Positions 1-64,000 of a stretch of 64,000 nucleotides of DNA are shown here, in pieces. How positions within the stretch are numbered: position 1 is the stretch's first letter; each line of letters starts with the position of its first letter. The notes under the pieces are model-generated. The model had not been told where the DNA came from, made no database searches, and saw only the letters and a program-made list of their open reading frames with translations. The stretch covers positions 3,100,001-3,164,000 of the forward strand of contig NZ_AP022586.1 in NCBI RefSeq assembly GCF_010731695.1. The letters are read 5' to 3'. Source of the stretch: Mycolicibacterium litorale (GTDB lineage Bacteria > Actinomycetota > Actinomycetes > Mycobacteriales > Mycobacteriaceae). The translations under genes were made by a program, and so were the position numbers.

Positions 1-144
1 GGCGCTGCCCATCCCGACCATACCGAGGCCGCCTGCGCGCGAGACGGCCGCGGCGAGGCGACCCCCGGCGGCACCGCCCATGGGGGCGTTGACGATCGGC
101 ACGTCCATGCCCATCGACCGGCACCAGGGTGTCAACAGCGGCAT
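1..144 (-). CDS. Nitronate monooxygenase / 2-nitropropane dioxygenase family, N-terminal fragment
   Basis: The first 48 codons of a gene that runs off the left edge. The translation contains VPIVNAPMGG, then GGRLAAAVSRAGGLGMVG. This is the typical start of FMN-dependent TIM-barrel nitronate monooxygenases, where a first beta strand with a (N/Q)APM motif is followed by a Gly-rich helix and an AGGLG(M/F) turn. The family oxidises alkyl nitronates to carbonyl compounds and nitrite; some members are enoyl reductases of the same fold. ATG at 144 is the most upstream in-frame ATG seen, and a second ATG at 114 sits closer to the conserved core and is an equally possible start. The gene is divergent from sugE. 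Confidence 0.72.
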   Translation of the reverse strand, partial: MPLLTPWCRSMGMDVPIVNAPMGGAAGGRLAAAVSRAGGLGMVGMGSA

Positions 145-192
145 TCGTGCGACGCTACCGCCTTGCTACCCTGGGGTTGTCACCAGTTGACA

Positions 193-234
193 CCGGACGA
201 GCGGCACCGTACCCGGCCAGCGACAAGACGGCGC
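193..234 (+). ncRNA. Guanidine-III (ykkC-III) riboswitch
   Basis: The 42-base segment carries the conserved blocks of the class III guanidine riboswitch in order: CCGGACGAG (193-201), GCACCGTACCCGG (204-216), then ACAAGACGGCGC (223-234). The CCGG blocks can pair as P1. GCACCGT (204-210) can pair with ACGGCGC (228-234) with one A-C mismatch, giving the pseudoknotted second helix. It ends a few bases before the GGAGG (238-242) that serves the sugE GTG start, so ligand binding probably acts on translation initiation. A TANNNT-type -10 (TACCCT, 167-172), with TTCGTG 17 bases upstream, would start the transcript near 179. The class is known upstream of guanidinium exporters; the assignment here rests on remembered consensus and structure. 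Confidence 0.86.
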
Positions 235-248
235 TTCGGAGGTGCATC

Positions 249-566
249 GTGGCCTGGTTGATCTTGACGTTGTCCGGAGTTCTCGAGGCGGTGTGGGCGA
301 GCGCGCTGAGCCGCTCGCAGGGCTTCACCCGCCTGGTGCCGTCGCTCATCTTCGTTGTGGCGATGGTGTTTTCGATGGCCGGCCTGGCGTTCGCGATGCG
401 GGACCTGCCGCCAGGCACCAGCTACACCGTGTGGGTGGGGATCGGTGCGGTGCTGACGGTCGCGTACGCGATCGTGACCGGCGCCGAATCCGCGTCGCTG
501 ATCAAAATCCTGCTGATGCTCGGCATCGTGGCCTGCGTCATCGGCTTGAAGCTGATCACTCACTGA
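249..566 (+). CDS. sugE: SugE/Gdx-type small multidrug resistance protein, guanidinium exporter
   Basis: A 105-residue protein with four hydrophobic helices, the usual size for the SMR family. The membrane glutamate that binds substrate and protons is at residue 13 (SGVLEAVWA), the invariant position in EmrE/Gdx proteins. The C-terminal helix ends IGLKLITH, which is SugE-like rather than Mmr-like. Gdx members export guanidinium in exchange for protons as antiparallel dimers. The GTG at 249 is chosen because GGAGG lies six bases upstream and the guanidine-III riboswitch ends just before it. An upstream start at 129 would translate through the riboswitch. The riboswitch makes guanidinium the likely substrate. 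The gene ends in a 7-base overlap with the convergent yihY gene. Confidence 0.9.
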   Translation: MAWLILTLSGVLEAVWASALSRSQGFTRLVPSLIFVVAMVFSMAGLAFAMRDLPPGTSYTVWVGIGAVLTVAYAIVTGAESASLIKILLMLGIVACVIGLKLITH

Positions 567-1582
567 CGCCGGCGCAGCCGCGAGAGGCCAACGGCGCCAA
601 GCGCTCCCACCGCCGCGGCGGCCAGAGTGCCGGGTAGCCCTACGCCCTCGCGGACCTGCACCCGGGTGGTGATCTGGGCGGGGTTGGGCGGGTCCACCGG
701 CGCGGCGAGCATGTTGTCGCGCGAGGTGGCCGCCCACGCCGTCGCGAACAGGATCAGCCGGGCGGTGATGTAGGCGAACACCATCAGGCCGAGGACGGGT
801 CCGAACGTCGCGCCGGCGGGACCCGTCAGCACCGTCCGCAGATACAGCGACGCCACCTGTTTGAACACCTCGAAGGCGACCGCCGCCAGCAGCCCCGCCC
901 GTACCGAACTGCGGAAGCTGATCGACTCGCGCGGTAGCCGGGCGATCATCCAGGTGAACAGCAGCCACGAGATGCCGACCGCCACGAGCATCGAGAGCGC
1001 CCGCAACCCCCAGGTGATGCCGGGCACGTTCTCGAGCCCGCCCCAAGCCAGCACGCGGGTGATCACCCCCTGGTCGCCCAGGGCGGTCAGCGCCACCGTC
1101 AGCACGATCGCGAGGAAGGCCGACAACAGAGCGACCAGATCCGACAGCTTGGTGCCGACGAACCCCCCGGTTCCGCTGCGCTGCTCCCACATCGCGCTGA
1201 GCGCCTCGCGCAGGTTCGCCATCCAGCCCAGCCCGGCCCACGCGGCGGTGGCCAGGCCGAAGATCCCGAGCGAGGTGCGCGAGTCGATCGCGGTGTTCAT
1301 CAGGTCGACCACCTGCTGGCCGACGTCCCCGGAGATGGTCTGCCGGATCCGGTCCTCGATGCCCGCGAGCACATCGGGTTGTCCGGCGAGCACGAACCCG
1401 GTGACGGAGAAGCCCAGCATCAGCAGCGGGAACAGGGCGAACACCGTGAAGTAGGTGATGCCCGCGGCGTAGAAGTCGCCCTTGCTCTCCTGGTAGCGGT
1501 GCTGAGCGCGCATGACGTGGTCGAACCAGCCGTACCGGGCGCGCCACCGGTCCAGCACGCCGGGTTCGGCCGGTTCCTCCAC
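560..1582 (-). CDS. YihY/BrkB-family inner-membrane protein
   Basis: A 340-residue integral membrane protein. An N-terminal amphipathic region (about 1-35) precedes a hydrophobic helix carrying YFTVFALFPLLML, typical of the YihY/virulence factor BrkB family. At least five more hydrophobic stretches follow, with a short Arg-rich cytoplasmic end. The molecular function of the family is unsettled; it is not RNase BN as once named. The GTG start has GGAGG five bases upstream. It lies 15 bases downstream of trpS on the same strand, so the two are probably cotranscribed, as in M. tuberculosis (Rv3336c-Rv3335c). Confidence 0.85.
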   Translation of the reverse strand: MEEPAEPGVLDRWRARYGWFDHVMRAQHRYQESKGDFYAAGITYFTVFALFPLLMLGFSVTGFVLAGQPDVLAGIEDRIRQTISGDVGQQVVDLMNTAIDSRTSLGIFGLATAAWAGLGWMANLREALSAMWEQRSGTGGFVGTKLSDLVALLSAFLAIVLTVALTALGDQGVITRVLAWGGLENVPGITWGLRALSMLVAVGISWLLFTWMIARLPRESISFRSSVRAGLLAAVAFEVFKQVASLYLRTVLTGPAGATFGPVLGLMVFAYITARLILFATAWAATSRDNMLAAPVDPPNPAQITTRVQVREGVGLPGTLAAAAVGALGAVGLSRLRRRQ

Positions 1583-1597
1583 ACCAGCCTCCAGTCG

Positions 1598-3452
<1,855 letters not shown>

Positions 3453-3527
3453 GGCGCCAGACCCTAGCCCCGCCCTCTACCGGCCTCCCTTGCGGTACCG
3501 CGGGTATCACCTTTAACCTCGGGCAGC

Positions 3528-4361
3528 ATGACCGAACGCGCACCCATCCACGTCGGATCGGGCGAACCCGTCCTCTTGCTGCACCCGTTCATGATGTCGC
3601 AGAACGTGTGGAAGAAGGTCGCCCCGGCGATCGCCGACACCGGCCGCTACGAGGTGTACGCGCCGACGATGCCCGGCCACAACGGCGGTGTGAAGGGGCC
3701 GTTCTTCCTGGACAGCGGCTCACTGGCCGATGACGTCGAACGCCGGATGGACGCCCTGGGCTGGGAGACCGCCCACATCGTGGGCAACTCGCTGGGCGGC
3801 TGGGTGGCCTTCGAGCTGGAGCGGCGCGGCCGCGCCCGCACCCTGACCGGTATCGCACCCGCGGGCGGCTGGCGGCACTTCACGCCGGCGAAGTTCGAGA
3901 TCGTCGGCAAGTTCCTCGCCGGGCTGCCGCTCTACGTCGTGGTCAAGTTGCTCGGCAACCGGGTGCTGAAGCTGCCCGTCACGCCGTATCTCACCTACCC
4001 CGCCGTGAGCGCCACGCGGGACGGCCTGTCCGACGAGGACGTCGCGGACATCATCGACGACGTCGCGCACTGCCCCGCGTACTACCAGCTGCTGGTCAAG
4101 TCATTGACGCTGCCCGGACTGCTGGACATCGCCGAGGGCAGTTGCCCGACGCACCTGGTGATCTGCGAGAAGGACCGGGTGCTGCCGCATCCGCGGTTCA
4201 CCCGGCACTTCACCACCCACCTGCCGAAGGACACCCAGGTGACCCACCTCGACAACGTCGGGCACATCCCGATGTACGAGGCGCCGGAGCGGGTGGCGAA
4301 CCTGATCGTCGAATTCGTCGACCGCCACGTGGCGCCGCCGCACGAGGCGCTCGGCGGCTAG
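3528..4361 (+). CDS. Alpha/beta-fold hydrolase
   Basis: A 277-residue alpha/beta hydrolase with a complete triad: the nucleophile elbow GNSLGG (Ser88), an Asp in CEKDRVLP and a His in VGHIPM near the C terminus. HPF after the first strand provides the oxyanion region. A cap domain of about 75 residues lies between the nucleophile and the acid. The substrate cannot be told from sequence; esters, lactones or epoxides are all possible. It begins 75 bases from the divergent xthA and its stop abuts the stop of the convergent icd2. Confidence 0.85.
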   Translation: MTERAPIHVGSGEPVLLLHPFMMSQNVWKKVAPAIADTGRYEVYAPTMPGHNGGVKGPFFLDSGSLADDVERRMDALGWETAHIVGNSLGGWVAFELERRGRARTLTGIAPAGGWRHFTPAKFEIVGKFLAGLPLYVVVKLLGNRVLKLPVTPYLTYPAVSATRDGLSDEDVADIIDDVAHCPAYYQLLVKSLTLPGLLDIAEGSCPTHLVICEKDRVLPHPRFTRHFTTHLPKDTQVTHLDNVGHIPMYEAPERVANLIVEFVDRHVAPPHEALGG

Positions 4362-6617
4362 CTAGTCCTCGGTCACCGGTGCGACGGTCGCGGCCTCCAA
4401 CGCCTCGTTGAGGGTCTTGCTCGGCCGCATCACCGCGGTGGTCTTCTCGCGGTCCGGGTAGTAGTAGCCACCGATGTCGACCGAGTTGCCCTGCGCCTCG
4501 TTGAGTTCGGCGACGATGGTCTCCTCGTTGTCGGCCAGCGCCTTGGCCAGCGGACCGAAGTGGTCGGCGAGCTCCTGGTCGTCGGACTGCGCCGCCAACT
4601 CCTGCGCCCAGTACATCGCGAGGTAGTACTGGCTGCCGCGGTTGTCGAGCTCACCGGTCTTGCGCGAAGGACCCTTGTCGTTCTCCAGCAGTTTGCCGAT
4701 GGCCGAATCCAGCGTCTTGCCCAGCAGGATCGCGCGCTTGTTGCCGGACTTGGCGCCCATGTCCTCGAAACACGCACCGAGGGCGAGGAATTCGCCGAGC
4801 GAATCCCACCGCAGGTGGTTCTCCTCGACGAGCTGGTGGACGTGCTTGGGCGCTGAACCGCCGGCCCCGGTCTCGTACAGGCCGCCGCCGGCCATCAGCG
4901 GGACGATCGAGAGCATCTTCGCGCTGGTGCCCAGCTCCAGGATCGGGAACAGGTCGGTCAGGTAGTCGCGCAGGATGTTGCCGGTGACGGCGATGGTGTC
5001 CTGCCCGCGGATCACCCGCTCGAGCGTGTACCGCATCGCCCACACCTGCGGCATGATCTGGATGTGAAGGCCCTCGGTGTCGTGGTCGGCGAGGTATTCC
5101 TTGACCTTCTTGCGCAGCTCGGCCTCGTGCGGACGCTCGGTGTCCAGCCAGAACAGCGCGGTCATCCCCGACGCGCGCGCCCGCGTGACGGCCAGCTTCA
5201 CCCAGTCGCGGATCGCCGCGTCCTTCACGATCGGCATGCGCCAGATGTCGCCGGTCTCGACGTTCTGCGTCAGCAGCACCTCGCCGGTGTCGATGTCGAC
5301 GATGTTCGCGACACCGTCCTCGGGGATCTCGAAGGTCTTGTCGTGGCTGCCGTACTCCTCGGCCTTCTGCGCCATCAGACCGACGTTCGGCACGGTGCCC
5401 ATGGTTCTCGGGTCGAACTGGCCGTGGGTCTTACAGAAGTTGACCATCTCCTGGTAGATCCGGGAGAACGTCGACTCGGGGTTGACCGCCTTGGTGTCCT
5501 TGGTGCGGCCGTCGGCGCCGTACATCTTCCCGCCGAGCCGGATCATCGCCGGCATCGACGCGTCGACGATCACGTCGCTGGGTGAGTGGAAGTTCGTGAT
5601 CCCGCGGGCCGAGTCGACCATCGCCAGCTCGGGCCGGTGCTCGTGGACGGCGTGGATGTCCTGGATGATCTCCTCGCGCTGCGAGGCGGGCAGCGATTCG
5701 ATCTTGTCGTACAGGTCCGACATGCCGTTGTTGACGTTGACGCCCAGCTCGTCGAGCACCTTCTGGTGCTTGGCGAAGGCCTCCTTGTAGAACACCTTCA
5801 CCGCATGGCCGAACACGATCGGGTGGCTGACCTTCATCATGGTCGCCTTGACGTGCAGCGAGAACATCACGCCGGTCTTGTAGGCGTCCTCGATCTGCTC
5901 CTCGAAGAACTCGACCAACGCTTTCTTGCTCATGTACATGCTGTCGATGACGTCGCCGGCATCGAGTTTGACCTCGGGCTTGAGCACGAGCGTCTCACCG
6001 CTCTTGGTCTCCAGCACCATCTTGACCCTGCGGTCCTTGTCGACGGTCATCGACTTCTCGCCGTGATAGAAGTCGCCGTGCTTCATGGTCGCGACGTGGG
6101 TGCGCGACGCCTGGCTCCACTCCCCCATGCTGTGCGGGTGCTTGCGGGCGTACTCCTTGACCGCCTTGGGCGCGCGCCGGTCCGAGTTGCCTTCGCGGAG
6201 AACGGGATTGACCGCACTGCCGAGGCAGTTGGCGTAGCGCCTGCGGATCTCCTTCTCCTCGTCGGTCTTGGGATCGCCGGGGTAGTCGGGCAGGTCGTAA
6301 CCCTTGGCCTTGAGCTCCTTGATGGCGGCGAGCAGCTGCGGCACCGAGGCGCTGATGTTCGGCAGCTTGATGATGTTGGTGTCCGGATCCTGGGTCAGCT
6401 TGCCCAGCTCGCCGAGGTTGTCCGGTACTCGCTGCTCATCGGTCAGCCGCTCCGGGAACTCCGCCAGGATGCGCGCCGCCACGGAGATGTCGCTGGTCTT
6501 CACCGCGATGCCGGCCGGCTCCGCGAAGGTCCGGACGATCGGCAGGAAACCGTAGGTCGCCAGCAGCGGTGCCTCGTCGGTCAGCGTGTAGATGATGGTC
6601 GGCTGCTCGGCGCTCAT
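4362..6617 (-). CDS. icd2: Monomeric NADP-dependent isocitrate dehydrogenase
   Basis: A 751-residue enzyme of the monomeric (type II) isocitrate dehydrogenase family, which decarboxylates isocitrate to 2-oxoglutarate with NADP in the TCA cycle. The length is diagnostic: the dimeric enzyme has about 410 residues, the monomeric about 740. Family stretches such as [25 protein letters not shown] text ([10 protein letters not shown]), MKHGDFY and [15 protein letters not shown] are present and uninterrupted. GGGAG lies eight bases before the ATG. It is divergent from the SAM-IV/metC unit. In M. tuberculosis I recall dimeric icd1 next to metC and the monomeric enzyme elsewhere, so this position is notable. 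Confidence 0.96.
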
Positions 6618-6756
6618 GTGGTGTTCTCCCGGCGTCAGATCGAAGCTCCGCGTTTGTCGGATACGACGCTACCCGGCAGACACCGGCGCAGAAACCGGTC
6701 CCTGTCATCGGACCACGCGCCGGATCACGCGGTGGCAACCCCGGCGGGCGGTGAGA

Positions 6757-6762
6757 TAAGCT
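6757..6762 (+). promoter_or_regulatory. Probable -10 element of the metC transcript
   Basis: TAAGCT fits the mycobacterial TANNNT -10 pattern. Transcription would begin about seven bases later, at 6769-6770, exactly where the SAM-IV aptamer starts. No convincing -35 hexamer is visible (the best is TGGCAA at 6733). Confidence 0.4.
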
Positions 6763-6769
6763 TCCTGGC

Positions 6770-6888
6770 GGTCATGAGTGCCAGCGTCAAGCCCCGGCTC
6801 GCTGGCCGGCAACCCTCCAACCGCGGTGGGGTGCCCCGGGTGATGACCAGGTTGAGTAGCCGTGACGGCTACGCGGCAAGCGCGGGTC
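6770..6888 (+). ncRNA. SAM-IV riboswitch
   Basis: A structured leader of about 119 bases before metC. It has the hallmarks of the actinobacterial SAM-IV class: a closing helix GGTCAT (6770-6775) paired with ATGACC (6843-6848), an internal GCCGGCAACCC-type core (6796-6806), the GGTGCC-like GGGGTGCCCC segment (6829-6838), and a downstream hairpin GTAGCCGTGACGGCTAC (6856-6872) that contributes to the pseudoknot side. It resembles, from memory, the mycobacterial SAM-IV RNA whose structure is known. SAM binding should switch off metC; the aptamer ends about 29 bases before the metC ribosome-binding site, so control of translation or of the short linker is likely. Confidence 0.9.
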
Positions 6889-6931
6889 CGCGAGCACGGG
6901 CCCCCAGACGACAGATGGAGGTTCGTTGCAC

Positions 6932-8266
6932 ATGAGCACGCCAGAAGACCCGACGGCGAAGTGGGCGTTCGAGACCAAGCAGGTCCACGCCGGCCAGACG
7001 CCCGATACGGCCACCAGCGCCCGGGCGCTGCCGATCTACCAGACCACTTCGTACACGTTCCGCGACACCGACCACGCCGCGGCGCTGTTCGGGCTGGCCG
7101 AGACCGGCAACATCTACACCCGGATCATGAATCCGACGACCGACGTCGTCGAACAACGCATCGCCGCGCTCGAAGGTGGTGTCGCAGCGCTGTTCCTGTC
7201 CTCCGGGCAGGCCGCCGAGACGTTCGCGATCTTGAATATCGCCGGCGTCGGAGATCATGTCGTGTCCAGCCCGCGGCTCTACGGCGGCACGTACAACCTG
7301 TTCCACTACTCGCTGCCGAAGATGGGCATCGAGGTGAGCTTCGTGGAGAACCCCGACGACCTCGACTCGTGGCGGGCCGCGGTGCGCCCCAACACCAAGG
7401 CGTTCTTCGGGGAGACGATCTCCAATCCACAGATCGACATCCTCGACATCCCGTCGGTCGCGGCGGTGGCCCATGAGAACGGCGTGCCGCTGATCGTGGA
7501 CAACACCATCGCCACGCCGTATCTGATCCAGCCGTTGAGCCACGGCGCCGACATCGTCGTGCACTCGGCCACCAAGTACCTCGGCGGGCACGGCAACGCG
7601 ATCGCCGGGGTGATCGTCGACGGCGGCACGTTCGACTGGACCAACGGCAACTTCCCGGGCTTCACGACGCCGGATCCGAGCTACCACGGCGTGGTGTTCG
7701 CCGAACTCGGCCCGCCCGCATACGCGCTCAAAGCCCGTGTGCAGCTGCTGCGTGACCTCGGCTCGGCCGCCGCGCCGTTCAACGCGTTCCTCATCGCCCA
7801 GGGCCTCGAGACGTTGAGCCTGCGGCTGGAACGCCACGTGGCGAACGCGCAGCGGGTCGCGGAGTACCTGGCCGCACACGACGACGTCATCTCGGTGAAC
7901 TACGCCGGGCTGCCCGATTCGCCGTGGTACGAGCTCGGAAAGAAGCTGGCGCCCAAGGGAACCGGTGCGGTGCTGGCCTTCGAGCTGGCCGGTGGTGTCG
8001 AGGCGGGCAAGGCGTTCGTCAACGCGCTCACCCTGCACAGCCACGTCGCGAACATCGGCGACGTGCGCTCGCTGGTGATCCATCCGGCGTCCACCACGCA
8101 CGCTCAGCTCAGCCCACAGGAGCAGCTGGCCAGCGGCGTCACCCCCGGCCTGGTGCGCCTGGCCGTCGGCATCGAGGGCATCGACGACATCCTCGCCGAC
8201 CTCGAGCAGGGCTTCGCCGCCGCCCGATCGATCCGCGCCGCATCCGCCGATGCGCAGACGGTCTGA
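6932..8266 (+). CDS. metC: O-acetylhomoserine sulfhydrylase (bifunctional O-acetylhomoserine/O-acetylserine type)
   Basis: A 444-residue PLP enzyme of the Cys/Met metabolism family that makes homocysteine from O-acetylhomoserine and sulfide. The PLP lysine is K215 in [11 protein letters not shown]; other family text includes the aromatic stacking tyrosine in [14 protein letters not shown] and [12 protein letters not shown]. The length matches MetY-type enzymes rather than cystathionine lyases (about 390). ATG 6932 is chosen over TTG 6926 because GGAG lies at a proper distance only from the ATG. It is called metC in M. tuberculosis and metY elsewhere. It is controlled by the SAM-IV riboswitch and followed 16 bases on by metX. 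Confidence 0.95.
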
Positions 8267-8282
8267 ACGCGGAGAGACCGCA

Positions 8283-9404
8283 GTGACGATTTCCGACGTG
8301 CCCATCACCACGCTGCCGGCCGAAGGCGAGGTCGGCGTCGTCGACATCGGCCCGCTCACGCTGGAGAGCGGTGTGGTGCTCGACGACGTGTCGATCGCCG
8401 TCCAGCGCTGGGGCGAGCTGTCCCCCACCCGCGACAACGTGGTGATGGTCCTGCATGCGCTGACCGGTGACTCGCACATCACCGGCCCCGCCGGCCCAGA
8501 TCACCCCACCCCCGGCTGGTGGGACGGCGTCGCGGGACCGGGCGCCCCGATCGACACCGACCGCTGGTGCGCCGTGTCGACCAACGTGCTCGGCGGCTGC
8601 CGCGGATCGACCGGACCGGCGTCGATCGCCCCCGACGGCAGGCCGTGGGGATCCCGCTTCCCCACCGTGACGATCCGCGACCAGGTGGCCGCCGACCTCG
8701 CCGCGCTCGAGGCGCTCGGCATCACACAGGTCGCGGCCGTGGTGGGCGGTTCCATGGGCGGCGCGCGGGCGCTGGAGTGGATCGTCGGGCATCCCGACAC
8801 CGTCCGCTCCGCGCTGATCCTCGCGGTCGGCGCCCGGGCCACCGCCGACCAGATCGGCACGCAGAGCACCCAGGTCGCGGCGATCAAAGCCGATCCGGAC
8901 TGGTGCGGCGGCGACTACCACGACACCGGGCGCGCCCCGGTCACCGGACTCGGCATCGCCCGCCGTTTCGCGCACCTGACCTACCGCGGCGAGCTCGAAC
9001 TCGACGACCGGTTCGGCAACGACGCCCAGGGCGACGAGAACCCGACGACGGGCGGCCGGTACGCCGTGCAGAGTTACCTCGAGTACCAGGGCGCGAAGCT
9101 GGTCGAGCGGTTCGACGCGGGCACCTACGTGGCGCTCACCGATGCACTGTCGAGCCATGACGTCGGCCGCGGCCGTGGCGGCGTGCGCACGGCGCTGCGG
9201 AATTGCCGGGTGCCGGCGATCGTCGGCGGCATCACCTCCGACCGGCTCTACCCCCTGCGGTTGCAGGCGGAGCTGGCCGAGCTGCTGCCCGGCTGCACCG
9301 GCCTGGAGGTGGTCGATTCGGTGTACGGCCACGACGGCTTCCTGGTCGAGACCGAGGCCGTCGGCAAGCTGATCCGGCGCACCCTGGAGCTGGCGGCGCG
9401 GTGA
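8283..9404 (+). CDS. metX: Homoserine O-acetyltransferase
   Basis: A 373-residue alpha/beta-fold acyltransferase that acetylates homoserine with acetyl-CoA, the first committed step toward methionine. The nucleophile is Ser157 in GGSMGG; the acid is the Asp in SDRLYP and the base the His in GHDGF near the C terminus. The MetX signatures [12 protein letters not shown] and [10 protein letters not shown] are intact. The GTG at 8283 is preferred because GGAGAG lies six bases upstream; an upstream ATG at 8250 would overlap metC. It is called metA in M. tuberculosis. Translation is probably coupled to metC and to the following methyltransferase (GTGA overlap). Confidence 0.96.
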
Positions 9405-10120
9405 CCGACCCGTCACTGTCGTTCGGCGCCCAGGCCGCGGCATATGAACGGGGTAGGCCGTCGTATCCGCCGGAGGCGATCGACTGGCTGCTGCCCCGCG
9501 GTGCGCACACCGTCCTCGATCTGGGCGCGGGGACCGGCAAGCTGACCACGCGGCTGGTCGAACGCGGTCTAGACGTCATCGCCGTGGACCCGATCCCGGA
9601 GATGCTCGAGGTGCTGACCGGCGCGCTGCCCGAGACCCCGGCGCTGCTGGGTACGGCCGAAGAGATCCCGCTGGCCGACGACAGCGTCGACGGGGTGCTC
9701 GTCGCCCAGGCCTGGCACTGGTTCGACCCCGAACGCGCCGTCAAGGAGGTCACCAGGGTGCTACGCCCGGGTGGGCGGCTCGGATTGGTGTGGAACACCC
9801 GCGACGAGCGGATGGGCTGGGTCAAGGATCTCGGCCACATCATCGGCCACGAGAACGATCCGTTCACCAACGAGGTGTCGCTGCCCGGCCCGTTCACCGA
9901 CATCCAGCGCCATCACGTCGAGTGGACGAGTTATCTGACGCCGCAGGCACTGATCGATCTGGTGGCGTCGCGCAGCTACTGCATCACCTCCCCGGCCGAG
10001 GTGCGTACCCGCACGCTCGACCGGGTGCGCGAACTGCTCGCCACCCATCCGGCGCTGGTGAACACGACCGGTCTCGCGCTGCCGTACGTGACGGTGTGCA
10101 TCCGCGCGACAATGGCCTGA
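9401..10120 (+). CDS. Class I SAM-dependent methyltransferase
   Basis: A 239-residue methyltransferase of the type-11 family with the SAM-binding motif LDLGAGTGK (about residue 40), the acidic ribose contact in VIAVDP, and the post-motif ..[17 protein letters not shown]. The substrate is unknown. Its GTG overlaps the metX stop as GTGA, so it is translated in the metC-metX operon, which suggests a link to SAM supply or use. The same position is taken by Rv3342 in M. tuberculosis, from memory. Confidence 0.88.
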
Positions 10121-10128
10121 CCGGCCGC

Positions 10129-13100
10129 CTACCCCTGCGTGGTGGTGAGCCGGCGCAACTGCGCCGACGCGACCGAGACGACGGCCAGGTCGGGCTCGTC
10201 GGTGTCGAGAAACTCCGCCATGGTGCGCTTGATGCGTTCGAGGCGCGGCCGGTTGTAGGCCTCGAATTCGTCGACCACGCTGACGTCGTCGGTGACCGGG
10301 TAGACGCGCCTGCTGACGTCGAGTGTCAGACCGCGCAGTGAGCGGTACAGGTCCTCCCGCATCGCCAGCCGGGCGAGCGAATGCCAACGGCCGCCCCGCG
10401 GCAGCGACGACACGGCCAGCAGGAGCGTGTCCACGCCGAGGTGGTCGGACAGTTCGAAGTAGATGTGGGCCAGTTTGGTGGCGTCCTCGTCGTGCAGGTG
10501 CGCCATGTCGATGATGTCGAGAAGGCTGAATGCGTACAGGGATTCGCTGATCGCACCGGCGACCGCGGACGGCACGCCCTGATCGACCAGCTCACGGTGC
10601 GCGTGGGTCACCGCGGCCAGCTCGTTACCACGCAGCATCGCCGCGAGCTTGCCGCGCAACGTCGCGACGTGGTGGGCGAACCGGGTGATCTCCTCGTCGA
10701 TCTGCAGCGGCGCCGGGCGGTTGAGCAGGAACCACCGCGACGCCCGATCGAGGAGCCTGCGGCCCTCGATGATCAGCGCGTTGGTCAGCGCGGGCGGCAA
10801 CCCGGCGCCGTAGATGTCCGCCCACAGCGTGTCGAGGTCGAACACCTCCGACACGATCGCGTGCGCCCGCACGATATCGCTCGTCGTCGCGCCGGTCTCC
10901 TCGGCGAGCCGGAACGCGAACGTGAGCCCCGACGTGGCCAGCACGTGGTTCACGATCGTGGTCGCCAGGATCTCGCGCCGCAGTGGGTGTTCGGGCAGCG
11001 ATTCGCCGAGCCGGCGCCGCATGGTGGCCGGGAAGTACCGCCGCAGCATCTCGCCGAAATGCGGGTCGTCGAATTCGTCGTCGGCGAGCAGATCCGCCTT
11101 CAGGTCGAGTTTGACGTGCGCCATCAGCGTCGCCAGCTGCGGGCGGGTGAGGCCGGCGCCGGACTTCAGGAGGTCGGCGAATTCGGCTGCGCTGGGCAGG
11201 ATTTCACGCTTTCGGTGCAAGCCGCGCCGTCGTTCGAGCGCGGTCGTCATCCGCGCGTGCACGCCCGCCATCTGGCCGGCGTTGAACTGCGCGTCGCCGA
11301 GCAGGCGGTTGTGGGCCCGGTTGTTGGCGAGGACGAGCGCCGCCACCTCGTCGGTCATCTCCGCCAGCAGGCCGTTGCGGGCGCTGCGGGGCAGCATGTC
11401 GGCGCGGACGGCCGCATCGAGCATGACCTTGATGTTGACCTCGTGGTCGGAGCAGTCGACGCCGGCCGCATTGTCGATGGCGTCGGTGTTGACGTAGCCG
11501 CCCCGGCGGGCGAATTCGACTCGGCCGCGCGGCGATACGCCCAGATTGCCGCCCTCGACGATGACCCGCGCGCGCACCTGATCGGCATCCACGCGCAGAC
11601 CGTCGTTGACCTTGTCGGCGACGTCGGCGTGCTGTTCGTCGCCGGCCTTGACGTAGGTGCCGACCCCACCGTTGAAGATCAGATCGACCGGGGCACGCAG
11701 GATGTGGCTGATGAGTTCGTTCGGGGTCAGGGTGGCGGACTGATCGGTGATGTCCAGGGCGGCGCGCATCTGCGCCGAGACCACGATGGTCTTGGCGGTG
11801 CGCGGCCACACTCCGCCGCCATCGCTGATCAGCGCCCGGTCGTAGTCGTCCCAGGAGGACCGGGGCAGGTCGAACAGCCGCCGGCGCTCACGGTGTGCGG
11901 GGTCGCCCGACGGGTCGGGATCGACGAAGATGTGCCGGTGGTCGAATGCCGCCACCAACCTGATGCCGCGGCGCAGCAGCATCCCGTTGCCGAACACGTC
12001 CCCGCTCATGTCACCGATGCCGACGACGCGGAATTCGCCACGCTCCGCGTCGATGCCCAGCGCGTCGAGATGGCTGTCAGCGCTGACCCATGCGCCGCGC
12101 GCGGTGATCCCCATCGCCTTGTGGTCGTAGCCCGACGACCCGCCGGAGGCGAACGCGTCGCCCAGCCAGTAGCCACGGTCGAGCGCGACGGCGTTGGCGG
12201 TGTCGGAGAACGTCGCGGTCCCCTTGTCGGCCGCGACCACGAGGTAGGCGTCGGTGTCGTCGTGGCAGACCACGCCGCTGCGTGGCGGCGCGGCGCCGGG
12301 GGCGGTGCTGTCGACGACGTCGAGCAGAGCCGACACGAACTGCTGGTAGCAGCGCAGGCCGCGGGTGCGCGCGGCGCTGGGGTCGGTACCCGCGGACGGC
12401 CTGACGACGAAGACACCCTTGGCGCCGACGGGGACGATGACGGCGTTCTTCACCGCCTGCGCCTTGACCAGGCCGAGCACCTCGGTGCGGTAGTCGTCGT
12501 GACGGTCCGACCAGCGCAGGCCGCCCCGGGCCACCAAGCCGAAGCGCAGGTGCACACCCTCGAAGTCCGGTGAGTAGACGAAGATCTCCGACAGCGGACG
12601 CGGCTGGGGCAGCTCGTCGACGTCCTGCGCGCGCAGCTTGTGGACCAGGTACGGCGCCGCCGCGCTCAGCGCTTCGGGCGCGAAGGCGTTCGTGCGCACG
12701 GTCGCGGCGATGAGGCTGCGGTAGGCGCGCAGGATCCGGTCGGCGTCGATGTGCACCACGCGGTCGATCTGTGCCGCGAGCTCGTCGTCGGCGGCCGCGA
12801 TGTCGGCCTGGCGCCGCGGATCGTGCGCGGCGCGGTCGCCGCGGCCGAAACGCGCTTCGAACAGCTCCACGACCGCGCGGGTGGCCGCCGGATTCTCCAG
12901 CAGCACGCTCTGGATGCGGTTCTGCCCGTACGGCATCGGCGACTGGAGGAGGTAGCGGCTGTAGCTGCGCAGCACACAGACCTGTCGCCAGGTCAGCCCC
13001 GCCGACGGTACGAGGGCGTTGACGTTGTCGGCCTCCGCGCGTCCGGCCCAGATCGCGTGGAATGTGTCCCGGATCCGCCGGTCGGTCTGGTCCCAGTCTC

Positions 13101-13446
13101 TGGCCAGGCCCGCGGCGGCGTCGGCACCGGTCTGCAACATGAGGTCGTAGAGATGGCAGGAGGCACCGTCCGCACGCGTCCACGACGTGGTGTGCTCGTG
13201 CAGGACCTCCAGGTCCATGCTCTGCAGCGCGGGGAGCATGCGCCGCAGCGGCACGGGCGCCACGGCGGCGAGGACGAACCGCAACCGGCCGTCGTCGCCG
13301 GTGCGAGCGAGCGCCACCGCGATGTCGTCGCCGCTGAGCTCCCGCACCGCGGCGGGGTCCAACAGCGACTCCGCGGGGACGCGGGTGCTCGAGTTCTCGG
13401 CGTGCCGGTCTGCGTTCGCACTCACGGATTCGGTCCTCTCGGTCAT
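10129..13446 (-). CDS. Large NAD-specific glutamate dehydrogenase, short (about 115-kDa-class) form
   Basis: A 1105-residue enzyme interconverting glutamate and 2-oxoglutarate. The catalytic core is intact: GGLRWSDR (308-315), KAQAVKNAVIVPVGAKG with a candidate catalytic lysine at 343, ADKGTATFSD, the Rossmann-side VVGIGDMSGDVFGNG, GGVGTYVK and VDCSDHEVNIK. The classical mycobacterial enzyme of this family (Rv2476c) has about 1620 residues; this one lacks roughly 500 N-terminal residues that carry the ACT-like regulatory domains, so its allosteric control probably differs. One glycine after the active-site lysine is valine (GAKGVFVV). ATG 13446 is chosen for its plausible N terminus; GTG 13557 would add a low-complexity stretch. 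No frameshift or stop is seen, so it is not an obvious pseudogene. Confidence 0.88.
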   Translation of the reverse strand: MTERTESVSANADRHAENSSTRVPAESLLDPAAVRELSGDDIAVALARTGDDGRLRFVLAAVAPVPLRRMLPALQSMDLEVLHEHTTSWTRADGASCHLYDLMLQTGADAAAGLARDWDQTDRRIRDTFHAIWAGRAEADNVNALVPSAGLTWRQVCVLRSYSRYLLQSPMPYGQNRIQSVLLENPAATRAVVELFEARFGRGDRAAHDPRRQADIAAADDELAAQIDRVVHIDADRILRAYRSLIAATVRTNAFAPEALSAAAPYLVHKLRAQDVDELPQPRPLSEIFVYSPDFEGVHLRFGLVARGGLRWSDRHDDYRTEVLGLVKAQAVKNAVIVPVGAKGVFVVRPSAGTDPSAARTRGLRCYQQFVSALLDVVDSTAPGAAPPRSGVVCHDDTDAYLVVAADKGTATFSDTANAVALDRGYWLGDAFASGGSSGYDHKAMGITARGAWVSADSHLDALGIDAERGEFRVVGIGDMSGDVFGNGMLLRRGIRLVAAFDHRHIFVDPDPSGDPAHRERRRLFDLPRSSWDDYDRALISDGGGVWPRTAKTIVVSAQMRAALDITDQSATLTPNELISHILRAPVDLIFNGGVGTYVKAGDEQHADVADKVNDGLRVDADQVRARVIVEGGNLGVSPRGRVEFARRGGYVNTDAIDNAAGVDCSDHEVNIKVMLDAAVRADMLPRSARNGLLAEMTDEVAALVLANNRAHNRLLGDAQFNAGQMAGVHARMTTALERRRGLHRKREILPSAAEFADLLKSGAGLTRPQLATLMAHVKLDLKADLLADDEFDDPHFGEMLRRYFPATMRRRLGESLPEHPLRREILATTIVNHVLATSGLTFAFRLAEETGATTSDIVRAHAIVSEVFDLDTLWADIYGAGLPPALTNALIIEGRRLLDRASRWFLLNRPAPLQIDEEITRFAHHVATLRGKLAAMLRGNELAAVTHAHRELVDQGVPSAVAGAISESLYAFSLLDIIDMAHLHDEDATKLAHIYFELSDHLGVDTLLLAVSSLPRGGRWHSLARLAMREDLYRSLRGLTLDVSRRVYPVTDDVSVVDEFEAYNRPRLERIKRTMAEFLDTDEPDLAVVSVASAQLRRLTTTQG

Positions 13447-13582
13447 GGGGCCGCCGCGAATCCGGTTGTCCCCATGAGGAGTTGGTCCGTGTACCGGTCG
13501 CGACGCTGCCCCCCGCCCATGAGTCTGTCGCGACGCGGACCCGTTCGTCGGTGTCACTCAGTCACCGATCACCACCGTCTGC

Positions 13583-13595
13583 TTACAGTGTGTAA
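13583..13595. promoter_or_regulatory. Small palindrome upstream of the glutamate dehydrogenase gene
   Basis: TTACA-GTG-TGTAA is a perfect five-base inverted repeat with a three-base centre. It lies 137 bases upstream of the glutamate dehydrogenase start and 32 bases downstream of the end of the flavin monooxygenase gene. It is operator-like in size, but no regulator is identified. Confidence 0.3.
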
Positions 13596-13626
13596 AGGCG
13601 GGCAGGAGCCGCCGACGCGCGGCCGG

Positions 13627-15138
13627 TCAGCCGCCGGTGCCGAACCACCGGCGCAGCGCGGCGGACAACCCGTCGCCGTCACCGTCGAAACCGTCTGTCG
13701 CCCAGACGATGTAGCCGTCGGGGCGGATGAGCGTCGCGACGGGCCCAGCCGCCACGGTGGCCTCGACGCAGTCGATGCGCTGCGCCCACGCGCCCGCGAC
13801 ACGGGCCGCCGCACCGCCGGAGCCGTCGAGCAGCACCGGGCGCCCGGCGTGCAGGAGTTCGGCGACCCGGCGGCCATCGGCCAGCGTCCACTCGGGCACG
13901 AGCCGCCCCGACAGCGGATGGTCGTCGCCGGTGTCGTAGCGGACGTCGGAGCCGGCGAGCAGGTGCGCCACGTGAGCGGCGGCGCTCGGTAGCTGCAGCA
14001 GTTCGGCGAACAATCCGCGCAGCGCGCCGACCTCGGGGCCGGGGCCGAACAATGCGGTCTGCGACATCGAGTGCATCATCACCCGCAGGCCGGCCGGGTG
14101 GCGCTCGTCGTGGTAGGTGTCGAGCAGGTTGGCCGGTGCCCAGCCGCTGACGGCCGCGGCCAGTTTCCAGCCGAGGTTCATCGCATCCTGCAGGCCCAGA
14201 TTGAGGCCGGGGCCACCCATCGCCGAATGCACGTGCGCCGAATCCCCTACCAGGAAGACGTTTCCGGCACGGTAGCGGTCGGCCTGCCGGGTGTTCTGCC
14301 CGGCGATGCGGCGCAGCGCGTGCGGTCCGTCGCCGGCCGGCGGGCCGAAGGGCAGTTCGGCCCCGAGCACCCGCCGCGTGCTGTGGCGCAGTTCGTCCAG
14401 CGTCATGGGGTGCGCGTCGTCGATCTCCCCACCGAACTCGATGGTGCCGACCATCGGACGGCCGGGCTCCAGTTCGGCGAAGATGAACCCGCCGTCGTCG
14501 AGGCGGTGGTGTCCCCACGGCAGACGCCCGATACCGGGCACGTCGAGACCCCCGTCGTCCGAGCGGATTTCATCGGATATCTCCACGTGGGCGAGCCGGG
14601 CGACGGTGTTCGAGGTGTGGCCCGGGAACCCGATGCCGGCGAGTTTGCGCACGCCGCTGCGCCCGCCGTCGGCACCGACCAGGTAGGCCGCGTCGAGCGC
14701 GACGTCACCCTCGGCCGTTGATGCGGTCACCGCGACACCGTCGGGCGTCGTCCGCACACCGGTCAGCTCGTGGCCCCAGCGGACGTCGACGCCCAGCTCG
14801 CGGGCGTGGTCGGCGAGCAGCCGGACGAGCCGCGGTTGCTGGATCATCAGCGCGTACATCGGGTTGTCCCGCATACCGGTCAGCGGTACGCGCAATCCGC
14901 TGAACATCCACTGGTCCATCGGTTTCGGCGGTTCCGCGGCACCACTGAACGCCTCGTACAGTCCGCGCATGTCGAGCATGCGGACCACCTGACCGATCAG
15001 GCCGTTGGCTTTCGGTTCGTCGCTGGGCGCAGGCAGGCGCTCGAGCACCACGGGCCGGACGCCGGCCAGCGCGAGTTCGCACGCCACCATGAGCCCGGTC
15101 GGACCCGCACCGGAGATCACGACGGGAGTCTCGGACAT
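13627..15138 (-). CDS. FAD-dependent aromatic monooxygenase (PheA/TfdB type)
   Basis: A 503-residue class A flavoprotein hydroxylase. It has the FAD-binding GAGPTGL at residues 10-16, the DG motif in YLVGADGGRSGVRK, the GD motif in VFLVGDSAHVHSAMGGPGLNLGLQDAMNLGWKL split by conserved Gly-Pro turns, and a C-terminal thioredoxin-like segment. Such enzymes hydroxylate phenols, polyketides or antibiotics such as rifampicin; which one cannot be told here. ATG 15138 has AAAGG eight bases upstream; ATG 15144 overlaps the TetR stop as TGATG and would add three residues. The gene directly follows the TetR gene, so it is likely its target. Confidence 0.9.
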   Translation of the reverse strand: MSETPVVISGAGPTGLMVACELALAGVRPVVLERLPAPSDEPKANGLIGQVVRMLDMRGLYEAFSGAAEPPKPMDQWMFSGLRVPLTGMRDNPMYALMIQQPRLVRLLADHARELGVDVRWGHELTGVRTTPDGVAVTASTAEGDVALDAAYLVGADGGRSGVRKLAGIGFPGHTSNTVARLAHVEISDEIRSDDGGLDVPGIGRLPWGHHRLDDGGFIFAELEPGRPMVGTIEFGGEIDDAHPMTLDELRHSTRRVLGAELPFGPPAGDGPHALRRIAGQNTRQADRYRAGNVFLVGDSAHVHSAMGGPGLNLGLQDAMNLGWKLAAAVSGWAPANLLDTYHDERHPAGLRVMMHSMSQTALFGPGPEVGALRGLFAELLQLPSAAAHVAHLLAGSDVRYDTGDDHPLSGRLVPEWTLADGRRVAELLHAGRPVLLDGSGGAAARVAGAWAQRIDCVEATVAAGPVATLIRPDGYIVWATDGFDGDGDGLSAALRRWFGTGG

Positions 15139-15143
15139 CGGCA

Positions 15144-15746
15144 TCACCTTTCGGGCAGTCCCGCGGCGACCTCGGCAAGGCCCCGGCGGAGCAGGTCGGC
15201 GTAGGCGACGGGCGGATCGGCGTTGGCGTAGACCTCGATCGCGACCTCCCCCACCGCCCGGATCACCCCGGCGACCAGCCGCGGATACATGTCGCGCCCC
15301 GGATCGGTGCCGGTGCGTTCGGCGATCGCGTCGACCCAGTCGGCGAAGAGGTCCTTGGTCAGCGCGGCCCGCAGATCGCGGGCGGACAGCAGCTCCCGGA
15401 TGACAGCCACCTCCCCGGCGGTCGGGGCGACGTTCATCGCACCCTCGGCCTGCAGCGGCGCGAGCATCGCCTCGGTCACCGCAGACCACAGCGGTTCCTC
15501 GGCGGGCCGCTGCCGGAATGCTGCGAGGCTCTGGCGCATCCGGTCGACCTGCCGGAACGCGATCGCCTCGTATTTGCCGGTGAAGTAGTTGTTGAAGGTC
15601 CGCAGCGACACGCCGGCCCGGTTCGCGATCTCCTCCCGGGTGATGTTGTCCAGCCCCCGCTCCAGTGCGAGTGCGAGCGCGGCGTCGCTCAGCGCCCAGC
15701 GGGTGCCCAGCTTCTTGCGCTCACGCAGACCGAGGGGAGCGTTCAT
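15144..15746 (-). CDS. TetR-family repressor
   Basis: A 200-residue regulator with an N-terminal TetR helix-turn-helix: ITREEIANRAGVSLRTFNNYF at about residues 35-55 is the recognition region. The remaining helical domain should bind a ligand. The stop overlaps the next gene's upstream ATG, giving an operon with the flavin hydroxylase. A 32-base nested palindrome 21 bases upstream of its start is the probable autoregulatory operator. The likely role is to repress the hydroxylase until its aromatic substrate appears, as is common for such pairs. Confidence 0.9.
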   Translation of the reverse strand: MNAPLGLRERKKLGTRWALSDAALALALERGLDNITREEIANRAGVSLRTFNNYFTGKYEAIAFRQVDRMRQSLAAFRQRPAEEPLWSAVTEAMLAPLQAEGAMNVAPTAGEVAVIRELLSARDLRAALTKDLFADWVDAIAERTGTDPGRDMYPRLVAGVIRAVGEVAIEVYANADPPVAYADLLRRGLAEVAAGLPER

Positions 15747-15766
15747 GCGGCGAGGTTAGCTCGAAC

Positions 15767-15798
15767 TTGCACGCTAGGCAAGATTGCCCACCGTGCAA
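15767..15798. promoter_or_regulatory. Nested inverted repeat, probable TetR operator
   Basis: Outer arms TTGCACG (15767-15773) and CGTGCAA (15792-15798) are exact inverted copies. An inner pair GGCAA-GA-TTGCC (15777-15788) shares the same centre. The two 15-base halves match at 13 of 15 positions. It lies just upstream of the TetR start, a typical place for autorepression. Confidence 0.6.
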
Positions 15799-15879
15799 CT
15801 TGTGACGGGCGCCGAGCGCACGGTTGTTGACCGCCCTTCTCGGGCGATGCGTACACCAACCGTGCGGTCGGCGGGTGGG

Positions 15880-16173
15880 CTAGCTCGTCCCGAGCGGATC
15901 GATGGTCCAGGCCACGTAGAGCATCGTCGCGCTGACCGTCGCGGTGGTGACGAAGTCGACGCCCTTGCTGCGCACCGCGAGCAGTCCGGCGCGCTCGTCA
16001 CTCAGTGAAATTCGCAGTGCCGCAGCGACTCCGACACCGACGGCGAGGACGAGTGCGCCGCGGCGCCAGTAGCCGGCGACCACGAGGCCGAACGCCGCCA
16101 CGACGATCAGGCCGACCACCAGGATCGGCCACTGTCCCGCGAAGACCTTGCGGGCGAAGTCTTTGACGGTCAT
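15880..16173 (-). CDS. DUF3017 small membrane protein
   Basis: A 97-residue protein with three hydrophobic segments: WPILVVGLIVVAAFGLVVAG, then ALVLAVGVGVAAALRI, then a C-terminal TVSATMLYVAWTI. The pattern and its position next to folD match the actinobacterial DUF3017 family (Rv3355c beside folD in M. tuberculosis). Its function is unknown. ATG 16173 is preferred over an in-frame TTG at 16188. It lies 30 bases downstream of folD on the same strand. Confidence 0.75.
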   Translation of the reverse strand: MTVKDFARKVFAGQWPILVVGLIVVAAFGLVVAGYWRRGALVLAVGVGVAAALRISLSDERAGLLAVRSKGVDFVTTATVSATMLYVAWTIDPLGTS

Positions 16174-16203
16174 CGGCTCTTCGCGCAAGCGCTCATCGCG
16201 GCG

Positions 16204-17070
16204 TCATCCGCGGGCGAGAGCCTCGGCGCGCTCGACGACGTTGGTCAGCAGGAACGCCCGGGTCAGCGGTCCGACACCACCCGGATTCGGCGACACGTGC
16301 CCGGCCACGTCCCACACGTCGGGTGCGACGTCACCGACCAGCTTTCCCTCGTCGTCCCGGCTGACCCCGACGTCGACGACCGCGGAACCGGGCCGGACCA
16401 TCTCGGCGGTCACCATGTGCGGGACGCCCGCCGCGGCGATGATGATGTCGGCTTCGCGGGTGAACTCCGGCAGATGCCGGGTTGCGGTGTGGCACAACGT
16501 GACCGTGGCGTTCTCCGAACGGCGGGTCAGCAGCAGCCCCAGCGGCCGACCGACCGTGACACCGCGGCCGATCACCACCACGTGCGCGCCGGCGATCTCG
16601 ACCTCGAAGCGGCGCAGCAGGTGCACGATCCCGCGGGGCGTACACGGAAGCGGGGCGGGCTCGTTGAGCACGAGCCGGCCCAGGTTGGTCGGGTGCAGAC
16701 CGTCGGCGTCCTTACCGGGGTCGATGCGCTCGAGCGCCGCGTTCTCGTCGAGGTGCTTGGGCAGCGGCAGCTGCACGATGTATCCGGTGCAGTCCGGATT
16801 CGCGTTGAGCTCGTCGATGGTGGCGTCGAGTTCGTCCTGGCTGATGTCGGCGGGCAGATCGCGGCGGATCGACGTGATGCCGACCTTCGCGCAGTCGGCG
16901 TGCTTACCGCGCACATACGCCTGCGAGCCCGGGTCGTCACCGACCAGCACGGTGCCCAGGCCCGGGGTGCGCCCCTGTGCGGTGAGCGCGGCCACCCGGT
17001 CCTTGAGATCGACGAAGATCTCGTCGCGCGTGGCTTTTCCGTCGAGAGTTATCGCACCCACATCGGACAT
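16204..17070 (-). CDS. folD: Methylenetetrahydrofolate dehydrogenase/cyclohydrolase
   Basis: A 288-residue bifunctional enzyme of one-carbon metabolism that interconverts methylene-, methenyl- and 10-formyl-tetrahydrofolate. Signatures include [18 protein letters not shown] with the active-site lysine region, [22 protein letters not shown], the NADP-binding [11 protein letters not shown], and the C-terminal [10 protein letters not shown]. The length is normal for the family. It starts with ATG 31 bases from the divergent reductase gene. Confidence 0.97.
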
Positions 17071-17100
17071 TGTGACAGCTCACTGTGGCAGGCTTCCGGT

Positions 17101-18318
17101 ATGAACACCCCGCCAGATGTGTTCACCCCGGCCAAGCTCGGCCCGGTGACATTGCGCAACCGCATCATCAAGGCCGCCACGTTCGAGGCGTCGACGCCGA
17201 ACGCGCTGGTCACCGACGACTTGATCCACTACCACCGGCTGCCCGCGGCCGGCGGTGTCGGCATGACCACGGTCGCGTACTGCGCGGTGTCGCCCGGCGG
17301 ACGCACCGACGGATGGCAGATCTGGATGCGCCCGGAGGCGGTGCCCGGGCTGCGCAGGCTGACCGAGGCCGTACACGCCGAGGGCGCTGCGATCAGCGCG
17401 CAGATCGGCCACGCGGGTCCGGTCGCCAACTCCCGCACCAACAAGGCCAAAGCGCTGGCGCCGGTGCGGTTCTTCAATCCGCTGTCGATGCGGTTCGCCA
17501 AGAAGGCAACCCGCGGTGACATCGCTGACGTCACCGCGGCGCACGCCAATGCGGCGCGCCTGGCGATCGACGCCGGCTTCGACGCCGTCGAGGTCCACCT
17601 CGGCCACAACTATCTGGCCAGTTCGTTCCTCAGCCCGCTGATCAACCACCGCAAGGACGAGTACGGCGGATCGCTGGAGAACCGGGCCAAGGTCGCGCGC
17701 GGGGTGGTGCGCGCCGTGCGCGACGCCGTGGACAAGTACGGGGCCAACCAGATCGCGGTGACCGCGAAGCTCAACATGACCGACGGGGTGCGCGCGGGCA
17801 TCCCGCTCGAGGAGTCGCTGCAGACCGCCAAGTGGCTCGAGGAGGACGGCGGCCTGGACGCGCTGGAGCTCACCGCGGGCAGCTCGCTGGTCAACCCGCT
17901 GTACCTGTTCCACGGCGACGCGCCGGTCAAGGAGTTCGCGAGTGCGTTCAAGCCGCCGCTGAGCTGGGGCATCCGCATGACCGGCAAGAAGTTCTTCCGC
18001 GAGTACCCCTACCGCGAGGCGTTCCTGCTGGACAAGGCCAGGAAGTTCCGCGCGGAACTGACGATGCCGCTGATCCTGCTGGGCGGCATCACCAACCGCG
18101 AGACCATGGACCTCGCGATGGCCGAGGGCTTCGAATTCGTCGCGATGGGCCGCGCCCTGCTGGCCGAACCCGATCTGCTCAACCGGATCCAGGCCGAGGA
18201 GCGCGCCGGTTCGGTGCGCTCGGCGTGCACGCACTGCAACAAGTGCATGGCGACGATCTACAGCCACACCCACTGTGTCGTCACCGGCGCGCCGGACTCG
18301 CTGCCCGTGCTGGGCTGA
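17101..18318 (+). CDS. Old-yellow-enzyme-like NADH:flavin oxidoreductase
   Basis: A 405-residue FMN TIM-barrel protein. LGPVTLRNRIIKAATFE is the usual strand 1, VHLGHNYLASSFLSPLINHRKDEYGGSLENR is the active-site and phosphate region (quoted here by its ends: VHLGHNYL, then DEYGGS), and LLGGITNRE with AMGRALLAEPDL closes the FMN site. The C terminus carries a cysteine cluster, CTHCNKC, then Cys nine residues on. In 2,4-dienoyl-CoA reductase relatives a similar cluster holds a 4Fe-4S centre, but the second FAD/NAD domain of those enzymes is absent here. The substrate is unknown. The same kind of gene (Rv3359) lies near folD in M. tuberculosis, as I recall. Confidence 0.85.
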   Translation: MNTPPDVFTPAKLGPVTLRNRIIKAATFEASTPNALVTDDLIHYHRLPAAGGVGMTTVAYCAVSPGGRTDGWQIWMRPEAVPGLRRLTEAVHAEGAAISAQIGHAGPVANSRTNKAKALAPVRFFNPLSMRFAKKATRGDIADVTAAHANAARLAIDAGFDAVEVHLGHNYLASSFLSPLINHRKDEYGGSLENRAKVARGVVRAVRDAVDKYGANQIAVTAKLNMTDGVRAGIPLEESLQTAKWLEEDGGLDALELTAGSSLVNPLYLFHGDAPVKEFASAFKPPLSWGIRMTGKKFFREYPYREAFLLDKARKFRAELTMPLILLGGITNRETMDLAMAEGFEFVAMGRALLAEPDLLNRIQAEERAGSVRSACTHCNKCMATIYSHTHCVVTGAPDSLPVLG

Positions 18319-18350
18319 CGACGGATCTTGAACCTATAGAGTTGTCCCCG

Positions 18351-20954
18351 ATGAGCCGACCAGCCCCACCTGCGCTGACCGTTCGGTACGAAGGATCCAC
18401 CCGTACGTTCGCGCCGGGCAACGACGTTGTCATCGGCCGAGACCTCCGGGCCGACGTACGCATCGCCCACCCCCTGATCTCGCGCGCGCACCTGGTGCTG
18501 CGGTTCGACCAGGGCCGGTGGGTGGCGATCGACAACGGCAGCCTCAACGGAATGTTCGTCAACGGCAGGCGCGTGCCCGCCGTCGACATCCGCGACGGAC
18601 AGAGCCTCAACATCGGCAACCCCGACGGTCCGCAGCTGACCTTCGAGGTCGGCAGGCACCAGGGTTCGGCGGGGCGGCCACCGCAGACCACCGCCGTCCC
18701 GGTCGCCAGGGCGGCCACCGGCGGCTGGACCCCGTCCGCGCCGCCGGCGCATGCCGCGCCCCCGATGTCGCGCCCGCAGCCGCGCTACCCCACCGGGCCG
18801 CAGTCGCCGCCGTTCCCCTCCGGCACGCAGCCGCACTACCCGCCGCCGTCGCACCCGCAGACGCGGCCGCCCGTCACCGGCGCCGCGATGTCGCCGCCGC
18901 TGTCCGAGCAGCCCGCCCTCGAGCCGGTCACGCGGATGGGCCCGACCGCGGCCCCGCGCTCCGGAGACGCCGGCAACCTCGCGACCAGCATGCTCAAGAT
19001 CCTGCGGCCGGGACGGGCTCCGGAGGCCCCCGCCGGGGCGATCAAGATCGGCCGCGCGAGCGACAACGACATCGTCATCCCCGATGTCCTGGCGTCGCGT
19101 CACCACGCGTCACTCGTCCCCGCGGCCGGCGGCACCGAGATCATCGACGCGCGCAGCATCAACGGCACGTTCGTCAACGGCGCCCGCGTCGACTCGACGC
19201 TGCTGCGCGACGGTGACGTGGTCACCATCGGCAACATCGACCTGGTCTTCAGCGGTGGCACGCTGGTGCGGCGCACGGAGACCGCGGCCGCCACGGCGAC
19301 CGGCGGGCTGGACGTCCGCGGTGTCACGTGGACCATCGAGAACAACAAGACCCTGCTCGACCACATCTCGCTGACCGCGCGGCCGGGCACCCTGACCGCG
19401 GTCATCGGACCGTCGGGCGCCGGTAAGTCGACGTTCGCGCGGCTGGTCGCCGGCTACACCCATCCCACGGCCGGGTCGGTGACGTTCGAGGGCCACAACA
19501 TCCACGCCGAGTACGCCTCGCTGCGGTCCCGGATCGGGATGGTGCCGCAGGACGACGTCGTGCACGGTCAGCTGACCGTCAAGCAGGCGCTGATGTACGC
19601 CGCGGAACTGCGGCTGCCGCCGGACACCACCAAGGCCGACCGCGAACAGGTCGTCATGCAGGTCCTCGAGGAACTCGAGATGACCAAGCACCTCGAGACC
19701 CGCGTCGACAAGCTCTCGGGCGGTCAGCGCAAACGCGCGTCGGTGGCGCTCGAGCTGCTGACCGGCCCGTCGCTGCTGATCCTCGACGAGCCGACCTCGG
19801 GCCTGGACCCGGCGCTGGACCGGCAGGTCATGACCATGCTGCGCCAGCTGGCCGACGCCGGGCGCGTCGTGCTGGTGGTCACCCACTCGCTGACCTATCT
19901 CGACGTCTGCGATCAGGTGCTGCTGCTGGCGCCGGGCGGCAAGACCGCGTTCTGCGGTCCGCCGAGCGAGATCGGCCGGTCCATGGGCACGACGAACTGG
20001 GCCGACATCTTCAGCTCGGTGGCCAGTGATCCGGACGGGGCCAATCAGAGGTTCCTCGCGCTCAACGGTCCGCCGCCCGACCAGCCGCCGACCGAGGACG
20101 AACCGAGCAATCTCGGCGAACCGTCGAAGACGAGCCTGCGGCGGCAGTTCTCGACGATCGCGCGCCGTCAGATGCGGTTGATCGTCTCCGACCGCGGCTA
20201 CTTCGTGTTCCTGGCACTGCTGCCGTTCATCATGGGTGTGCTGTCGCTGTCGGTGCCCGGCACCGTCGGGTTCGGCATCCCCGACCCGATGGGCGATGCC
20301 CCCAACGAACCCGGCCAGATCCTGGTCCTGCTCAACGTCGGTGCGATCTTCATGGGCACGGCGCTGACGGTCCGCGACCTGATCGGCGAGCGCGCGATCT
20401 TCCGGCGCGAACAGGCCGTCGGCCTGTCGACCACGGCCTATCTGCTGGCCAAGGTCTGCATCTACGCGGTGTTCGCGATCCTGCAGTCGTCGATCGTCAC
20501 CGCGATCACCATCGCGGGCAAGGGTTCGCCCACCCAGGGTTCACTGACGTTCCTGAGCCCCACCGCCGAGTTGTTCGTGGTGATGGCGGCGACGACGGTG
20601 ACCGCGGCGATGGTCGGTCTGGCGCTGTCGGCGCTGGCGAAGTCCAACGAGCAGATCATGCCGCTGCTCGTCGTCGCCGTCATGAGCCAGCTCGTGTTCT
20701 CTGGAGGCATGATCCCGGTGACCGACCGGCTGGTACTCGATCAGCTGTCCTGGTTCACCCCGGCGCGCTGGGGCTTCGCGGCGTCGGCGTCGACCGTGGA
20801 CCTGATCAAGCTGGTCCCGGGTCCGCTGACCCCGAAGGATGCGCACTGGGAGCACACCGCGTCGGCCTGGTGGTTCGACATGGGCATGCTCGCCGTGCTG
20901 TGCATCGGCTACCTCGGATTCGTGCGCTGGAAGATCCGGCTCAAGAGCGGTTAG
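18351..20954 (+). CDS. FHA-domain ABC transporter, ATPase and permease fused (Rv1747-like)
   Basis: An 867-residue fusion. FHA domain 1 covers about 1-100 (GRD at 29-31, SRAH at 44-47, NG at 65-66). A Pro-rich linker (105-205) contains several Thr residues that could be phosphorylated. FHA domain 2 covers about 210-305 (GRAS at 234, SRHH at 249, NGTFVNG at 271-277). The ABC ATPase covers about 320-560 (Walker A GPSGAGKST at 353, LSGGQRKR, Walker B LLILDEPTSGLD). An ABC2-type permease with six hydrophobic helices fills 600-867. M. tuberculosis Rv1747 has the same layout; it is phosphorylated by PknF and linked to export of phosphatidylinositol mannosides. No kinase gene lies beside this one. 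TATAGA at 18335 suggests a very short leader. Confidence 0.93.
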   Translation: MSRPAPPALTVRYEGSTRTFAPGNDVVIGRDLRADVRIAHPLISRAHLVLRFDQGRWVAIDNGSLNGMFVNGRRVPAVDIRDGQSLNIGNPDGPQLTFEVGRHQGSAGRPPQTTAVPVARAATGGWTPSAPPAHAAPPMSRPQPRYPTGPQSPPFPSGTQPHYPPPSHPQTRPPVTGAAMSPPLSEQPALEPVTRMGPTAAPRSGDAGNLATSMLKILRPGRAPEAPAGAIKIGRASDNDIVIPDVLASRHHASLVPAAGGTEIIDARSINGTFVNGARVDSTLLRDGDVVTIGNIDLVFSGGTLVRRTETAAATATGGLDVRGVTWTIENNKTLLDHISLTARPGTLTAVIGPSGAGKSTFARLVAGYTHPTAGSVTFEGHNIHAEYASLRSRIGMVPQDDVVHGQLTVKQALMYAAELRLPPDTTKADREQVVMQVLEELEMTKHLETRVDKLSGGQRKRASVALELLTGPSLLILDEPTSGLDPALDRQVMTMLRQLADAGRVVLVVTHSLTYLDVCDQVLLLAPGGKTAFCGPPSEIGRSMGTTNWADIFSSVASDPDGANQRFLALNGPPPDQPPTEDEPSNLGEPSKTSLRRQFSTIARRQMRLIVSDRGYFVFLALLPFIMGVLSLSVPGTVGFGIPDPMGDAPNEPGQILVLLNVGAIFMGTALTVRDLIGERAIFRREQAVGLSTTAYLLAKVCIYAVFAILQSSIVTAITIAGKGSPTQGSLTFLSPTAELFVVMAATTVTAAMVGLALSALAKSNEQIMPLLVVAVMSQLVFSGGMIPVTDRLVLDQLSWFTPARWGFAASASTVDLIKLVPGPLTPKDAHWEHTASAWWFDMGMLAVLCIGYLGFVRWKIRLKSG

Positions 20955-21024
20955 TTTCAACTTCAACAAGATTCGGCAAATTTACGCACACGCTCAATAG
21001 GCGCGGTTATGGTGGTCCCTGTAC

Positions 21025-21052
21025 GCGGCTGACATGCTGATCGGTCAGCCGC
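21025..21052. promoter_or_regulatory. Perfect hairpin/palindrome abutting the AraC gene ribosome-binding site
   Basis: GCGGCTGAC (21025-21033) and GTCAGCCGC (21044-21052) are exact nine-base inverted repeats around a ten-base loop. The right arm ends four bases before GGAGGGAG (21057-21064). It could be an RNA hairpin affecting translation or a DNA operator for autoregulation. It lacks a U tract, so it is not a standard intrinsic terminator for the upstream transporter gene. Confidence 0.5.
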
Positions 21053-21071
21053 TGTTGGAGGGAGTTCCGGT

Positions 21072-22028
21072 TTGAACGCGCAGGGGGCAACGCTGGTTCG
21101 CCGGGATTCGTGGGCGACGCCGGACCTCGCCGAGGCCTACGGACATTTGCAGAGCGAGTACGGCGCGAGCCTGCGGATCCGCGATTCGCGGACCCAGGCG
21201 CGCCCGCTGCGCGTCGATCGCCGCCACACCCCCGCCTTCCAGTGCCATGACGTGCGGTTGCCCGCGCAGCTGCAGTTCGACGTCGAGGATCACGGTGCCG
21301 TGGTCATCGCCTCGTTGCAGGCCGGCACGGTCACGGCCACCGGCGACGCCCACGGCGTCTCCTATCGCCGTGGCGACGTGTTCTTGTCGACATTCCCCGG
21401 TGCCCGCTACCGGTGCCACACCGACCACGCCTGGTCGCATGCCGTGACCATTCCGGTGCGGGTGCTGGCGGAATCGGCCGGCGTCGCCCCGTCGGCGCTG
21501 CGGTTCCAGTCGGGCAATCCCGTCAGCGCATCTGCTGCCGAACAGTGGGTGACGATGCTCGACGCCGTCGAACGATTGCTCGCCGATCCGGTGACCGCCA
21601 ACCCGATCGTGCTCGGCAAGGCCGGCCGCATGCTGGCGGCCAAGGTATTGGAGATCTTCCCCGCCACCAGAACCCCCGGCACCGATCACCCGGGCCGGCT
21701 GGTGCCCAACTTCCTGCGCCGCGCGATCGCCTACATGGAGGACAACGCGGCCGCTGACATCGGCATCGCGGATATCGCCGCCGCGGTGGAGCTCACCCCC
21801 GACGGCGTGGCGTATCTGTTCCGGCGCCATCTCGGGGTAGGCCCGCTGGAGCACCTGCGCCGCATTCGGCTCGACCACGCCCACCGCGAACTGCTCGACC
21901 ACACCCCCGATGTGACGACGGTGTACCGGATCGCGGCGCGCTGGGGCTTCCCCCACCTCACCTCGTTCGAGGAGTTCTACTGCCGGTCGTACGGCCAGAA
22001 CCCGCAGGTGACGTTGCACGCCGGGTGA
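21072..22028 (+). CDS. AraC-family transcriptional regulator
   Basis: A 318-residue regulator. The N-terminal two-thirds is an AraC-type cupin-like sensing region (RRHTPAFQCHD, then GDVFLSTFPGARYRCHTDHAW). The C-terminal HTH_18 domain has a first helix-turn-helix at about 230-255 (IGIADIAAAVELTPDGVAYLF) and a second ending TSFEEFYCRSYGQNP, the usual AraC closing motif. The TTG start is chosen because GGGAG lies seven bases upstream and the family alignment begins shortly after. The ligand is unknown. The downstream membrane protein and lipase genes on the same strand are candidate targets. Confidence 0.88.
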   Translation: MNAQGATLVRRDSWATPDLAEAYGHLQSEYGASLRIRDSRTQARPLRVDRRHTPAFQCHDVRLPAQLQFDVEDHGAVVIASLQAGTVTATGDAHGVSYRRGDVFLSTFPGARYRCHTDHAWSHAVTIPVRVLAESAGVAPSALRFQSGNPVSASAAEQWVTMLDAVERLLADPVTANPIVLGKAGRMLAAKVLEIFPATRTPGTDHPGRLVPNFLRRAIAYMEDNAAADIGIADIAAAVELTPDGVAYLFRRHLGVGPLEHLRRIRLDHAHRELLDHTPDVTTVYRIAARWGFPHLTSFEEFYCRSYGQNPQVTLHAG

Positions 22029-22044
22029 CCGGTAGATTCACAAG

Positions 22045-22686
22045 GTGACACGTGCGCTGCGAGTGGTCGGGCGGACCGTGGCCGGCGCGCCGGCGACCTT
22101 CATGTGGCTGGCGGTCCTCGCCGTCACGACCCGTATCCAGCGCTCCGCGGGCCGCGCCAGATCACAGCTGCTGCGCAACCAGTCGACCAACCTCAACCAC
22201 CTCTCCCACGAACCCACCCGGGTCCTGGCGGCGAGTCTGTTCTGGCTCGACGGCAGGCAGTGGTGGCCGTACGTGCCGCCGTTCGCGGCCGTCCTGGCCC
22301 CGGCCGAACGCCGGCTGGGCACGTGGCGGTGGCTCGTGGTCGGCACCGCCGCCCATGTCGCGGGCACCTACCTCGGCCAGGGCTATCTGCGTCGGTCGAT
22401 CCGTGCCGAACAGGCGCCGCCGCGGCTGGCCGACGCCCATGACGTCGGCGTGAGCTACTTCCTGCTCGGCGTCGCCGGAACGCTGACGGCCTACCTGCCC
22501 CGGCGGCAGCGGGCGCGGGTGCGCGCCGCGGCGGTCGCGGTCCTGACGGCCAACGCGGTGGCGCGCCCGACGTTCACCGAGGTCGGTCACCTGAGCGCCT
22601 TTGTGACCGGTCTCACGCTCAGTCCTCTGGCGGTCGACCGCGACAGTCACCCGTATCCGGGTAGACAGGACTATGCGCGCCACTGA
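22045..22686 (+). CDS. Rhomboid-like integral membrane protein
   Basis: A 213-residue protein with about five hydrophobic segments (TFMWLAVLAVTT, RVLAASLFWL, WWPYVPPFAAVLAP, WLVVGTAAHVAGTYLGQGYL, YFLLGVAGTLTAYLP, VRAAAVAVLTANAV). It resembles actinobacterial proteins named rhomboid-like, with a histidine near the end (GHLSAFVTG). No GxSG protease nucleophile motif is visible, so proteolytic activity is doubtful. It starts 17 bases after the AraC gene with GTG and overlaps the next gene by 14 bases, so it is probably in one operon with it. Confidence 0.6.
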   Translation: MTRALRVVGRTVAGAPATFMWLAVLAVTTRIQRSAGRARSQLLRNQSTNLNHLSHEPTRVLAASLFWLDGRQWWPYVPPFAAVLAPAERRLGTWRWLVVGTAAHVAGTYLGQGYLRRSIRAEQAPPRLADAHDVGVSYFLLGVAGTLTAYLPRRQRARVRAAAVAVLTANAVARPTFTEVGHLSAFVTGLTLSPLAVDRDSHPYPGRQDYARH

Positions 22687-23899
22687 GATCAAGGGCCTCG
22701 GCGAGGTTGCCGCCGAGGGTGTCACGGTTCTCCGCGACGTCGTCCAAGGGCTGCACACCGGGATCGCCAGCCGGGTGTTCACGTCCGTCGGGCCGGCCGC
22801 AAGACCCGTCGAGATCATTCACGATGCGATCGCGCAGACGGTGTACGCGGCGGTCGGCATGGCCGGACAGCGCCTGCCCGAAGCGGTCGGCGCCGTTGCC
22901 GCGACACGCCTTCAGGACGACACCCCGATCGACCAGACGCCCGCGGTGGCCGAGGCGATCGCCGCGCTCAACGGCATCTACGGCGACGAACTCGCGGCCA
23001 GGGGAAACGCGCTGGCCACGACCATGGCGGTGCGCGTCGGCGGGCGCAGCGTCGACCTCGCGCCCGCGCCGATCGCCGACGCCTTCCCCGACGCGACCAA
23101 CCGCATCGCGGTGTTCGTCCACGGGCTGTGCCAGACCGAGACGTCGTGGCGCCGCCCGCCGCGTCCGGGCGTCGACGCCCCCGATCCGCGGCCCTACGGC
23201 GCCCGCCTGCGTGACGACCTCGGCTTCACCCCGATCGACGTGCGGTACAACACCGGCCTGCACATCTCGAGCAACGGACATGCCCTCGATGAGTTGCTGA
23301 CGTCGCTGACCGGGGCGTGGCCGGTGCCGGTGACCGACATCGCGCTCGTCGGGCATTCGATGGGCGGCCTGGTGGTGCGCAGCGCCTGCCACTACGGCAG
23401 CGAGAACGGCCGGCCCTGGACCGGCAAGGTGCGGCAGGTCGTGTGCCTGGGTTCGCCGCATCTGGGCGCCGACCTGGAAAAGAGCGTCAACGCCGCATCG
23501 TGGGCGCTGGCGCGGCTCCGGGAGACCCGCGCGATCGCGGACTTCCTCAACCTGCGCAGCGACGGCATCAAGGATCTTCGGTTCGGCGCGTGCCTCGACG
23601 ACGACTGGGGTGAGGCGGACCCCGACGAGTTCCTACGCGACCGCTGCGCCGAGGTGCCGTTCCTGGACGGTGCGTCCTACCACTTCGTGGCGACGTCGGC
23701 TGCGCCACGGCCGGTGGGACTGGTGTTCGGCGACCACCTGGTGCGGCCGTCGAGCGCGGCCGGCCGGGGCCGGAAGCGGCGCCTCCCGTTCGAGGAGGAC
23801 AACGGGCTGGTGCTGACCGGTCTGCATCACTTCGACCTGCTCAACCATCCCGACGTCTACGACCGGCTGGTGCACTGGTTGGGTGTCACCGCAACGTGA
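22673..23899 (+). CDS. Lipase-like alpha/beta hydrolase (PGAP1/triacylglycerol-lipase type)
   Basis: A 408-residue protein. The hydrolase core begins near residue 143 (IAVFVHGLCQTETSW, oxyanion strand) and has the nucleophile elbow GHSMGGLVVRSACH, then CLGSPHLGADLEK, which is typical of lipases that act on large lipid substrates. The N-terminal 140 residues are helical and unassigned; HHFDLLNHPDVYDRL near the end supplies the likely catalytic His. There is no signal peptide. The start lies inside the 3' end of the preceding membrane-protein gene, indicating coupling. It overlaps the convergent transglutaminase gene by 14 bases. Confidence 0.8.
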   Translation: MRATEIKGLGEVAAEGVTVLRDVVQGLHTGIASRVFTSVGPAARPVEIIHDAIAQTVYAAVGMAGQRLPEAVGAVAATRLQDDTPIDQTPAVAEAIAALNGIYGDELAARGNALATTMAVRVGGRSVDLAPAPIADAFPDATNRIAVFVHGLCQTETSWRRPPRPGVDAPDPRPYGARLRDDLGFTPIDVRYNTGLHISSNGHALDELLTSLTGAWPVPVTDIALVGHSMGGLVVRSACHYGSENGRPWTGKVRQVVCLGSPHLGADLEKSVNAASWALARLRETRAIADFLNLRSDGIKDLRFGACLDDDWGEADPDEFLRDRCAEVPFLDGASYHFVATSAAPRPVGLVFGDHLVRPSSAAGRGRKRRLPFEEDNGLVLTGLHHFDLLNHPDVYDRLVHWLGVTAT

Positions 23900-24686
23900 C
23901 GAGGTCCGACACGGTGTCCCTGGGCAGGTCGCCGTCGACGACCGCGGTGATCATCATGTTCTGCAGCGTGATGGAGCCGTCGTGGTTGTCGAGGAACGCC
24001 GTGTCGGCGGCGTCGCGCCCGGTGGCGATGCGCACCATCGATTGCCGAGGCGCCAGGAGCGTCGCGTCGGCGACGCGCCACTGACCGTCGACGTACGCCT
24101 CGGCGACGGCGTGGAAATCCATCGGGTTGCAACCGGGCGCGTAGACCGACACCAGCCTGGCCGGGACGTTGACCGCACGCAGCAGCGCGATGACCAGGTG
24201 CGCGTAGTCGCGGCACACGCCCGCACCGGCCAGCAGGGTGTCGGCGGCGCCGTCGATGGGATCGCTCGAACCGGGGACATAGCGCAGGCGGCTGCCGACC
24301 CAGGCCGGTACCTTCTCGAGCAGTTCCACCGGGGCGTACCGGCCGAATTCCGTTGCGGCGAAGCCGAAGAACTTGTCGGCCTCGGCATAGCGGCTCGGTC
24401 GCAGATACGTCGAGATGTCGATGTCGCGGACCGGCGGCGGGTCGGCCAGGCCGACGACCGTGGCCTGGTACGACGCGACGACCGTGCCCTCCTTCGCGTC
24501 GAACTTGTGGATCCTGGTGCCGTGCTCGCCGATGATCTCCTGCGGCTCCACACTTGCGCCGTCGTGGGAGAAGACGAGGCTCTCGGTCACCTCCGCACCG
24601 GGCTGGGGGGCGAGCGCGATCTGGAACTCCAGGGTTGTCGGCGCGGTGACCTCGATGGCGAGTTCGGCGCCGACGGTGCGGCTCAT
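23886..24686 (-). CDS. Transglutaminase-like cysteine protein
   Basis: A 266-residue protein with a transglutaminase-like core. The triad is visible as Cys158 in GAGVCRDYAH, His192 in MDFHAVAEAY and Asp207 in WRVADAT. The N-terminal 120 residues form a beta-rich region of the kind that precedes the core in bacterial homologues. Bacterial members act as proteases or amidases more often than as cross-linkers, and the substrate here is unknown. ATG 24686 is chosen; ATG 24701 (five residues longer) is equally possible, since neither has a clear ribosome-binding site. A similar gene (Rv2569c) exists in M. tuberculosis, from memory. Confidence 0.82.
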   Translation of the reverse strand: MSRTVGAELAIEVTAPTTLEFQIALAPQPGAEVTESLVFSHDGASVEPQEIIGEHGTRIHKFDAKEGTVVASYQATVVGLADPPPVRDIDISTYLRPSRYAEADKFFGFAATEFGRYAPVELLEKVPAWVGSRLRYVPGSSDPIDGAADTLLAGAGVCRDYAHLVIALLRAVNVPARLVSVYAPGCNPMDFHAVAEAYVDGQWRVADATLLAPRQSMVRIATGRDAADTAFLDNHDGSITLQNMMITAVVDGDLPRDTVSDLVTLR

Positions 24687-24756
24687 GGTGTCGCGGGGCA
24701 TCCGCACAGTCTCGTCCCCCCGCGGTGTCCCCGCAGCGCGACCCCACCCATCGAAT

Positions 24757-24768
24757 GACACGCGTGTC
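24757..24768. promoter_or_regulatory. Palindrome upstream of the transglutaminase gene
   Basis: GACACGCGTGTC is a perfect 12-base palindrome, 70 bases upstream of the transglutaminase start and 38 bases beyond the end of the flavin monooxygenase gene. It may be an operator for the transglutaminase promoter; no regulator can be assigned. Confidence 0.3.
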
Positions 24769-24805
24769 GACGTGGCGGGATTTGATCGAATCGGTGTTCG
24801 AGTAC

Positions 24806-26257
24806 CTAGGGGGCCACTCCTGCGTTCAACGGTCCGCACCGCAGGTCGAACCTCTCCCTGACGGTGTCCAGTGCGCGGCGCTGACGCTCACGCTGCCGAC
24901 GGTGGGTCAGCATGAACCGGGCCGTCGCCGCCATCCGGCGGGGCAGCGGATACCAGCGGTCGAAGTCGAGCCCGCACTCCGCGAACACCTTCGCGGGCAG
25001 CTGATCGGCCATCAGGCTCAGGTTGTACTGCGCCAGCGTCAGCAGCGTGTACGGGAAGGCCGTTCGGGACTTCGCCGTCAGGTCCTGCACGTCCAGTTCG
25101 TAGAGCGGGGTGTCGCGCAGCCGGTCGTGCAGCAGCATGTGCGTCATGAAGTAGCCCATGTAGGAGCTCAGATGCATTGTCGCCGAACGAATTTGAATGG
25201 ACAGCACCGATCCGCCCGGGGACAGGTAGGGCTCATACGGATCGTCGCGGTGGGTGACGTATCCGGTGCAGTTCACGATCCAGCTACCAGGTTCGACGGT
25301 GGTGGTCGCACCGCTGCGGAATCGCAGCTCGACGGCGTCACCGCTGTCGACGGCGTCGACGAAGTAGTCCATCAGCACCGACTGCAGCCCGCCGGCGATG
25401 GTGCGGCACTCCTGCTCCGACAGCACGCCCAGCAGGAAATTGGCGGTTCCGGGCGTCAGCCACGTGCCGTAACGGGCCCGGTGCCAGCGCCACACGTCGT
25501 CTTCGTTGGTGCCGTCGAACCGTCGGGAGGCCTCGACCCCCAGGCTGCTGACCAGGGTGCCGCCGAACCACCGCCGGGCGCCGTCGGGGAAGAACTTGTC
25601 GCGACACTGGAAGAACGTGCCGCCCCCGGCGACGAGGTTGACCTCGCGCCCCGGGCAGTGCGTGATCAGCGCGTGGGCGGTGTCCATCGCGGTCTTACCG
25701 CCGCCGATGATCCACACGGGGGCTCTGCTGGCACGGATCTCACCGTCGCGGACATCGCAGTAGTCCGGGGAGACCGAGTGCACGCGGTCACTCGACAGCG
25801 GAAGCGGATCGTTGGGCGTGATCCGGAAACCGTATGCCTTGACCAGTTTCGCGGCGTCGATCTCCACCACCTGCCCGTCGGCCGACCGGCAGGAGACGCG
25901 CACCCGGCCGTCGACCTCATCGTCGTCGACCATGTCCCACCCGAAGAACTCGTCGACGCGCACCCGCGTGCGGATCTCCTCGAGGCAGTGCTGCAGATGG
26001 TCGAGCACCTCGTCCTTGGTCGCCAGGTAGGACCGCTCGCGGCCCAGGGTCCAGGTGATGTCGCCCGCGGTGAACATGCCGTGGGGCTGGTGCAGCCGCA
26101 CGTACGGATAGGTGTCCACCCACATGCCGCCGACGCGCCGTCTGCGGTCGACGAGGATGATGCGCTGATCGGGCGCGAGGTGCCGGCTCGCGGCGAACAG
26201 GGCGTTGAGGCCGGCGAGACCGGCCCCGACGATGCAGACATCACAGCGTTCGGTCAT
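24806..26257 (-). CDS. Flavin-containing monooxygenase-like oxidoreductase
   Basis: A 483-residue two-dinucleotide-fold flavoprotein. The FAD site is VGAGLAGL at residues 9-16 followed by a VGGMW turn; the NAD(P) site is IGGGKTAMDTA near residue 180. The full Baeyer-Villiger fingerprint (FxGxxxHxxxW) is not found, so it is closer to FMO/YUC-type or thiol/amine oxidising enzymes, or an uncharacterised hydroxylase. GGGAGGTG just upstream of the ATG is a strong ribosome-binding site. It lies 64 bases downstream of the metallo-beta-lactamase-fold gene on the same strand, so it is probably the last gene of the SDR-MBL-FMO operon. Confidence 0.8.
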   Translation of the reverse strand: MTERCDVCIVGAGLAGLNALFAASRHLAPDQRIILVDRRRRVGGMWVDTYPYVRLHQPHGMFTAGDITWTLGRERSYLATKDEVLDHLQHCLEEIRTRVRVDEFFGWDMVDDDEVDGRVRVSCRSADGQVVEIDAAKLVKAYGFRITPNDPLPLSSDRVHSVSPDYCDVRDGEIRASRAPVWIIGGGKTAMDTAHALITHCPGREVNLVAGGGTFFQCRDKFFPDGARRWFGGTLVSSLGVEASRRFDGTNEDDVWRWHRARYGTWLTPGTANFLLGVLSEQECRTIAGGLQSVLMDYFVDAVDSGDAVELRFRSGATTTVEPGSWIVNCTGYVTHRDDPYEPYLSPGGSVLSIQIRSATMHLSSYMGYFMTHMLLHDRLRDTPLYELDVQDLTAKSRTAFPYTLLTLAQYNLSLMADQLPAKVFAECGLDFDRWYPLPRRMAATARFMLTHRRQRERQRRALDTVRERFDLRCGPLNAGVAP

Positions 26258-26321
26258 GGGCACCTCCCTGAGCGCCAGTATTCGCCCCCGCGGCACGAAA
26301 AGACCAGAGGCCGTTGCGAGC

Positions 26322-27170
26322 TCAAACGCTCCCCGGGGGCACCGGGGCCCACGTGCCGACGGGGGTGACCCGGCCGAACACCTGATCGCCGAAGTGACAG
26401 CCGAACCCGTAGGTCTCGGGTGCGCTCAGCTCGTCGAGCAGGCGGCGCCGCGCGGCAAGGACACCGGCGTGATCGGCGTCGGCCGACGAGAACCACTCGG
26501 GGTGAGCCAACTGAGCCGGGATGTGGAAGGCATCTCCGAACGCGATGAGCCGTCGGCCGGTCCGGGAGGTGATGACGTACGCCGTGTGCCCCGGCGTGTG
26601 CCCTCCGGTCACGATGGCGTGCACCCGCGGGACGATCTCCTCGCCGTCGCTGATCAACTCCAGCGGCGTGTGGGCCAGCTCGCGGAGGACATGAGCCGGG
26701 GTGTACCGGTCGCCGCGGAGATCGCCGCCGGCGTACGGCGCCCACTCGGCCGCCGACAGGACGTAGCGGGCGTTCGGAAACGTCTTGTGGCGGGCGGCGA
26801 ACGCCCGCCCCGCGTGGTCGAAATGCAGGTGCGTGAACGCGACGACGTCGATGTCGTCGGGCCCGCGCCCGGCCGTGGCCAGCACGTCGAGCAGCGCTCC
26901 CCGGTCGGCACCGACACCGGCGTCGATGAGTACCGTCGCGGCGCTGCTCTCGACCAGCAGACCACCGGCCGCGACATGCACTCGTCCTGTGGCGCTGAGC
27001 ATTTCGGGCCGCGCCGACCAGTAGTCGCCCGGAACGCCGGGAAAGAAATCCAGCGGCACGGACAGCACCCCGTCGATCGCATAGGTCGCGATCACGTCGT
27101 CGAACCGCAACGACGGCGCGGCCGACGGATCCTCCGGCCGGCCCACCGAAAGGGGCCCCGGTGCGGTCAT
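26322..27170 (-). CDS. Metallo-beta-lactamase-fold hydrolase (lactonase-like)
   Basis: A 282-residue MBL-fold protein with the metal motif HLHFDHAG (HxHxDH) and later ligands in GGHTPGHT and GDAFH. Enzymes of this group often open lactones or hydrolyse thioesters; a beta-lactamase role is unlikely given the overall pattern. Its ATG overlaps the stop of the upstream SDR gene (ATGA), so the two are translationally coupled. With an SDR and a flavin monooxygenase in the same operon, hydrolysis of an ester or lactone made by the oxidases is a reasonable guess. Confidence 0.85.
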   Translation of the reverse strand: MTAPGPLSVGRPEDPSAAPSLRFDDVIATYAIDGVLSVPLDFFPGVPGDYWSARPEMLSATGRVHVAAGGLLVESSAATVLIDAGVGADRGALLDVLATAGRGPDDIDVVAFTHLHFDHAGRAFAARHKTFPNARYVLSAAEWAPYAGGDLRGDRYTPAHVLRELAHTPLELISDGEEIVPRVHAIVTGGHTPGHTAYVITSRTGRRLIAFGDAFHIPAQLAHPEWFSSADADHAGVLAARRRLLDELSAPETYGFGCHFGDQVFGRVTPVGTWAPVPPGSV

Positions 27171-27877
27171 GCCGCGATGCTCCCGCCACCGTCGGCCCGG
27201 ATGATCTGGCCGGTGATGTATCCGGCGTCCTCGCCGAGCAGCGCGACGATGGCGTGCGCGATCTCGCGCGGTTGACCGACCCGATGCATCGGGATGGTCT
27301 CCAGGAACCGGGTTTCCCGTTCGGAACCGATCGGGCTGCGTTCGCGGTACATCTCGGTTTCGGTCGGCCCCGGCGCGACGGCGTTGACCGTGATGCCGGT
27401 CAACGCGAGCTCGTTCGCCCAGATCCGGGTGCAGGCCTCCAGTGCGGCCTTCGCCGCGGCATACGGGGTGCGCTCGGGCGTGCCCAGGGTGGTCAGGGTA
27501 GTGACGTTGACGATGCGGCCCCACCCCGCGGCGAGCATGCCGGGCAGGGCGGCCTGCACCACCTGCACGGCGGTGCGTACGTTCAGGTCGTAGGTGTAGG
27601 ACAGATCGTCCAGGTCGATCGATCCGAGGCGGGCGAACCGCGCGAAGCCGAAATTGTTGACCACCGCGTCGATCGTCACGCCGTCGACGATGCGGTTCAG
27701 CACGTCGCCGGTGGCGGCGCGGTCGGTGAAATCGACCTGGTGGAATTCGCCCGGGAAGTCCGCCGGCCAGGATCGTGCGATGCCGATCGGCAGGTCTCCC
27801 GCCTCGGCCACGCGGTCGGCGAGTGCTCGGCCGATCCCCTTCGATGCCCCGGTGATCAGTACGCGTTTCGGTGCCAT
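27167..27877 (-). CDS. Short-chain dehydrogenase/reductase
   Basis: A 236-residue SDR. The cofactor site is TGASKGIG (residues 9-16), NNFG stands where NNAG is usual, and the active site is YAAAK. The catalytic serine position, 13 residues before the tyrosine, is threonine (NVTTLTT), and the PGPTETEM loop is present. Thr can sometimes replace Ser, so activity is likely but not certain. The protein is first in a minus-strand operon with the MBL hydrolase and flavin monooxygenase, divergent from the LysR gene. Confidence 0.87.
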   Translation of the reverse strand: MAPKRVLITGASKGIGRALADRVAEAGDLPIGIARSWPADFPGEFHQVDFTDRAATGDVLNRIVDGVTIDAVVNNFGFARFARLGSIDLDDLSYTYDLNVRTAVQVVQAALPGMLAAGWGRIVNVTTLTTLGTPERTPYAAAKAALEACTRIWANELALTGITVNAVAPGPTETEMYRERSPIGSERETRFLETIPMHRVGQPREIAHAIVALLGEDAGYITGQIIRADGGGSIAA

Positions 27878-27934
27878 GGTTTCTCCTTCGACGTTCCTGA
27901 CCGGATCAACGCCGTGGGAAGGTCATTCGGTCAT

Positions 27935-27943
27935 AACACCGTT
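27935..27943. promoter_or_regulatory. Possible LysR binding site between the SDR and lysR genes
   Basis: The 104-base divergent intergenic region holds AAC-ACC-GTT, a small inverted repeat within a longer, imperfect dyad (GTCATAACACC then GTTGTCATG at 27930-27949). LysR regulators usually bind such interrupted dyads between themselves and a divergent target operon. The match is weak. Confidence 0.3.
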
Positions 27944-27981
27944 GTCATGAGTGATGCCGTTTCCGTATCGAAGGAGGCTCC

Positions 27982-28848
27982 ATGCCGACGGTCCTGCAAC
28001 TCGAATCGTTCGTCACGGTCGTCGACGAACGCGGTTTCACCGCGGCGAGCCGCCGGCTGGGGTTGTCGCAACCGGCGGTCAGCCGCGCCGTCGCCATGCT
28101 GGAGAAGGAGCTGGGCCTGCCGCTGCTGGTTCGTGGCCGCAGCGGGGTGACGCTCACCGAGGCCGGGTCGCGGGCGCTGACCCATGCCCGCCACGTGGTG
28201 GGGCATCTGGCCTCGATGCGCACCGACATCGCCGTGCTCGCGGGCGATCTCACGGGCACGCTGACCCTGGCGAGCCTGCCCAGCGTCACCGCGAATCTCG
28301 TCACGCCTCACCTCCGGGCGTTTGTCCAGCGGCATCCGGCGGTGCGGGTCCGGCTGCTCGAAGGAAGCGAGGAAGAGGTCCGCGACTGGCTGGATCAGGG
28401 CGCCGCCGAGGCCGGCGTGGTGAGCCTGCCGATCCGGGGGCTCGACAGCGAGGTGCTCGGCGAGCAGGACATGGTCGCGGTGTTGCCGGAAGCGAACATG
28501 CTGGCCGCCGCGGACAGCGTGACCTATGCGCAGTTGGCCACCTACCCGTTCGTTCGCTCGACCGGGGGTTGCGCCGAGGTGTTCACACCGGTCGCCCGCC
28601 AGGCCGGTGTCGAATTCGACGTGGCGTTCGAGGCGCGGGACATGTCGGCCGTCCTCGGCATCGTGCAGGCCGGCCTGGGGGTCAGCATCCTGCCGGGGGC
28701 GGGCCTGCCTCCGCTCCCCGACGGTGTGGTTGTGCGGCCGCTGGTGCCGAGAACGGTGCGGCAGCTCGGCGTCGCCGTCTCGGCGAGCGCTTCGGCTCCC
28801 GCCCGCGCGTTTCTCGCGCAGGTCGCCCGGGGACCCGAGGCGGACTGA
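27982..28848 (+). CDS. LysR-family transcriptional regulator
   Basis: A 288-residue regulator with the N-terminal LysR winged helix-turn-helix (FVTVVDERGFTAASRRLG then LSQPAVSRAVAMLEKELG, residues 10-45) and a two-lobed periplasmic-binding-like effector domain. AAGGAGG lies just upstream of the ATG. It is divergent from the SDR-MBL-FMO operon with about 100 bases between, the classical LysR layout, so that operon is the likely target. It ends nine bases from the convergent mfpA. Confidence 0.93.
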   Translation: MPTVLQLESFVTVVDERGFTAASRRLGLSQPAVSRAVAMLEKELGLPLLVRGRSGVTLTEAGSRALTHARHVVGHLASMRTDIAVLAGDLTGTLTLASLPSVTANLVTPHLRAFVQRHPAVRVRLLEGSEEEVRDWLDQGAAEAGVVSLPIRGLDSEVLGEQDMVAVLPEANMLAAADSVTYAQLATYPFVRSTGGCAEVFTPVARQAGVEFDVAFEARDMSAVLGIVQAGLGVSILPGAGLPPLPDGVVVRPLVPRTVRQLGVAVSASASAPARAFLAQVARGPEAD

Positions 28849-28856
28849 GGGAGCCG

Positions 28857-29408
28857 TCAGCCGCCGTGCACGTCGAGCCCGTGCGCCGCGGCGTACGCCA
28901 GCGCCTGGTCGATGTCGATGCGCGCACCGCGCACCGCGGCGGTGGTCCAGAACGTCGGGTCCACCCGGGCGGCACGCAGATCAGCGCCGTCGAACTTGGC
29001 GTTCTGCACGCGGACGCCTTGCAGGTCGGCACGCCGCAGCACCGCCTCGCGCAGATCCGCACCGACCAGACTGGCTTCGCGCAGCCGGCAGTCCGACAGG
29101 TCGACGCGGCGCAGGTCGCATCCGCCGAGCACCGCCAGCGTCAGGTCCACCTCGACCAGCGTCAGCGGCCGCAGCCGGCATTCGGTGAACACCGATCCCA
29201 GCATGCTGCAGTTACGAAAGGTGCTGTGCCACAACGATGTTCGACGGAAGACGCAGTTGCGGAACGCGGACCCGACGTGTTCGGACTCCGACATGTCGAC
29301 ACCGCTGAAGTCGCATCCGTCGAACACCACCCGCTCGGTGCGCAGACGGCTCAGATCCTCGTCGCGGAAGTCCCGTTCGAGGAATTCCTCATCGATCCAC
29401 TCCGCCAC
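28857..29408 (-). CDS. mfpA: Pentapeptide-repeat protein MfpA
   Basis: A 183-residue right-handed beta-helix protein, the same length as M. tuberculosis MfpA. From about residue 22 to 165 it consists of A(D/N)LxX-type repeats (for example VFDGC, DFSGV, DLRRV, DLSDC, ADLRE, ADLQG). MfpA mimics DNA, binds DNA gyrase and modulates fluoroquinolone action. The GTG start lies one base after the mfpB stop. It is the last gene of the conservon operon, and the MfpB GTPase is known to influence its interaction with gyrase. Confidence 0.93.
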   Translation of the reverse strand: MAEWIDEEFLERDFRDEDLSRLRTERVVFDGCDFSGVDMSESEHVGSAFRNCVFRRTSLWHSTFRNCSMLGSVFTECRLRPLTLVEVDLTLAVLGGCDLRRVDLSDCRLREASLVGADLREAVLRRADLQGVRVQNAKFDGADLRAARVDPTFWTTAAVRGARIDIDQALAYAAAHGLDVHGG

Positions 29409-29409
29409 G

Positions 29410-29991
29410 TCAGCCCGGGAGCGCCGACAGGCTGGTGAGCGAGTACTCGGTGATCGCGATGAGCGCGGCCTTCGCCGAATCGCGGCTGCGGGCGTCGACG
29501 GCGATGACGGGGATGTGGTCGGGCAGCGCCAGCGCCTTGCGCACCGCCTCGGTGGAATGCCGCGGCGCGCCGTCGAATTCGTTGATCGCCACCAGGAACG
29601 GCAGCTTGCGCGCCTCGAAGAAGTCGACCGCGGCGAAGCTGTCCTGCAGTCGGCGCACGTCGACGAGGATGATCGCGCCGATAGCGCCGCGCACCAGGTC
29701 GTCCCACATGAACCAGAACCGCCGCTGGCCGGGCGTACCGAACAGGTACAGCACCAGATCGTCGGCCAGCGTGATGCGGCCGAAGTCCATCGCGACGGTG
29801 GTGGTGCGTTTGTCGGGGGTGCCCTCGAGTCCGTCGACACCGGCCGACGCATTGGTGACCAGCGCCTCGGTGCGCAACGGCATGATCTCGGACACCGCAC
29901 CCACGAACGTCGTCTTCCCGGCGCCGAAGCCGCCGGAGACGACGATCTTCGTCGCGCTCGAGCGCCGCCTCTCAGAGTGCTCGTAGGCCAC
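29410..29991 (-). CDS. mfpB: MfpB small GTPase (conservon GTP-binding protein)
   Basis: A 193-residue Ras-like GTPase of the CvnD type. The P-loop is GGFGAGKTT (residues 20-28), with a switch I Thr stretch (KRTTTVAMDFG), a G3-like FGTPGQ and a G4-like INEFDG (an NxxD variant). These proteins are encoded in actinobacterial conservons with a kinase-like protein, a roadblock protein and a DUF742 protein. The GTG start overlaps the end of the DUF742 gene by 20 bases. Its immediate neighbour mfpA fits the MfpA-MfpB pair. Confidence 0.93.
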   Translation of the reverse strand: MAYEHSERRRSSATKIVVSGGFGAGKTTFVGAVSEIMPLRTEALVTNASAGVDGLEGTPDKRTTTVAMDFGRITLADDLVLYLFGTPGQRRFWFMWDDLVRGAIGAIILVDVRRLQDSFAAVDFFEARKLPFLVAINEFDGAPRHSTEAVRKALALPDHIPVIAVDARSRDSAKAALIAITEYSLTSLSALPG

Positions 29992-30337
29992 GCAGTGTCC
30001 TTCCTATGAGTTCGCGGCGCTCGTCGAAGGTCGCCGATTCGTCGAGGGTGGTGTGCACCCGGAGATAACCCTGCGCCACGAGGTCCCCCACAAGCACGCG
30101 CGCCACGCCGAGGGGCACCGACAAACGTGCAGCGATCTCCGCCACAGACGGCCGCTGCGCGCACAGCCCCAGGATGTCTGCGCGGACGTCGCCGACCGGC
30201 CAGCGCGGCAGGCGCGACGATGCGAGCGTTTCGATGGGCGCCTCGAGAGGCAGGTGGACACGGGAATCCGTGCGGCCCGCGGTCAGCGTGTACGGCCGTA
30301 CCAGGCTGGGTTCAGCGGCAGGTTCCCATTCGTCCAC
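29972..30337 (-). CDS. DUF742 conservon protein (CvnC-like)
   Basis: A 121-residue DUF742 protein with the family's SLVRPYTLTAGRT near the N terminus and a winged-helix-like region (SVAEIAARLSVPLGVARVLVGDL, residues about 62-85), ending with LRGLRAL. In conservons this protein is thought to help couple the membrane kinase to the GTPase. GTG 30337 is chosen because the family sequence starts there, seven bases after the roadblock stop. A longer frame to 30478 runs through roadblock coding sequence. Confidence 0.9.
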   Translation of the reverse strand: MDEWEPAAEPSLVRPYTLTAGRTDSRVHLPLEAPIETLASSRLPRWPVGDVRADILGLCAQRPSVAEIAARLSVPLGVARVLVGDLVAQGYLRVHTTLDESATFDERRELIGRTLRGLRAL

Positions 30338-30344
30338 GGCGCGC

Positions 30345-30755
30345 TCACGAGTGCTGCGGGGTTCGTCGCTGCGACTGCACGACGGTGCCGACCCGCTCGA
30401 CCAGGATCGCCATCTCGTAGCCGATCTGCCCGATGTCGCAGGCCCGGGTGGCCAGGGTGGCGAGGTTGGAGCCGTCACCGACCCGCATCAGCAGCAGGTA
30501 CCCGTTCTCCATCTCCACGACGGACTGCAGCACGTACCCGCCGTCGAACAGCTGGGCGGCACCGGTCGACAGGCTCGCGAGTCCGGAGGCGACCGCGGCG
30601 AGCTGATCGGCGCGTTCCACCGGCATGTGTTCGCTCGCCGCCATCAGCAGACCGTCGGCGGAGACCAGCACCGCGTGGGACACCCCCGACACGTCGCGGG
30701 CGAATCGGGAGACCAGCCAGTCGAGCGATTCGCGCTGCGTCGAACGTGCGGTCAT
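30345..30755 (-). CDS. Roadblock/LC7-domain protein (CvnB-like)
   Basis: A 136-residue Roadblock/LC7 protein. [29 protein letters not shown] is the family's opening helix and strands (quoted here by landmarks: VSGV, then SADGL), followed by the helix [17 protein letters not shown]. Such proteins dimerise and regulate GTPases, so the likely partner is MfpB. The ATG overlaps the kinase stop (ATGA), which indicates translational coupling within the conservon. Confidence 0.92.
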
Positions 30756-33370
30756 TCGAATTCTGTTCCTCTGGCTTCTCGCGAGTGGGCGCGGCCTGCG
30801 TGCACACCACCGAAGTGGCTGCTCATGCTTGCCCGGATGGCCTCCGGATCGCGTTGCGGAGGGCCGCTGACCTCAGCCGCCGATGCTACCTGCTCGTCGG
30901 TGTCGTCGCTGCGGTGCGCTCCGCCGTTGCGTCCGCTGCCGGGGACCAGCCGCGCACCCGGTTCGCGCACCGGCAGCCCTTCGTCGGTCCGCTGCAGGAC
31001 CGGCGCCTCGTCCGCGGCAGCGGCCGCCGACCAGCCGTGATCCCACACCGACTTCCAGTCGAGGTCGGCGCTCTTGCCAAGCTCCGTCGGATCGACCAGC
31101 CATTCGGAGAGCATCGACTGGTAGATCGCGTCGTCGGCGCCCGAGGTCGGACTGGGTGCCGGTTCCGGCGCCGGTTCGGGGGCGGGCTCCGGGGCGTGCC
31201 GCTCGTGCACCCCGTTGCTGTGCGCCTGTGCGCGCGAGGCGAAGAACGCCGACGTGTCGGTGGGCGCGGGGATCCGCCGCTGCGGCTCAGTGTGCTCCCC
31301 CGCCGACCCCGCGATCCCGCTGGCGCCGGGGTCACGCTGCGGCAGCGCACCGAGCTCGCTGTGCCCGTTGAGCTCATGGACGCCGGGTCCGGACCGGTGA
31401 TGGCGGGCGTGTTCGGCGACCGCCGGTGGCGGCGGTGCGGCGGCATACGGCTCCGCCTGCGGTACGTGGATCTGCTGCGGGGCCTGCGGCGGGATGTCGG
31501 TGTGGGCGAGCAGTTCGGCCGGGACGTACACCCCGGCGGTGGTGCCCGAGTTGGGTTCGTCGATGACGGTGGCGCGCAGCCGCACGACGAAGCCGTGCTG
31601 TGCGGCCAGCCGTCCCACCACGAACAGGCCCATGTGCCGCGCGGTGTACGGGGTGACCTCGCCGCCGGACTGCAGCCGGGCGTTGGCGACCCGCAGATCG
31701 GGCTCGGCCATCCCCAGCCCCGTGTCGCTGACCTCGATGACCAGCCCGCCGTTCCCAGTGTGCACGGCCGACACCCGCACGTCAGAGGTCGGCGGCGAGT
31801 AGCGCAGCGCGTTGTCGAGCAGTTCGGCGAGCAGGTGCACCAGGTCACCGGCGGCGGCGCCGACGATGCGGCTGTCCGGGACGGCGGCCGTCACGACACG
31901 GGCGTAGTCCTCCACCTCGGAGGCGGCGGCGTTGATGATCGTCGCGACCGGCACCGGGTCGGTCCGGTCGCGCGGGATCGAGGCGCCGGAGAGCACCAGC
32001 AGGTTGGCGCCGTTGCGGCGCATCCGGGCGGCGAGGTGGTCCAGGCGGAAGAGGCTCTCCAGCCGTTCGGGATCGTCCTCGTCCCGCTCCAACCGGTCGA
32101 TGAGCGACAGCTGTTGGTCCACCAGCGACCGGCTGCGCCGCGACAGCGTCTCGAACATGTCGCTGACCTGCAGCTGCAGCCGGGACTGCTCACCGGCCAG
32201 CAGGACCGCCTGCTCGTGCAGTTCGTCGACGGCGTGCGCGACCTGGCCGACCTCCTCGGTGGTGTAGACCGGGATGGGCGTGACCGGACCCGGGTCTTCC
32301 CCGGCTCGCACGCGGTCGAGTTCGGCGGCCAGGTCCTCGTGGGCGACCTTGAGCGCACTGTCGCGCAGCCGGCGCAGCGGCCGCACGAGCGAACGGGCCA
32401 CCAGCAGCACGAGGATCAGCGCGGCGACGAACGCCAGGACCACCAGCACGGCGTCGCGGATCGCGGCCGACCGCTCGGCGTCGGCGGCACTGGTCACCGC
32501 GGCCGGGATCGCCTCGATGGTGTCGGCGATCATCGAGTCCGCGATGCCGGCGGTCACGGTCTGCGACTGCAGCAGTTCGGGGTTGCCGGGCAGCACCACC
32601 GTGGGGTTGGACATCAGCGACATGCGCCTGAACATCTCGCTGCGCAGGGTGTTGGCCTCCGGGGAGGCGCCGCCCAGCAGTTCGGCCATGCCCGACACGG
32701 TCGACGGCTCGGTGCCGGCGACCGTGATCATCGAGACGCGCAGTTCGGGTTCGGGGACGTCACCGCCGCGGGTGACGAGCATGTTCTGCATCGCCATCTG
32801 GCCGCGCGCGCCGATGGCCCGCGACAGCGCCTCGGCCTGCAGCTGCACGTCCTGTTCGTCGCCGCGGGCCGAACCGGTGATGGCGGTCTCGGCGGTCAGC
32901 AGCAGCGGCGCGTAGGCGATGACCCGCTGCCGCAGGTCGATCGAGTTCGCCGTCGTCTTGTTGACCAGGTCCTGGCCTTGGTCGAGCAGCGTGTTCACCG
33001 CCAGGCGCACGTCGGGGATGACGTCGGTGGTGTCCAGCTGCTGGCGCAGTGCCGCCTTCGCGGTGTCGAATTCGCTCAACGCCGACTGCGTGTCACCGCC
33101 CTCGGTGGCGGCGACGACCGCGGCCTCCAGGGCGGCCATGTAGCCGTTGATGTCGGGGATGAGCTCGCTGCGCTGCGCGGCCGTCTGCAGCTCGCCGGCC
33201 TGCTGCAGATTCGCCGCGATGCGGGATCCGCCGAATGCGCCGGCCAGGACCAGCGGCACCAGCACGATCGCGAGCACCTTCCAGCGCACGGGCCAGTTCG
33301 CCGGGGACCAGCGCGACGGCCGTTTCGGCGGCGCGGGCGGTGTCTCGCTGTGCTGGGTGAAGGCAGTCAT
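30752..33370 (-). CDS. Conservon sensor histidine-kinase-like protein (nitrate/small-molecule sensor type)
   Basis: A protein of about 872 residues. Transmembrane helix 1 ([15 protein letters not shown], near 35-50) and helix 2 ([18 protein letters not shown], near 310-330) flank an extracytoplasmic helical sensor of the nitrate-sensing type. A HAMP region and a helical segment with [11 protein letters not shown] follow, then an HATPase with [12 protein letters not shown] (N box) and SDTGLGM (G1). The C-terminal 200 residues are disordered and rich in Pro, with an EPAP repeat. Conservon kinases have no dedicated response regulator; their output is thought to pass to the roadblock/GTPase module. 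ATG 33370 is preferred because an upstream mini-ORF stop overlaps it (ATGA); ATG 33400 would add ten residues. Confidence 0.88.
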
Positions 33371-33423
33371 CGGCGCCCGGCCGCGCGGCCGGCTCCGCAT
33401 GTCAGTACTGAAGCGTCATTCAT
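33367..33423 (-). CDS. 18-codon upstream ORF coupled to the conservon kinase gene
   Basis: An ATG at 33423 with AGGA seven bases upstream opens an 18-codon frame, [18 protein letters not shown]. Its TGA (33369-33367) overlaps the ATG of the kinase gene as ATGA. The kinase ATG has no ribosome-binding site of its own, so ribosomes may reach it by finishing this leader. A single cysteine and a clustered Arg end are the only notable residues. This is a sequence-based inference; no homologue is known to me. Confidence 0.45.
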   Translation of the reverse strand: MNDASVLTCGAGRAAGRR

Positions 33424-33617
33424 GGAGGTTTCCTGCTGTTCGCACCGGTTTGCGGGGCGCGGGATCGCGCCTGGTACGCCTGGCAATTCGACGAGTATGA
33501 CAGCCGCCAGCTGGGGTTTCCACAATTCTTACTGAACAGACAGAGTTCGTGACCAGACCGATGCGCACTCGTGTGGTAAACGGGCAAAGTCCCTGGCGGG
33601 CCTGACATCATCGTCGG

Positions 33618-34082
33618 ATGTTCCGGCTGATGTTCTACTCGCCGCGGATCGCGCCCAACACCGGTAACGCGATCCGCATGGTGGCGGGCACCGGATGCGA
33701 ACTGCATCTGGTGCGTCCGTTGGGTTTCGACCTGTCCGAACCGAAACTGCGCAGGGCCGGATTGGACTATCACGACCTCGCCTCGGTCACCGTGCACGAC
33801 GATCTCGCGGCCGCGTGGGACGCGCTGCGGCCCACCACGGTGTACGCGTTCACCGCCCACGCAAACCTCTCGTTCGCCGACATCGCCTACCAACCGGGCG
33901 ACGTGCTGCTGTTCGGGCCGGAGCCCACCGGCCTGGATGCCGAGACACTGGCCGACCCGCACATCACCGCGCAGGTGCGCATCCCGATGCTGGCCGGCCG
34001 GCGCTCACTGAACCTGTCGAACGCCGCGGCGGTCGCGGTCTACGAGGCGTGGCGTCAGCACGGGTTCTCCGGCGCCGTGTGA
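33618..34082 (+). CDS. trmL: tRNA (cytidine/uridine-2'-O-)-methyltransferase TrmL (SpoU family)
   Basis: A 154-residue SPOUT methyltransferase, the short TrmL type that methylates the ribose of the wobble base in tRNA-Leu isoacceptors. Motifs: PRIAPNTGNAIRM (motif 1), LFGPEPTGL (motif 2) and LNLSNAAAVAVYEAW (motif 3, the trefoil knot). The length matches E. coli TrmL (157). In M. tuberculosis a spoU gene (Rv3366) follows the same conservon. Confidence 0.93.
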   Translation: MFRLMFYSPRIAPNTGNAIRMVAGTGCELHLVRPLGFDLSEPKLRRAGLDYHDLASVTVHDDLAAAWDALRPTTVYAFTAHANLSFADIAYQPGDVLLFGPEPTGLDAETLADPHITAQVRIPMLAGRRSLNLSNAAAVAVYEAWRQHGFSGAV

Positions 34083-34091
34083 GATCCCCGT

Positions 34092-35534
34092 CTACCGACC
34101 TAAGGTGTCGGCAACCGTCGAACGCCGCGTGAGCAGGAAGTACAGCCCACCTGCGACCAGACTGCCTGAGAGCCAGGAGAAGTCGGTATTGCCCAGCGCC
34201 TTGGCCAACGGCCCCTGCATCGCGGGCACCAGCCCGTACTGCCACGCCCAGCCGGCGACGAGCCCCGCCGCCAGGCTGACCAGTCCGCTGACGTTGAACG
34301 CGCGGCCCGTCGGCGACGATCCCTCAGCCCGATACAGCGACTCGACGTCGAGCGCACCACGCTGCACGACGAAGTAGTCGACGAGCACGATCGCCGCCCA
34401 CGGGCTGATCCACACCAGGATCGAGACCATCCACTGGTCGAAGGCGTGCGCAAAACTGTCGGCGTTGACGAAAACCGCCAACACGCCCGAGGCCACCAGC
34501 CCGGCTGTCAGCGTGACCTTCCATCGTGCGGCCCGCACGCCGATCGACAGCGCAGCCAGCGAGCACGAGTAGAGGTTGAGGATGTTCGTCGCGATCGGCC
34601 CGTGCACCAGCAGCAGAAGCACCGGGATGGCCATCACCCCGAACGTGCTCACCACCAGGGTGGACGGATCGCTGCCGCGGCCCGCACTGGCGAGACACGC
34701 TCCCAGCGCGGCGAGCCACACCGTCGGCACGTACATGCCCAGCGATGAGGACCAGAACACCGCCCCGGCGGACGCCGTGACCCGAACGAACCGGCTGTAG
34801 TCCGACGCGTAGGGAATCCAGGTCAGACCCCAGCCGATGCCGATCGCCGTCAGCAGCTGGGTGACGGCGGTGACCTTGTCGCCGGCGTCCATCGAGGCGC
34901 CGGTCAGGGTCCAGTTCACGTCGGTGGTCGCCATGGCCAGCACGGTCATCACCGCCATCACCAGGACGGTCGCGGGCACGGTGTACTTCTCGAAACTGCG
35001 GATCGCGTAGAACCCGTACAGCGCCAGCCCCAACTGGGTCGCCATGATGCCGGCGGCGACGACGACTTCCAGCCACATACCGCCGGTCACGCCGAGTTCG
35101 GCCAGCATGGCCAGCGCCAAGTCGAGCACCACCCAGGTGTTGACCCCCACCCAGCCCATCGTCAAGGCGAACTGCACGAGCCCCGGCACGATCGCGCCCT
35201 TCATTCCGAAGGGCGCCCGGCCCAGCACCATCTGGTTGACGGCCGTGCGGTGTCCGATGACGTTGAAAACGCCGAATACCGCACATCCGATGACGTTGCC
35301 GAGGACGACGACCAAGAGGGTCTCAAGGAGGCTGAGTCCCAACGTGATTCCCAACGCGCCCAGAACCCAGTTGATCGGCGCGATGTTGGCGCCCGACCAG
35401 ATCCAGAACAACTCCCACGGTGAGCAGTCGCGACTGCGCTCCGGGATCGGGTCGATCCCGTGGGCGTCGAAGGGCACCGCGGCGTCGGCCGCGGAGGATT
35501 GCGTGGCTGGTGTGTCAAGCGGGCTGGTCGACAT
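34092..35534 (-). CDS. NCS1-family nucleobase/allantoin/cytosine permease
   Basis: A 480-residue membrane protein with about 12 hydrophobic helices. Family landmarks are FWIWSGANIAPINWVLGAL in helix 1 (the NCS1 substrate region), GMKGAIVPGLVQF and SDYSRFVR between helices. NCS1 carriers use sodium or protons to import cytosine, uracil, allantoin, hydantoins or similar compounds. AGGAG lies seven bases before the ATG. It is divergent from the PucR regulator and convergent with trmL. With its neighbours it suggests uptake of a nitrogen heterocycle or ureide. Confidence 0.88.
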   Translation of the reverse strand: MSTSPLDTPATQSSAADAAVPFDAHGIDPIPERSRDCSPWELFWIWSGANIAPINWVLGALGITLGLSLLETLLVVVLGNVIGCAVFGVFNVIGHRTAVNQMVLGRAPFGMKGAIVPGLVQFALTMGWVGVNTWVVLDLALAMLAELGVTGGMWLEVVVAAGIMATQLGLALYGFYAIRSFEKYTVPATVLVMAVMTVLAMATTDVNWTLTGASMDAGDKVTAVTQLLTAIGIGWGLTWIPYASDYSRFVRVTASAGAVFWSSSLGMYVPTVWLAALGACLASAGRGSDPSTLVVSTFGVMAIPVLLLLVHGPIATNILNLYSCSLAALSIGVRAARWKVTLTAGLVASGVLAVFVNADSFAHAFDQWMVSILVWISPWAAIVLVDYFVVQRGALDVESLYRAEGSSPTGRAFNVSGLVSLAAGLVAGWAWQYGLVPAMQGPLAKALGNTDFSWLSGSLVAGGLYFLLTRRSTVADTLGR

Positions 35535-35558
35535 CGCGTGGCTCCTCGGTTGCTGGCA

Positions 35559-35571
35559 TCGATGACATCGA
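35559..35571. promoter_or_regulatory. Palindrome 1 in the permease-pucR divergent region
   Basis: TCGATG-A-CATCGA is a perfect inverted repeat, 25 bases upstream of the permease ATG, where it could block its promoter. A candidate site for the divergent PucR regulator. Confidence 0.4.
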
Positions 35572-35594
35572 AACAGCGCCGAAGACGGTCGGTG

Positions 35595-35612
35595 AGTGGA
35601 TAAACGTCCACT
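35595..35612. promoter_or_regulatory. Palindrome 2 in the permease-pucR divergent region
   Basis: AGTGGA (35595-35600) and TCCACT (35607-35612) are exact inverted repeats around TAAACG. It lies 30 bases upstream of the PucR GTG. Its sequence differs from palindrome 1, so the two may serve different regulators. Confidence 0.4.
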
Positions 35613-35642
35613 ATCGCGCCGCTTGAATGGATGATGTGACAC

Positions 35643-37196
35643 GTGCTCACGTTTCGCGCGCTGCTCGACGACCCCGCTCTGGAGCTCGAACTCCTTGAGC
35701 CGGGCCCACCCGACGCCCTTGACCGAGAAGTGCTGTGGCTGCACAACACCGAACTTCCCGACCCGTCGCCCTACATCCGCGCCACCGAGCTGGTGTTGAC
35801 CAACGGATTGTGGCGTGACACAGCCGATGCCGCGTCCTTCGTGGCGGCTCTGCAGCGCGCCCGGGCCTGCGGGCTGGTGTTCGGGCTCACCGAGCGGTCG
35901 CCGACCGTCCCCCGGGACCTCGTCGACGCCGCCACGGTGGCTGGACTGCCGCTGGCATCGGTGTCGATCGCCGTGCCGTTCACGGCCATCACCGAAGCTG
36001 CCGCACGCATCCAGGGTGCCGCCCGCCAGGAGGCGCTTGCCGGTCTGGTGCGCCGCGGAAACGCTCTCGCGACGGCGATCTCGCGCGGCGGGGGTGCCGA
36101 GGGTGTGCTCGACGTCCTGCGTCGCGACCACGACCTGCCCCTGGTCGTCGTCGACAGGATGGGCCGCAGACTGGCCGGCGCCCAGGTGGGCCCGGACTTC
36201 GACCATTCGGCCGCCGAGGCGCTCGCGCGTAGGCCACCGCCGCTGGAGGTCGACGTCCCGGATGGCGGTCGTGCCTCGCTGTTCCTGGTCGAGGGGGCCA
36301 TGGGCGAGGTGGACGCCGGCGTGTTCTGCATGCGACCACTGGCCGAACTCACGCCCGACGAGCAGGGCGCCGTCGACCAGGCGGCCCGGTTCCTGAGCCT
36401 GGAGGTCACCAAACAGCAGGCACTGCAAGCGATCGAGTCCCGTTTCTCCAGCGAGCTGCTCGAAATGATCCTGTCGGGCGCGGCACGCGCGGGAGATCTC
36501 CGAGACAGGTTGCGGGCGTTCGGCATCGACCCCGCCGGGCAGCTGGCCGTCACCACCATCGTCGTCGGCGACAGCCAAGAACGACCCGCGGGATCGACCG
36601 ACGAGATCGAGGACTTCTTCGCCCGGCGAGGTGTTCCGGCGGTCGTCGTCGCGGGCAGTCAAGACACCGTCGTCGTCTTCGGTTGGCATGGCGCCGCTGC
36701 AGGCGTCGTCGCACTGGCCGAGGACCTCGTCACGCTGATGGGCAAACGGTTCCCCGGGGACCGCACGGTGGTCGGAATCGGTGCACTGGCAGCCGATTCG
36801 GCGGCGCTACGGGAGCCCCTCATCTCTTCCCGGGAGGTGTGCCACGTGCTGCGCCGGCGCAGCACCGGCTCTCGGGTCGGCACCTACGCCGATGTCGGCA
36901 CGCACCGGATGCTGCTGGGCCTGCACGATCGAACTGTCCTGCGTCGCTTCGCCGATGACATCCTCGGCCCTCTTCGCACCCACGACGACCGGCACGGCAC
37001 CGAACTGGAACGCACGCTTCGGACGTTCCTGAGCAACGATGGGCACTGGTCGGCCACCGCGGACGCGCTGTACGTCCACGTCAACACATTGCGCAACCGC
37101 ATCGCCAAGATCGGCGAACTGACCGGGCGGGACGTCGGCCGGCTGGAGGACCGCGTCGACCTCTTCCTCGCGGTGGAGGCCGATGCCCTGAGCTGA
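35643..37196 (+). CDS. PucR/CdaR-family transcriptional regulator
   Basis: A 517-residue regulator. The N-terminal 120 residues resemble the PucR purine-catabolism domain (VLWLHNTELPDPSPYIRATELVLTNG by landmarks: LHNTEL, then ELVLTNG). A central GGDEF-like CdaR region follows, and a C-terminal PucR helix-turn-helix lies at about 455-510 (ATADALYVHVNTLRNRIAKI). Such proteins control purine, allantoin or other nitrogen-source genes. The start is GTG 35643, with no clear ribosome-binding site. It is divergent from the NCS1 permease and sits beside a PuuE-like gene, supporting nitrogen-source control. Confidence 0.9.
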   Translation: MLTFRALLDDPALELELLEPGPPDALDREVLWLHNTELPDPSPYIRATELVLTNGLWRDTADAASFVAALQRARACGLVFGLTERSPTVPRDLVDAATVAGLPLASVSIAVPFTAITEAAARIQGAARQEALAGLVRRGNALATAISRGGGAEGVLDVLRRDHDLPLVVVDRMGRRLAGAQVGPDFDHSAAEALARRPPPLEVDVPDGGRASLFLVEGAMGEVDAGVFCMRPLAELTPDEQGAVDQAARFLSLEVTKQQALQAIESRFSSELLEMILSGAARAGDLRDRLRAFGIDPAGQLAVTTIVVGDSQERPAGSTDEIEDFFARRGVPAVVVAGSQDTVVVFGWHGAAAGVVALAEDLVTLMGKRFPGDRTVVGIGALAADSAALREPLISSREVCHVLRRRSTGSRVGTYADVGTHRMLLGLHDRTVLRRFADDILGPLRTHDDRHGTELERTLRTFLSNDGHWSATADALYVHVNTLRNRIAKIGELTGRDVGRLEDRVDLFLAVEADALS

Positions 37197-37199
37197 GCG

Positions 37200-38060
37200 C
37201 TACGGCGAGTACACGTCGGCCGGGGGCGGTGTCAGCGTCCTCGGCGAGATCGCAGGGTCAGCGCACACGGCGTCGGCGACGTCGCGGCACCGCGCGAAGG
37301 CGACGTCACCCAGCTCCAGCGCGTACTCGATCAATCCCCGCAGGGCGGCAATCCTTCCCGGCCGCCCCGACAGGAACGGATGGACGCAGAGGTTGAACAG
37401 GCAGCGGTACCGGCGCATGCCGTCGAGTTCGGCCCGCCACATCTCGGCGACCTTCACCGGCGACTCGATCACCGAACCGACGTGCGGCTCAGGCACATAC
37501 GCGTACTGCTCCCAGTCGTCGAGTGACCAGTGCACCGGCAGTTCGACGATCGGCCCCGTGTCGGTGGCAATGCGGTAGGGCCGGTCGTCGCCCATCAGCG
37601 ACGAGTCGTACGCCAGTCCGTGCTCGGCGATCAGGCCCGGGGTCTGCCAGCTGGCACCCCACAGGGCGGCACGATGGCCGCGGATCTCGATGCCCTGGGC
37701 CTCGAACACGTCGAGGGCGCGTGCGAAGTCCGCGCGCTCCTGCACCGGGGTCATGGTCACCGGCGATCTGTGGCTGTAGGAGTGGTGCGCCACCTCGTGT
37801 CCCCGGTCGACGATCGAGGCGGCCAGTCCGACCCGGTGCTCGGCCACCCAGCCGGGGACGAAGAACGTGGCGGGGACGCGTAGTTCGTCGAGCATGTCCA
37901 GTATTCGCGGCACGCCCACGTCGGGGCCGTACGACTGGTGCGACATCGTCGTCATGTGATCGGCGTAGCGGCCGCCCGCGGCGAGGATCGGGGTCTCGGC
38001 GTCCACGTCGAATGTCAGCGTCGCGACGGCGGCGGCACGGCCATGCCATGGGGCGGTCAT
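37200..38060 (-). CDS. Polysaccharide-deacetylase-fold hydrolase (PuuE-allantoinase-like)
   Basis: A 286-residue NodB-fold protein. The metal and catalytic motif starts TFDVD (Asp18 and Asp20) and continues with HHSYSH (HxxxH). The ends of the strands (PATFFVPGW, GHEVAHHSY, RGHRAALWG) match the PuuE/polysaccharide deacetylase branch that includes cofactor-independent allantoinases and other C-N hydrolases rather than cell-wall deacetylases, since there is no signal peptide. Its ATG overlaps the stop of the OYE gene (ATGA), so it is coupled in a DUF1989-OYE-deacetylase operon. The substrate is unproven. Confidence 0.78.
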   Translation of the reverse strand: MTAPWHGRAAAVATLTFDVDAETPILAAGGRYADHMTTMSHQSYGPDVGVPRILDMLDELRVPATFFVPGWVAEHRVGLAASIVDRGHEVAHHSYSHRSPVTMTPVQERADFARALDVFEAQGIEIRGHRAALWGASWQTPGLIAEHGLAYDSSLMGDDRPYRIATDTGPIVELPVHWSLDDWEQYAYVPEPHVGSVIESPVKVAEMWRAELDGMRRYRCLFNLCVHPFLSGRPGRIAALRGLIEYALELGDVAFARCRDVADAVCADPAISPRTLTPPPADVYSP

Positions 38061-39196
38061 CGGTGAGCTGCCTGTCGCGTCAGTGAACGCCGTGCCGACC
38101 AGTCCCGCGTGTTGGCGATGGTCGCCATCGGCTGAATCATCGCGTGTTCGAACGGGATCAACTCGGCGCCCGCGGCGAGCCGCTGGGGCAGGTCCGGGTT
38201 GGCCAGCGCGCCTCGTCCGACCGACAGCAGGTCGGCGTGCCCTCCGTCGAGCACGTCGGCGGCCTGCCCAGGGTCGTGCATTCCGCCGTTGGCCATCACC
38301 GGCAACCCGCTGACCTCACGGGCCAGCGCCGTGATCGTGCGGCCGTCCGAGAGCTGTGCGGTGTCGAGGAAATTCCTCCCCTCACTGGCGATGTGCAGAT
38401 AGTCGGCGCCGGCCCGGGTCAGCGCGCTGAAGATGGCCTCGGCGTCGTCGGCACCACCCGGCCAGCGGTAGGCGAAGTCGTTGACCTTGGTCTGCGACAA
38501 CCGCACTCCGATCGGCAAGTCGGCGCCTACCCGGTCGCGGATGGCCTCGACGACCTCAGCCGTCAGTCGGATGCGGTTGGCGAGGCCGCCGCCGTAGTCG
38601 TCGTCGCGCTGGTTGGTGTAGACGGTGAGGAACTGATCCAGCAGGTACCCGTTGGCGGCGTGCACCTCGATCCCGTCGAAGCCCGACGCCTTGGCGCGCA
38701 CGGCGGCATCGGCGAAACCGCTCACGACGCTGCGGATGTCGCCATCGGTCATGGCCCGTGGCATGGGCCATTGGTCCGGCCCGCCGTACTCGCCCAGGGG
38801 TCGTCCGCGCGGCGCGACCGCCGACGGTGCGATCGTCTCGGCACCGTAGGAATTGCCCTGGGAGAGAGCGCCCACGTGCATCAACTGGGCGATGAGCGGC
38901 ACGCCCTCGGCGTGAACCGCGTCGGCGACGTGTCGCCACGCCTCGACATGCGCATCGGTGGCCAGGCCGGGCTGATTGAGGTACCCCTGACTGTGCGCGG
39001 TGTCGGTGTAGATGCCTTCGGTGACGATCAAGCCGAAGCCGCCGCACGCGAATGCGGCGTAGTAGTCAGCCATTTCACCTGTCGCTGCGCCGTCGGGCGT
39101 TGCCGACACGCGGGTCATCGGGGCGACGGCCAACCGGTTCCGCAGCGTCAGTGCGCCGAGGCGACCGGGGCTCAGGGCAGGGTGCGCATACGGCAT
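38057..39196 (-). CDS. Old-yellow-enzyme-family NADH:flavin oxidoreductase
   Basis: A 379-residue FMN TIM-barrel protein. Features: LRNRLAVAPMTR (strand 1), AQLMHVGALSQ (loop 3), VHAANGYLLDQFLT (His-Ala-Ala-Asn, a variant of the HAAHGYL/HGAHGYL substrate motif), MANGGM and GRGALANPDLP (FMN phosphate). OYE enzymes reduce activated C=C bonds, nitro groups or N-heterocycle double bonds. It has no iron-sulfur cysteine cluster, unlike the OYE-like protein at 17101. It lies 12 bases after the DUF1989 gene and overlaps the deacetylase gene. Confidence 0.88.
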   Translation of the reverse strand: MPYAHPALSPGRLGALTLRNRLAVAPMTRVSATPDGAATGEMADYYAAFACGGFGLIVTEGIYTDTAHSQGYLNQPGLATDAHVEAWRHVADAVHAEGVPLIAQLMHVGALSQGNSYGAETIAPSAVAPRGRPLGEYGGPDQWPMPRAMTDGDIRSVVSGFADAAVRAKASGFDGIEVHAANGYLLDQFLTVYTNQRDDDYGGGLANRIRLTAEVVEAIRDRVGADLPIGVRLSQTKVNDFAYRWPGGADDAEAIFSALTRAGADYLHIASEGRNFLDTAQLSDGRTITALAREVSGLPVMANGGMHDPGQAADVLDGGHADLLSVGRGALANPDLPQRLAAGAELIPFEHAMIQPMATIANTRDWSARRSLTRQAAHR

Positions 39197-39208
39197 GATG
39201 GTCTCCTC

Positions 39209-39829
39209 CTAGGTGGTGGGTTCGACGAGTTCGACGGCCAGCGAGGTCGGACGCTCGCCGTTGATGGGGTTGAGATCCATCGGGCAGGCCGACACGACGA
39301 TCACGCAATCCGTGACTGCCTCGAAGGTCACCGCGTCCCCCGGCCGGCTCGGCGCGGGCAGCCAGCTCAGGTTGCCGTCGGTATCGACCGGAATGTCCAT
39401 GAAGACGTTGACCGGTTGCGGGACGACGCATGTGGTCACCGCGAGGTCTGACAGGGCGAGCCGGAGGTTGCCCGCGCACGAGGCGTGCCCAGGGGCCCCG
39501 AGGGCGTCGTAGCGCGCCGGGTCACAGGCGGCGATCAGCATGTCGTGCGCACCCGGCGACGTGTCGGCCGTCAGCGTCAGGATCGGCCGCCGCCGGTTGG
39601 TCACGAACTGCTCGCCGATGCGCGGGAACAGCCTGCCGGTCGAGGTGCGCGTGTGCGAGGCGGACAGGTACTCGTCCGGGTCGGCGGCCGCGAACGCGAA
39701 CAGGTCGCCGACCTGCCCGCCCTCGACGTCGATCAGGCGGAACCGGTCGCCGCGTCGCACCCGGAACGCCGATCCCTGGCCGGCGGGGATCACGATGGCC
39801 GCGGTGTCATGTGACAACTCCATGTGCAT
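39209..39829 (-). CDS. DUF1989 protein (urea-carboxylase-associated / carboxyguanidine-deiminase-like family)
   Basis: A 206-residue DUF1989 protein. Family landmarks are GDRFRLIDVEGGQVGDLFAF by its ends (GDRFRL, then GQVGDLF), LSASHTRTSTGRLFP, HASCAGNLRLAL and the closing CPMDLNPING, with Cys and His residues suited to bind metal. Family members CgdA/CgdB form the carboxyguanidine deiminase of guanidine degradation; single-gene members such as this one have no established function. ATG 39829 is chosen; ATG 39823 is an alternative. It is the first gene of the minus-strand operon and divergent from the amidase. Confidence 0.82.
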   Translation of the reverse strand: MHMELSHDTAAIVIPAGQGSAFRVRRGDRFRLIDVEGGQVGDLFAFAAADPDEYLSASHTRTSTGRLFPRIGEQFVTNRRRPILTLTADTSPGAHDMLIAACDPARYDALGAPGHASCAGNLRLALSDLAVTTCVVPQPVNVFMDIPVDTDGNLSWLPAPSRPGDAVTFEAVTDCVIVVSACPMDLNPINGERPTSLAVELVEPTT

Positions 39830-39940
39830 AGTCAACGTCGACAGACCGTCATCCCCCCATGTTCATTCGTTCAGCGCGGAGCTGATTCGCTGTGGTTTCC
39901 TCCATGGCCGGGCGTGGCCGGTCCACCTAGCCTCGGCGTG

Positions 39941-41257
39941 ATGGAAACCCTCGACGTGTCGGGTGCGCGCCGGGCGTGCGAGCAGGCTCTGGAGCGCACG
40001 AAGGGCGCAGCGGCCCGGTCGACGATGATCACCGTCACTGCCGAACGTGCCCGCCGCGAAGCCGACGACAGCGACGGTCGACGACGCGACGGCGCACTGC
40101 TCAGCCCGCTCGACGGTGTGCCCATCGTCTGGAAGGACCTGTTCGACGTCGAGGGCACGGTCACCACCTGCGGGTCCGCCTCGTTGCTCGAGCGCCCGCC
40201 CGCGCCCGCCGACGGCGCCCTGGTGCGCCGGATCGCCTCACTCGGCATGGTGACGGTCGGCAAGACGAATCTCAGCGAGTTCGCGTTCTCGGGGCTCGGC
40301 ATCAACCAGCGATTCGGCACACCGGTCAACCCGGTGGATGCGGCACTGGTGCCCGGCGGGTCCTCGGCGGGGTCCGCCGTCGCCGTCACCGCGGGAATCG
40401 CACCGCTCGCGGTCGGCACCGACACCTCCGGCTCGGTCCGCGTACCCGCCGCGTTCTGCGGCTGCGTCGGCTACCGAGCAAGCCACAACCGCTACGGAGA
40501 AAACGACTTTCGGGCGCTGTCACCGACGCTCGACAGCGTCGGTCTGATGGCCCGCACGGTCGACGACATCCGACTGCTGGACCGGCTGCTGGCCGGGACG
40601 TCGCACCGGCAGCCGGCCCGACCTCGGGTGGTGATCCCTGCGGGTGAGTGGGTCGACGACTGCACACCCGCGATACGGGCGGCCTTCGAGTCAGCCGTCG
40701 ACAGCCTGCGAGGCGGCGATGTGCGCGTCACCACGGTGCGCCTCGCGTCGATGGAGCGGGCGCAGCACCTCATCGACACCTACGGAACCATCGTCGGCGC
40801 GGACGCCTACGCCGCCTACGGCAGGCTGCTGGGGTCGGCCGGCATCGAGCCCGCCACTGCGCGGCGGCTCGCACGTAACGCGGGTGCACAGGAAGCCGTC
40901 GAACCACTGCGTCGGGAGATGCGCACGCTGCGCCGGCAGTTCGCCGCCGAATTGACGGGCTCGGTGCTGCTGTGCCCCACTGTCCGACACGAACCCCCGC
41001 GCATCGCCGACCTGCTCGGCTCCGAGGCGACGTATGACGCGGTCAACGCCAGTACGCTGCGCACGACGATGGTGTTGAGTTACCTGGGCGCGTGCGGCGT
41101 GACGCTGCCGATGACGGGGCGGGCACCGGCAGGCATGCTGGTGTCCGCACCTGCCGGAGACGACGACGTCGTGCTGGCCGCAGCCTCGGAATTCGAACGG
41201 CTCACCAGCTGTCCCAGTGCGTCAGCTGCTCGGCGGGAAGCCGCTTGGCCTTCTTGA
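39941..41257 (+). CDS. Amidase-signature hydrolase
   Basis: A 438-residue amidase-signature enzyme with the complete Ser-cisSer-Lys triad: Lys65 in IVWKDLFDVEG, the cis-Ser in PGGSSAGSA (about 142) and the nucleophile Ser165 in TDTSGS. Family members hydrolyse amides, including allophanate, ureides and aryl amides. It is divergent from the DUF1989 gene by about 110 bases. TAGCCT at 39928-39933 is a possible -10 that would place the transcript start at the ATG (leaderless). The 3' end overlaps the convergent nitroreductase by 56 bases. Confidence 0.9.
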   Translation: METLDVSGARRACEQALERTKGAAARSTMITVTAERARREADDSDGRRRDGALLSPLDGVPIVWKDLFDVEGTVTTCGSASLLERPPAPADGALVRRIASLGMVTVGKTNLSEFAFSGLGINQRFGTPVNPVDAALVPGGSSAGSAVAVTAGIAPLAVGTDTSGSVRVPAAFCGCVGYRASHNRYGENDFRALSPTLDSVGLMARTVDDIRLLDRLLAGTSHRQPARPRVVIPAGEWVDDCTPAIRAAFESAVDSLRGGDVRVTTVRLASMERAQHLIDTYGTIVGADAYAAYGRLLGSAGIEPATARRLARNAGAQEAVEPLRREMRTLRRQFAAELTGSVLLCPTVRHEPPRIADLLGSEATYDAVNASTLRTTMVLSYLGACGVTLPMTGRAPAGMLVSAPAGDDDVVLAAASEFERLTSCPSASAARREAAWPS

Positions 41258-41843
41258 AGTCGGTGCCCTTGGTGTAGGCGATCGGGAACAGCCCGGCCTG
41301 GCTGTACCTGTCGAACGGGATGCCGAGCAGTTCGGCGGCCTGCTTCTCGCCGTCGTTCAGCAAGTGCAGCGTTGTCCAGGCCGAGCCGAGTCCGCGGGAG
41401 CGCAACGCCAGCATGAAGCTCCAGGCGGCGGGCAGCAGCGAACCCCAGAACGAGGCTGACATGCCGGCGGGCGCGCCGTCGGGCCGGCCCTCGAGGCACG
41501 GGATCATCAGCACCGGCACCTCGTGGAAGTGGTCGTTGAGGTAGCGCGCGGAGTCGCTGACCAGTTCCATGCGCTCGCCGCGCACGTCGTCGTAGTCGGG
41601 TTTGGGCAGGTCCAGGTACGCGTTGGCGTTGACCCGGTAGATGTCGGCGAGCGCCTTCTTCTTCTCGGGGTCGGTGACGAAGACCCACTGCCAGCCCTGC
41701 GCGTTGGAGCCGGTCGGGGCCTGCAACGCGAGTTCCAGGCACTCCATGATCACCTCTCGCGGCACCGGCTTCTCCAAATCGAGTCGCTTGCGCACCGAGC
41801 GGGTGGTCGTCAGGAGTTCGTCGACAGACAGGTTGAGGGTCAT
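41202..41843 (-). CDS. Nitroreductase-family FMN oxidoreductase
   Basis: A 213-residue nitroreductase-fold protein. TTTRSVRKRLD is the conserved N-terminal RSxR element that binds the FMN phosphate, AP.GSNAQGWQWVFV completes the FMN site, and the C-terminal GIPFDRYSQAGLFPIAYTKG by landmarks (GIP, then AYTKG) is typical of the family. The physiological substrate is unknown. It lies next to dnaE2 as Rv3368c does in M. tuberculosis, as I recall. The ATG has no good ribosome-binding site. Confidence 0.88.
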   Translation of the reverse strand: MTLNLSVDELLTTTRSVRKRLDLEKPVPREVIMECLELALQAPTGSNAQGWQWVFVTDPEKKKALADIYRVNANAYLDLPKPDYDDVRGERMELVSDSARYLNDHFHEVPVLMIPCLEGRPDGAPAGMSASFWGSLLPAAWSFMLALRSRGLGSAWTTLHLLNDGEKQAAELLGIPFDRYSQAGLFPIAYTKGTDFKKAKRLPAEQLTHWDSW

Positions 41844-41883
41844 GCCGTCGAGGTTACCGACGCGGCCGGCGGTCCCCTTCGCG

Positions 41884-44800
41884 TCAGCGGAAGTCGCGCG
41901 ACTTCGACCCCACCCGCATGTCGAGTGTGCCGAGCCGGTCGGCGACGACGGTGACCGCACCGGTGGCGTTCTGCACGATGCCGCGGATCACCATCGCCGG
42001 CGCCGTCTGGGCCAGGCGGCGCTGACGCGCCCAGAGTTGTGGTGAGCACACCACATTCACCATCCCCGTCTCGTCCTCGAGGTTGAGAAACGTCACACCC
42101 TGCGCGGTGGCCGGACGCTGCCGGTGGGTCACCGCCCCCGCCACCAGCACCCGGGTGCCGTCGGGCACCTGAAGCAGCCGGCCGGCGGGCACCACGCCCA
42201 TCGCGTCGAGGTTCTCGCGCAGGAACTGGGTGGGATAGCTGTCCGGAGACACCCCGGTGGCCCACACGTCGGCCGCGGCGAGTTCCAGCTTGCTCATACC
42301 GGGCAGCGACGGGATCTGCCCCGCCGACCCGACGCCGGGCAGCCGGTCGGGCCGTTCGGCGGCGGCCGCGCCGGCGGCCCAGAGCCCCTCGCGACGGGCG
42401 ACGCCGAAACAACCCAGCGCACCCGCGGTGGCCAGCGCCTCGGTCTGCGGCACCGACAGCTGCACCCGACCGGTCAGGTCCAGCAGATTCGCGAACGGGC
42501 CGTGAGCTTTTCGCTCGTCGACGATGCGCTCTGCGAGCTCGTCGCCGATGTGGCGGACCGCGCCGAGCCCCAGCCGCACCTCCATCCCGTGGTTCTCCAG
42601 CGTGGCGTACGCCAGGCTGGCGTTGACGTCGGGGCCGTGCACGGTGACACCGTGGCGGCGCGCGTCGGCCACCAGCGACTGCGGTGAGTAGAACCCCATC
42701 GGCTGTGCCCGCAGCAGTGCGGCGCAGAACGCGGCGGGGTGATGCAGCTTGAACCACGACGAGTAGAACACCAGCGACGCGAAGCTCAACGAATGACTCT
42801 CGGGGAAGCCAAAATTCGCGAACGCTTCGAGCTTCTCGTAGATCCGGTCGGCCACCTCGCCGGTGATGCCGTGACGCTGGCGCATCCCGTCGTAGAACCG
42901 GCCGCGCAACCGGCGCATCTTGTCCGTCGAACGTTTGGATCCCATGGCGCGGCGCAGCTGGTCGGCCTCGGCGGCGGTGAACCCCGCGCAGTCGACGGCG
43001 AGTTGCATCAGCTGCTCCTGGAACAGCGGCACCCCCAGCGTCTTGCGCAGCGCTGCCTCCATGGATGGGTGGTCGTAGGTGACCGGCTCTTCGCCGTTGC
43101 GCCGCTTGATGTACGGGTGCACCGACCCGCCCTGGATGGGCCCGGGCCGGATCAGCGCGACCTCGACCACCAGGTCGTAGAACACCCGGGGCTTGAGCCG
43201 CGGCAGCGTGGCCATCTGGGCGCGGGACTCCACCTGGAACACCCCGACCGAATCGGCGCGCTGCAGCATCTCGTAGACGGCGGGCTCGGACAGGTCCAGC
43301 TTCGCCAGGTCGACCTCGAGGCCCTTGTGCTCGGCCACCAGGTCGATGCAGTAGTGCAGCGCCGAGAGCATGCCGAGCCCGAGCATGTCGAACTTCACCA
43401 ATCCGATTGCCGCGCAGTCGTCCTTGTCCCACTGCAGCACACTGCGGTTGGCCATGCGGGCCCACTCGACCGGACACACGTCGGCGATCGGCCGGTCACA
43501 GATGACCATACCGCCCGAGTGAATGCCCATGTGCCGCGGCAGATTCGAGATCTGCAGCGCGAGGTCCACCACCGGCTCGGGAATGCCCTCGATGTCCGGT
43601 GAGTCGGCCAGCCCGTTCCACTTGCTGAGCTGTTTACTCCAGGCGTCCTGCTGCCCCTGGGAGAAGCCGAGCGCGCGGGCCATGTCGCGGATGGCGCTGC
43701 GACCGCGATAGGTGATCACGTTGGCGACCTGCGCGGCGTAGTCGCGGCCGTAGCGTTCGTAGACGTACTGGATCGCCTCTTCCCGCAGATCCGATTCGAT
43801 GTCGATGTCGATGTCGGGTGGCCCGTCGCGGGCCGGGGACAGGAACCGCTCGAACAGCAACTCGTTGGCGACCGGGTCGACGTTGGTGACCCCCAGTGCG
43901 TAGCAGACCGCGGAGTTCGCCGCCGACCCCCGCCCCTGGGCCAGGATGTCGTTCTCCTTGCAGAACCGGGTGATGTCGTGGACGACCAGGAAGTATCCCG
44001 GGAACGTCAGCTTCTCGATGATCCGCAGTTCGTGTTCGATCTGGGCGTAGGCCTGCGGCGCCCGTTCCGGTGGGCCGTAGCGGTCGCGGGCGCCGAGCAT
44101 CACCAGGTGCCGCAGCCAGCTGTCCTCGGTGTGACCGGGCGGCACGTCGAACGGCGGCAGTCGCGGGGCGATCAGCGCCAGCCCGAACGCGCACTGCTCC
44201 CCCAGATCTGCCGCGGCGGTGACCGCCTCGGGGTGGCGGGCGAACAGCCGGGCCATCTCCTCCCCCGAGCGCAGATGCGATCCGCCGAGCGGGGCCAGGT
44301 AACCGGCGGCCTCGTCGATCGAATTGCGGGCGCGGATCGCGCCCATCGCCATCGCCAACCGCCCGCGCGACGGTTCGGCGAAGTGCGCCGCCGTGGTGGC
44401 GACGACGCCGAGGCCGAAACGCGGTGCCAGCTCGGCCAGCGCGGCGTTGCGTTCGTCGTCGAGAGGGTGGCCGTGGTGGGTGAGCTCGACGCTGACGCGG
44501 TCGCGGCCGAACCGGTCCACCAGATCAGCCAGTGCCGCTTCGGCCGCCTTCGGGCCTCCTTGCGAAAGCGCTTGACGCACGTGACCTTTGCGGCATCCGG
44601 TGAGAATGTGCCAGTGCCCACCGGCGGCCTCGGTGAGCGCGTCGTAGTCGTAGCGGGGTTTGCCCTTCTCCCCGCCGGCCAGGTGGGCTTTGGCGATCTC
44701 GCGGGACAGCCGCCGGTAGCCCTCCGGACCGCGGGCGAGCACCAGCAGGTGCGGCCCCGGCGGGTCGGGCACCTCGGTGCGCGCGACGTTGCTCAACGAC

Positions 44801-45204
44801 AGCTCGGCGCCGAACACCGTCTGCATGTCGAGTTCCTTTGCGGCCTCGGCGAATCGGACGACCCCATAGAGCCCGTCGTGGTCGGTCAGCGCGATGGCCC
44901 GCAGATCCAGGCGAGCGGCCTCCTCAACGAGTTCCTCGGGAGTGCCTGCGCCGTCGAGGAAGCTGTACGCCGAATGCGCGTGCAGTTCGGCGTAGGGCAC
45001 CGCGCCGCCCGACCGGGGCACGTCCGGCGCCCGGTAGGCGCCGCGTTTACGCGACCACGCCGGGCTGTCGCCTCCATCGCCGACGGGCTCCGCAAGCGAT
45101 TCGCCGGCACGGCGGGGCTTGCTGTCCCCGGTGGGCCGGGGCAGTCGGCCGTTGAGCACCCGCTCCATCTCCGACCAGCTCGGCGGCCCGTTGAACCAGC
45201 TCAC
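41884..45204 (-). CDS. dnaE2: Error-prone DNA polymerase III alpha subunit DnaE2
   Basis: A 1106-residue C-family polymerase. The PHP domain begins at YAELHAHSAYSFLDG (about residue 72), the catalytic Asp motif is PPDIDIDIES, and a C-terminal OB fold follows. DnaE2 performs damage-induced mutagenesis with ImuA' and ImuB. The GTG at 45204 begins SWFNGPPSWSEMERVLNG-like text shared with M. tuberculosis DnaE2; the ORF could extend 12 codons upstream, but that would run into a perfect SOS box centred 20 bases upstream, so the downstream start is correct. It is one of two SOS-controlled parts of the mutasome in this window. Confidence 0.95.
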   Translation of the reverse strand: MSWFNGPPSWSEMERVLNGRLPRPTGDSKPRRAGESLAEPVGDGGDSPAWSRKRGAYRAPDVPRSGGAVPYAELHAHSAYSFLDGAGTPEELVEEAARLDLRAIALTDHDGLYGVVRFAEAAKELDMQTVFGAELSLSNVARTEVPDPPGPHLLVLARGPEGYRRLSREIAKAHLAGGEKGKPRYDYDALTEAAGGHWHILTGCRKGHVRQALSQGGPKAAEAALADLVDRFGRDRVSVELTHHGHPLDDERNAALAELAPRFGLGVVATTAAHFAEPSRGRLAMAMGAIRARNSIDEAAGYLAPLGGSHLRSGEEMARLFARHPEAVTAAADLGEQCAFGLALIAPRLPPFDVPPGHTEDSWLRHLVMLGARDRYGPPERAPQAYAQIEHELRIIEKLTFPGYFLVVHDITRFCKENDILAQGRGSAANSAVCYALGVTNVDPVANELLFERFLSPARDGPPDIDIDIESDLREEAIQYVYERYGRDYAAQVANVITYRGRSAIRDMARALGFSQGQQDAWSKQLSKWNGLADSPDIEGIPEPVVDLALQISNLPRHMGIHSGGMVICDRPIADVCPVEWARMANRSVLQWDKDDCAAIGLVKFDMLGLGMLSALHYCIDLVAEHKGLEVDLAKLDLSEPAVYEMLQRADSVGVFQVESRAQMATLPRLKPRVFYDLVVEVALIRPGPIQGGSVHPYIKRRNGEEPVTYDHPSMEAALRKTLGVPLFQEQLMQLAVDCAGFTAAEADQLRRAMGSKRSTDKMRRLRGRFYDGMRQRHGITGEVADRIYEKLEAFANFGFPESHSLSFASLVFYSSWFKLHHPAAFCAALLRAQPMGFYSPQSLVADARRHGVTVHGPDVNASLAYATLENHGMEVRLGLGAVRHIGDELAERIVDERKAHGPFANLLDLTGRVQLSVPQTEALATAGALGCFGVARREGLWAAGAAAAERPDRLPGVGSAGQIPSLPGMSKLELAAADVWATGVSPDSYPTQFLRENLDAMGVVPAGRLLQVPDGTRVLVAGAVTHRQRPATAQGVTFLNLEDETGMVNVVCSPQLWARQRRLAQTAPAMVIRGIVQNATGAVTVVADRLGTLDMRVGSKSRDFR

Positions 45205-45216
45205 CCTTCGAGTGTA

Positions 45217-45232
45217 TCGAACGCATGTTCGA
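45217..45232. promoter_or_regulatory. LexA/SOS box of dnaE2
   Basis: TCGAACGCATGTTCGA is a perfect mycobacterial SOS box (TCGAAC-N4-GTTCGA), 13 bases upstream of the dnaE2 GTG. LexA bound here would block transcription until DNA damage. Confidence 0.95.
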
Positions 45233-45335
45233 CGCGCCACGTGTCGCCGGCGGCCCGAGGTGAGGCGATCGGGCTGCGCTGCCGATCGGCGAGGTGACCT
45301 CTACGATGTGTTTGCCTAGGAAAGGGAAATCGGGG

Positions 45336-46295
45336 ATGGCGTCACACAAGTACATCGGCTACGTCGGCGGACTGGCGGTCGCAGTCGGTGTGGGCGCCGC
45401 GGTCGCGGTCGCCGGGCAGGGCGTTGCCCACGCGGACACGGAGTCGGCGTCGAGCGCGTCGGAGTCGGCGGGCGCTGTGAATGCCGGGCCGAAGAAGGAC
45501 GACACGGCCGACAAGACGGAGACCGACGACCAGGCCGACGAGGCCGACCCTGACGACTCGGACGACGAGGCCGAAGACTCCGAAGCCGAGACCGAATCCA
45601 AGGGCGTCAAGCGGTCACTGTCCACGAAGCTCCGGCAGTCCGCGCAGCAGTTCGAAGCCGAGCAGGTCGAGAAGTTGCGCAGCGTGTTCACCCCGCGGGT
45701 GATCGACAACGAGGAGCCGGTCACCAAGCGAGCCAACGCATCTACGGATGCCTCAGCGGACGAGGTGGCCGACGTCCGCGTCGCGGCGGAACCGGAATCG
45801 CAACAGGAACCGGTCGACGAGCCGGTCCCGTCGGCCGCGGCCGCCGAACCGGTGCCGTGGAGCCCCGATCCGTTCCGGCCCGACGATCCCGAGCCCGACG
45901 ACATGCCCGCCGCGGTGCTGGCCCTGCGCAACCTGCTCGTCGGCGCGGCCGGCCCCGAGTTCCGGCCGTACATCCGCGAAGGCGTCGAAGCGGTGTACCG
46001 CGGCAGCCAGATCGTGCCGTGGGTCAACACCGTGGTGCCCGCGTACAAGATCGTGCCTGCGTTCCTCGAAGCCGCACAGGGCAACAAGGCCGGCGCGCAG
46101 ATCATCATCAACGAACTGCTCAAGACCACCGGACCGGTGTCGCTGCTGTATTACGGCTACGACCAGATCGCCGACCTGGCGAACAGGGAGTACGAGGCCC
46201 GCCAGCTCAAGGAGCAGTTCTACAGCACCGTGTGGGACACCCTGGACCCGCTGGCGCTCCTGCACGAGTACGGCGACCACGGCCTGCGCGACTAG
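45336..46295 (+). CDS. Secreted acidic protein of unknown function
   Basis: A 319-residue protein with a clear signal peptide: KYIGYVGGLAVAVGVGAAVA hydrophobic core and a likely cleavage after Ala33 (AHA|DT). The mature N-terminal 70 residues are extremely acidic (Asp/Glu runs with Ser, Thr and Ala) and likely disordered. Residues 85-130 are helical, 130-195 are Pro/Glu-rich, and the C-terminal 110 residues (from about 200) form a folded helical domain with VPWVNTVVPAYKIVPAF and YYGYDQIADL. The IGYVGGLAVAVG leader recurs in many mycobacterial secreted proteins, from memory. The domain is not recognised. ATG 45336 is chosen at the leader; TACGAT (45302) is a possible -10. It is divergent from dnaE2. 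Confidence 0.75.
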   Translation: MASHKYIGYVGGLAVAVGVGAAVAVAGQGVAHADTESASSASESAGAVNAGPKKDDTADKTETDDQADEADPDDSDDEAEDSEAETESKGVKRSLSTKLRQSAQQFEAEQVEKLRSVFTPRVIDNEEPVTKRANASTDASADEVADVRVAAEPESQQEPVDEPVPSAAAAEPVPWSPDPFRPDDPEPDDMPAAVLALRNLLVGAAGPEFRPYIREGVEAVYRGSQIVPWVNTVVPAYKIVPAFLEAAQGNKAGAQIIINELLKTTGPVSLLYYGYDQIADLANREYEARQLKEQFYSTVWDTLDPLALLHEYGDHGLRD

Positions 46296-47179
46296 GAAAC
46301 GTCTTCCGCCGCTGACTGATCCCGCGGTGTGACCACCATCGGAACGTGGAGCACGCGCAGCATCTTCGCCGCGGTCGAACCGAGGAACAGTCGTCGCGGT
46401 GCGCTCAGGCGGCTGGAGCCGACCATGATGAGATCTCCGTCGTGCCACTCCAGCTTGCGGACCGCATCCTCGACGCCACGCCCGTCGACGATCGTCGAGG
46501 TGACCGAGATGCTCTCGGGCAGGCTGCTTTTCGCGACATCCAGGGCGTGGGCGGCGTGTTCGAGCGCGCGGTGGCGCACCGCATCGACATCGCCGCGCAG
46601 CGTCCCGAACGTCGGGTCGAGTGCGACCAGTGACACCAGCCGCAAAGGTGTGCCCGCCGCCGAGCTGAACCGGACGGCATGCTCGAGGAGCACGTCCGCG
46701 CCTTCGCGCCGGCCGATGGCGCACGTCACCTCCCGCACCCGGGTGACCGGAGACTCGCGCAGCCCGCGCGGCGCGACCGCGACCGGCATCGGTGCCGAGT
46801 GCAGCAGTTGGTTGACCACGGAGCCCAGTGAGTAACTCCCCGCCAGGCCGCCGCCGGACCCACCCACCACGATCGCCTCGGCGCCCAGCCGGCCGGCCTC
46901 CCGGATGAGCCCGTCGGCGGTGGACTCGGCGAACGCGATGTGGCCGCGCGCATTCACGTCGACGGGCACCGTCGGCATGACCTCGGCCAGCCATTTCTCC
47001 GCCTGGTCGGTGAGCAGATCGTCGTGGTCGCCGGTCGGGATCACCGCCGGCAGGGGCCGGTCGGTGGGCAGCACCATGCACACGTCGAGATCAGCGCCGA
47101 GCGTGCGGGCCAGACGCACGCCGAGCGCGAGCGCATCCGCGCCACCCGGGGTGGCGAGATAACCGACGACCAACCTCAT
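46292..47179 (-). CDS. Tandem universal stress protein
   Basis: A 295-residue protein with two Usp domains. Domain 1 (1-145) has VVGYLATPGGADAL and the nucleotide-loop motif VVGGSGGGLAG (usual GxxG with a Gly-rich run), then SVVNQLLHSAPMPVAVAP. Domain 2 (150-285) ends with IMVGSSRLSAPRRLFLGSTAAKMLRVLHVPMVV by its landmarks GSSRLS and GSTAAK. Tandem Usps are common in mycobacteria and often bind ATP. ATG 47179 is chosen; ATG 47197 is possible. Convergent with the secreted protein gene (stops overlap by four bases). Confidence 0.85.
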   Translation of the reverse strand: MRLVVGYLATPGGADALALGVRLARTLGADLDVCMVLPTDRPLPAVIPTGDHDDLLTDQAEKWLAEVMPTVPVDVNARGHIAFAESTADGLIREAGRLGAEAIVVGGSGGGLAGSYSLGSVVNQLLHSAPMPVAVAPRGLRESPVTRVREVTCAIGRREGADVLLEHAVRFSSAAGTPLRLVSLVALDPTFGTLRGDVDAVRHRALEHAAHALDVAKSSLPESISVTSTIVDGRGVEDAVRKLEWHDGDLIMVGSSRLSAPRRLFLGSTAAKMLRVLHVPMVVTPRDQSAAEDVS

Positions 47180-47271
47180 GACCGAACCACCGCCCATCTC
47201 GCACGTCCGCCGAACGCCGCGGGTTCCAATCCTGTCAACCAGACGCCGATCTCACCGGCGCTTCACCGAAA

Positions 47272-48141
47272 TCAAGGTCGATACTGCGCGGTGCCGTCCT
47301 CGAGTACCAGCCGCGCACCCGAGCCGTCGGGCGCGGCGGCTTCGGTGCGGAACACCGCCTCACCGTCGCCGGTCCGCCACACCGACGTCGTCAGGGTCTC
47401 CCCCGGGAACACCGGCGAGGTGAAGCGAGCGCCGATCGCGGTGATCCGGGTGGCGTCGCCGTCACCGAGCGCGGCGACCAGCGCACGGCCGGCGACACCG
47501 TAGGTGCACAGACCGTGCAGGATCGGGCGCGGGAAACCGGCCAGCTCGCGGGCGAACCACGGATCGCTGTGCAGCGGGTTGCGGTCACCGGAGAGCCGGT
47601 AGAGCAGCGCCTGATCTTCGCGGGTGGGCAGCGCGATGCGCGCATCCGGGTCCTGGTCGGGGATCTCCGGCGCCGGTGGCCGTGTCCCCGGCTGCCCGCC
47701 GAATCCACCACCGCCGCGGATCACCGCCGTCGACACCGTCTCGGCGACCACCTCGCCGGTGTCCGGATCGGTACCCGTGCCTTTGAACACCAGGATGGCG
47801 TTCTTGCCCTCACCCTTGTCCTGGATGTCGGCCACCTCGGAGACCACGCTGAGCTTGCCCGCCGGTTTGAGCGGCGCGAACAGCCGGATCTGCTGCGACC
47901 CGTGCAGCAGCATGCTGAAGTTGAACGAGCCGACGGCGCCTACCGCGCCCCAGGCCGGGCAGCCGATGACGGCGTAGGTCGGCAGTACCTGCTGGTCGAT
48001 GTCGTGGCTGTTCTCAGTGGTGAAGGCCAGATCAGCGGTGCCCGCTCCGACGCCGAGGGCGTAGAGCAGGGTCTCCCGGTCGGTCCACTCGTAGAGCACC
48101 GGCTCGGACTTGGTTCCCACGGCATGAGGATCGATCGGCAT
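47272..48141 (-). CDS. htdY: MaoC-type (R)-3-hydroxyacyl dehydratase/enoyl hydratase, HtdY-like
   Basis: A 289-residue double-hotdog hydratase. The C-terminal hotdog has the hydratase-2 motif SGDRNPLHSDPWFA with the catalytic Asp and His, then FPRPILHGLCTYG. The N-terminal hotdog starts YEWTDRETLLYALGVGAG. The family hydrates enoyl-CoA in the (R) sense for lipid and steroid side-chain metabolism; Rv3389c (HtdY) occupies this position in M. tuberculosis, as I recall. AAGGGAG lies about five bases before ATG 48141, which is preferred over GTG 48147. It is divergent from the MarR gene. Confidence 0.88.
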   Translation of the reverse strand: MPIDPHAVGTKSEPVLYEWTDRETLLYALGVGAGTADLAFTTENSHDIDQQVLPTYAVIGCPAWGAVGAVGSFNFSMLLHGSQQIRLFAPLKPAGKLSVVSEVADIQDKGEGKNAILVFKGTGTDPDTGEVVAETVSTAVIRGGGGFGGQPGTRPPAPEIPDQDPDARIALPTREDQALLYRLSGDRNPLHSDPWFARELAGFPRPILHGLCTYGVAGRALVAALGDGDATRITAIGARFTSPVFPGETLTTSVWRTGDGEAVFRTEAAAPDGSGARLVLEDGTAQYRP

Positions 48142-48216
48142 GAGCACTCCCTTCTCGGCGTGGATCGGACACTATCTCCCCGGTTAACCCGCGGAAATCT
48201 GGATATCGATAGGGCC

Positions 48217-48645
48217 ATGGCCGAACCCGCGGGCTGGCAGGCGATGCGCTCGGTTCTGTTGCTCTGCCGATCGATGACGGCCGTCGTCGACCAGGACCTC
48301 AAAGACGGCTTCGGGCTGCGGTTGATCGACTTTCACATCCTCAAACAGTTGCAGTCCACCGAGACCGGCACCTGCCTGCTCGGTGAGGTGGCCCGCGAGT
48401 TGTTCGTGCACGCGACCACGGTGAGTATCGCCACCGAGCGGCTGTCCCACCGCAACCTGGTCTCCCGGCGCGCGCACCCCACCGACCGCAGGGCGACGCT
48501 GGTCGGCATCACCGACGAGGGGCGCGAGCTCGCGGAGGCGGCAACGGTCGCGCTGGCGGCCGCGGAGTTCGGGCTGGCCGGCCTGACGCCCGACCAGTTG
48601 GCGGCGCTGAGCGGCGTCCACACCGCCCGCACCGTCAAGGACTGA
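48217..48645 (+). CDS. MarR-family transcriptional regulator
   Basis: A 142-residue MarR-type winged-helix protein: LIDFHILKQLQ (helix 1), LLGEVARELFVHATTVSIATERL (helix-turn-helix) and the wing SRRAHPTDRRATLVGITDEG, typical of MarR. No conserved redox cysteine stands out apart from those in LLLCRSM and TGTCLL. It is divergent from htdY with 75 bases between; the palindrome GGTTAACC (48182-48189) is a candidate site. It precedes iunH on the same strand by 24 bases. Confidence 0.87.
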   Translation: MAEPAGWQAMRSVLLLCRSMTAVVDQDLKDGFGLRLIDFHILKQLQSTETGTCLLGEVARELFVHATTVSIATERLSHRNLVSRRAHPTDRRATLVGITDEGRELAEAATVALAAAEFGLAGLTPDQLAALSGVHTARTVKD

Positions 48646-48669
48646 CCGGACCGGGCGTATCGTCTGCCC

Positions 48670-49719
48670 ATGCCCAACGGGAACGGCGAGTCTGCCGCGC
48701 GGATACCGGTTTTCGCCGATGTGGACACCGGGGTCGACGATGCGATGGCGCTGGTGTACCTGCTCGCCAGCGCGGACGCCGATCTGGTCGGTATCGCCTC
48801 CACCGCGGGCAACGTCGGCGTCGACCAGGTCTGCCGCAACAACCTGGGCCTGCTCGAATTGTGCGGTGTGACCGGCATGCCCGTGTCACGCGGTGCCGAC
48901 GGCCCGGTCGCCTCGGCGCTGCGGACCGCGGAGGACACGCACGGTCCGCAGGGACTCGGTTACGCGCAGCTGCCGTCGGGTGATTCGACACTGACCACCT
49001 ACGACGCCGCCGAGGCGTGGGTGCGCGCCGCACGCGCGCATCCCGGCGAATTGGTGGGCATGGCGGTGGGCCCGCTGACCAACCTGGCGCTGGCGCTGCG
49101 TACCGAACCTGCGCTGCCGACGCTGCTGCGCCGGTTGGTGATCATGGGCGGTGCGTTCGACTACCGGGGCAACACGACCGCGGTGGCGGAGTGGAACGTC
49201 AGCGTGGACCCGGAGGCCGCCGCGGAGGTGTTCGCCGCCTGGAGCGCCCCGGATCTCGAGCCGCCGATCGTGTTGGGGCTCAACCTGACCGAGAACGTCG
49301 CGCTGACACCGGCGCTGTTCACCCGGTTGGCGGCCGCCGCCCAGTCGCCGACCGCGCCGATGAGCGTGCTCGACGACCGGGGCACCCGATCGGTGGCGGC
49401 CAACCCGTTGATCCGGGTCCTCGAGGACGCGATGCGGTTCTACTTCGAATTCCACTTCGACCAGGGCGAGGGCTACCTCGCGCATCTGCACGATCCGCTG
49501 GCGGCCGCCGTCGCCCTCGATCCCGACATCGTGGAGTGCCGGCCCGCCACGGTGGATGTGGAGTTGGCCGGGACGCTTACCCGCGGGATGACGATCGCCG
49601 ACTGGAATGGGCGGTGGGGCCGGCCGCCGAACGCCCTGGTCGGCATCGGCGTCGACGCAGGCGCCTTCTTCGAGCGGTTCATCGCGCGGGTAGGACCGTT
49701 CGCGCACCGGTTGGGCTGA
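48670..49719 (+). CDS. iunH: Nucleoside hydrolase (IunH type)
   Basis: A 349-residue nucleoside N-ribohydrolase that splits nucleosides to base and ribose in salvage. The calcium-binding signature DVDTGVDDAMAL opens the protein, IASTAGNVGVDQ and VGPLTNLALAL follow, MGGAFDYRGN and EWNVSVDPEAA supply more ligands, and the His in LHDPLAAA is the metal/leaving-group residue. The same gene (Rv3393, iunH) precedes imuB in M. tuberculosis. ATG start. Confidence 0.93.
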   Translation: MPNGNGESAARIPVFADVDTGVDDAMALVYLLASADADLVGIASTAGNVGVDQVCRNNLGLLELCGVTGMPVSRGADGPVASALRTAEDTHGPQGLGYAQLPSGDSTLTTYDAAEAWVRAARAHPGELVGMAVGPLTNLALALRTEPALPTLLRRLVIMGGAFDYRGNTTAVAEWNVSVDPEAAAEVFAAWSAPDLEPPIVLGLNLTENVALTPALFTRLAAAAQSPTAPMSVLDDRGTRSVAANPLIRVLEDAMRFYFEFHFDQGEGYLAHLHDPLAAAVALDPDIVECRPATVDVELAGTLTRGMTIADWNGRWGRPPNALVGIGVDAGAFFERFIARVGPFAHRLG

Positions 49720-49721
49720 GG

Positions 49722-50144
49722 TCAGTCGTCGGTGACGGTCAGCTTCACGTCGATGTTGCCGCGTGTGGCGTTGGAGTACGGGCACACCTGGTGGGCCTTC
49801 TCGGCGAGTTCCTGAGCGGTCTGCTGGTCGACGTTGGGCAGCGCGACCTCGAGTTCCACCGCGAGGCCGAAGCCGCCGTTGTCGAGCTGGCCGATCGAAA
49901 CCCGGGCGCCGACAGTGGAATCCGAGACGTCGGCCTTCTCCTGGCGGGCCACCAACCGAAGCGCCGAGTGGAAGCACGCCGCGTAACCGACCGCGAACAG
50001 CTGCTCGGGGTTGGTGCCGTTGCCGCTGCCGCCCATCTCCTTGGGGATCGCGAGGTCGAAGTCGAGGCGGCCGTCTGAGCTGCGTCCGTGGCCGTCGCGG
50101 CCTTCTCCGGTGGCCAGCGCCTCTGCGGTGTAGAGCGTCTTCAT
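49722..50144 (-). CDS. ohr: Organic hydroperoxide resistance protein Ohr
   Basis: A 140-residue thiol peroxidase of the OsmC/Ohr family that reduces organic hydroperoxides. The catalytic cysteines are Cys57 (YAACFHSAL) and Cys121 (HQVCPYSNATRGN), spaced as in Ohr. GAAAGGA lies upstream of the ATG. It is 17 bases downstream of ohrR on the same strand and so in its operon, and it ends two bases from iunH. Confidence 0.95.
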   Translation of the reverse strand: MKTLYTAEALATGEGRDGHGRSSDGRLDFDLAIPKEMGGSGNGTNPEQLFAVGYAACFHSALRLVARQEKADVSDSTVGARVSIGQLDNGGFGLAVELEVALPNVDQQTAQELAEKAHQVCPYSNATRGNIDVKLTVTDD

Positions 50145-50161
50145 GTCGTCGGTTCCTTTCG

Positions 50162-50608
50162 TCAGTGCGATGAGTTCGCTGTGGTGTTCATGAGCACGTC
50201 GCTCAACTGGCGGACGGCGTCGCGTAATTCCTCGGCGTCGTCGACGGACATGCCGGTGGCGGTGAACAGTCGCTCGGGGATGCACTGGGCGCGTTCCTCG
50301 AGTGCCCGGCCGTCGTCGGTGAGGTCGATCTCGACCTGACGCTCGTCGGTGCGGGATCGGCGCCGAACGACGAATCCGTTGGCCTCGAGGCGTTTCAGCA
50401 GTGGCGAGAGGGTGCCGGAATCCAGGTGCAACCGCTCACCGAGCCGGCCGACGGTCACCGGACCCTCCTCCCACAGCACCAACAACACCAGGTACTGCGG
50501 GTAGGTGAGGTTCAGCTCCGTCAACACCGGCCGGTAGGCCGCCGTCATGGCACGCGTCGCCGAGTACAGCGCGAAGCACAGGTGCTGGTCGAGGCGAAGC
50601 GTGGCCAT
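50162..50608 (-). CDS. ohrR: Peroxide-sensing MarR-family repressor OhrR
   Basis: A 148-residue MarR protein. HLCFALYSATRAMTAAYRP carries the N-terminal reactive cysteine (Cys11) in the position of OhrR sensing cysteines, TYPQYLVLLVLWEEGP is the classic OhrR helix, and LDSGTLSPLLKRLEANGFVVRRRS is the recognition helix and wing by landmarks SGTLSP and RRRS. It represses ohr until its cysteine is oxidised. ATG 50608 is chosen; a longer frame begins at 50641 inside the operator. The operator lies directly upstream. Confidence 0.95.
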   Translation of the reverse strand: MATLRLDQHLCFALYSATRAMTAAYRPVLTELNLTYPQYLVLLVLWEEGPVTVGRLGERLHLDSGTLSPLLKRLEANGFVVRRRSRTDERQVEIDLTDDGRALEERAQCIPERLFTATGMSVDDAEELRDAVRQLSDVLMNTTANSSH

Positions 50609-50623
50609 ACCGCAACAGTAGAC

Positions 50624-50650
50624 CACAATTAGATTGTGCACAATCGAATT
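50624..50650. promoter_or_regulatory. OhrR operator with overlapping dyads
   Basis: Two 12-base half-sites meet between 50638 and 50639: AATTAGATTGTG (50627-50638) and CACAATCGAATT (50639-50650) are inverted copies at 11 of 12 positions. A second dyad shares the middle: CACAAT (50624-50629), TAG, ATTGTG (50633-50638). It lies 16 bases upstream of the ohrR start. Confidence 0.75.
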
Positions 50651-50655
50651 AGCGT

Positions 50656-52251
50656 CTATTCATAGGCGCCCTCCACGTACCAGCGCCGCTGCCGGTAACA
50701 CAGCAGCAGCGCCGCCTGCCCCGTGCTGCCGTCGAGTAGCACCTGCGCCCGGGCGGTGCGGCCTTTGGCGCGGTCAGGGTCCCACCACCGTTCGTCGACC
50801 GGCCACGGTCCGGCCCACCACGCGAGGTCACCGCGATATCCCCCGCCGTCCAGACGCGCGGGCGAACCGGAGAACAGCCCGCGGTGGGTCACCCGCACCG
50901 GATTTCCCTCGGCGTCGAGCACCTCCACCGGATCGTCGAGCAGCACCGCGGGTGACGGTTCGGGCAGCTGCCCGGGCCACGGCTGTTGCGGATCGGCCTG
51001 CGGCACCGGCTCATCCCCGAACGCGGTGAAGGTGATCCGCTCGGCCGGACCGCGCCCACCGCTGAGCACCGGGACCTGCACCGCCTCCGGCCCGAGCAGA
51101 CCCTGCACGCGTACCAGCGCCCGGCGGGCGCGCAACCGGTCCTCCTCTCCGATGCCACCCCACAGCGGCAGCTGCAGCGCTTCGGCCGAGATCACCTCGA
51201 CCGGCCGCAACCGCAGCACGGTGATCGGTGCGGCGGGCCGGTCGTTGGGATTGCGCCGGTTCAGCCAGCCGTCGAGTTGCCAGCGCACCCGGTCCGCGGT
51301 GGCGTCCTCGGTCAGCGGCTCGGCGCACCGCCACACCCGCTCCAACTCCTTGCCGTCGGCGGTGACGGCGTGGATCGCCAACCGGGTGCAGCCGACCCCC
51401 GCCGACTCCAGGCTTCGGTGCAGTTCACCGGCCAGCGACCGGCCGGCGAACGCCGCGGCGTCCACCCGATCGATCGGCGGGTCGCAGTTGCGCACCGCGT
51501 CCAGTTCGGCCGGCGGTTCCCGGCCCGACGGCCCGCGGTCCGGCTCACCCCTGGCGAACCGGTGCGCAGCGACGGCGTCCGCCCCGAAGCGGGAGGCCAC
51601 ATCCGTCCGCGACAGCGCGGCGAACTGGCCGATGTGGCGAATCCCCATGCGCCACAGCAGGTCTGCAAGATCCTCGCGACCGGGTGCGGCCAGGCTGGGT
51701 TCGGTGGCCAGTTGCCGGATCGACAGCGCGGACAGGAAATCGGCGTCTTCGCCGGGCGCCACGATGCGGCCGGCGCGCGCGGCGAACACCGCCGTGGGCA
51801 GCTGATCGGCGATGCCGACCTGGCATTCCACCCCGGCCGCGGCGACCGCGTCGACCAACCGTTCGGCGGCTGCCTGTTCGGAGCCGAAGTACCGGGCCGC
51901 CCCGCGTACCGCCAGCACCAGCAGACCCGGCCGCAGCACCTCGGCGCGCGGCACCAGATCGTCCACCGCCGCCGTGACGTTCTCGAAGTGGCGGGCGTCG
52001 CGGGCCGGATCCGCCGGCGCGACGTGCAGCTGCGGACACCGAGCCTGCGACTCACGGCGCCGCAGCCCGCGCCGCACCCCCGCGGCGCGCGCCGAGGCCG
52101 AACACGCAATGACCCGGTTGGCCAGCGTCACCGCCACCGGCGCCGTCGGCGGCAGATTCGCCGCCGCGGCCGCCGCGACCGCGGGCCAGTCCATGCACCA
52201 GACGGCCAGCACCCGTGCGGCCTTCTGAGATGAGCGGGCCACGCTACTCAC
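50656..52251 (-). CDS. imuB: Mutasome protein ImuB (catalytically inactive Y-family polymerase-like)
   Basis: A 531-residue Y-family-like protein. The N-terminal palm begins [10 protein letters not shown] (the first Asp is kept), but the second acidic pair of active Y polymerases is replaced by RAEV at about 102-105, so polymerase activity is unlikely. A beta-clamp-binding motif QLPLWGG is visible at residues 360-366, followed by an extended C-terminal region that in mycobacteria binds DnaE2 and ImuA'. The GTG start overlaps the imuA' stop. It is cotranscribed with imuA' under the SOS box. Confidence 0.94.
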
Positions 52252-52951
52252 CGACCGCTCGGCCGGGACCGTAACCCCGGCCCCGTGCCCGCATCGTCAG
52301 CCGCACCCGGCTGATCCGTCCGCATCCCGGGGTGGGCGCCTGCGTCGGATCCGACGAGCCGGCGCCGACCACCTCGTAACCGCACACCCGGGCCTCCAAC
52401 CGGGCCGTCGCCCCGTGCCAGTCGCCGTCGGTGACCAGCAGAGTGCATCCCTTCTGCCGAGCCCGCGCCGTCACCGCCCTGGCCCGGCCCGCGGGCACCG
52501 AGCGCCCGCGCAGGCCGAGCACCACCAGATCCATCCCGTCCATGAGGACCGCCGCCACCTCCACCGGATCCCCGCCCGGGTCCGGGATGACGGCCAGCCT
52601 GCTGAGGTCGGCGCCCATCTCCACGGCGGCCAGCAGACCGACGTCGGGCTGGCCGACGATGGCGGCATGACCACCGGCCGCCGTCGTCGCCGCGACCATG
52701 CCCAACGGCAGGGACCGCGCCCCCGAGAGCACCGCGACCGTGCCGCGCGGCAACGACGTAGGCAGCTGCTCAGCCAGCGATTCGGGCAAGGGCAGCAAAC
52801 TTTCCACCACCGGTGACGGGTCAGCAGAGGGCGCGGGCCCCCGTCGACCGGACCCGACCTTGCCTGCCACCGCCGCCATCTGCTTTCGCAGGTGTTCGAC
52901 CTGCTCAGCGCGGGTAAGCTGAGCGTGCTCGAGGTGGGCCTCCGCTGTCAC
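52244..52951 (-). CDS. imuA': Mutasome accessory protein ImuA'
   Basis: A 235-residue RecA-like protein with a degenerate ATP site. [22 protein letters not shown] stands where a P loop would be (SGARSLPLG instead of GxxxxGKT). [14 protein letters not shown] text ([16 protein letters not shown]) and the Arg-rich C-terminal tail fit ImuA'. GGAGG lies seven bases before the GTG start. ImuA' and ImuB with DnaE2 are required for damage-induced mutagenesis in mycobacteria. A perfect SOS box is 36 bases upstream. Confidence 0.92.
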
Positions 52952-52987
52952 AGGAGCACCTCCAGCATCACTCGAAACACCCGTCTT

Positions 52988-53003
52988 TCGAACTCATGTT
53001 CGA
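52988..53003. promoter_or_regulatory. LexA/SOS box of the imuA'-imuB operon
   Basis: TCGAACTCATGTTCGA is a perfect TCGAAC-N4-GTTCGA SOS box, 36 bases upstream of the imuA' GTG. Its outer arms are identical to those of the dnaE2 box. Confidence 0.95.
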
Positions 53004-53073
53004 TACGACGAGTAAACACCGGGGCACCGACAAGCGTCAAGCGACCGAGAGGCCGTCGAGCGTCGACGGTGGA

Positions 53074-53124
53074 TGACAGTGACAAATGTTGTCATTGACA
53101 AATGTCACCATTCGTTGCTGTACT
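53074..53124 (+). promoter_or_regulatory. TGACA-repeat operator and promoter of the 53-58 kb operon
   Basis: The region holds a lone TGACA (53074-53078), a dyad TGACA-N5-TGTCA (53080-53094) and a second dyad TGACA-AA-TGTCA (53096-53107). TTGACA (53095-53100) is a perfect -35, with TGTACT (53119-53124) 18 bases on as a -10. Transcription would then start at about 53131, the GTG of the esterase gene, giving a leaderless mRNA. A repressor bound here would cover the -35. Confidence 0.55.
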
Positions 53125-53130
53125 CCAGAC

Positions 53131-54111
53131 GTGGCAACGATGCCCGCGCAGGGCTCTCTGCGCTCCCGCACCGCGGCGACAGTCAGCGGACTGACCCTGC
53201 GACAAATCAGCGCGGTGCTCCCGCCCGAACAGGCGTGGGGCCTGTGGCTCTCCCGCCAGATCGTCGCCCGCATCATGGCCGCTTTCGGCCCGTCCCTGTC
53301 CGGCGTCCGCGTCGACCCCGTGGACACCCACCTGACCGACGGCCGCCGCCTCATCGGCGAGTGGGTCCGCGGGCGCGGCGTCCCCACCGGGGCGCCGGAC
53401 CGGGCGCTCTACTACGTCCACGGCAGTGGGTATGCGCTGTGCTCGCCGCGCACCCACCGCAGGTTGACCGGATGGCTGTCGGCGGCGACCGGACTGCCGG
53501 TGTTCACCGTCGACTACCGCCTCGCACCGCGGCACCGCTTCCCCACCGCCGCAGACGATGTCCGCGCGGGCTGGGATTGGCTGATCGACGACCTCGGCGT
53601 GCCGCCGGGCCGCATGGTGATCGCCGGGGACTCCGCCGGCGGCCACCTGACGGTCGACCTCCTGCTGCAGACCGCCACCGCGCATCCGGCCGCCCTGGTG
53701 CTGCTCTCACCGCTGATCGACCTGACCTTCACCCGCGCCCGCGAGCGGGAACTGCTGCGCCGCGACCCGGCCATCCGCTCGCGTGACGCGATCCGGCTCG
53801 TCGAGTTGTACTGCGCGGCAGAACAACCGACGCACCCACGGTTGACGCTCGACGTGGTGACGGGCCGGCGGCTGCCCCCGACGCTGATCCAGGCCGGCGG
53901 AGCCGAGATGCTGGCCGGCGATGCGATCGCCCTCGCCGACGACATCCGGGCCGCGGGCGGAAGTTGTGAGCTGCAGGTGTGGCCGGATCAGGTGCACGTC
54001 TTTCAGGCACTACCCCGGTTGGCGCCCGAGGCCGTCCCCGCGATGCGCGAGATCACCGCATTCGTCGCCGACGCGCTGAGTGCCGGCGACGCCGACCGGG
54101 CGGTGAGCTGA
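53131..54111 (+). CDS. HSL-type alpha/beta hydrolase/esterase
   Basis: A 326-residue hormone-sensitive-lipase-family esterase. The oxyanion motif is YYVHGSGY (a variant of HGGG), the nucleophile is the Ser in GDSAGG, and the acid/base residues are in GGAEML and DQVHVFQ. DYRLAPRHRFPTAADD is the typical HSL strand 4. GTG 53131 fits the predicted transcript start; ATG 53140 three codons on is an alternative. First gene of the five-gene operon. A role in cleaving an ester made by the Baeyer-Villiger-type enzyme is likely from context. Confidence 0.88.
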   Translation: MATMPAQGSLRSRTAATVSGLTLRQISAVLPPEQAWGLWLSRQIVARIMAAFGPSLSGVRVDPVDTHLTDGRRLIGEWVRGRGVPTGAPDRALYYVHGSGYALCSPRTHRRLTGWLSAATGLPVFTVDYRLAPRHRFPTAADDVRAGWDWLIDDLGVPPGRMVIAGDSAGGHLTVDLLLQTATAHPAALVLLSPLIDLTFTRARERELLRRDPAIRSRDAIRLVELYCAAEQPTHPRLTLDVVTGRRLPPTLIQAGGAEMLAGDAIALADDIRAAGGSCELQVWPDQVHVFQALPRLAPEAVPAMREITAFVADALSAGDADRAVS

Positions 54112-54113
54112 CC

Positions 54114-54938
54114 ATGTGGGGCTCCGGCACCAAACGCAGCCGCAACGCCACCGCCGTCATCACCGGCGCGGGCAGCGGAATCGGCGCCGCGTTCGCCACC
54201 GAACTCGCCCGGCGCGGCGGCCGCGTGGTGTGCAGCGACATCGACACCGAATCGGCCGAGACCACCGCAGTGGCGATCCGGGATGGCGGCGGACACGCGA
54301 TCGCCGCCCACTGCGACGTGTCCCGAATCGACGATGTCAGGGAATTGGCTGACACCGCACAGGACTGGTTCGGTGGGCCGCCCTCCTTGGTCGTCAACAA
54401 CGCCGGCGTCGGCGCCGGTGGCACCCTCATCGGCGAGGTCAGCCTGGCCGACTGGAACTGGGTGCTCGGGATCAACCTGTGGGGACCCATCCACGGTTGC
54501 CACGTCTTCGCACCGCTCCTGCGCGATGCGCGGTCGGGTGGCATCATCAACGTCGCCTCGGCGGCCGCGTTCGGCGCCGCTCCCGGCATGGCGGCCTACA
54601 ACGTCAGCAAGGCTGGAGTCCTGTCCCTTTCGGAGACGCTGGCTGCCGAACTCAGCGGCACGGACGTCGCGGTCACCGCCCTGTGCCCGACATTCGTCAA
54701 GACCAACATCGTCGAGTCGGGCCGGATCACCAACGGTGCAACGCAAGTCGCCGACCGGCTGATGCGCTGGACCGGATTCTCCCCACAACGTGTGGCACGC
54801 ATGTGCCTCGACACCCATGACCGCGGCGGTCTGTACTGCATGCCGCAACTCGACGCCCGCTTCGGCTGGCACATCAAACGATTCGCGCCCGAGCTCTACA
54901 CCCGCGCGGTCGGACTGACCAAAGGAGGGATCGCCTGA
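54114..54938 (+). CDS. Short-chain dehydrogenase/reductase
   Basis: A 274-residue SDR with TGAGSGIG (cofactor site), NNAGVG, the catalytic Ser in NVASAA, YNVSK and a C-terminal extension of about 40 residues ending TKGGIA. It probably oxidises an alcohol or reduces a ketone. The ATG lies two bases after the esterase stop and the stop overlaps the next ATG (TGATG), so it is tightly coupled in the operon. Confidence 0.92.
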   Translation: MWGSGTKRSRNATAVITGAGSGIGAAFATELARRGGRVVCSDIDTESAETTAVAIRDGGGHAIAAHCDVSRIDDVRELADTAQDWFGGPPSLVVNNAGVGAGGTLIGEVSLADWNWVLGINLWGPIHGCHVFAPLLRDARSGGIINVASAAAFGAAPGMAAYNVSKAGVLSLSETLAAELSGTDVAVTALCPTFVKTNIVESGRITNGATQVADRLMRWTGFSPQRVARMCLDTHDRGGLYCMPQLDARFGWHIKRFAPELYTRAVGLTKGGIA

Positions 54939-55870
54939 TGGCCACCAAGACGAAGATCGACATGGACGCCATGCTCGCCAAGATCAAGGACCGGCAGTGG
55001 GCGCTGGCCGACATCGACTGGGACGCACCGGGCGCGGAGACCATCTCCGACGAGTTCCGGCCCAAACTCAAGGCCTTCATGGCCGACCTGTGCTGGATCG
55101 AGAACATCGGCGCCCGCGGTTTCGCGGCGCTGGCCAAGAAGGCTCCCACGCCGACCATCGCCGAGATCTACCGCTACTTTCACGCCGAGGAGCAGCGGCA
55201 CGCGAACGCCGAACTGGCGCTGATGAAGCGGTGGGGCATGCTCGACGGCAACGAGATGCCCGAGCCGAACGTCAACATCCGCCTGGCGATGGACTGGCTC
55301 GACCGGTACGCCGACGACATGCCGCTCTCGGTGCTGGGCACCGTCATCCCGATGCTCGAGGTGGCGCTGGACGGCGCCCTGCTCAAGTTCCTGCTCGAAG
55401 AGGTCGACGACCCGGTCTGCCATCAGGTGTTCGAGAAGATCAACAACGACGAGTCACGCCACATCGTCGTCGATTTCGAGGTCCTCGACATGATCGGACA
55501 TGCCACCGCGCGGCGGTTGGCGATCGAGTTCGTCGGCACCGTCGCCACCCCGGGACTGATCATCGGCGCGCTGATGTACATGCCGCTGCTCAACCGGATC
55601 CGCAACGAGATCGTCGGAATGGGCCTGGAACCGGAGCGGCTCTACAACGCGGTCAAGCGGTTCCAGCAACTCGGAGAACGCGGTGAGTCCAGTACCCGTG
55701 TTCCCGCCTACCGGGTGCTTCGACGGCATGCCGCGATGGTGGTCAACCCGCGCCACCCCTATCACCTGCTCGCGAACTCCATGGTGTGGGTGTCGGAACG
55801 CTATCCACGCAAGCTGCTGCGGCCCATCCCCAGCTGGTTCAAGGAACTGACCTACGAGCCGGCGGCCTGA
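54938..55870 (+). CDS. Carboxylate-bridged diiron protein (ferritin-like, AurF-like motif spacing)
   Basis: A 310-residue helical protein with two diiron half-sites: Glu55, then EE(84-85)QRH88; and Glu141, then DE(171-172)SRH175. The spacing E-X28/29-(D/E)EXXH, twice, is that of carboxylate-bridged diiron oxygenases and desaturases (AurF, acyl-ACP desaturase relatives) rather than electron carriers. The C-terminal 100 residues contain a hydrophobic stretch (GLIIGALMYMPLL), so membrane or lipid association is possible. A hydroxylase or desaturase role is inferred; the substrate is unknown. Coupled by TGATG to the SDR gene. Confidence 0.8.
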   Translation: MATKTKIDMDAMLAKIKDRQWALADIDWDAPGAETISDEFRPKLKAFMADLCWIENIGARGFAALAKKAPTPTIAEIYRYFHAEEQRHANAELALMKRWGMLDGNEMPEPNVNIRLAMDWLDRYADDMPLSVLGTVIPMLEVALDGALLKFLLEEVDDPVCHQVFEKINNDESRHIVVDFEVLDMIGHATARRLAIEFVGTVATPGLIIGALMYMPLLNRIRNEIVGMGLEPERLYNAVKRFQQLGERGESSTRVPAYRVLRRHAAMVVNPRHPYHLLANSMVWVSERYPRKLLRPIPSWFKELTYEPAA

Positions 55871-55871
55871 C

Positions 55872-57368
55872 ATGACCACGACACACGACACGCTCATCGT
55901 CGGCGCCGGATTCACCGGCATCGGTGCGGCCATCAAACTCCTGCGCGCCGGAGTCGACGACCTCGTGATCGTCGAACGTTCCGACCGGGTGGGCGGCACC
56001 TGGCGCGACAACACCTACCCCGGTGCCGCGTGCGACATCCCGTCACTGCTGTATTCGTTCTCGTTCGTGCGCAACCCGTCGTGGTCGCGGGCGTACTCGC
56101 CCGCCGCCGAGATCTGCGAGCACATCGAGACGATGGTCGACGACTTCGACGTCCGGCGCCGGATCCGGTTCGGCGTGGAAGTCAACGGGCTGGCTTTCGA
56201 CGAGGCGGCCGGCGTATGGACGGCGGACACGACGGCGGGAGAACAGTTCCGGGCACGTACGGTCGTCCTGGCCTCGGGTCCGCTGCCGGACCACAAGTGG
56301 CCCGACATCCGCGGCCTCGACAGCTACGAGGGCCACAAGATCCACAGCGCCCGCTGGGACCACGACTACGATTTCTCCGGCAAGCGGGTCGCGGTGATCG
56401 GCACCGGCGCCAGCGCCGTGCAGATCGTCCCCGAACTGGTCAAGCAGGCCGGTTTCGTCAAGGTCTTCCAACGCACCCCCGGCTGGGTGCTGCCCCGCCT
56501 CGACATGGCCACTCCCGCCGGGGCGCAGAACCTGTTCGCGAAAATCCCCGCAGTACAACAACTCGCGCGTCAAGCGCTGTTCTGGGGCCACGAGGTCAGC
56601 GCGACCGCGCTGGTATGGGACACCCCGCTGACCGGGCTCGTCGCGCGGCTCGGCAAGGCGCACCTGCACCGGCAGGTCAAGGATCCATGGCTGCGCAGGC
56701 AACTGACGCCCGACTTCACGCCCGGCTGCAAACGGATGCTCGTCTCCAGCGACTACTACCCGGCGCTGCAACAGGACAACTGCAAGCTGATCGACTGGCC
56801 GATCGCGACCATGAGCCCGGCCGGAATCCGGACCAGCGACGGGGTCGAGCACCACCTCGACTGCATCGTCTTCGCCACCGGCTTCGACGTCCACCTGACC
56901 GGACCGCCCTATCCGGTCACCGGCATCGGTGGTCGCTCCCTGGCCGATGAATGGTCCGGCGGCGCGCAGGCCTACAAGAGCATCAACGTCCACGGCTACC
57001 CCAACCTGTTCCTCATGACCGGCCCGAACTCCGGGCCGGGCCACAACTCGCTGCTGGTCTACGTCGAGGGGCAGCTCGACTACGCGGTGCGCGGCATCAC
57101 CACGCTGCTGGGCGAGAACCTGCGCTACCTCGACGTGCACGCTGACGTGCAACGCCGCTTCAACCAGCGGATCCAGCGTCGCCTCGGGAAGACGACATGG
57201 ATGTCGGGGTGCAGCAGCTGGTACCTGACCGCCGACGGGTTCAACGCGTCGATGTACCCCGGGTTCGCCACCCAGTATCTTCGACAGATGCGGGACTTCC
57301 GGTTCGGCGACTACGACGCGGTCGCTCTCGATACACACACCGGTGTCGACACTCGCATCCGGGCGTGA
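55872..57368 (+). CDS. Baeyer-Villiger-type flavin monooxygenase
   Basis: A 498-residue class B flavoprotein. The FAD site is GAGFTGIG, then VGGTWRDNTYPGAACD (typical of BVMOs). The NADPH site is IGTGASAVQI. The BVMO fingerprint (FxGxxxH(T/S)xxW(P/D)) is present as YEGHKIHSARWD at about 153-164, with Tyr for the first Phe. Such enzymes insert oxygen next to a ketone to form an ester or lactone. Its ATG is one base after the diiron gene, and its stop overlaps the MerR GTG (GTGA). Confidence 0.93.
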   Translation: MTTTHDTLIVGAGFTGIGAAIKLLRAGVDDLVIVERSDRVGGTWRDNTYPGAACDIPSLLYSFSFVRNPSWSRAYSPAAEICEHIETMVDDFDVRRRIRFGVEVNGLAFDEAAGVWTADTTAGEQFRARTVVLASGPLPDHKWPDIRGLDSYEGHKIHSARWDHDYDFSGKRVAVIGTGASAVQIVPELVKQAGFVKVFQRTPGWVLPRLDMATPAGAQNLFAKIPAVQQLARQALFWGHEVSATALVWDTPLTGLVARLGKAHLHRQVKDPWLRRQLTPDFTPGCKRMLVSSDYYPALQQDNCKLIDWPIATMSPAGIRTSDGVEHHLDCIVFATGFDVHLTGPPYPVTGIGGRSLADEWSGGAQAYKSINVHGYPNLFLMTGPNSGPGHNSLLVYVEGQLDYAVRGITTLLGENLRYLDVHADVQRRFNQRIQRRLGKTTWMSGCSSWYLTADGFNASMYPGFATQYLRQMRDFRFGDYDAVALDTHTGVDTRIRA

Positions 57369-58279
57369 CCGAGCAGCCCGCCGAGCGCCACCAGGCGGGT
57401 GCCATCTCGGCGATCCTCGGCGGGCTGCGCCGCGCGCCGCGCCGCGTCCGCCGTGGCTCGCGCGACGTCGTCGAGAACGCCGTCTCCCAACTGTTCGACG
57501 CCGCGGTGCGCCAGTCGCAGGCGGAGACGTCGTCGGGTGAGTACCGCCTCGACGACCTGGCTCGGCTGGCCGGCACCACGACCAGGAACATCCGTGTCTA
57601 CCGCGACCGCGGCCTGCTGCACCCTCCGCTGCGGGTCGGCCGGATCGCGCTGTTCAACGACACCCACCTGACCCGGCTGCGGCTGATCACGTCGATGCTC
57701 GACCGTGGCTACAACATCTCCCACGTGCACGAGATGCTGTCGGCCTGGGAGCAGGGCAAGGATCTCGGAGACGTCCTGGGCCTGGAGAACGCGATCGCCG
57801 GCACGTGGGCCGCGGAAAAGCCGCAGTCGATGCCGTTGGCCGAGGCCGCGAAGCTGATCGACGACGAGAAGGCGTTCGACCGCATGGTCGGCCTCAACCT
57901 GATCCGCGTGGACGGCGACACGGCGACCGTGATGCGGCCGAAGCTGCTCGAGGCGTTCCGCGAGATCCGCGAATACGGCGTCACCGCCGACAAACTCATC
58001 GACATCCACGTGGCGGTGCTGCCGCTGGTCGATCAGATCAGCACGATCCTCGTTCAGGCCGGGGCCGAACAGGTGCAGGACATCATCAAGCCCGGAGCGT
58101 CGCTGCCCGACGACACCGAGGTCGCCGAGTTGATCACCATGCTGGTGCGGTTCCGCACGCAGGCGGTCGCGACGGTCGCGGCGACGCTGGCCACGTCGAT
58201 CGAGTCGACGATCGAGGGACTGGTCAGCCACATGCTGGCGGACTTCATCGAACAGGCCGCCGAACCCGAGGAGGGGTGA
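57365..58279 (+). CDS. MerR-family regulator
   Basis: A 304-residue regulator. The MerR winged helix is YRLDDLARLAGTTTRNIRVYRDRGLL by landmarks (LARLAG, then VYRDRGLL) at about 59-85. A coiled-coil segment follows, and the last 180 residues are an unrecognised helical effector domain longer than usual. The N-terminal 50 residues are Arg-rich. It is the last gene of the operon it probably controls, coupled by GTGA to the monooxygenase and abutting the guaA stop. The TGACA operator does not have the elongated MerR -35/-10 spacer, so it could act as a repressor or the operator may belong to another protein. Confidence 0.88.
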   Translation: MTEQPAERHQAGAISAILGGLRRAPRRVRRGSRDVVENAVSQLFDAAVRQSQAETSSGEYRLDDLARLAGTTTRNIRVYRDRGLLHPPLRVGRIALFNDTHLTRLRLITSMLDRGYNISHVHEMLSAWEQGKDLGDVLGLENAIAGTWAAEKPQSMPLAEAAKLIDDEKAFDRMVGLNLIRVDGDTATVMRPKLLEAFREIREYGVTADKLIDIHVAVLPLVDQISTILVQAGAEQVQDIIKPGASLPDDTEVAELITMLVRFRTQAVATVAATLATSIESTIEGLVSHMLADFIEQAAEPEEG

Positions 58280-59839
<1,560 letters not shown>

Positions 59840-59989
59840 TGCCCCAGTCTAGTGGGGGCCGCCGCTTGCCGAACGCCGACAGGGCGGTCGCCCGGCGCGC
59901 GACGACCGGCCGGATTTGCGCCGTCACGTTACTGTCGCGGTGGCAATGGTTACCCCAGCGGTGATACCGACCACGGAAGCGAGGTTGCT

Positions 59990-60724
59990 GTGCTGGGTCT
60001 GCCCGAGCAGATAACGGCCTGCCTGTTCGATCTCGACGGCGTGCTCACCGATACCGCGAGCGTCCACACCCGGGCGTGGAAGGCCATGTTCGATGCGTAT
60101 CTGCAGGCCAGGGCGCAGCGCACCGGTGAGCCGTTCGTGCCGTTCGACGCGGGCGCGGACTACCAGCGCTACGTCGACGGCAAACGCCGCGAGGACGGTG
60201 TGCGCTCGTTCCTGGCCAGCCGCGGGATCGAACTGCCCGAAGGCGGCCCCGGCGATGCGCCCGACGCCGAGACCGTGCACGGGCTGGGCAACCGCAAGAA
60301 CGAGATGTTCCACGAGACCGTGCAGCGTGACGGCGTCGCGGTGTTCGAGGGCTCACGCCGGTATCTCGAGGACGTCAGCGCCGCCGGCCTTGGCGTCGCC
60401 GTCGTCTCGTCGAGCGCGAACACCGAAGAGGTGCTCGACGTCACCGGGCTGGCGCGTTTCGTGCAGCATCGCGTCGACGGGGTCACCATGCGAGAGGAGA
60501 ACATCCCGGGCAAGCCGGCACCCGATTCCTTCCTGCGGGCGGCCGAACTCCTCGGCATCACACCGGATCAGGGTGCCGTGTTCGAGGACGCGCTCGCCGG
60601 CGTGGCCGCCGGACGTGCGGGGAGGTTCGGCTGTGTGGTGGGGGTCGACCGCGTAGGGCAGGCGCAGGAACTGCGGCGCAACGGCGCCGACATCGTCGTC
60701 ACCGACCTCGCGGAACTGCGGTAA
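59990..60724 (+). CDS. Beta-phosphoglucomutase-like HAD phosphatase/mutase
   Basis: A 244-residue HAD-superfamily protein. Motif I is [10 protein letters not shown] (nucleophile and acid/base Asp), a cap domain follows ([19 protein letters not shown]), motif II is VVSSSA, motif [11 protein letters not shown] and motif [10 protein letters not shown]. The cap and the KxxxxR-like region fit beta-phosphoglucomutase, which converts beta-glucose 1-phosphate to glucose 6-phosphate. GTG 59990 has a GAGG six bases upstream. It is five bases before the GH65 gene, forming a functional pair. Confidence 0.9.
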
Positions 60725-60729
60725 GCCCC

Positions 60730-63096
60730 ATGATGATCACCCACGAGGCCTTCCCCGTCGAACCGTGGCAGGTGCGGGAGACCCGCCTCGACCTCGATCT
60801 GCTCGCGCAGTCCGAGTCGCTGTTCGCGTTGTCGAACGGTCACATCGGGCTGCGCGGCAACCTCGACGAGGGCGAACCGCACGGCCTGCCCGGCACCTAC
60901 CTGAACTCGTTCTACGAGATCCGGCCGCTGCCATACGCGGAAGCGGGATACGGCTATCCCGAAGCCGGCCAGACTGTCGTCGACGTCACCAACGGCAAGA
61001 TCCTGCGGCTGTTGGTCGACGACGAACCGTTCGACGTGCGCTACGGCAACGTCATCGACCACGAGCGGGTGCTCGATCTGCGCGCAGGAACGCTGAGCCG
61101 TCGCACCCAATGGCGTTCTCCGGCAGGCAAACAGGTCAAGGTGCACTCGACGCGGCTGGTCTCGCTGACGCAGCGCAGCATCGCCGCGATCGAGTACGTG
61201 GTGGAGGCGCTCGACGAATTCGTCCGCGTGACAGTGCAATCCGAACTGGTCGCCAACGAGGATCAGCCAGAGACATCGGGCGACCCGCGGGTGGCGGCCG
61301 TGCTGCGTAAACCGCTCGAACCGGTCCACCACGAGCAGACCGATCACAGTGCACTGCTGGTACACCGGACCCGGGGCAGCGGCCTGATGATGGTCGCCGC
61401 GATGGACCACGAGGTCGACGTGCCGGGCCGGGTCGAGATCACCACCGACACCGCCGAAGACCTCGCCCGCACCACCGTCATCTGCGGGCTGCGTCCCGGT
61501 CAGCGCCTGCGGATCGTCAAATACCTCGCCTACGGGTGGTCGAGCCTGAGATCGCGTCCCGCGCTGAGCGATCAGGTCGGCGCGGCGATCACCGGCGCCC
61601 GCTACAGCGGCTGGCAGGGACTGCTCGACGCGCAGCGCGACTACCTCGACGAGTTCTGGGACTGCGCCGACGTCGAGGTCGAAGGAGATCCCGACTGCCA
61701 GCAAGCCGTCCGGTTCGGCCTCTTCCACGTGCTGCAGGCCAGTGCCCGCGCCGAACGGCGCGCCATCCCGGGCAAGGGACTCACCGGCACCGGGTACGAC
61801 GGGCACGCCTTCTGGGACACCGAGGGTTTCGTGCTGCCGGTGCTGACCTACACCAAACCGTCGGCGGCCGCCGATGCGCTGCGCTGGCGGGCCTCGACCC
61901 TCGACCTCGCCAAAGAGCGTGCGGCACAACTGGATCTGAAGGGCGCGGCCTTCCCGTGGCGGACCATCCGCGGCGAGGAGTGCTCGGCCTACTGGCCCGC
62001 GGGAACCGCCGCCTGGCACGTCAACGCCGACATCGCGATGGCGTTCGAACGCTACCGGCAGGTCACCGGCGACCACTCACTGGAACGCGAATGCGGCCTG
62101 AGGGTGCTGATCGAGACGGCGCGGCTGTGGATGTCACTGGGACACCACGACCGGTACGGGGTCTGGCATCTCGACGGGGTGACGGGCCCCGACGAGTACA
62201 CCGCGGTGGTGCGCGACAACGTGTTCACCAACCTGATGGCCGCGGGGAATCTGCGCGCAGCGGCCGAGGCGTGCACCCGCCACCCCGAGACCTCCCGCGA
62301 ACTCGGGGTGTCGACGGAGGAGACGGCGGCGTGGCGCGACGCCGCCGACGCCGCGCACATCCCGTTCGACGAGGAACTCGGCGTGCATCCGCAGAACGAT
62401 GGGTTCACCACGCTGCGCGAATGGGATTTCACGGCCAACACGGTGTATCCGCTGCTACTTCACGAACCCTACGTCCGCCTCTACCCGGCGCAGGTCATCA
62501 AACAGGCCGACCTGGTGCTCGCGATGCAGTGGCAGAGCCACGCGTTCACCGCCGAGCAGAAGGCCCGCAACGTCGACTACTACGAGCGGCGCACCACCCG
62601 GGACTCGTCGCTGTCGGCGTGCACGCAGGCGGTGATGTGCGCCGAGGTGGGCCACCTGGAACTCGCCCACGACTACGCCTACGAAGCGGCCATGATCGAC
62701 CTGCGCGACCTGCACCACAACACGCGCGACGGCCTGCACATGGCATCGCTGGCGGGGGCGTGGACGGCGCTGGTCGCCGGGTTCGGCGGTCTGCGCGACG
62801 ACGAAGGTGTGCTGTCACTGAATCCGCATCTGCCCGGCGGCATCCGGTGTCTGCGGTTTCGGCTGCGCTGGCGCGACTTCCGCGTCACCGTGCAGGTCAA
62901 CCACGACGACGTGACCTACACGCTGCGCGACGGACCACACGGCACTCTGACCATCCGGCACGCCGACCGCGAGCTGACACTCACCACGCAGGCGCCGACC
63001 ACCGTCTCGATCGAACCGTGTAAGCCGCTGCTGCCGTTGCCGCCCCAGCCGCCCGGCCGGGAACCGTTGCGGCGCAGGGTCGACGGCAAGGACTGA
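60730..63096 (+). CDS. GH65 family disaccharide phosphorylase/hydrolase
   Basis: A 788-residue GH65 protein. The N-terminal beta-sandwich is followed by the (alpha/alpha)6 barrel with FWDTEGFVLP and the catalytic acid Glu in GVTGPDEYT. The C-terminal beta domain is truncated or fused with a Pro-rich tail (KPLLPLPPQPPG). Phosphorylases of this family split trehalose, maltose or kojibiose into glucose and beta-glucose 1-phosphate. The adjoining beta-phosphoglucomutase uses that product, so a phosphorylase is likelier than a hydrolase. The substrate is not decided by sequence reading. Similar to Rv3401, from memory. Confidence 0.92.
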   Translation: MMITHEAFPVEPWQVRETRLDLDLLAQSESLFALSNGHIGLRGNLDEGEPHGLPGTYLNSFYEIRPLPYAEAGYGYPEAGQTVVDVTNGKILRLLVDDEPFDVRYGNVIDHERVLDLRAGTLSRRTQWRSPAGKQVKVHSTRLVSLTQRSIAAIEYVVEALDEFVRVTVQSELVANEDQPETSGDPRVAAVLRKPLEPVHHEQTDHSALLVHRTRGSGLMMVAAMDHEVDVPGRVEITTDTAEDLARTTVICGLRPGQRLRIVKYLAYGWSSLRSRPALSDQVGAAITGARYSGWQGLLDAQRDYLDEFWDCADVEVEGDPDCQQAVRFGLFHVLQASARAERRAIPGKGLTGTGYDGHAFWDTEGFVLPVLTYTKPSAAADALRWRASTLDLAKERAAQLDLKGAAFPWRTIRGEECSAYWPAGTAAWHVNADIAMAFERYRQVTGDHSLERECGLRVLIETARLWMSLGHHDRYGVWHLDGVTGPDEYTAVVRDNVFTNLMAAGNLRAAAEACTRHPETSRELGVSTEETAAWRDAADAAHIPFDEELGVHPQNDGFTTLREWDFTANTVYPLLLHEPYVRLYPAQVIKQADLVLAMQWQSHAFTAEQKARNVDYYERRTTRDSSLSACTQAVMCAEVGHLELAHDYAYEAAMIDLRDLHHNTRDGLHMASLAGAWTALVAGFGGLRDDEGVLSLNPHLPGGIRCLRFRLRWRDFRVTVQVNHDDVTYTLRDGPHGTLTIRHADRELTLTTQAPTTVSIEPCKPLLPLPPQPPGREPLRRRVDGKD

Positions 63097-63100
63097 GCGC

Positions 63101-64000
63101 TCAGGCGCCGCGGGCCTCGGTGGTGGTGGGGTCGCGCCGGTTGACCGTGTCGCGGCTGGCATTCCAGTCCAGGGCCGCGGGCGCGCCGGCGGGCACGACC
63201 GGATGCGCGGGTGCGATCGGGTCGAGCCGGCGGTAGCCCTCACCCTGCGGGGGGCGCAGATCCTGCTCACCCTTGTTCGGCCACAACGAGGCCGCCCGCT
63301 CCGCCTGCGCGCTGATGGTCAGCGACGGGTTGACGCCGAGGTTCGCCGAGATCGCCGCCCCGTCGGTGACGTAGAGCGTCGGGTAGTTGTAGACGCGGTG
63401 ATACGGGTCGATGACGCCGTGCTCGGGGCTGTCGCCGATGGCGGCGCCGCCGAGGAAGTGCGCGGTCAGCGGGATGTTGAACAGCTCGCCCCACGTGCCG
63501 CCCGCGACGCCGTCGATCTTCTCGGCGATCCGCCGCGTCACCTCGTTGCCGACCGGGATCCACGTCGGATTCGGTTCGCCGTGGCCCTGTTTGCTCGTCA
63601 GCCGGCGGGTGCCGAGCTTCGTGCGCTTGGTGAACGTGGTGATCGAGTTGTCGAGGTTCTGCATGACCAGGGCGATCAGCGTGCGTTCGCTCCACCGCCG
63701 GACGTTGAGCAACCGCACCGTGCCGCGGGGATCCTTGCGGGCGTTGGTGAACAGCTGCTTCCAGCGCGGCACGTCGGTGCCCTCCGGACCTGAGCCGTCG
63801 GTCATCAGCGTCTGCAGCAGCCCCATCGCGTTGGAGCCCTTGCCGTAGCGCACCGGCTCGATGTGCGTATCGGAGGTCGGGTGGATCGACGAGGTGATGG
63901 CCACGCCGTGGGTGAGGTCGAGATCGTCGGTCACGTGGAAGCGCCCGGCGCCGACGATCGACTCCGAGTTCGTGCGGGTGAGCATGCCCAGCTTCTCCGA
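63101..64000 (-). CDS. choD: Cholesterol-oxidase-like GMC flavoprotein ChoD, C-terminal part
   Basis: The last 299 codons of a GMC oxidoreductase that continues beyond the right edge. Typical text is GVAITSSIHPTSDTHIEP, PLTAHFLGGAAIGDSPEHGVID (the His-rich active-site region) and the family C-terminal signature LYVTDGAAISANLGVNPSLTI with the catalytic Asn. M. tuberculosis ChoD (Rv3409c) follows the Rv3401 region with several genes between. The family oxidises sterols or other alcohols with FAD. The N-terminal FAD site is not in the window. Confidence 0.9.
   Translation of the reverse strand, partial: SEKLGMLTRTNSESIVGAGRFHVTDDLDLTHGVAITSSIHPTSDTHIEPVRYGKGSNAMGLLQTLMTDGSGPEGTDVPRWKQLFTNARKDPRGTVRLLNVRRWSERTLIALVMQNLDNSITTFTKRTKLGTRRLTSKQGHGEPNPTWIPVGNEVTRRIAEKIDGVAGGTWGELFNIPLTAHFLGGAAIGDSPEHGVIDPYHRVYNYPTLYVTDGAAISANLGVNPSLTISAQAERAASLWPNKGEQDLRPPQGEGYRRLDPIAPAHPVVPAGAPAALDWNASRDTVNRRDPTTTEARGA

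Follow-up and report, generated by a model that had tools for sequence, protein, structure and literature searches.

The gene array described here raises the question of what holds a diiron protein and a Baeyer-Villiger-type monooxygenase (BVMO) together, and whether the reaction chain spelled out by the gene families accounts for their linkage. In the window, the whole 64,000-nucleotide stretch of Mycolicibacterium litorale DNA that was analysed, five plus-strand open reading frames (ORFs) follow one another in the order esterase, dehydrogenase, diiron protein, BVMO and regulator, the spacing at each junction lying between −4 and +2 nt. The first (53131..54111, starting at GTG 53131 or ATG 53140) encodes an HSL-family esterase with the motif GDSAGG and an Abhydrolase_3 score of 152.8 bits (Pfam cut-off 25); it reached no subfamily cut-off in an NCBIfam scan. 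After a 2-nt gap comes a short-chain dehydrogenase/reductase (SDR; 54114..54938, adh_short 147.9 bits, cut-off 26.6), which overlaps the diiron gene, DII (54938..55870), in TGATG. The BVMO gene (55872..57368; FMO-like 48.5 bits, cut-off 22) begins 1 nt further on and overlaps in GTGA the gene for a MerR-family regulator (57365..58279; GTG start, MerR_1 64.8 bits, cut-off 21.6). A preliminary description of this DNA had these genes coupled by TGATG and GTGA overlaps, which holds at two of the four junctions, the other two being gaps; its esterase, SDR, BVMO and MerR assignments are supported by Pfam. Minus-strand ORFs at 52244-52951 and 58280-59839, which we take to be imuA' and guaA, flank the array.

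Type I BVMOs are recognised by an FAD-binding GxGxxG, the fingerprint FxGxxxHxxxW(P/D), an NADPH-binding GxGxxG/A and an active-site Arg. All of these are intact in the window protein (GAGFTGIG, YEGHKIHSARWD, GTGASA, GCKR, ATGFD), which is thus a type I BVMO; its fingerprint, already recognised in the preliminary description, has Y in place of F. The protein matches phenylacetone monooxygenase at 1e-76. It differs from that enzyme and other type I BVMOs in carrying the W/C/WPIA signature considered below, and in having some relatives that are stripped down to the NADPH-domain part.

The product of the diiron gene is predicted to be an R2-like diiron protein outside the named families. Its putative ligands form two sites, E55-X29-E85xxH88 and E141-X30-E172xxH175, and the spacing given for them earlier, X28/X29 counted to the (E/D)E pair, matches the sequence. 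The earlier proposal had been made to hinge in part on conservation of these ligands in homologues, and an alignment of the window's protein with 21 relatives at 52-89% identity shows all six unchanged in 22 of 22. With two Glu...ExxH helix pairs and a four-helix core, DII belongs to the ferritin-like/R2-like diiron superfamily; it falls below the Pfam cut-offs for Rubrerythrin (PF02915, 21.7 bits against 22.8) and AurF (PF11583, 16.9 against 29.6) and so was assigned to neither, matched no model in the NCBIfam scan and gave no convincing sequence match in the PDB. The structure model is an R2-like helical bundle, and the best fold matches listed for it are R2, the R2-like ligand-binding oxidase and VlmB, although identity to that oxidase, to ribonucleotide reductase R2 and to AurF/VlmB is only 8–13%. 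The R2-like ligand-binding oxidase has a Mn/Fe cofactor, a bound fatty acid and an ether cross-link; the likeness of DII to it is one of fold only. A hydrophobic segment that had been taken to point to a lipid or terpenoid substrate lies within one helix (205-227) of the modelled bundle and is uninformative on substrate.

The cassette is a real conserved unit. An analysis of five-family co-occurrence, as suggested in the preliminary description, found all five genes at 55 of 80 loci (presence was set by score thresholds, and a few loci are cut by contig ends); because the set recurs in this way at several genomic addresses, its conservation exceeds chance, and the proposed five-gene, same-strand unit is borne out. 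It is conserved in mycobacteria and relatives, with the same order on a Tsukamurella plasmid, and DII occurs in at least 131 of 198 genomes of the genus, with copies on plasmids as well. A complete pathway as a fixed unit, as had been envisaged, does not describe these loci: MerR passes its threshold at 79/80, the SDR at 76 and the esterase at 57, leaving the SDR below threshold at 4 and the esterase at 23, while the diiron gene is present throughout. Other neighbours, encoding an Sbt transporter, a chorismate-binding enzyme, a subtilase-like protein and a fatty acid desaturase, vary between addresses and for that reason were not counted in the cassette.

A further association is between DII and the gene that follows it, which is BVMO-derived at 141/141 DII loci. 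These comprise the 80 loci and 61 more (L011, L112-L114, L115-L123 and L154-L201, with relatives drawn from genome scans); one set of 40 loci was chosen non-randomly, for divergence among the matches listed, L154 and L020 share a genome, two or three loci come from each of several genomes, and the sets may overlap. The distance from the DII stop to the next start is −4 nt at 54 of the 141 and 1–4 nt at 63, by an automatic start pick that took the wrong frame for L019 and L158. When 401 family genomes were scanned, a mini-BVMO profile had a strong match in 174 of 182 genomes with DII (counting G832, in which DII is broken) versus 1 of 219 others, a strong match being a best E of about 1e-48 or lower, a threshold set after the gap was seen. 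The scan scored at most 9 candidates per genome, explaining some misses, and on inspection 6 of the 8 DII genomes lacking a strong match have a signature-bearing BVMO next door.

That signature (56688..56852, + strand) consists of W273, C304, W309-P-I-A312, P316, R320, E326 and H327, and a BVMO relative with the W/C/WPIA pattern is encoded at 141/141 DII loci: at 130 a six-frame pattern finds it behind DII, at 5 it sits upstream in fusions, and at 6 it has LKP for LTP. Residues W273, C304 and W309 have frequencies of 1.00 in 119 partner BVMOs, 1.00 in 11 minis and 0.00 in 10 other BVMOs, the last including two near-identical pairs and so about 8 independent sequences. Conversely, R201, T202 and K287 stand at 1.00, 0.90 and 1.00 in the other BVMOs and 0.00 in the minis. 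Five rows (L154, L120, L034, L042, L019) were dropped from this comparison beforehand, and seven alternative forms (L162, L163, L165, L167, L168, L191, L194) were set apart. In a wider control the signature core was present in 0 of 34 non-partner BVMO-like ORFs; of the 11 signature ORFs scored as non-adjacent, five were fusions and six were partners that the distance rule had missed (frames read from stop to stop, which extend upstream, and, for frameshifted L042, its C-terminal part), while of the 8 adjacent ORFs lacking it seven were second BVMOs (L159, L161, L162, L163, L165, L167, L168) and one was an N-terminal piece, from the frameshifted BVMO of L034. The partner BVMOs are largely one clade, and the signature may partly reflect shared ancestry; only its retention in stripped forms argues for function.

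Such forms occur in several relatives. Eleven genomes encode mini-BVMOs of 169–194 aa that correspond to residues 146-336 of the window BVMO (56307..56879, + strand). All 11 lack the FAD motifs and domain and have a broken GCKR, which excludes them from the type I BVMOs; the Lys is lost in 11 and the Arg in 9, L020 and L115 still aligning an Arg at position 288, and the NADPH-motif glycines stay in 0.82-0.91 of them. In five genomes the signature protein is part of a fusion with the esterase, located upstream of DII, and the BVMO that follows DII has no signature; these degenerate fusions run to 673–778 codons from the first possible start, and one of the five was scanned with Pfam. One genome has, at two loci, a full-length BVMO relative in which GGTWxxN has become SCSPHRS and GCKR has become GDRPL.

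Could these proteins simply be remnants? On the best-surviving alternative, the cassette encodes a plain linear subterminal route of independent enzymes, and the mini and degenerate BVMOs are relics kept open by GC-rich DNA. The reaction logic fits the subterminal pathway as outlined in the accessible parts of two reports (PMC6304351, PMC12724338). The type-1 minis of M. parafortuitum and M. vaccae evolve fast, as decay would have it (dN/dS 0.40 versus 0.068 for DII), and decay is real in G633, where the DII frame is intact but the partner is reduced to a shortened, frameshifted relic lacking the signature, in G928, and in G832, where DII itself is broken. Against relics, however, eight species of one other genus keep the mini in an unchanged position and coupled to DII by ATGA, and its dN/dS is 0.07–0.48 over 28 pairs, below 0.5 throughout; the mini fold is predicted confidently and matches BVMOs at E 1e-11; the signature is retained while catalytic columns are lost; and there are the esterase fusions. 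By their dN/dS, coupling and predicted fold the minis look functional, and we consider the linear route with relics somewhat unlikely. Differing synteny suggests that minis arose independently, which an AU test leaves unproved: a single origin was not rejected (p 0.475) on a tree of 38 rows, against 54 earlier, that omitted L019 (wrong frame), L115 (very long branch) and 14 others.

In several relatives the BVMO slot linked to DII is non-catalytic, something that a simple pathway leaves unexplained and that the preliminary description missed. The BVMO relative is retained with DII even after loss of its active-site motifs, and a second role as DII's partner is therefore likely. The overall reading, to which we would give an even chance, is that DII and the BVMO form a pair in an oxidative route, probably MerR-controlled, with the NADPH-domain region kept in relatives after catalytic loss. 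More tentatively, the two would make up a new diiron oxygenase of two components, its effector or docking subunit being a recruited flavin monooxygenase. Active BVMOs would fill both roles and channel the ketone, and in some lineages the BVMO would have been reduced to a pseudoenzyme (the flavin-free mini, the full-length form with ruined motifs or the esterase fusion) whose sole role is to serve DII. Small effector proteins dock on or gate other diiron oxygenases, and the signature region may do likewise with DII; active BVMOs would dock on DII, perform the Baeyer-Villiger step and hand the intermediate on. DII would hydroxylate a hydrocarbon or lipid chain, fed by a ferredoxin-NADP-reductase-like enzyme, after which the SDR is predicted to oxidise the alcohol to a ketone, the BVMO to turn the ketone into an ester and the esterase to hydrolyse it. 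Our best guess at a substrate is a medium or long aliphatic chain. If the partner reading is true, a flavoenzyme has come to serve an iron oxygenase as a subunit, with the flavin domain missing in some species, and the annotation of BVMOs beside DII genes would change; a search of the open literature found no paper on such a pairing.

The oxidative-cleavage scheme of the preliminary description, hydroxylation, oxidation, oxygen insertion and hydrolysis, is plausible. Subterminal alkane oxidation uses a hydroxylase, alcohol dehydrogenase, BVMO and esterase, as set out in the available portion of a study of Thalassolituus oleivorans on C28 (PMC6304351), and the accessible text of another assigns BVMO_4041 of Rhodococcus erythropolis XP to it (PMC12724338); the cassette matches this route in step order and in its classes of BVMO, esterase and dehydrogenase. 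The scheme is weakened by the esterase counts given above, and no substrate was found. The portion of the Thalassolituus study available to us identifies no specific subterminal hydroxylase (PMC6304351), whereas the present operon includes, tied to the BVMO, a diiron protein that belongs to no named family; the cassette thus offers a candidate subterminal hydroxylase, encoded in an operon whose predicted operator is clean.

The mymA operon has a BVMO, the HSL esterase LipR and the SDR SadH, with VirS as regulator. Our cassette shares these three enzyme families but has a diiron gene and MerR, and the mymA operon, which is not known to include a diiron gene, has other neighbours, so the two are not the same operon. 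As a cousin of mymA, the cassette might tailor cell-envelope lipids rather than degrade a growth substrate: it occupies one address in many loci, and genes for FadD, acyl-CoA dehydrogenase and SCP2 are found in type-2 clusters. The mymA operon itself is tied to lipid and mycolic acid metabolism in the part of the report available (PMC9044951). The patchy occurrence of DII, also on plasmids, fits an accessory or catabolic trait instead, and we regard envelope tailoring as improbable. Wax-ester mycolate synthesis was set aside. Wax-ester mycolates arise by Baeyer-Villiger oxidation of keto-mycolates, and M. vaccae and M. parafortuitum, presumably makers of them, have lost the full BVMO at this locus; a literature search on this link gave nothing usable. 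That DII is a rubrerythrin-like accessory oxidase or peroxide scavenger protecting or maturing the BVMO, rather than a hydroxylase, draws on its sub-threshold Rubrerythrin and AurF matches and its strict tie to the BVMO relative but is highly improbable, as DII persists beside minis that, lacking an FAD domain, carry no flavin from which peroxide could form, the L020 and L028 cassettes hold a mini and no other BVMO, and the best fold matches listed are to R2, the R2-like ligand-binding oxidase and VlmB.

A reductase of the kind that would feed DII is encoded divergently from the cassette in 7 among 50 loci listed, with a dyad between the two in 7/7; that of L112 has FAD, NAD and 2Fe-2S domains by Pfam. 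The window's cassette has no reductase gene, and the nearest homologues in the genome (53–54%) lie elsewhere, among them C1:5085402-5086445 and C1:4015670-4016668.

Overlooked in the preliminary description, an 18-bp dyad, TGNCATTGACNAATGNCA (53090..53107, + strand), precedes the first gene and is a candidate MerR operator. With up to 1 mismatch allowed, it has no second match in the 5,579,510-base genome. The dyad lies within 400 nt upstream at 70/80 loci, and the 1.29 Mb of the 80 loci has 0 further copies on either strand. A predicted promoter (53095..53124, + strand) has TTGACA at 53095-53100, an 18-nt spacer and a weak −10, TGTACT, at 53119-53124, and a similar layout is found upstream of relatives' cassettes; from this the transcript is predicted to start near 53131 and is likely leaderless. 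MerR dyads usually lie in the −35/−10 spacer; this one is centred on the predicted −35, and MerR, with its helix-turn-helix match, would act there. At up to 2 mismatches the dyad precedes 104 of 106 loci scored as having MerR versus 4 of 33 scored as lacking it. Three of those four (L020, L028, L154) do carry MerR, missed by the distance rule, and in the fourth, L117, the next called gene is a cation-efflux gene.

Genome contigs were scanned for relatives of DII, the predicted R2-like diiron protein of the window (54938..55870, + strand), and the best 80 of 163 were kept as loci. At the score thresholds used, DII is present in 80 of these, MerR in 79, BVMO in 78, SDR in 76 and the HSL esterase in 57, with the complete five-gene set in 55. 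Core gene order is constant and flanking genes vary from group to group of loci; guaA and imuA' are each within reach in 43/80. The cassette is a conserved unit, and a Tsukamurella plasmid carries the same five gene types as the window's cassette in identical order. DII was found in 131 of 198 genomes sampled from the genus, 182 of 401 from the family and 10 of 396 from the phylum. Judged by identity to the window in loci L061 and L095 (Nocardioides, Marmoricola), DII (80–81%) is the most constrained cassette gene, followed by SDR and BVMO (65–69%) and by HSL and MerR (43–45%). Just beyond the cassette, a group of slow growers has a fatty acid desaturase gene (L038:11820-12833; PF03405 scan on locus L038 alone), whose cluster, c19, comprises 12 genes among the 80 loci. 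The BVMO frame is in two pieces in L034 (M. asiaticum DSM 44297) and L042, from mutation or assembly error.

Cassette upstream regions have in common an 18-bp dyad, TGNCATTGACNAATGNCA (window 53090..53107, + strand), with one site only in the M. litorale genome at ≤1 mismatch. The dyad lies ≤400 nt upstream in 70/80 loci and nowhere else in their 1.29 Mb. Allowing ≤2 mismatches, it accompanies 104/106 loci scored MerR-positive versus 4/33 scored MerR-negative (139 loci; Fisher 2.6e-23, shared descent ignored), and MerR is actually present in three of those four. As background, 360-nt stretches drawn at random from these loci reach this threshold in 32 of 2000 cases, and some of those will contain the real site. 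Seven among the 50 loci listed (L112, from Tsukamurella, and L176, L180, L186, L199, L200, L201) have a divergent ferredoxin-NADP-reductase-like gene (domain scan on L112 alone), and the dyad sits between this gene and the cassette in 7/7. We read the dyad as a candidate MerR operator that in some relatives may also drive electron supply. TTGACA within the window dyad, TGTACT 18 nt further and the GTG start at 53131 suggest a leaderless start.

The cassette of M. parafortuitum and M. vaccae is reduced to DII, a 169–174 aa BVMO piece and MerR. Taken alone this would look like decay, but the same mini-BVMO directly follows DII in genome G572 and in G428 and seven more genomes of its genus, where a second, full BVMO comes next. 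Minis span BVMO residues ~146–336 and lack the FAD domain. In the eight species of the G428 genus the mini start overlaps the DII stop by ATGA, and dN/dS is 0.07–0.48 over 28 pairs. The mini model for this group is predicted to be well folded (ten-residue blocks 11–160 at pLDDT 77–94), and its predicted fold matches the BVMO NADPH-domain region (E 1e-11).

We compared three groups, 119 BVMOs partnered with DII, 11 minis and 10 other BVMOs (the last including two near-identical pairs), and found that minis keep the partner columns and have lost most catalytic ones. W273, C304 and W309 (window BVMO numbering) have frequencies of 1.00 in partners and minis and 0.00 in the others; A312, P316, R320 and E326 reach ≥0.97, ≥0.91 and ≤0.20, and H327 0.99, 1.00 and 0.50, respectively. 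Conversely, R201, T202, K287 and Q184 stand at 1.00 in partners, 0.00 in minis and at least 0.90 in the others, and R288 at 1.00, 0.18 and 1.00. The NADPH-motif glycines are retained in most minis (0.91 and 0.82). The W273/C304/W309-P-I-A312 signature occurs at 141/141 DII loci and in 0/34 BVMO-like ORFs that are not DII partners in the loci searched.

Across 401 genomes, 174 have DII and a strong mini-profile match, eight DII alone, one the match alone and 218 neither (Fisher 7e-103, shared descent ignored). Among the matches listed, nine minis were recognised by their short match, and 9/9 adjoin DII. A signature BVMO follows DII in six of the eight genomes scored DII-only. In the seventh, G928, DII runs over two frames (C1:2993179-2994086) beside an apparently broken BVMO remnant, and the two seem to be decaying together; in the eighth, G633, DII adjoins a shrunken remnant only. 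The sole match without DII (G874) has a 402-codon frame. G832 was scored as having both, yet its DII is broken over two frames (C1:4102014-4102315). Other degenerate forms include two G071 loci with full-length BVMOs whose motifs are wrecked, and a degenerate BVMO joined to the esterase in one frame upstream of DII in five genomes (L163:4814-6832, − strand; likewise L162, L165, L167, L168; 673–778 codons from the first possible start). These fusions retain the FAD GxGxxG and have lost the ACDIPS, GCKR and ATG motifs; an intact BVMO from another clade follows DII.

DII and the NADPH-domain part of its BVMO emerge from the evidence as the core that is kept together; the SDR is less tightly tied to it and the esterase loosest. 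For the four enzyme classes, the predicted route of the preliminary description (hydroxylate, oxidise, insert oxygen, hydrolyse) is retained as the simplest account. DII is likely the oxygenase and would receive its electrons from an FNR-type reductase. The signature region of the BVMO probably docks onto DII or acts as its gate, and where the BVMO is intact it would additionally carry the ketone onward. Among the open-access papers searched, none joined Baeyer-Villiger monooxygenase with ferritin-like, or Baeyer-Villiger with pseudoenzyme, and none combined at least four of Baeyer-Villiger, diiron, short-chain dehydrogenase, MerR and Mycobacterium.

The M. litorale genome holds a second SDR-DII-BVMO copy (C1:1143030-1146171), near TetR, a PF10118 protein, two more BVMOs, an esterase and a P450. 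The whole cluster (C1:1141167-1151960, equal to L011:3168-13961) comprises the PF10118 'metal-dependent hydrolase', TetR, SDR-DII-BVMO-BVMO-esterase-BVMO and the P450. The M. chubuense NBB4 plasmid pMYCCH.01 matches this cluster closely (99% identity for DII), and its type is also found on plasmids of M. aubagnense and M. chubuense.
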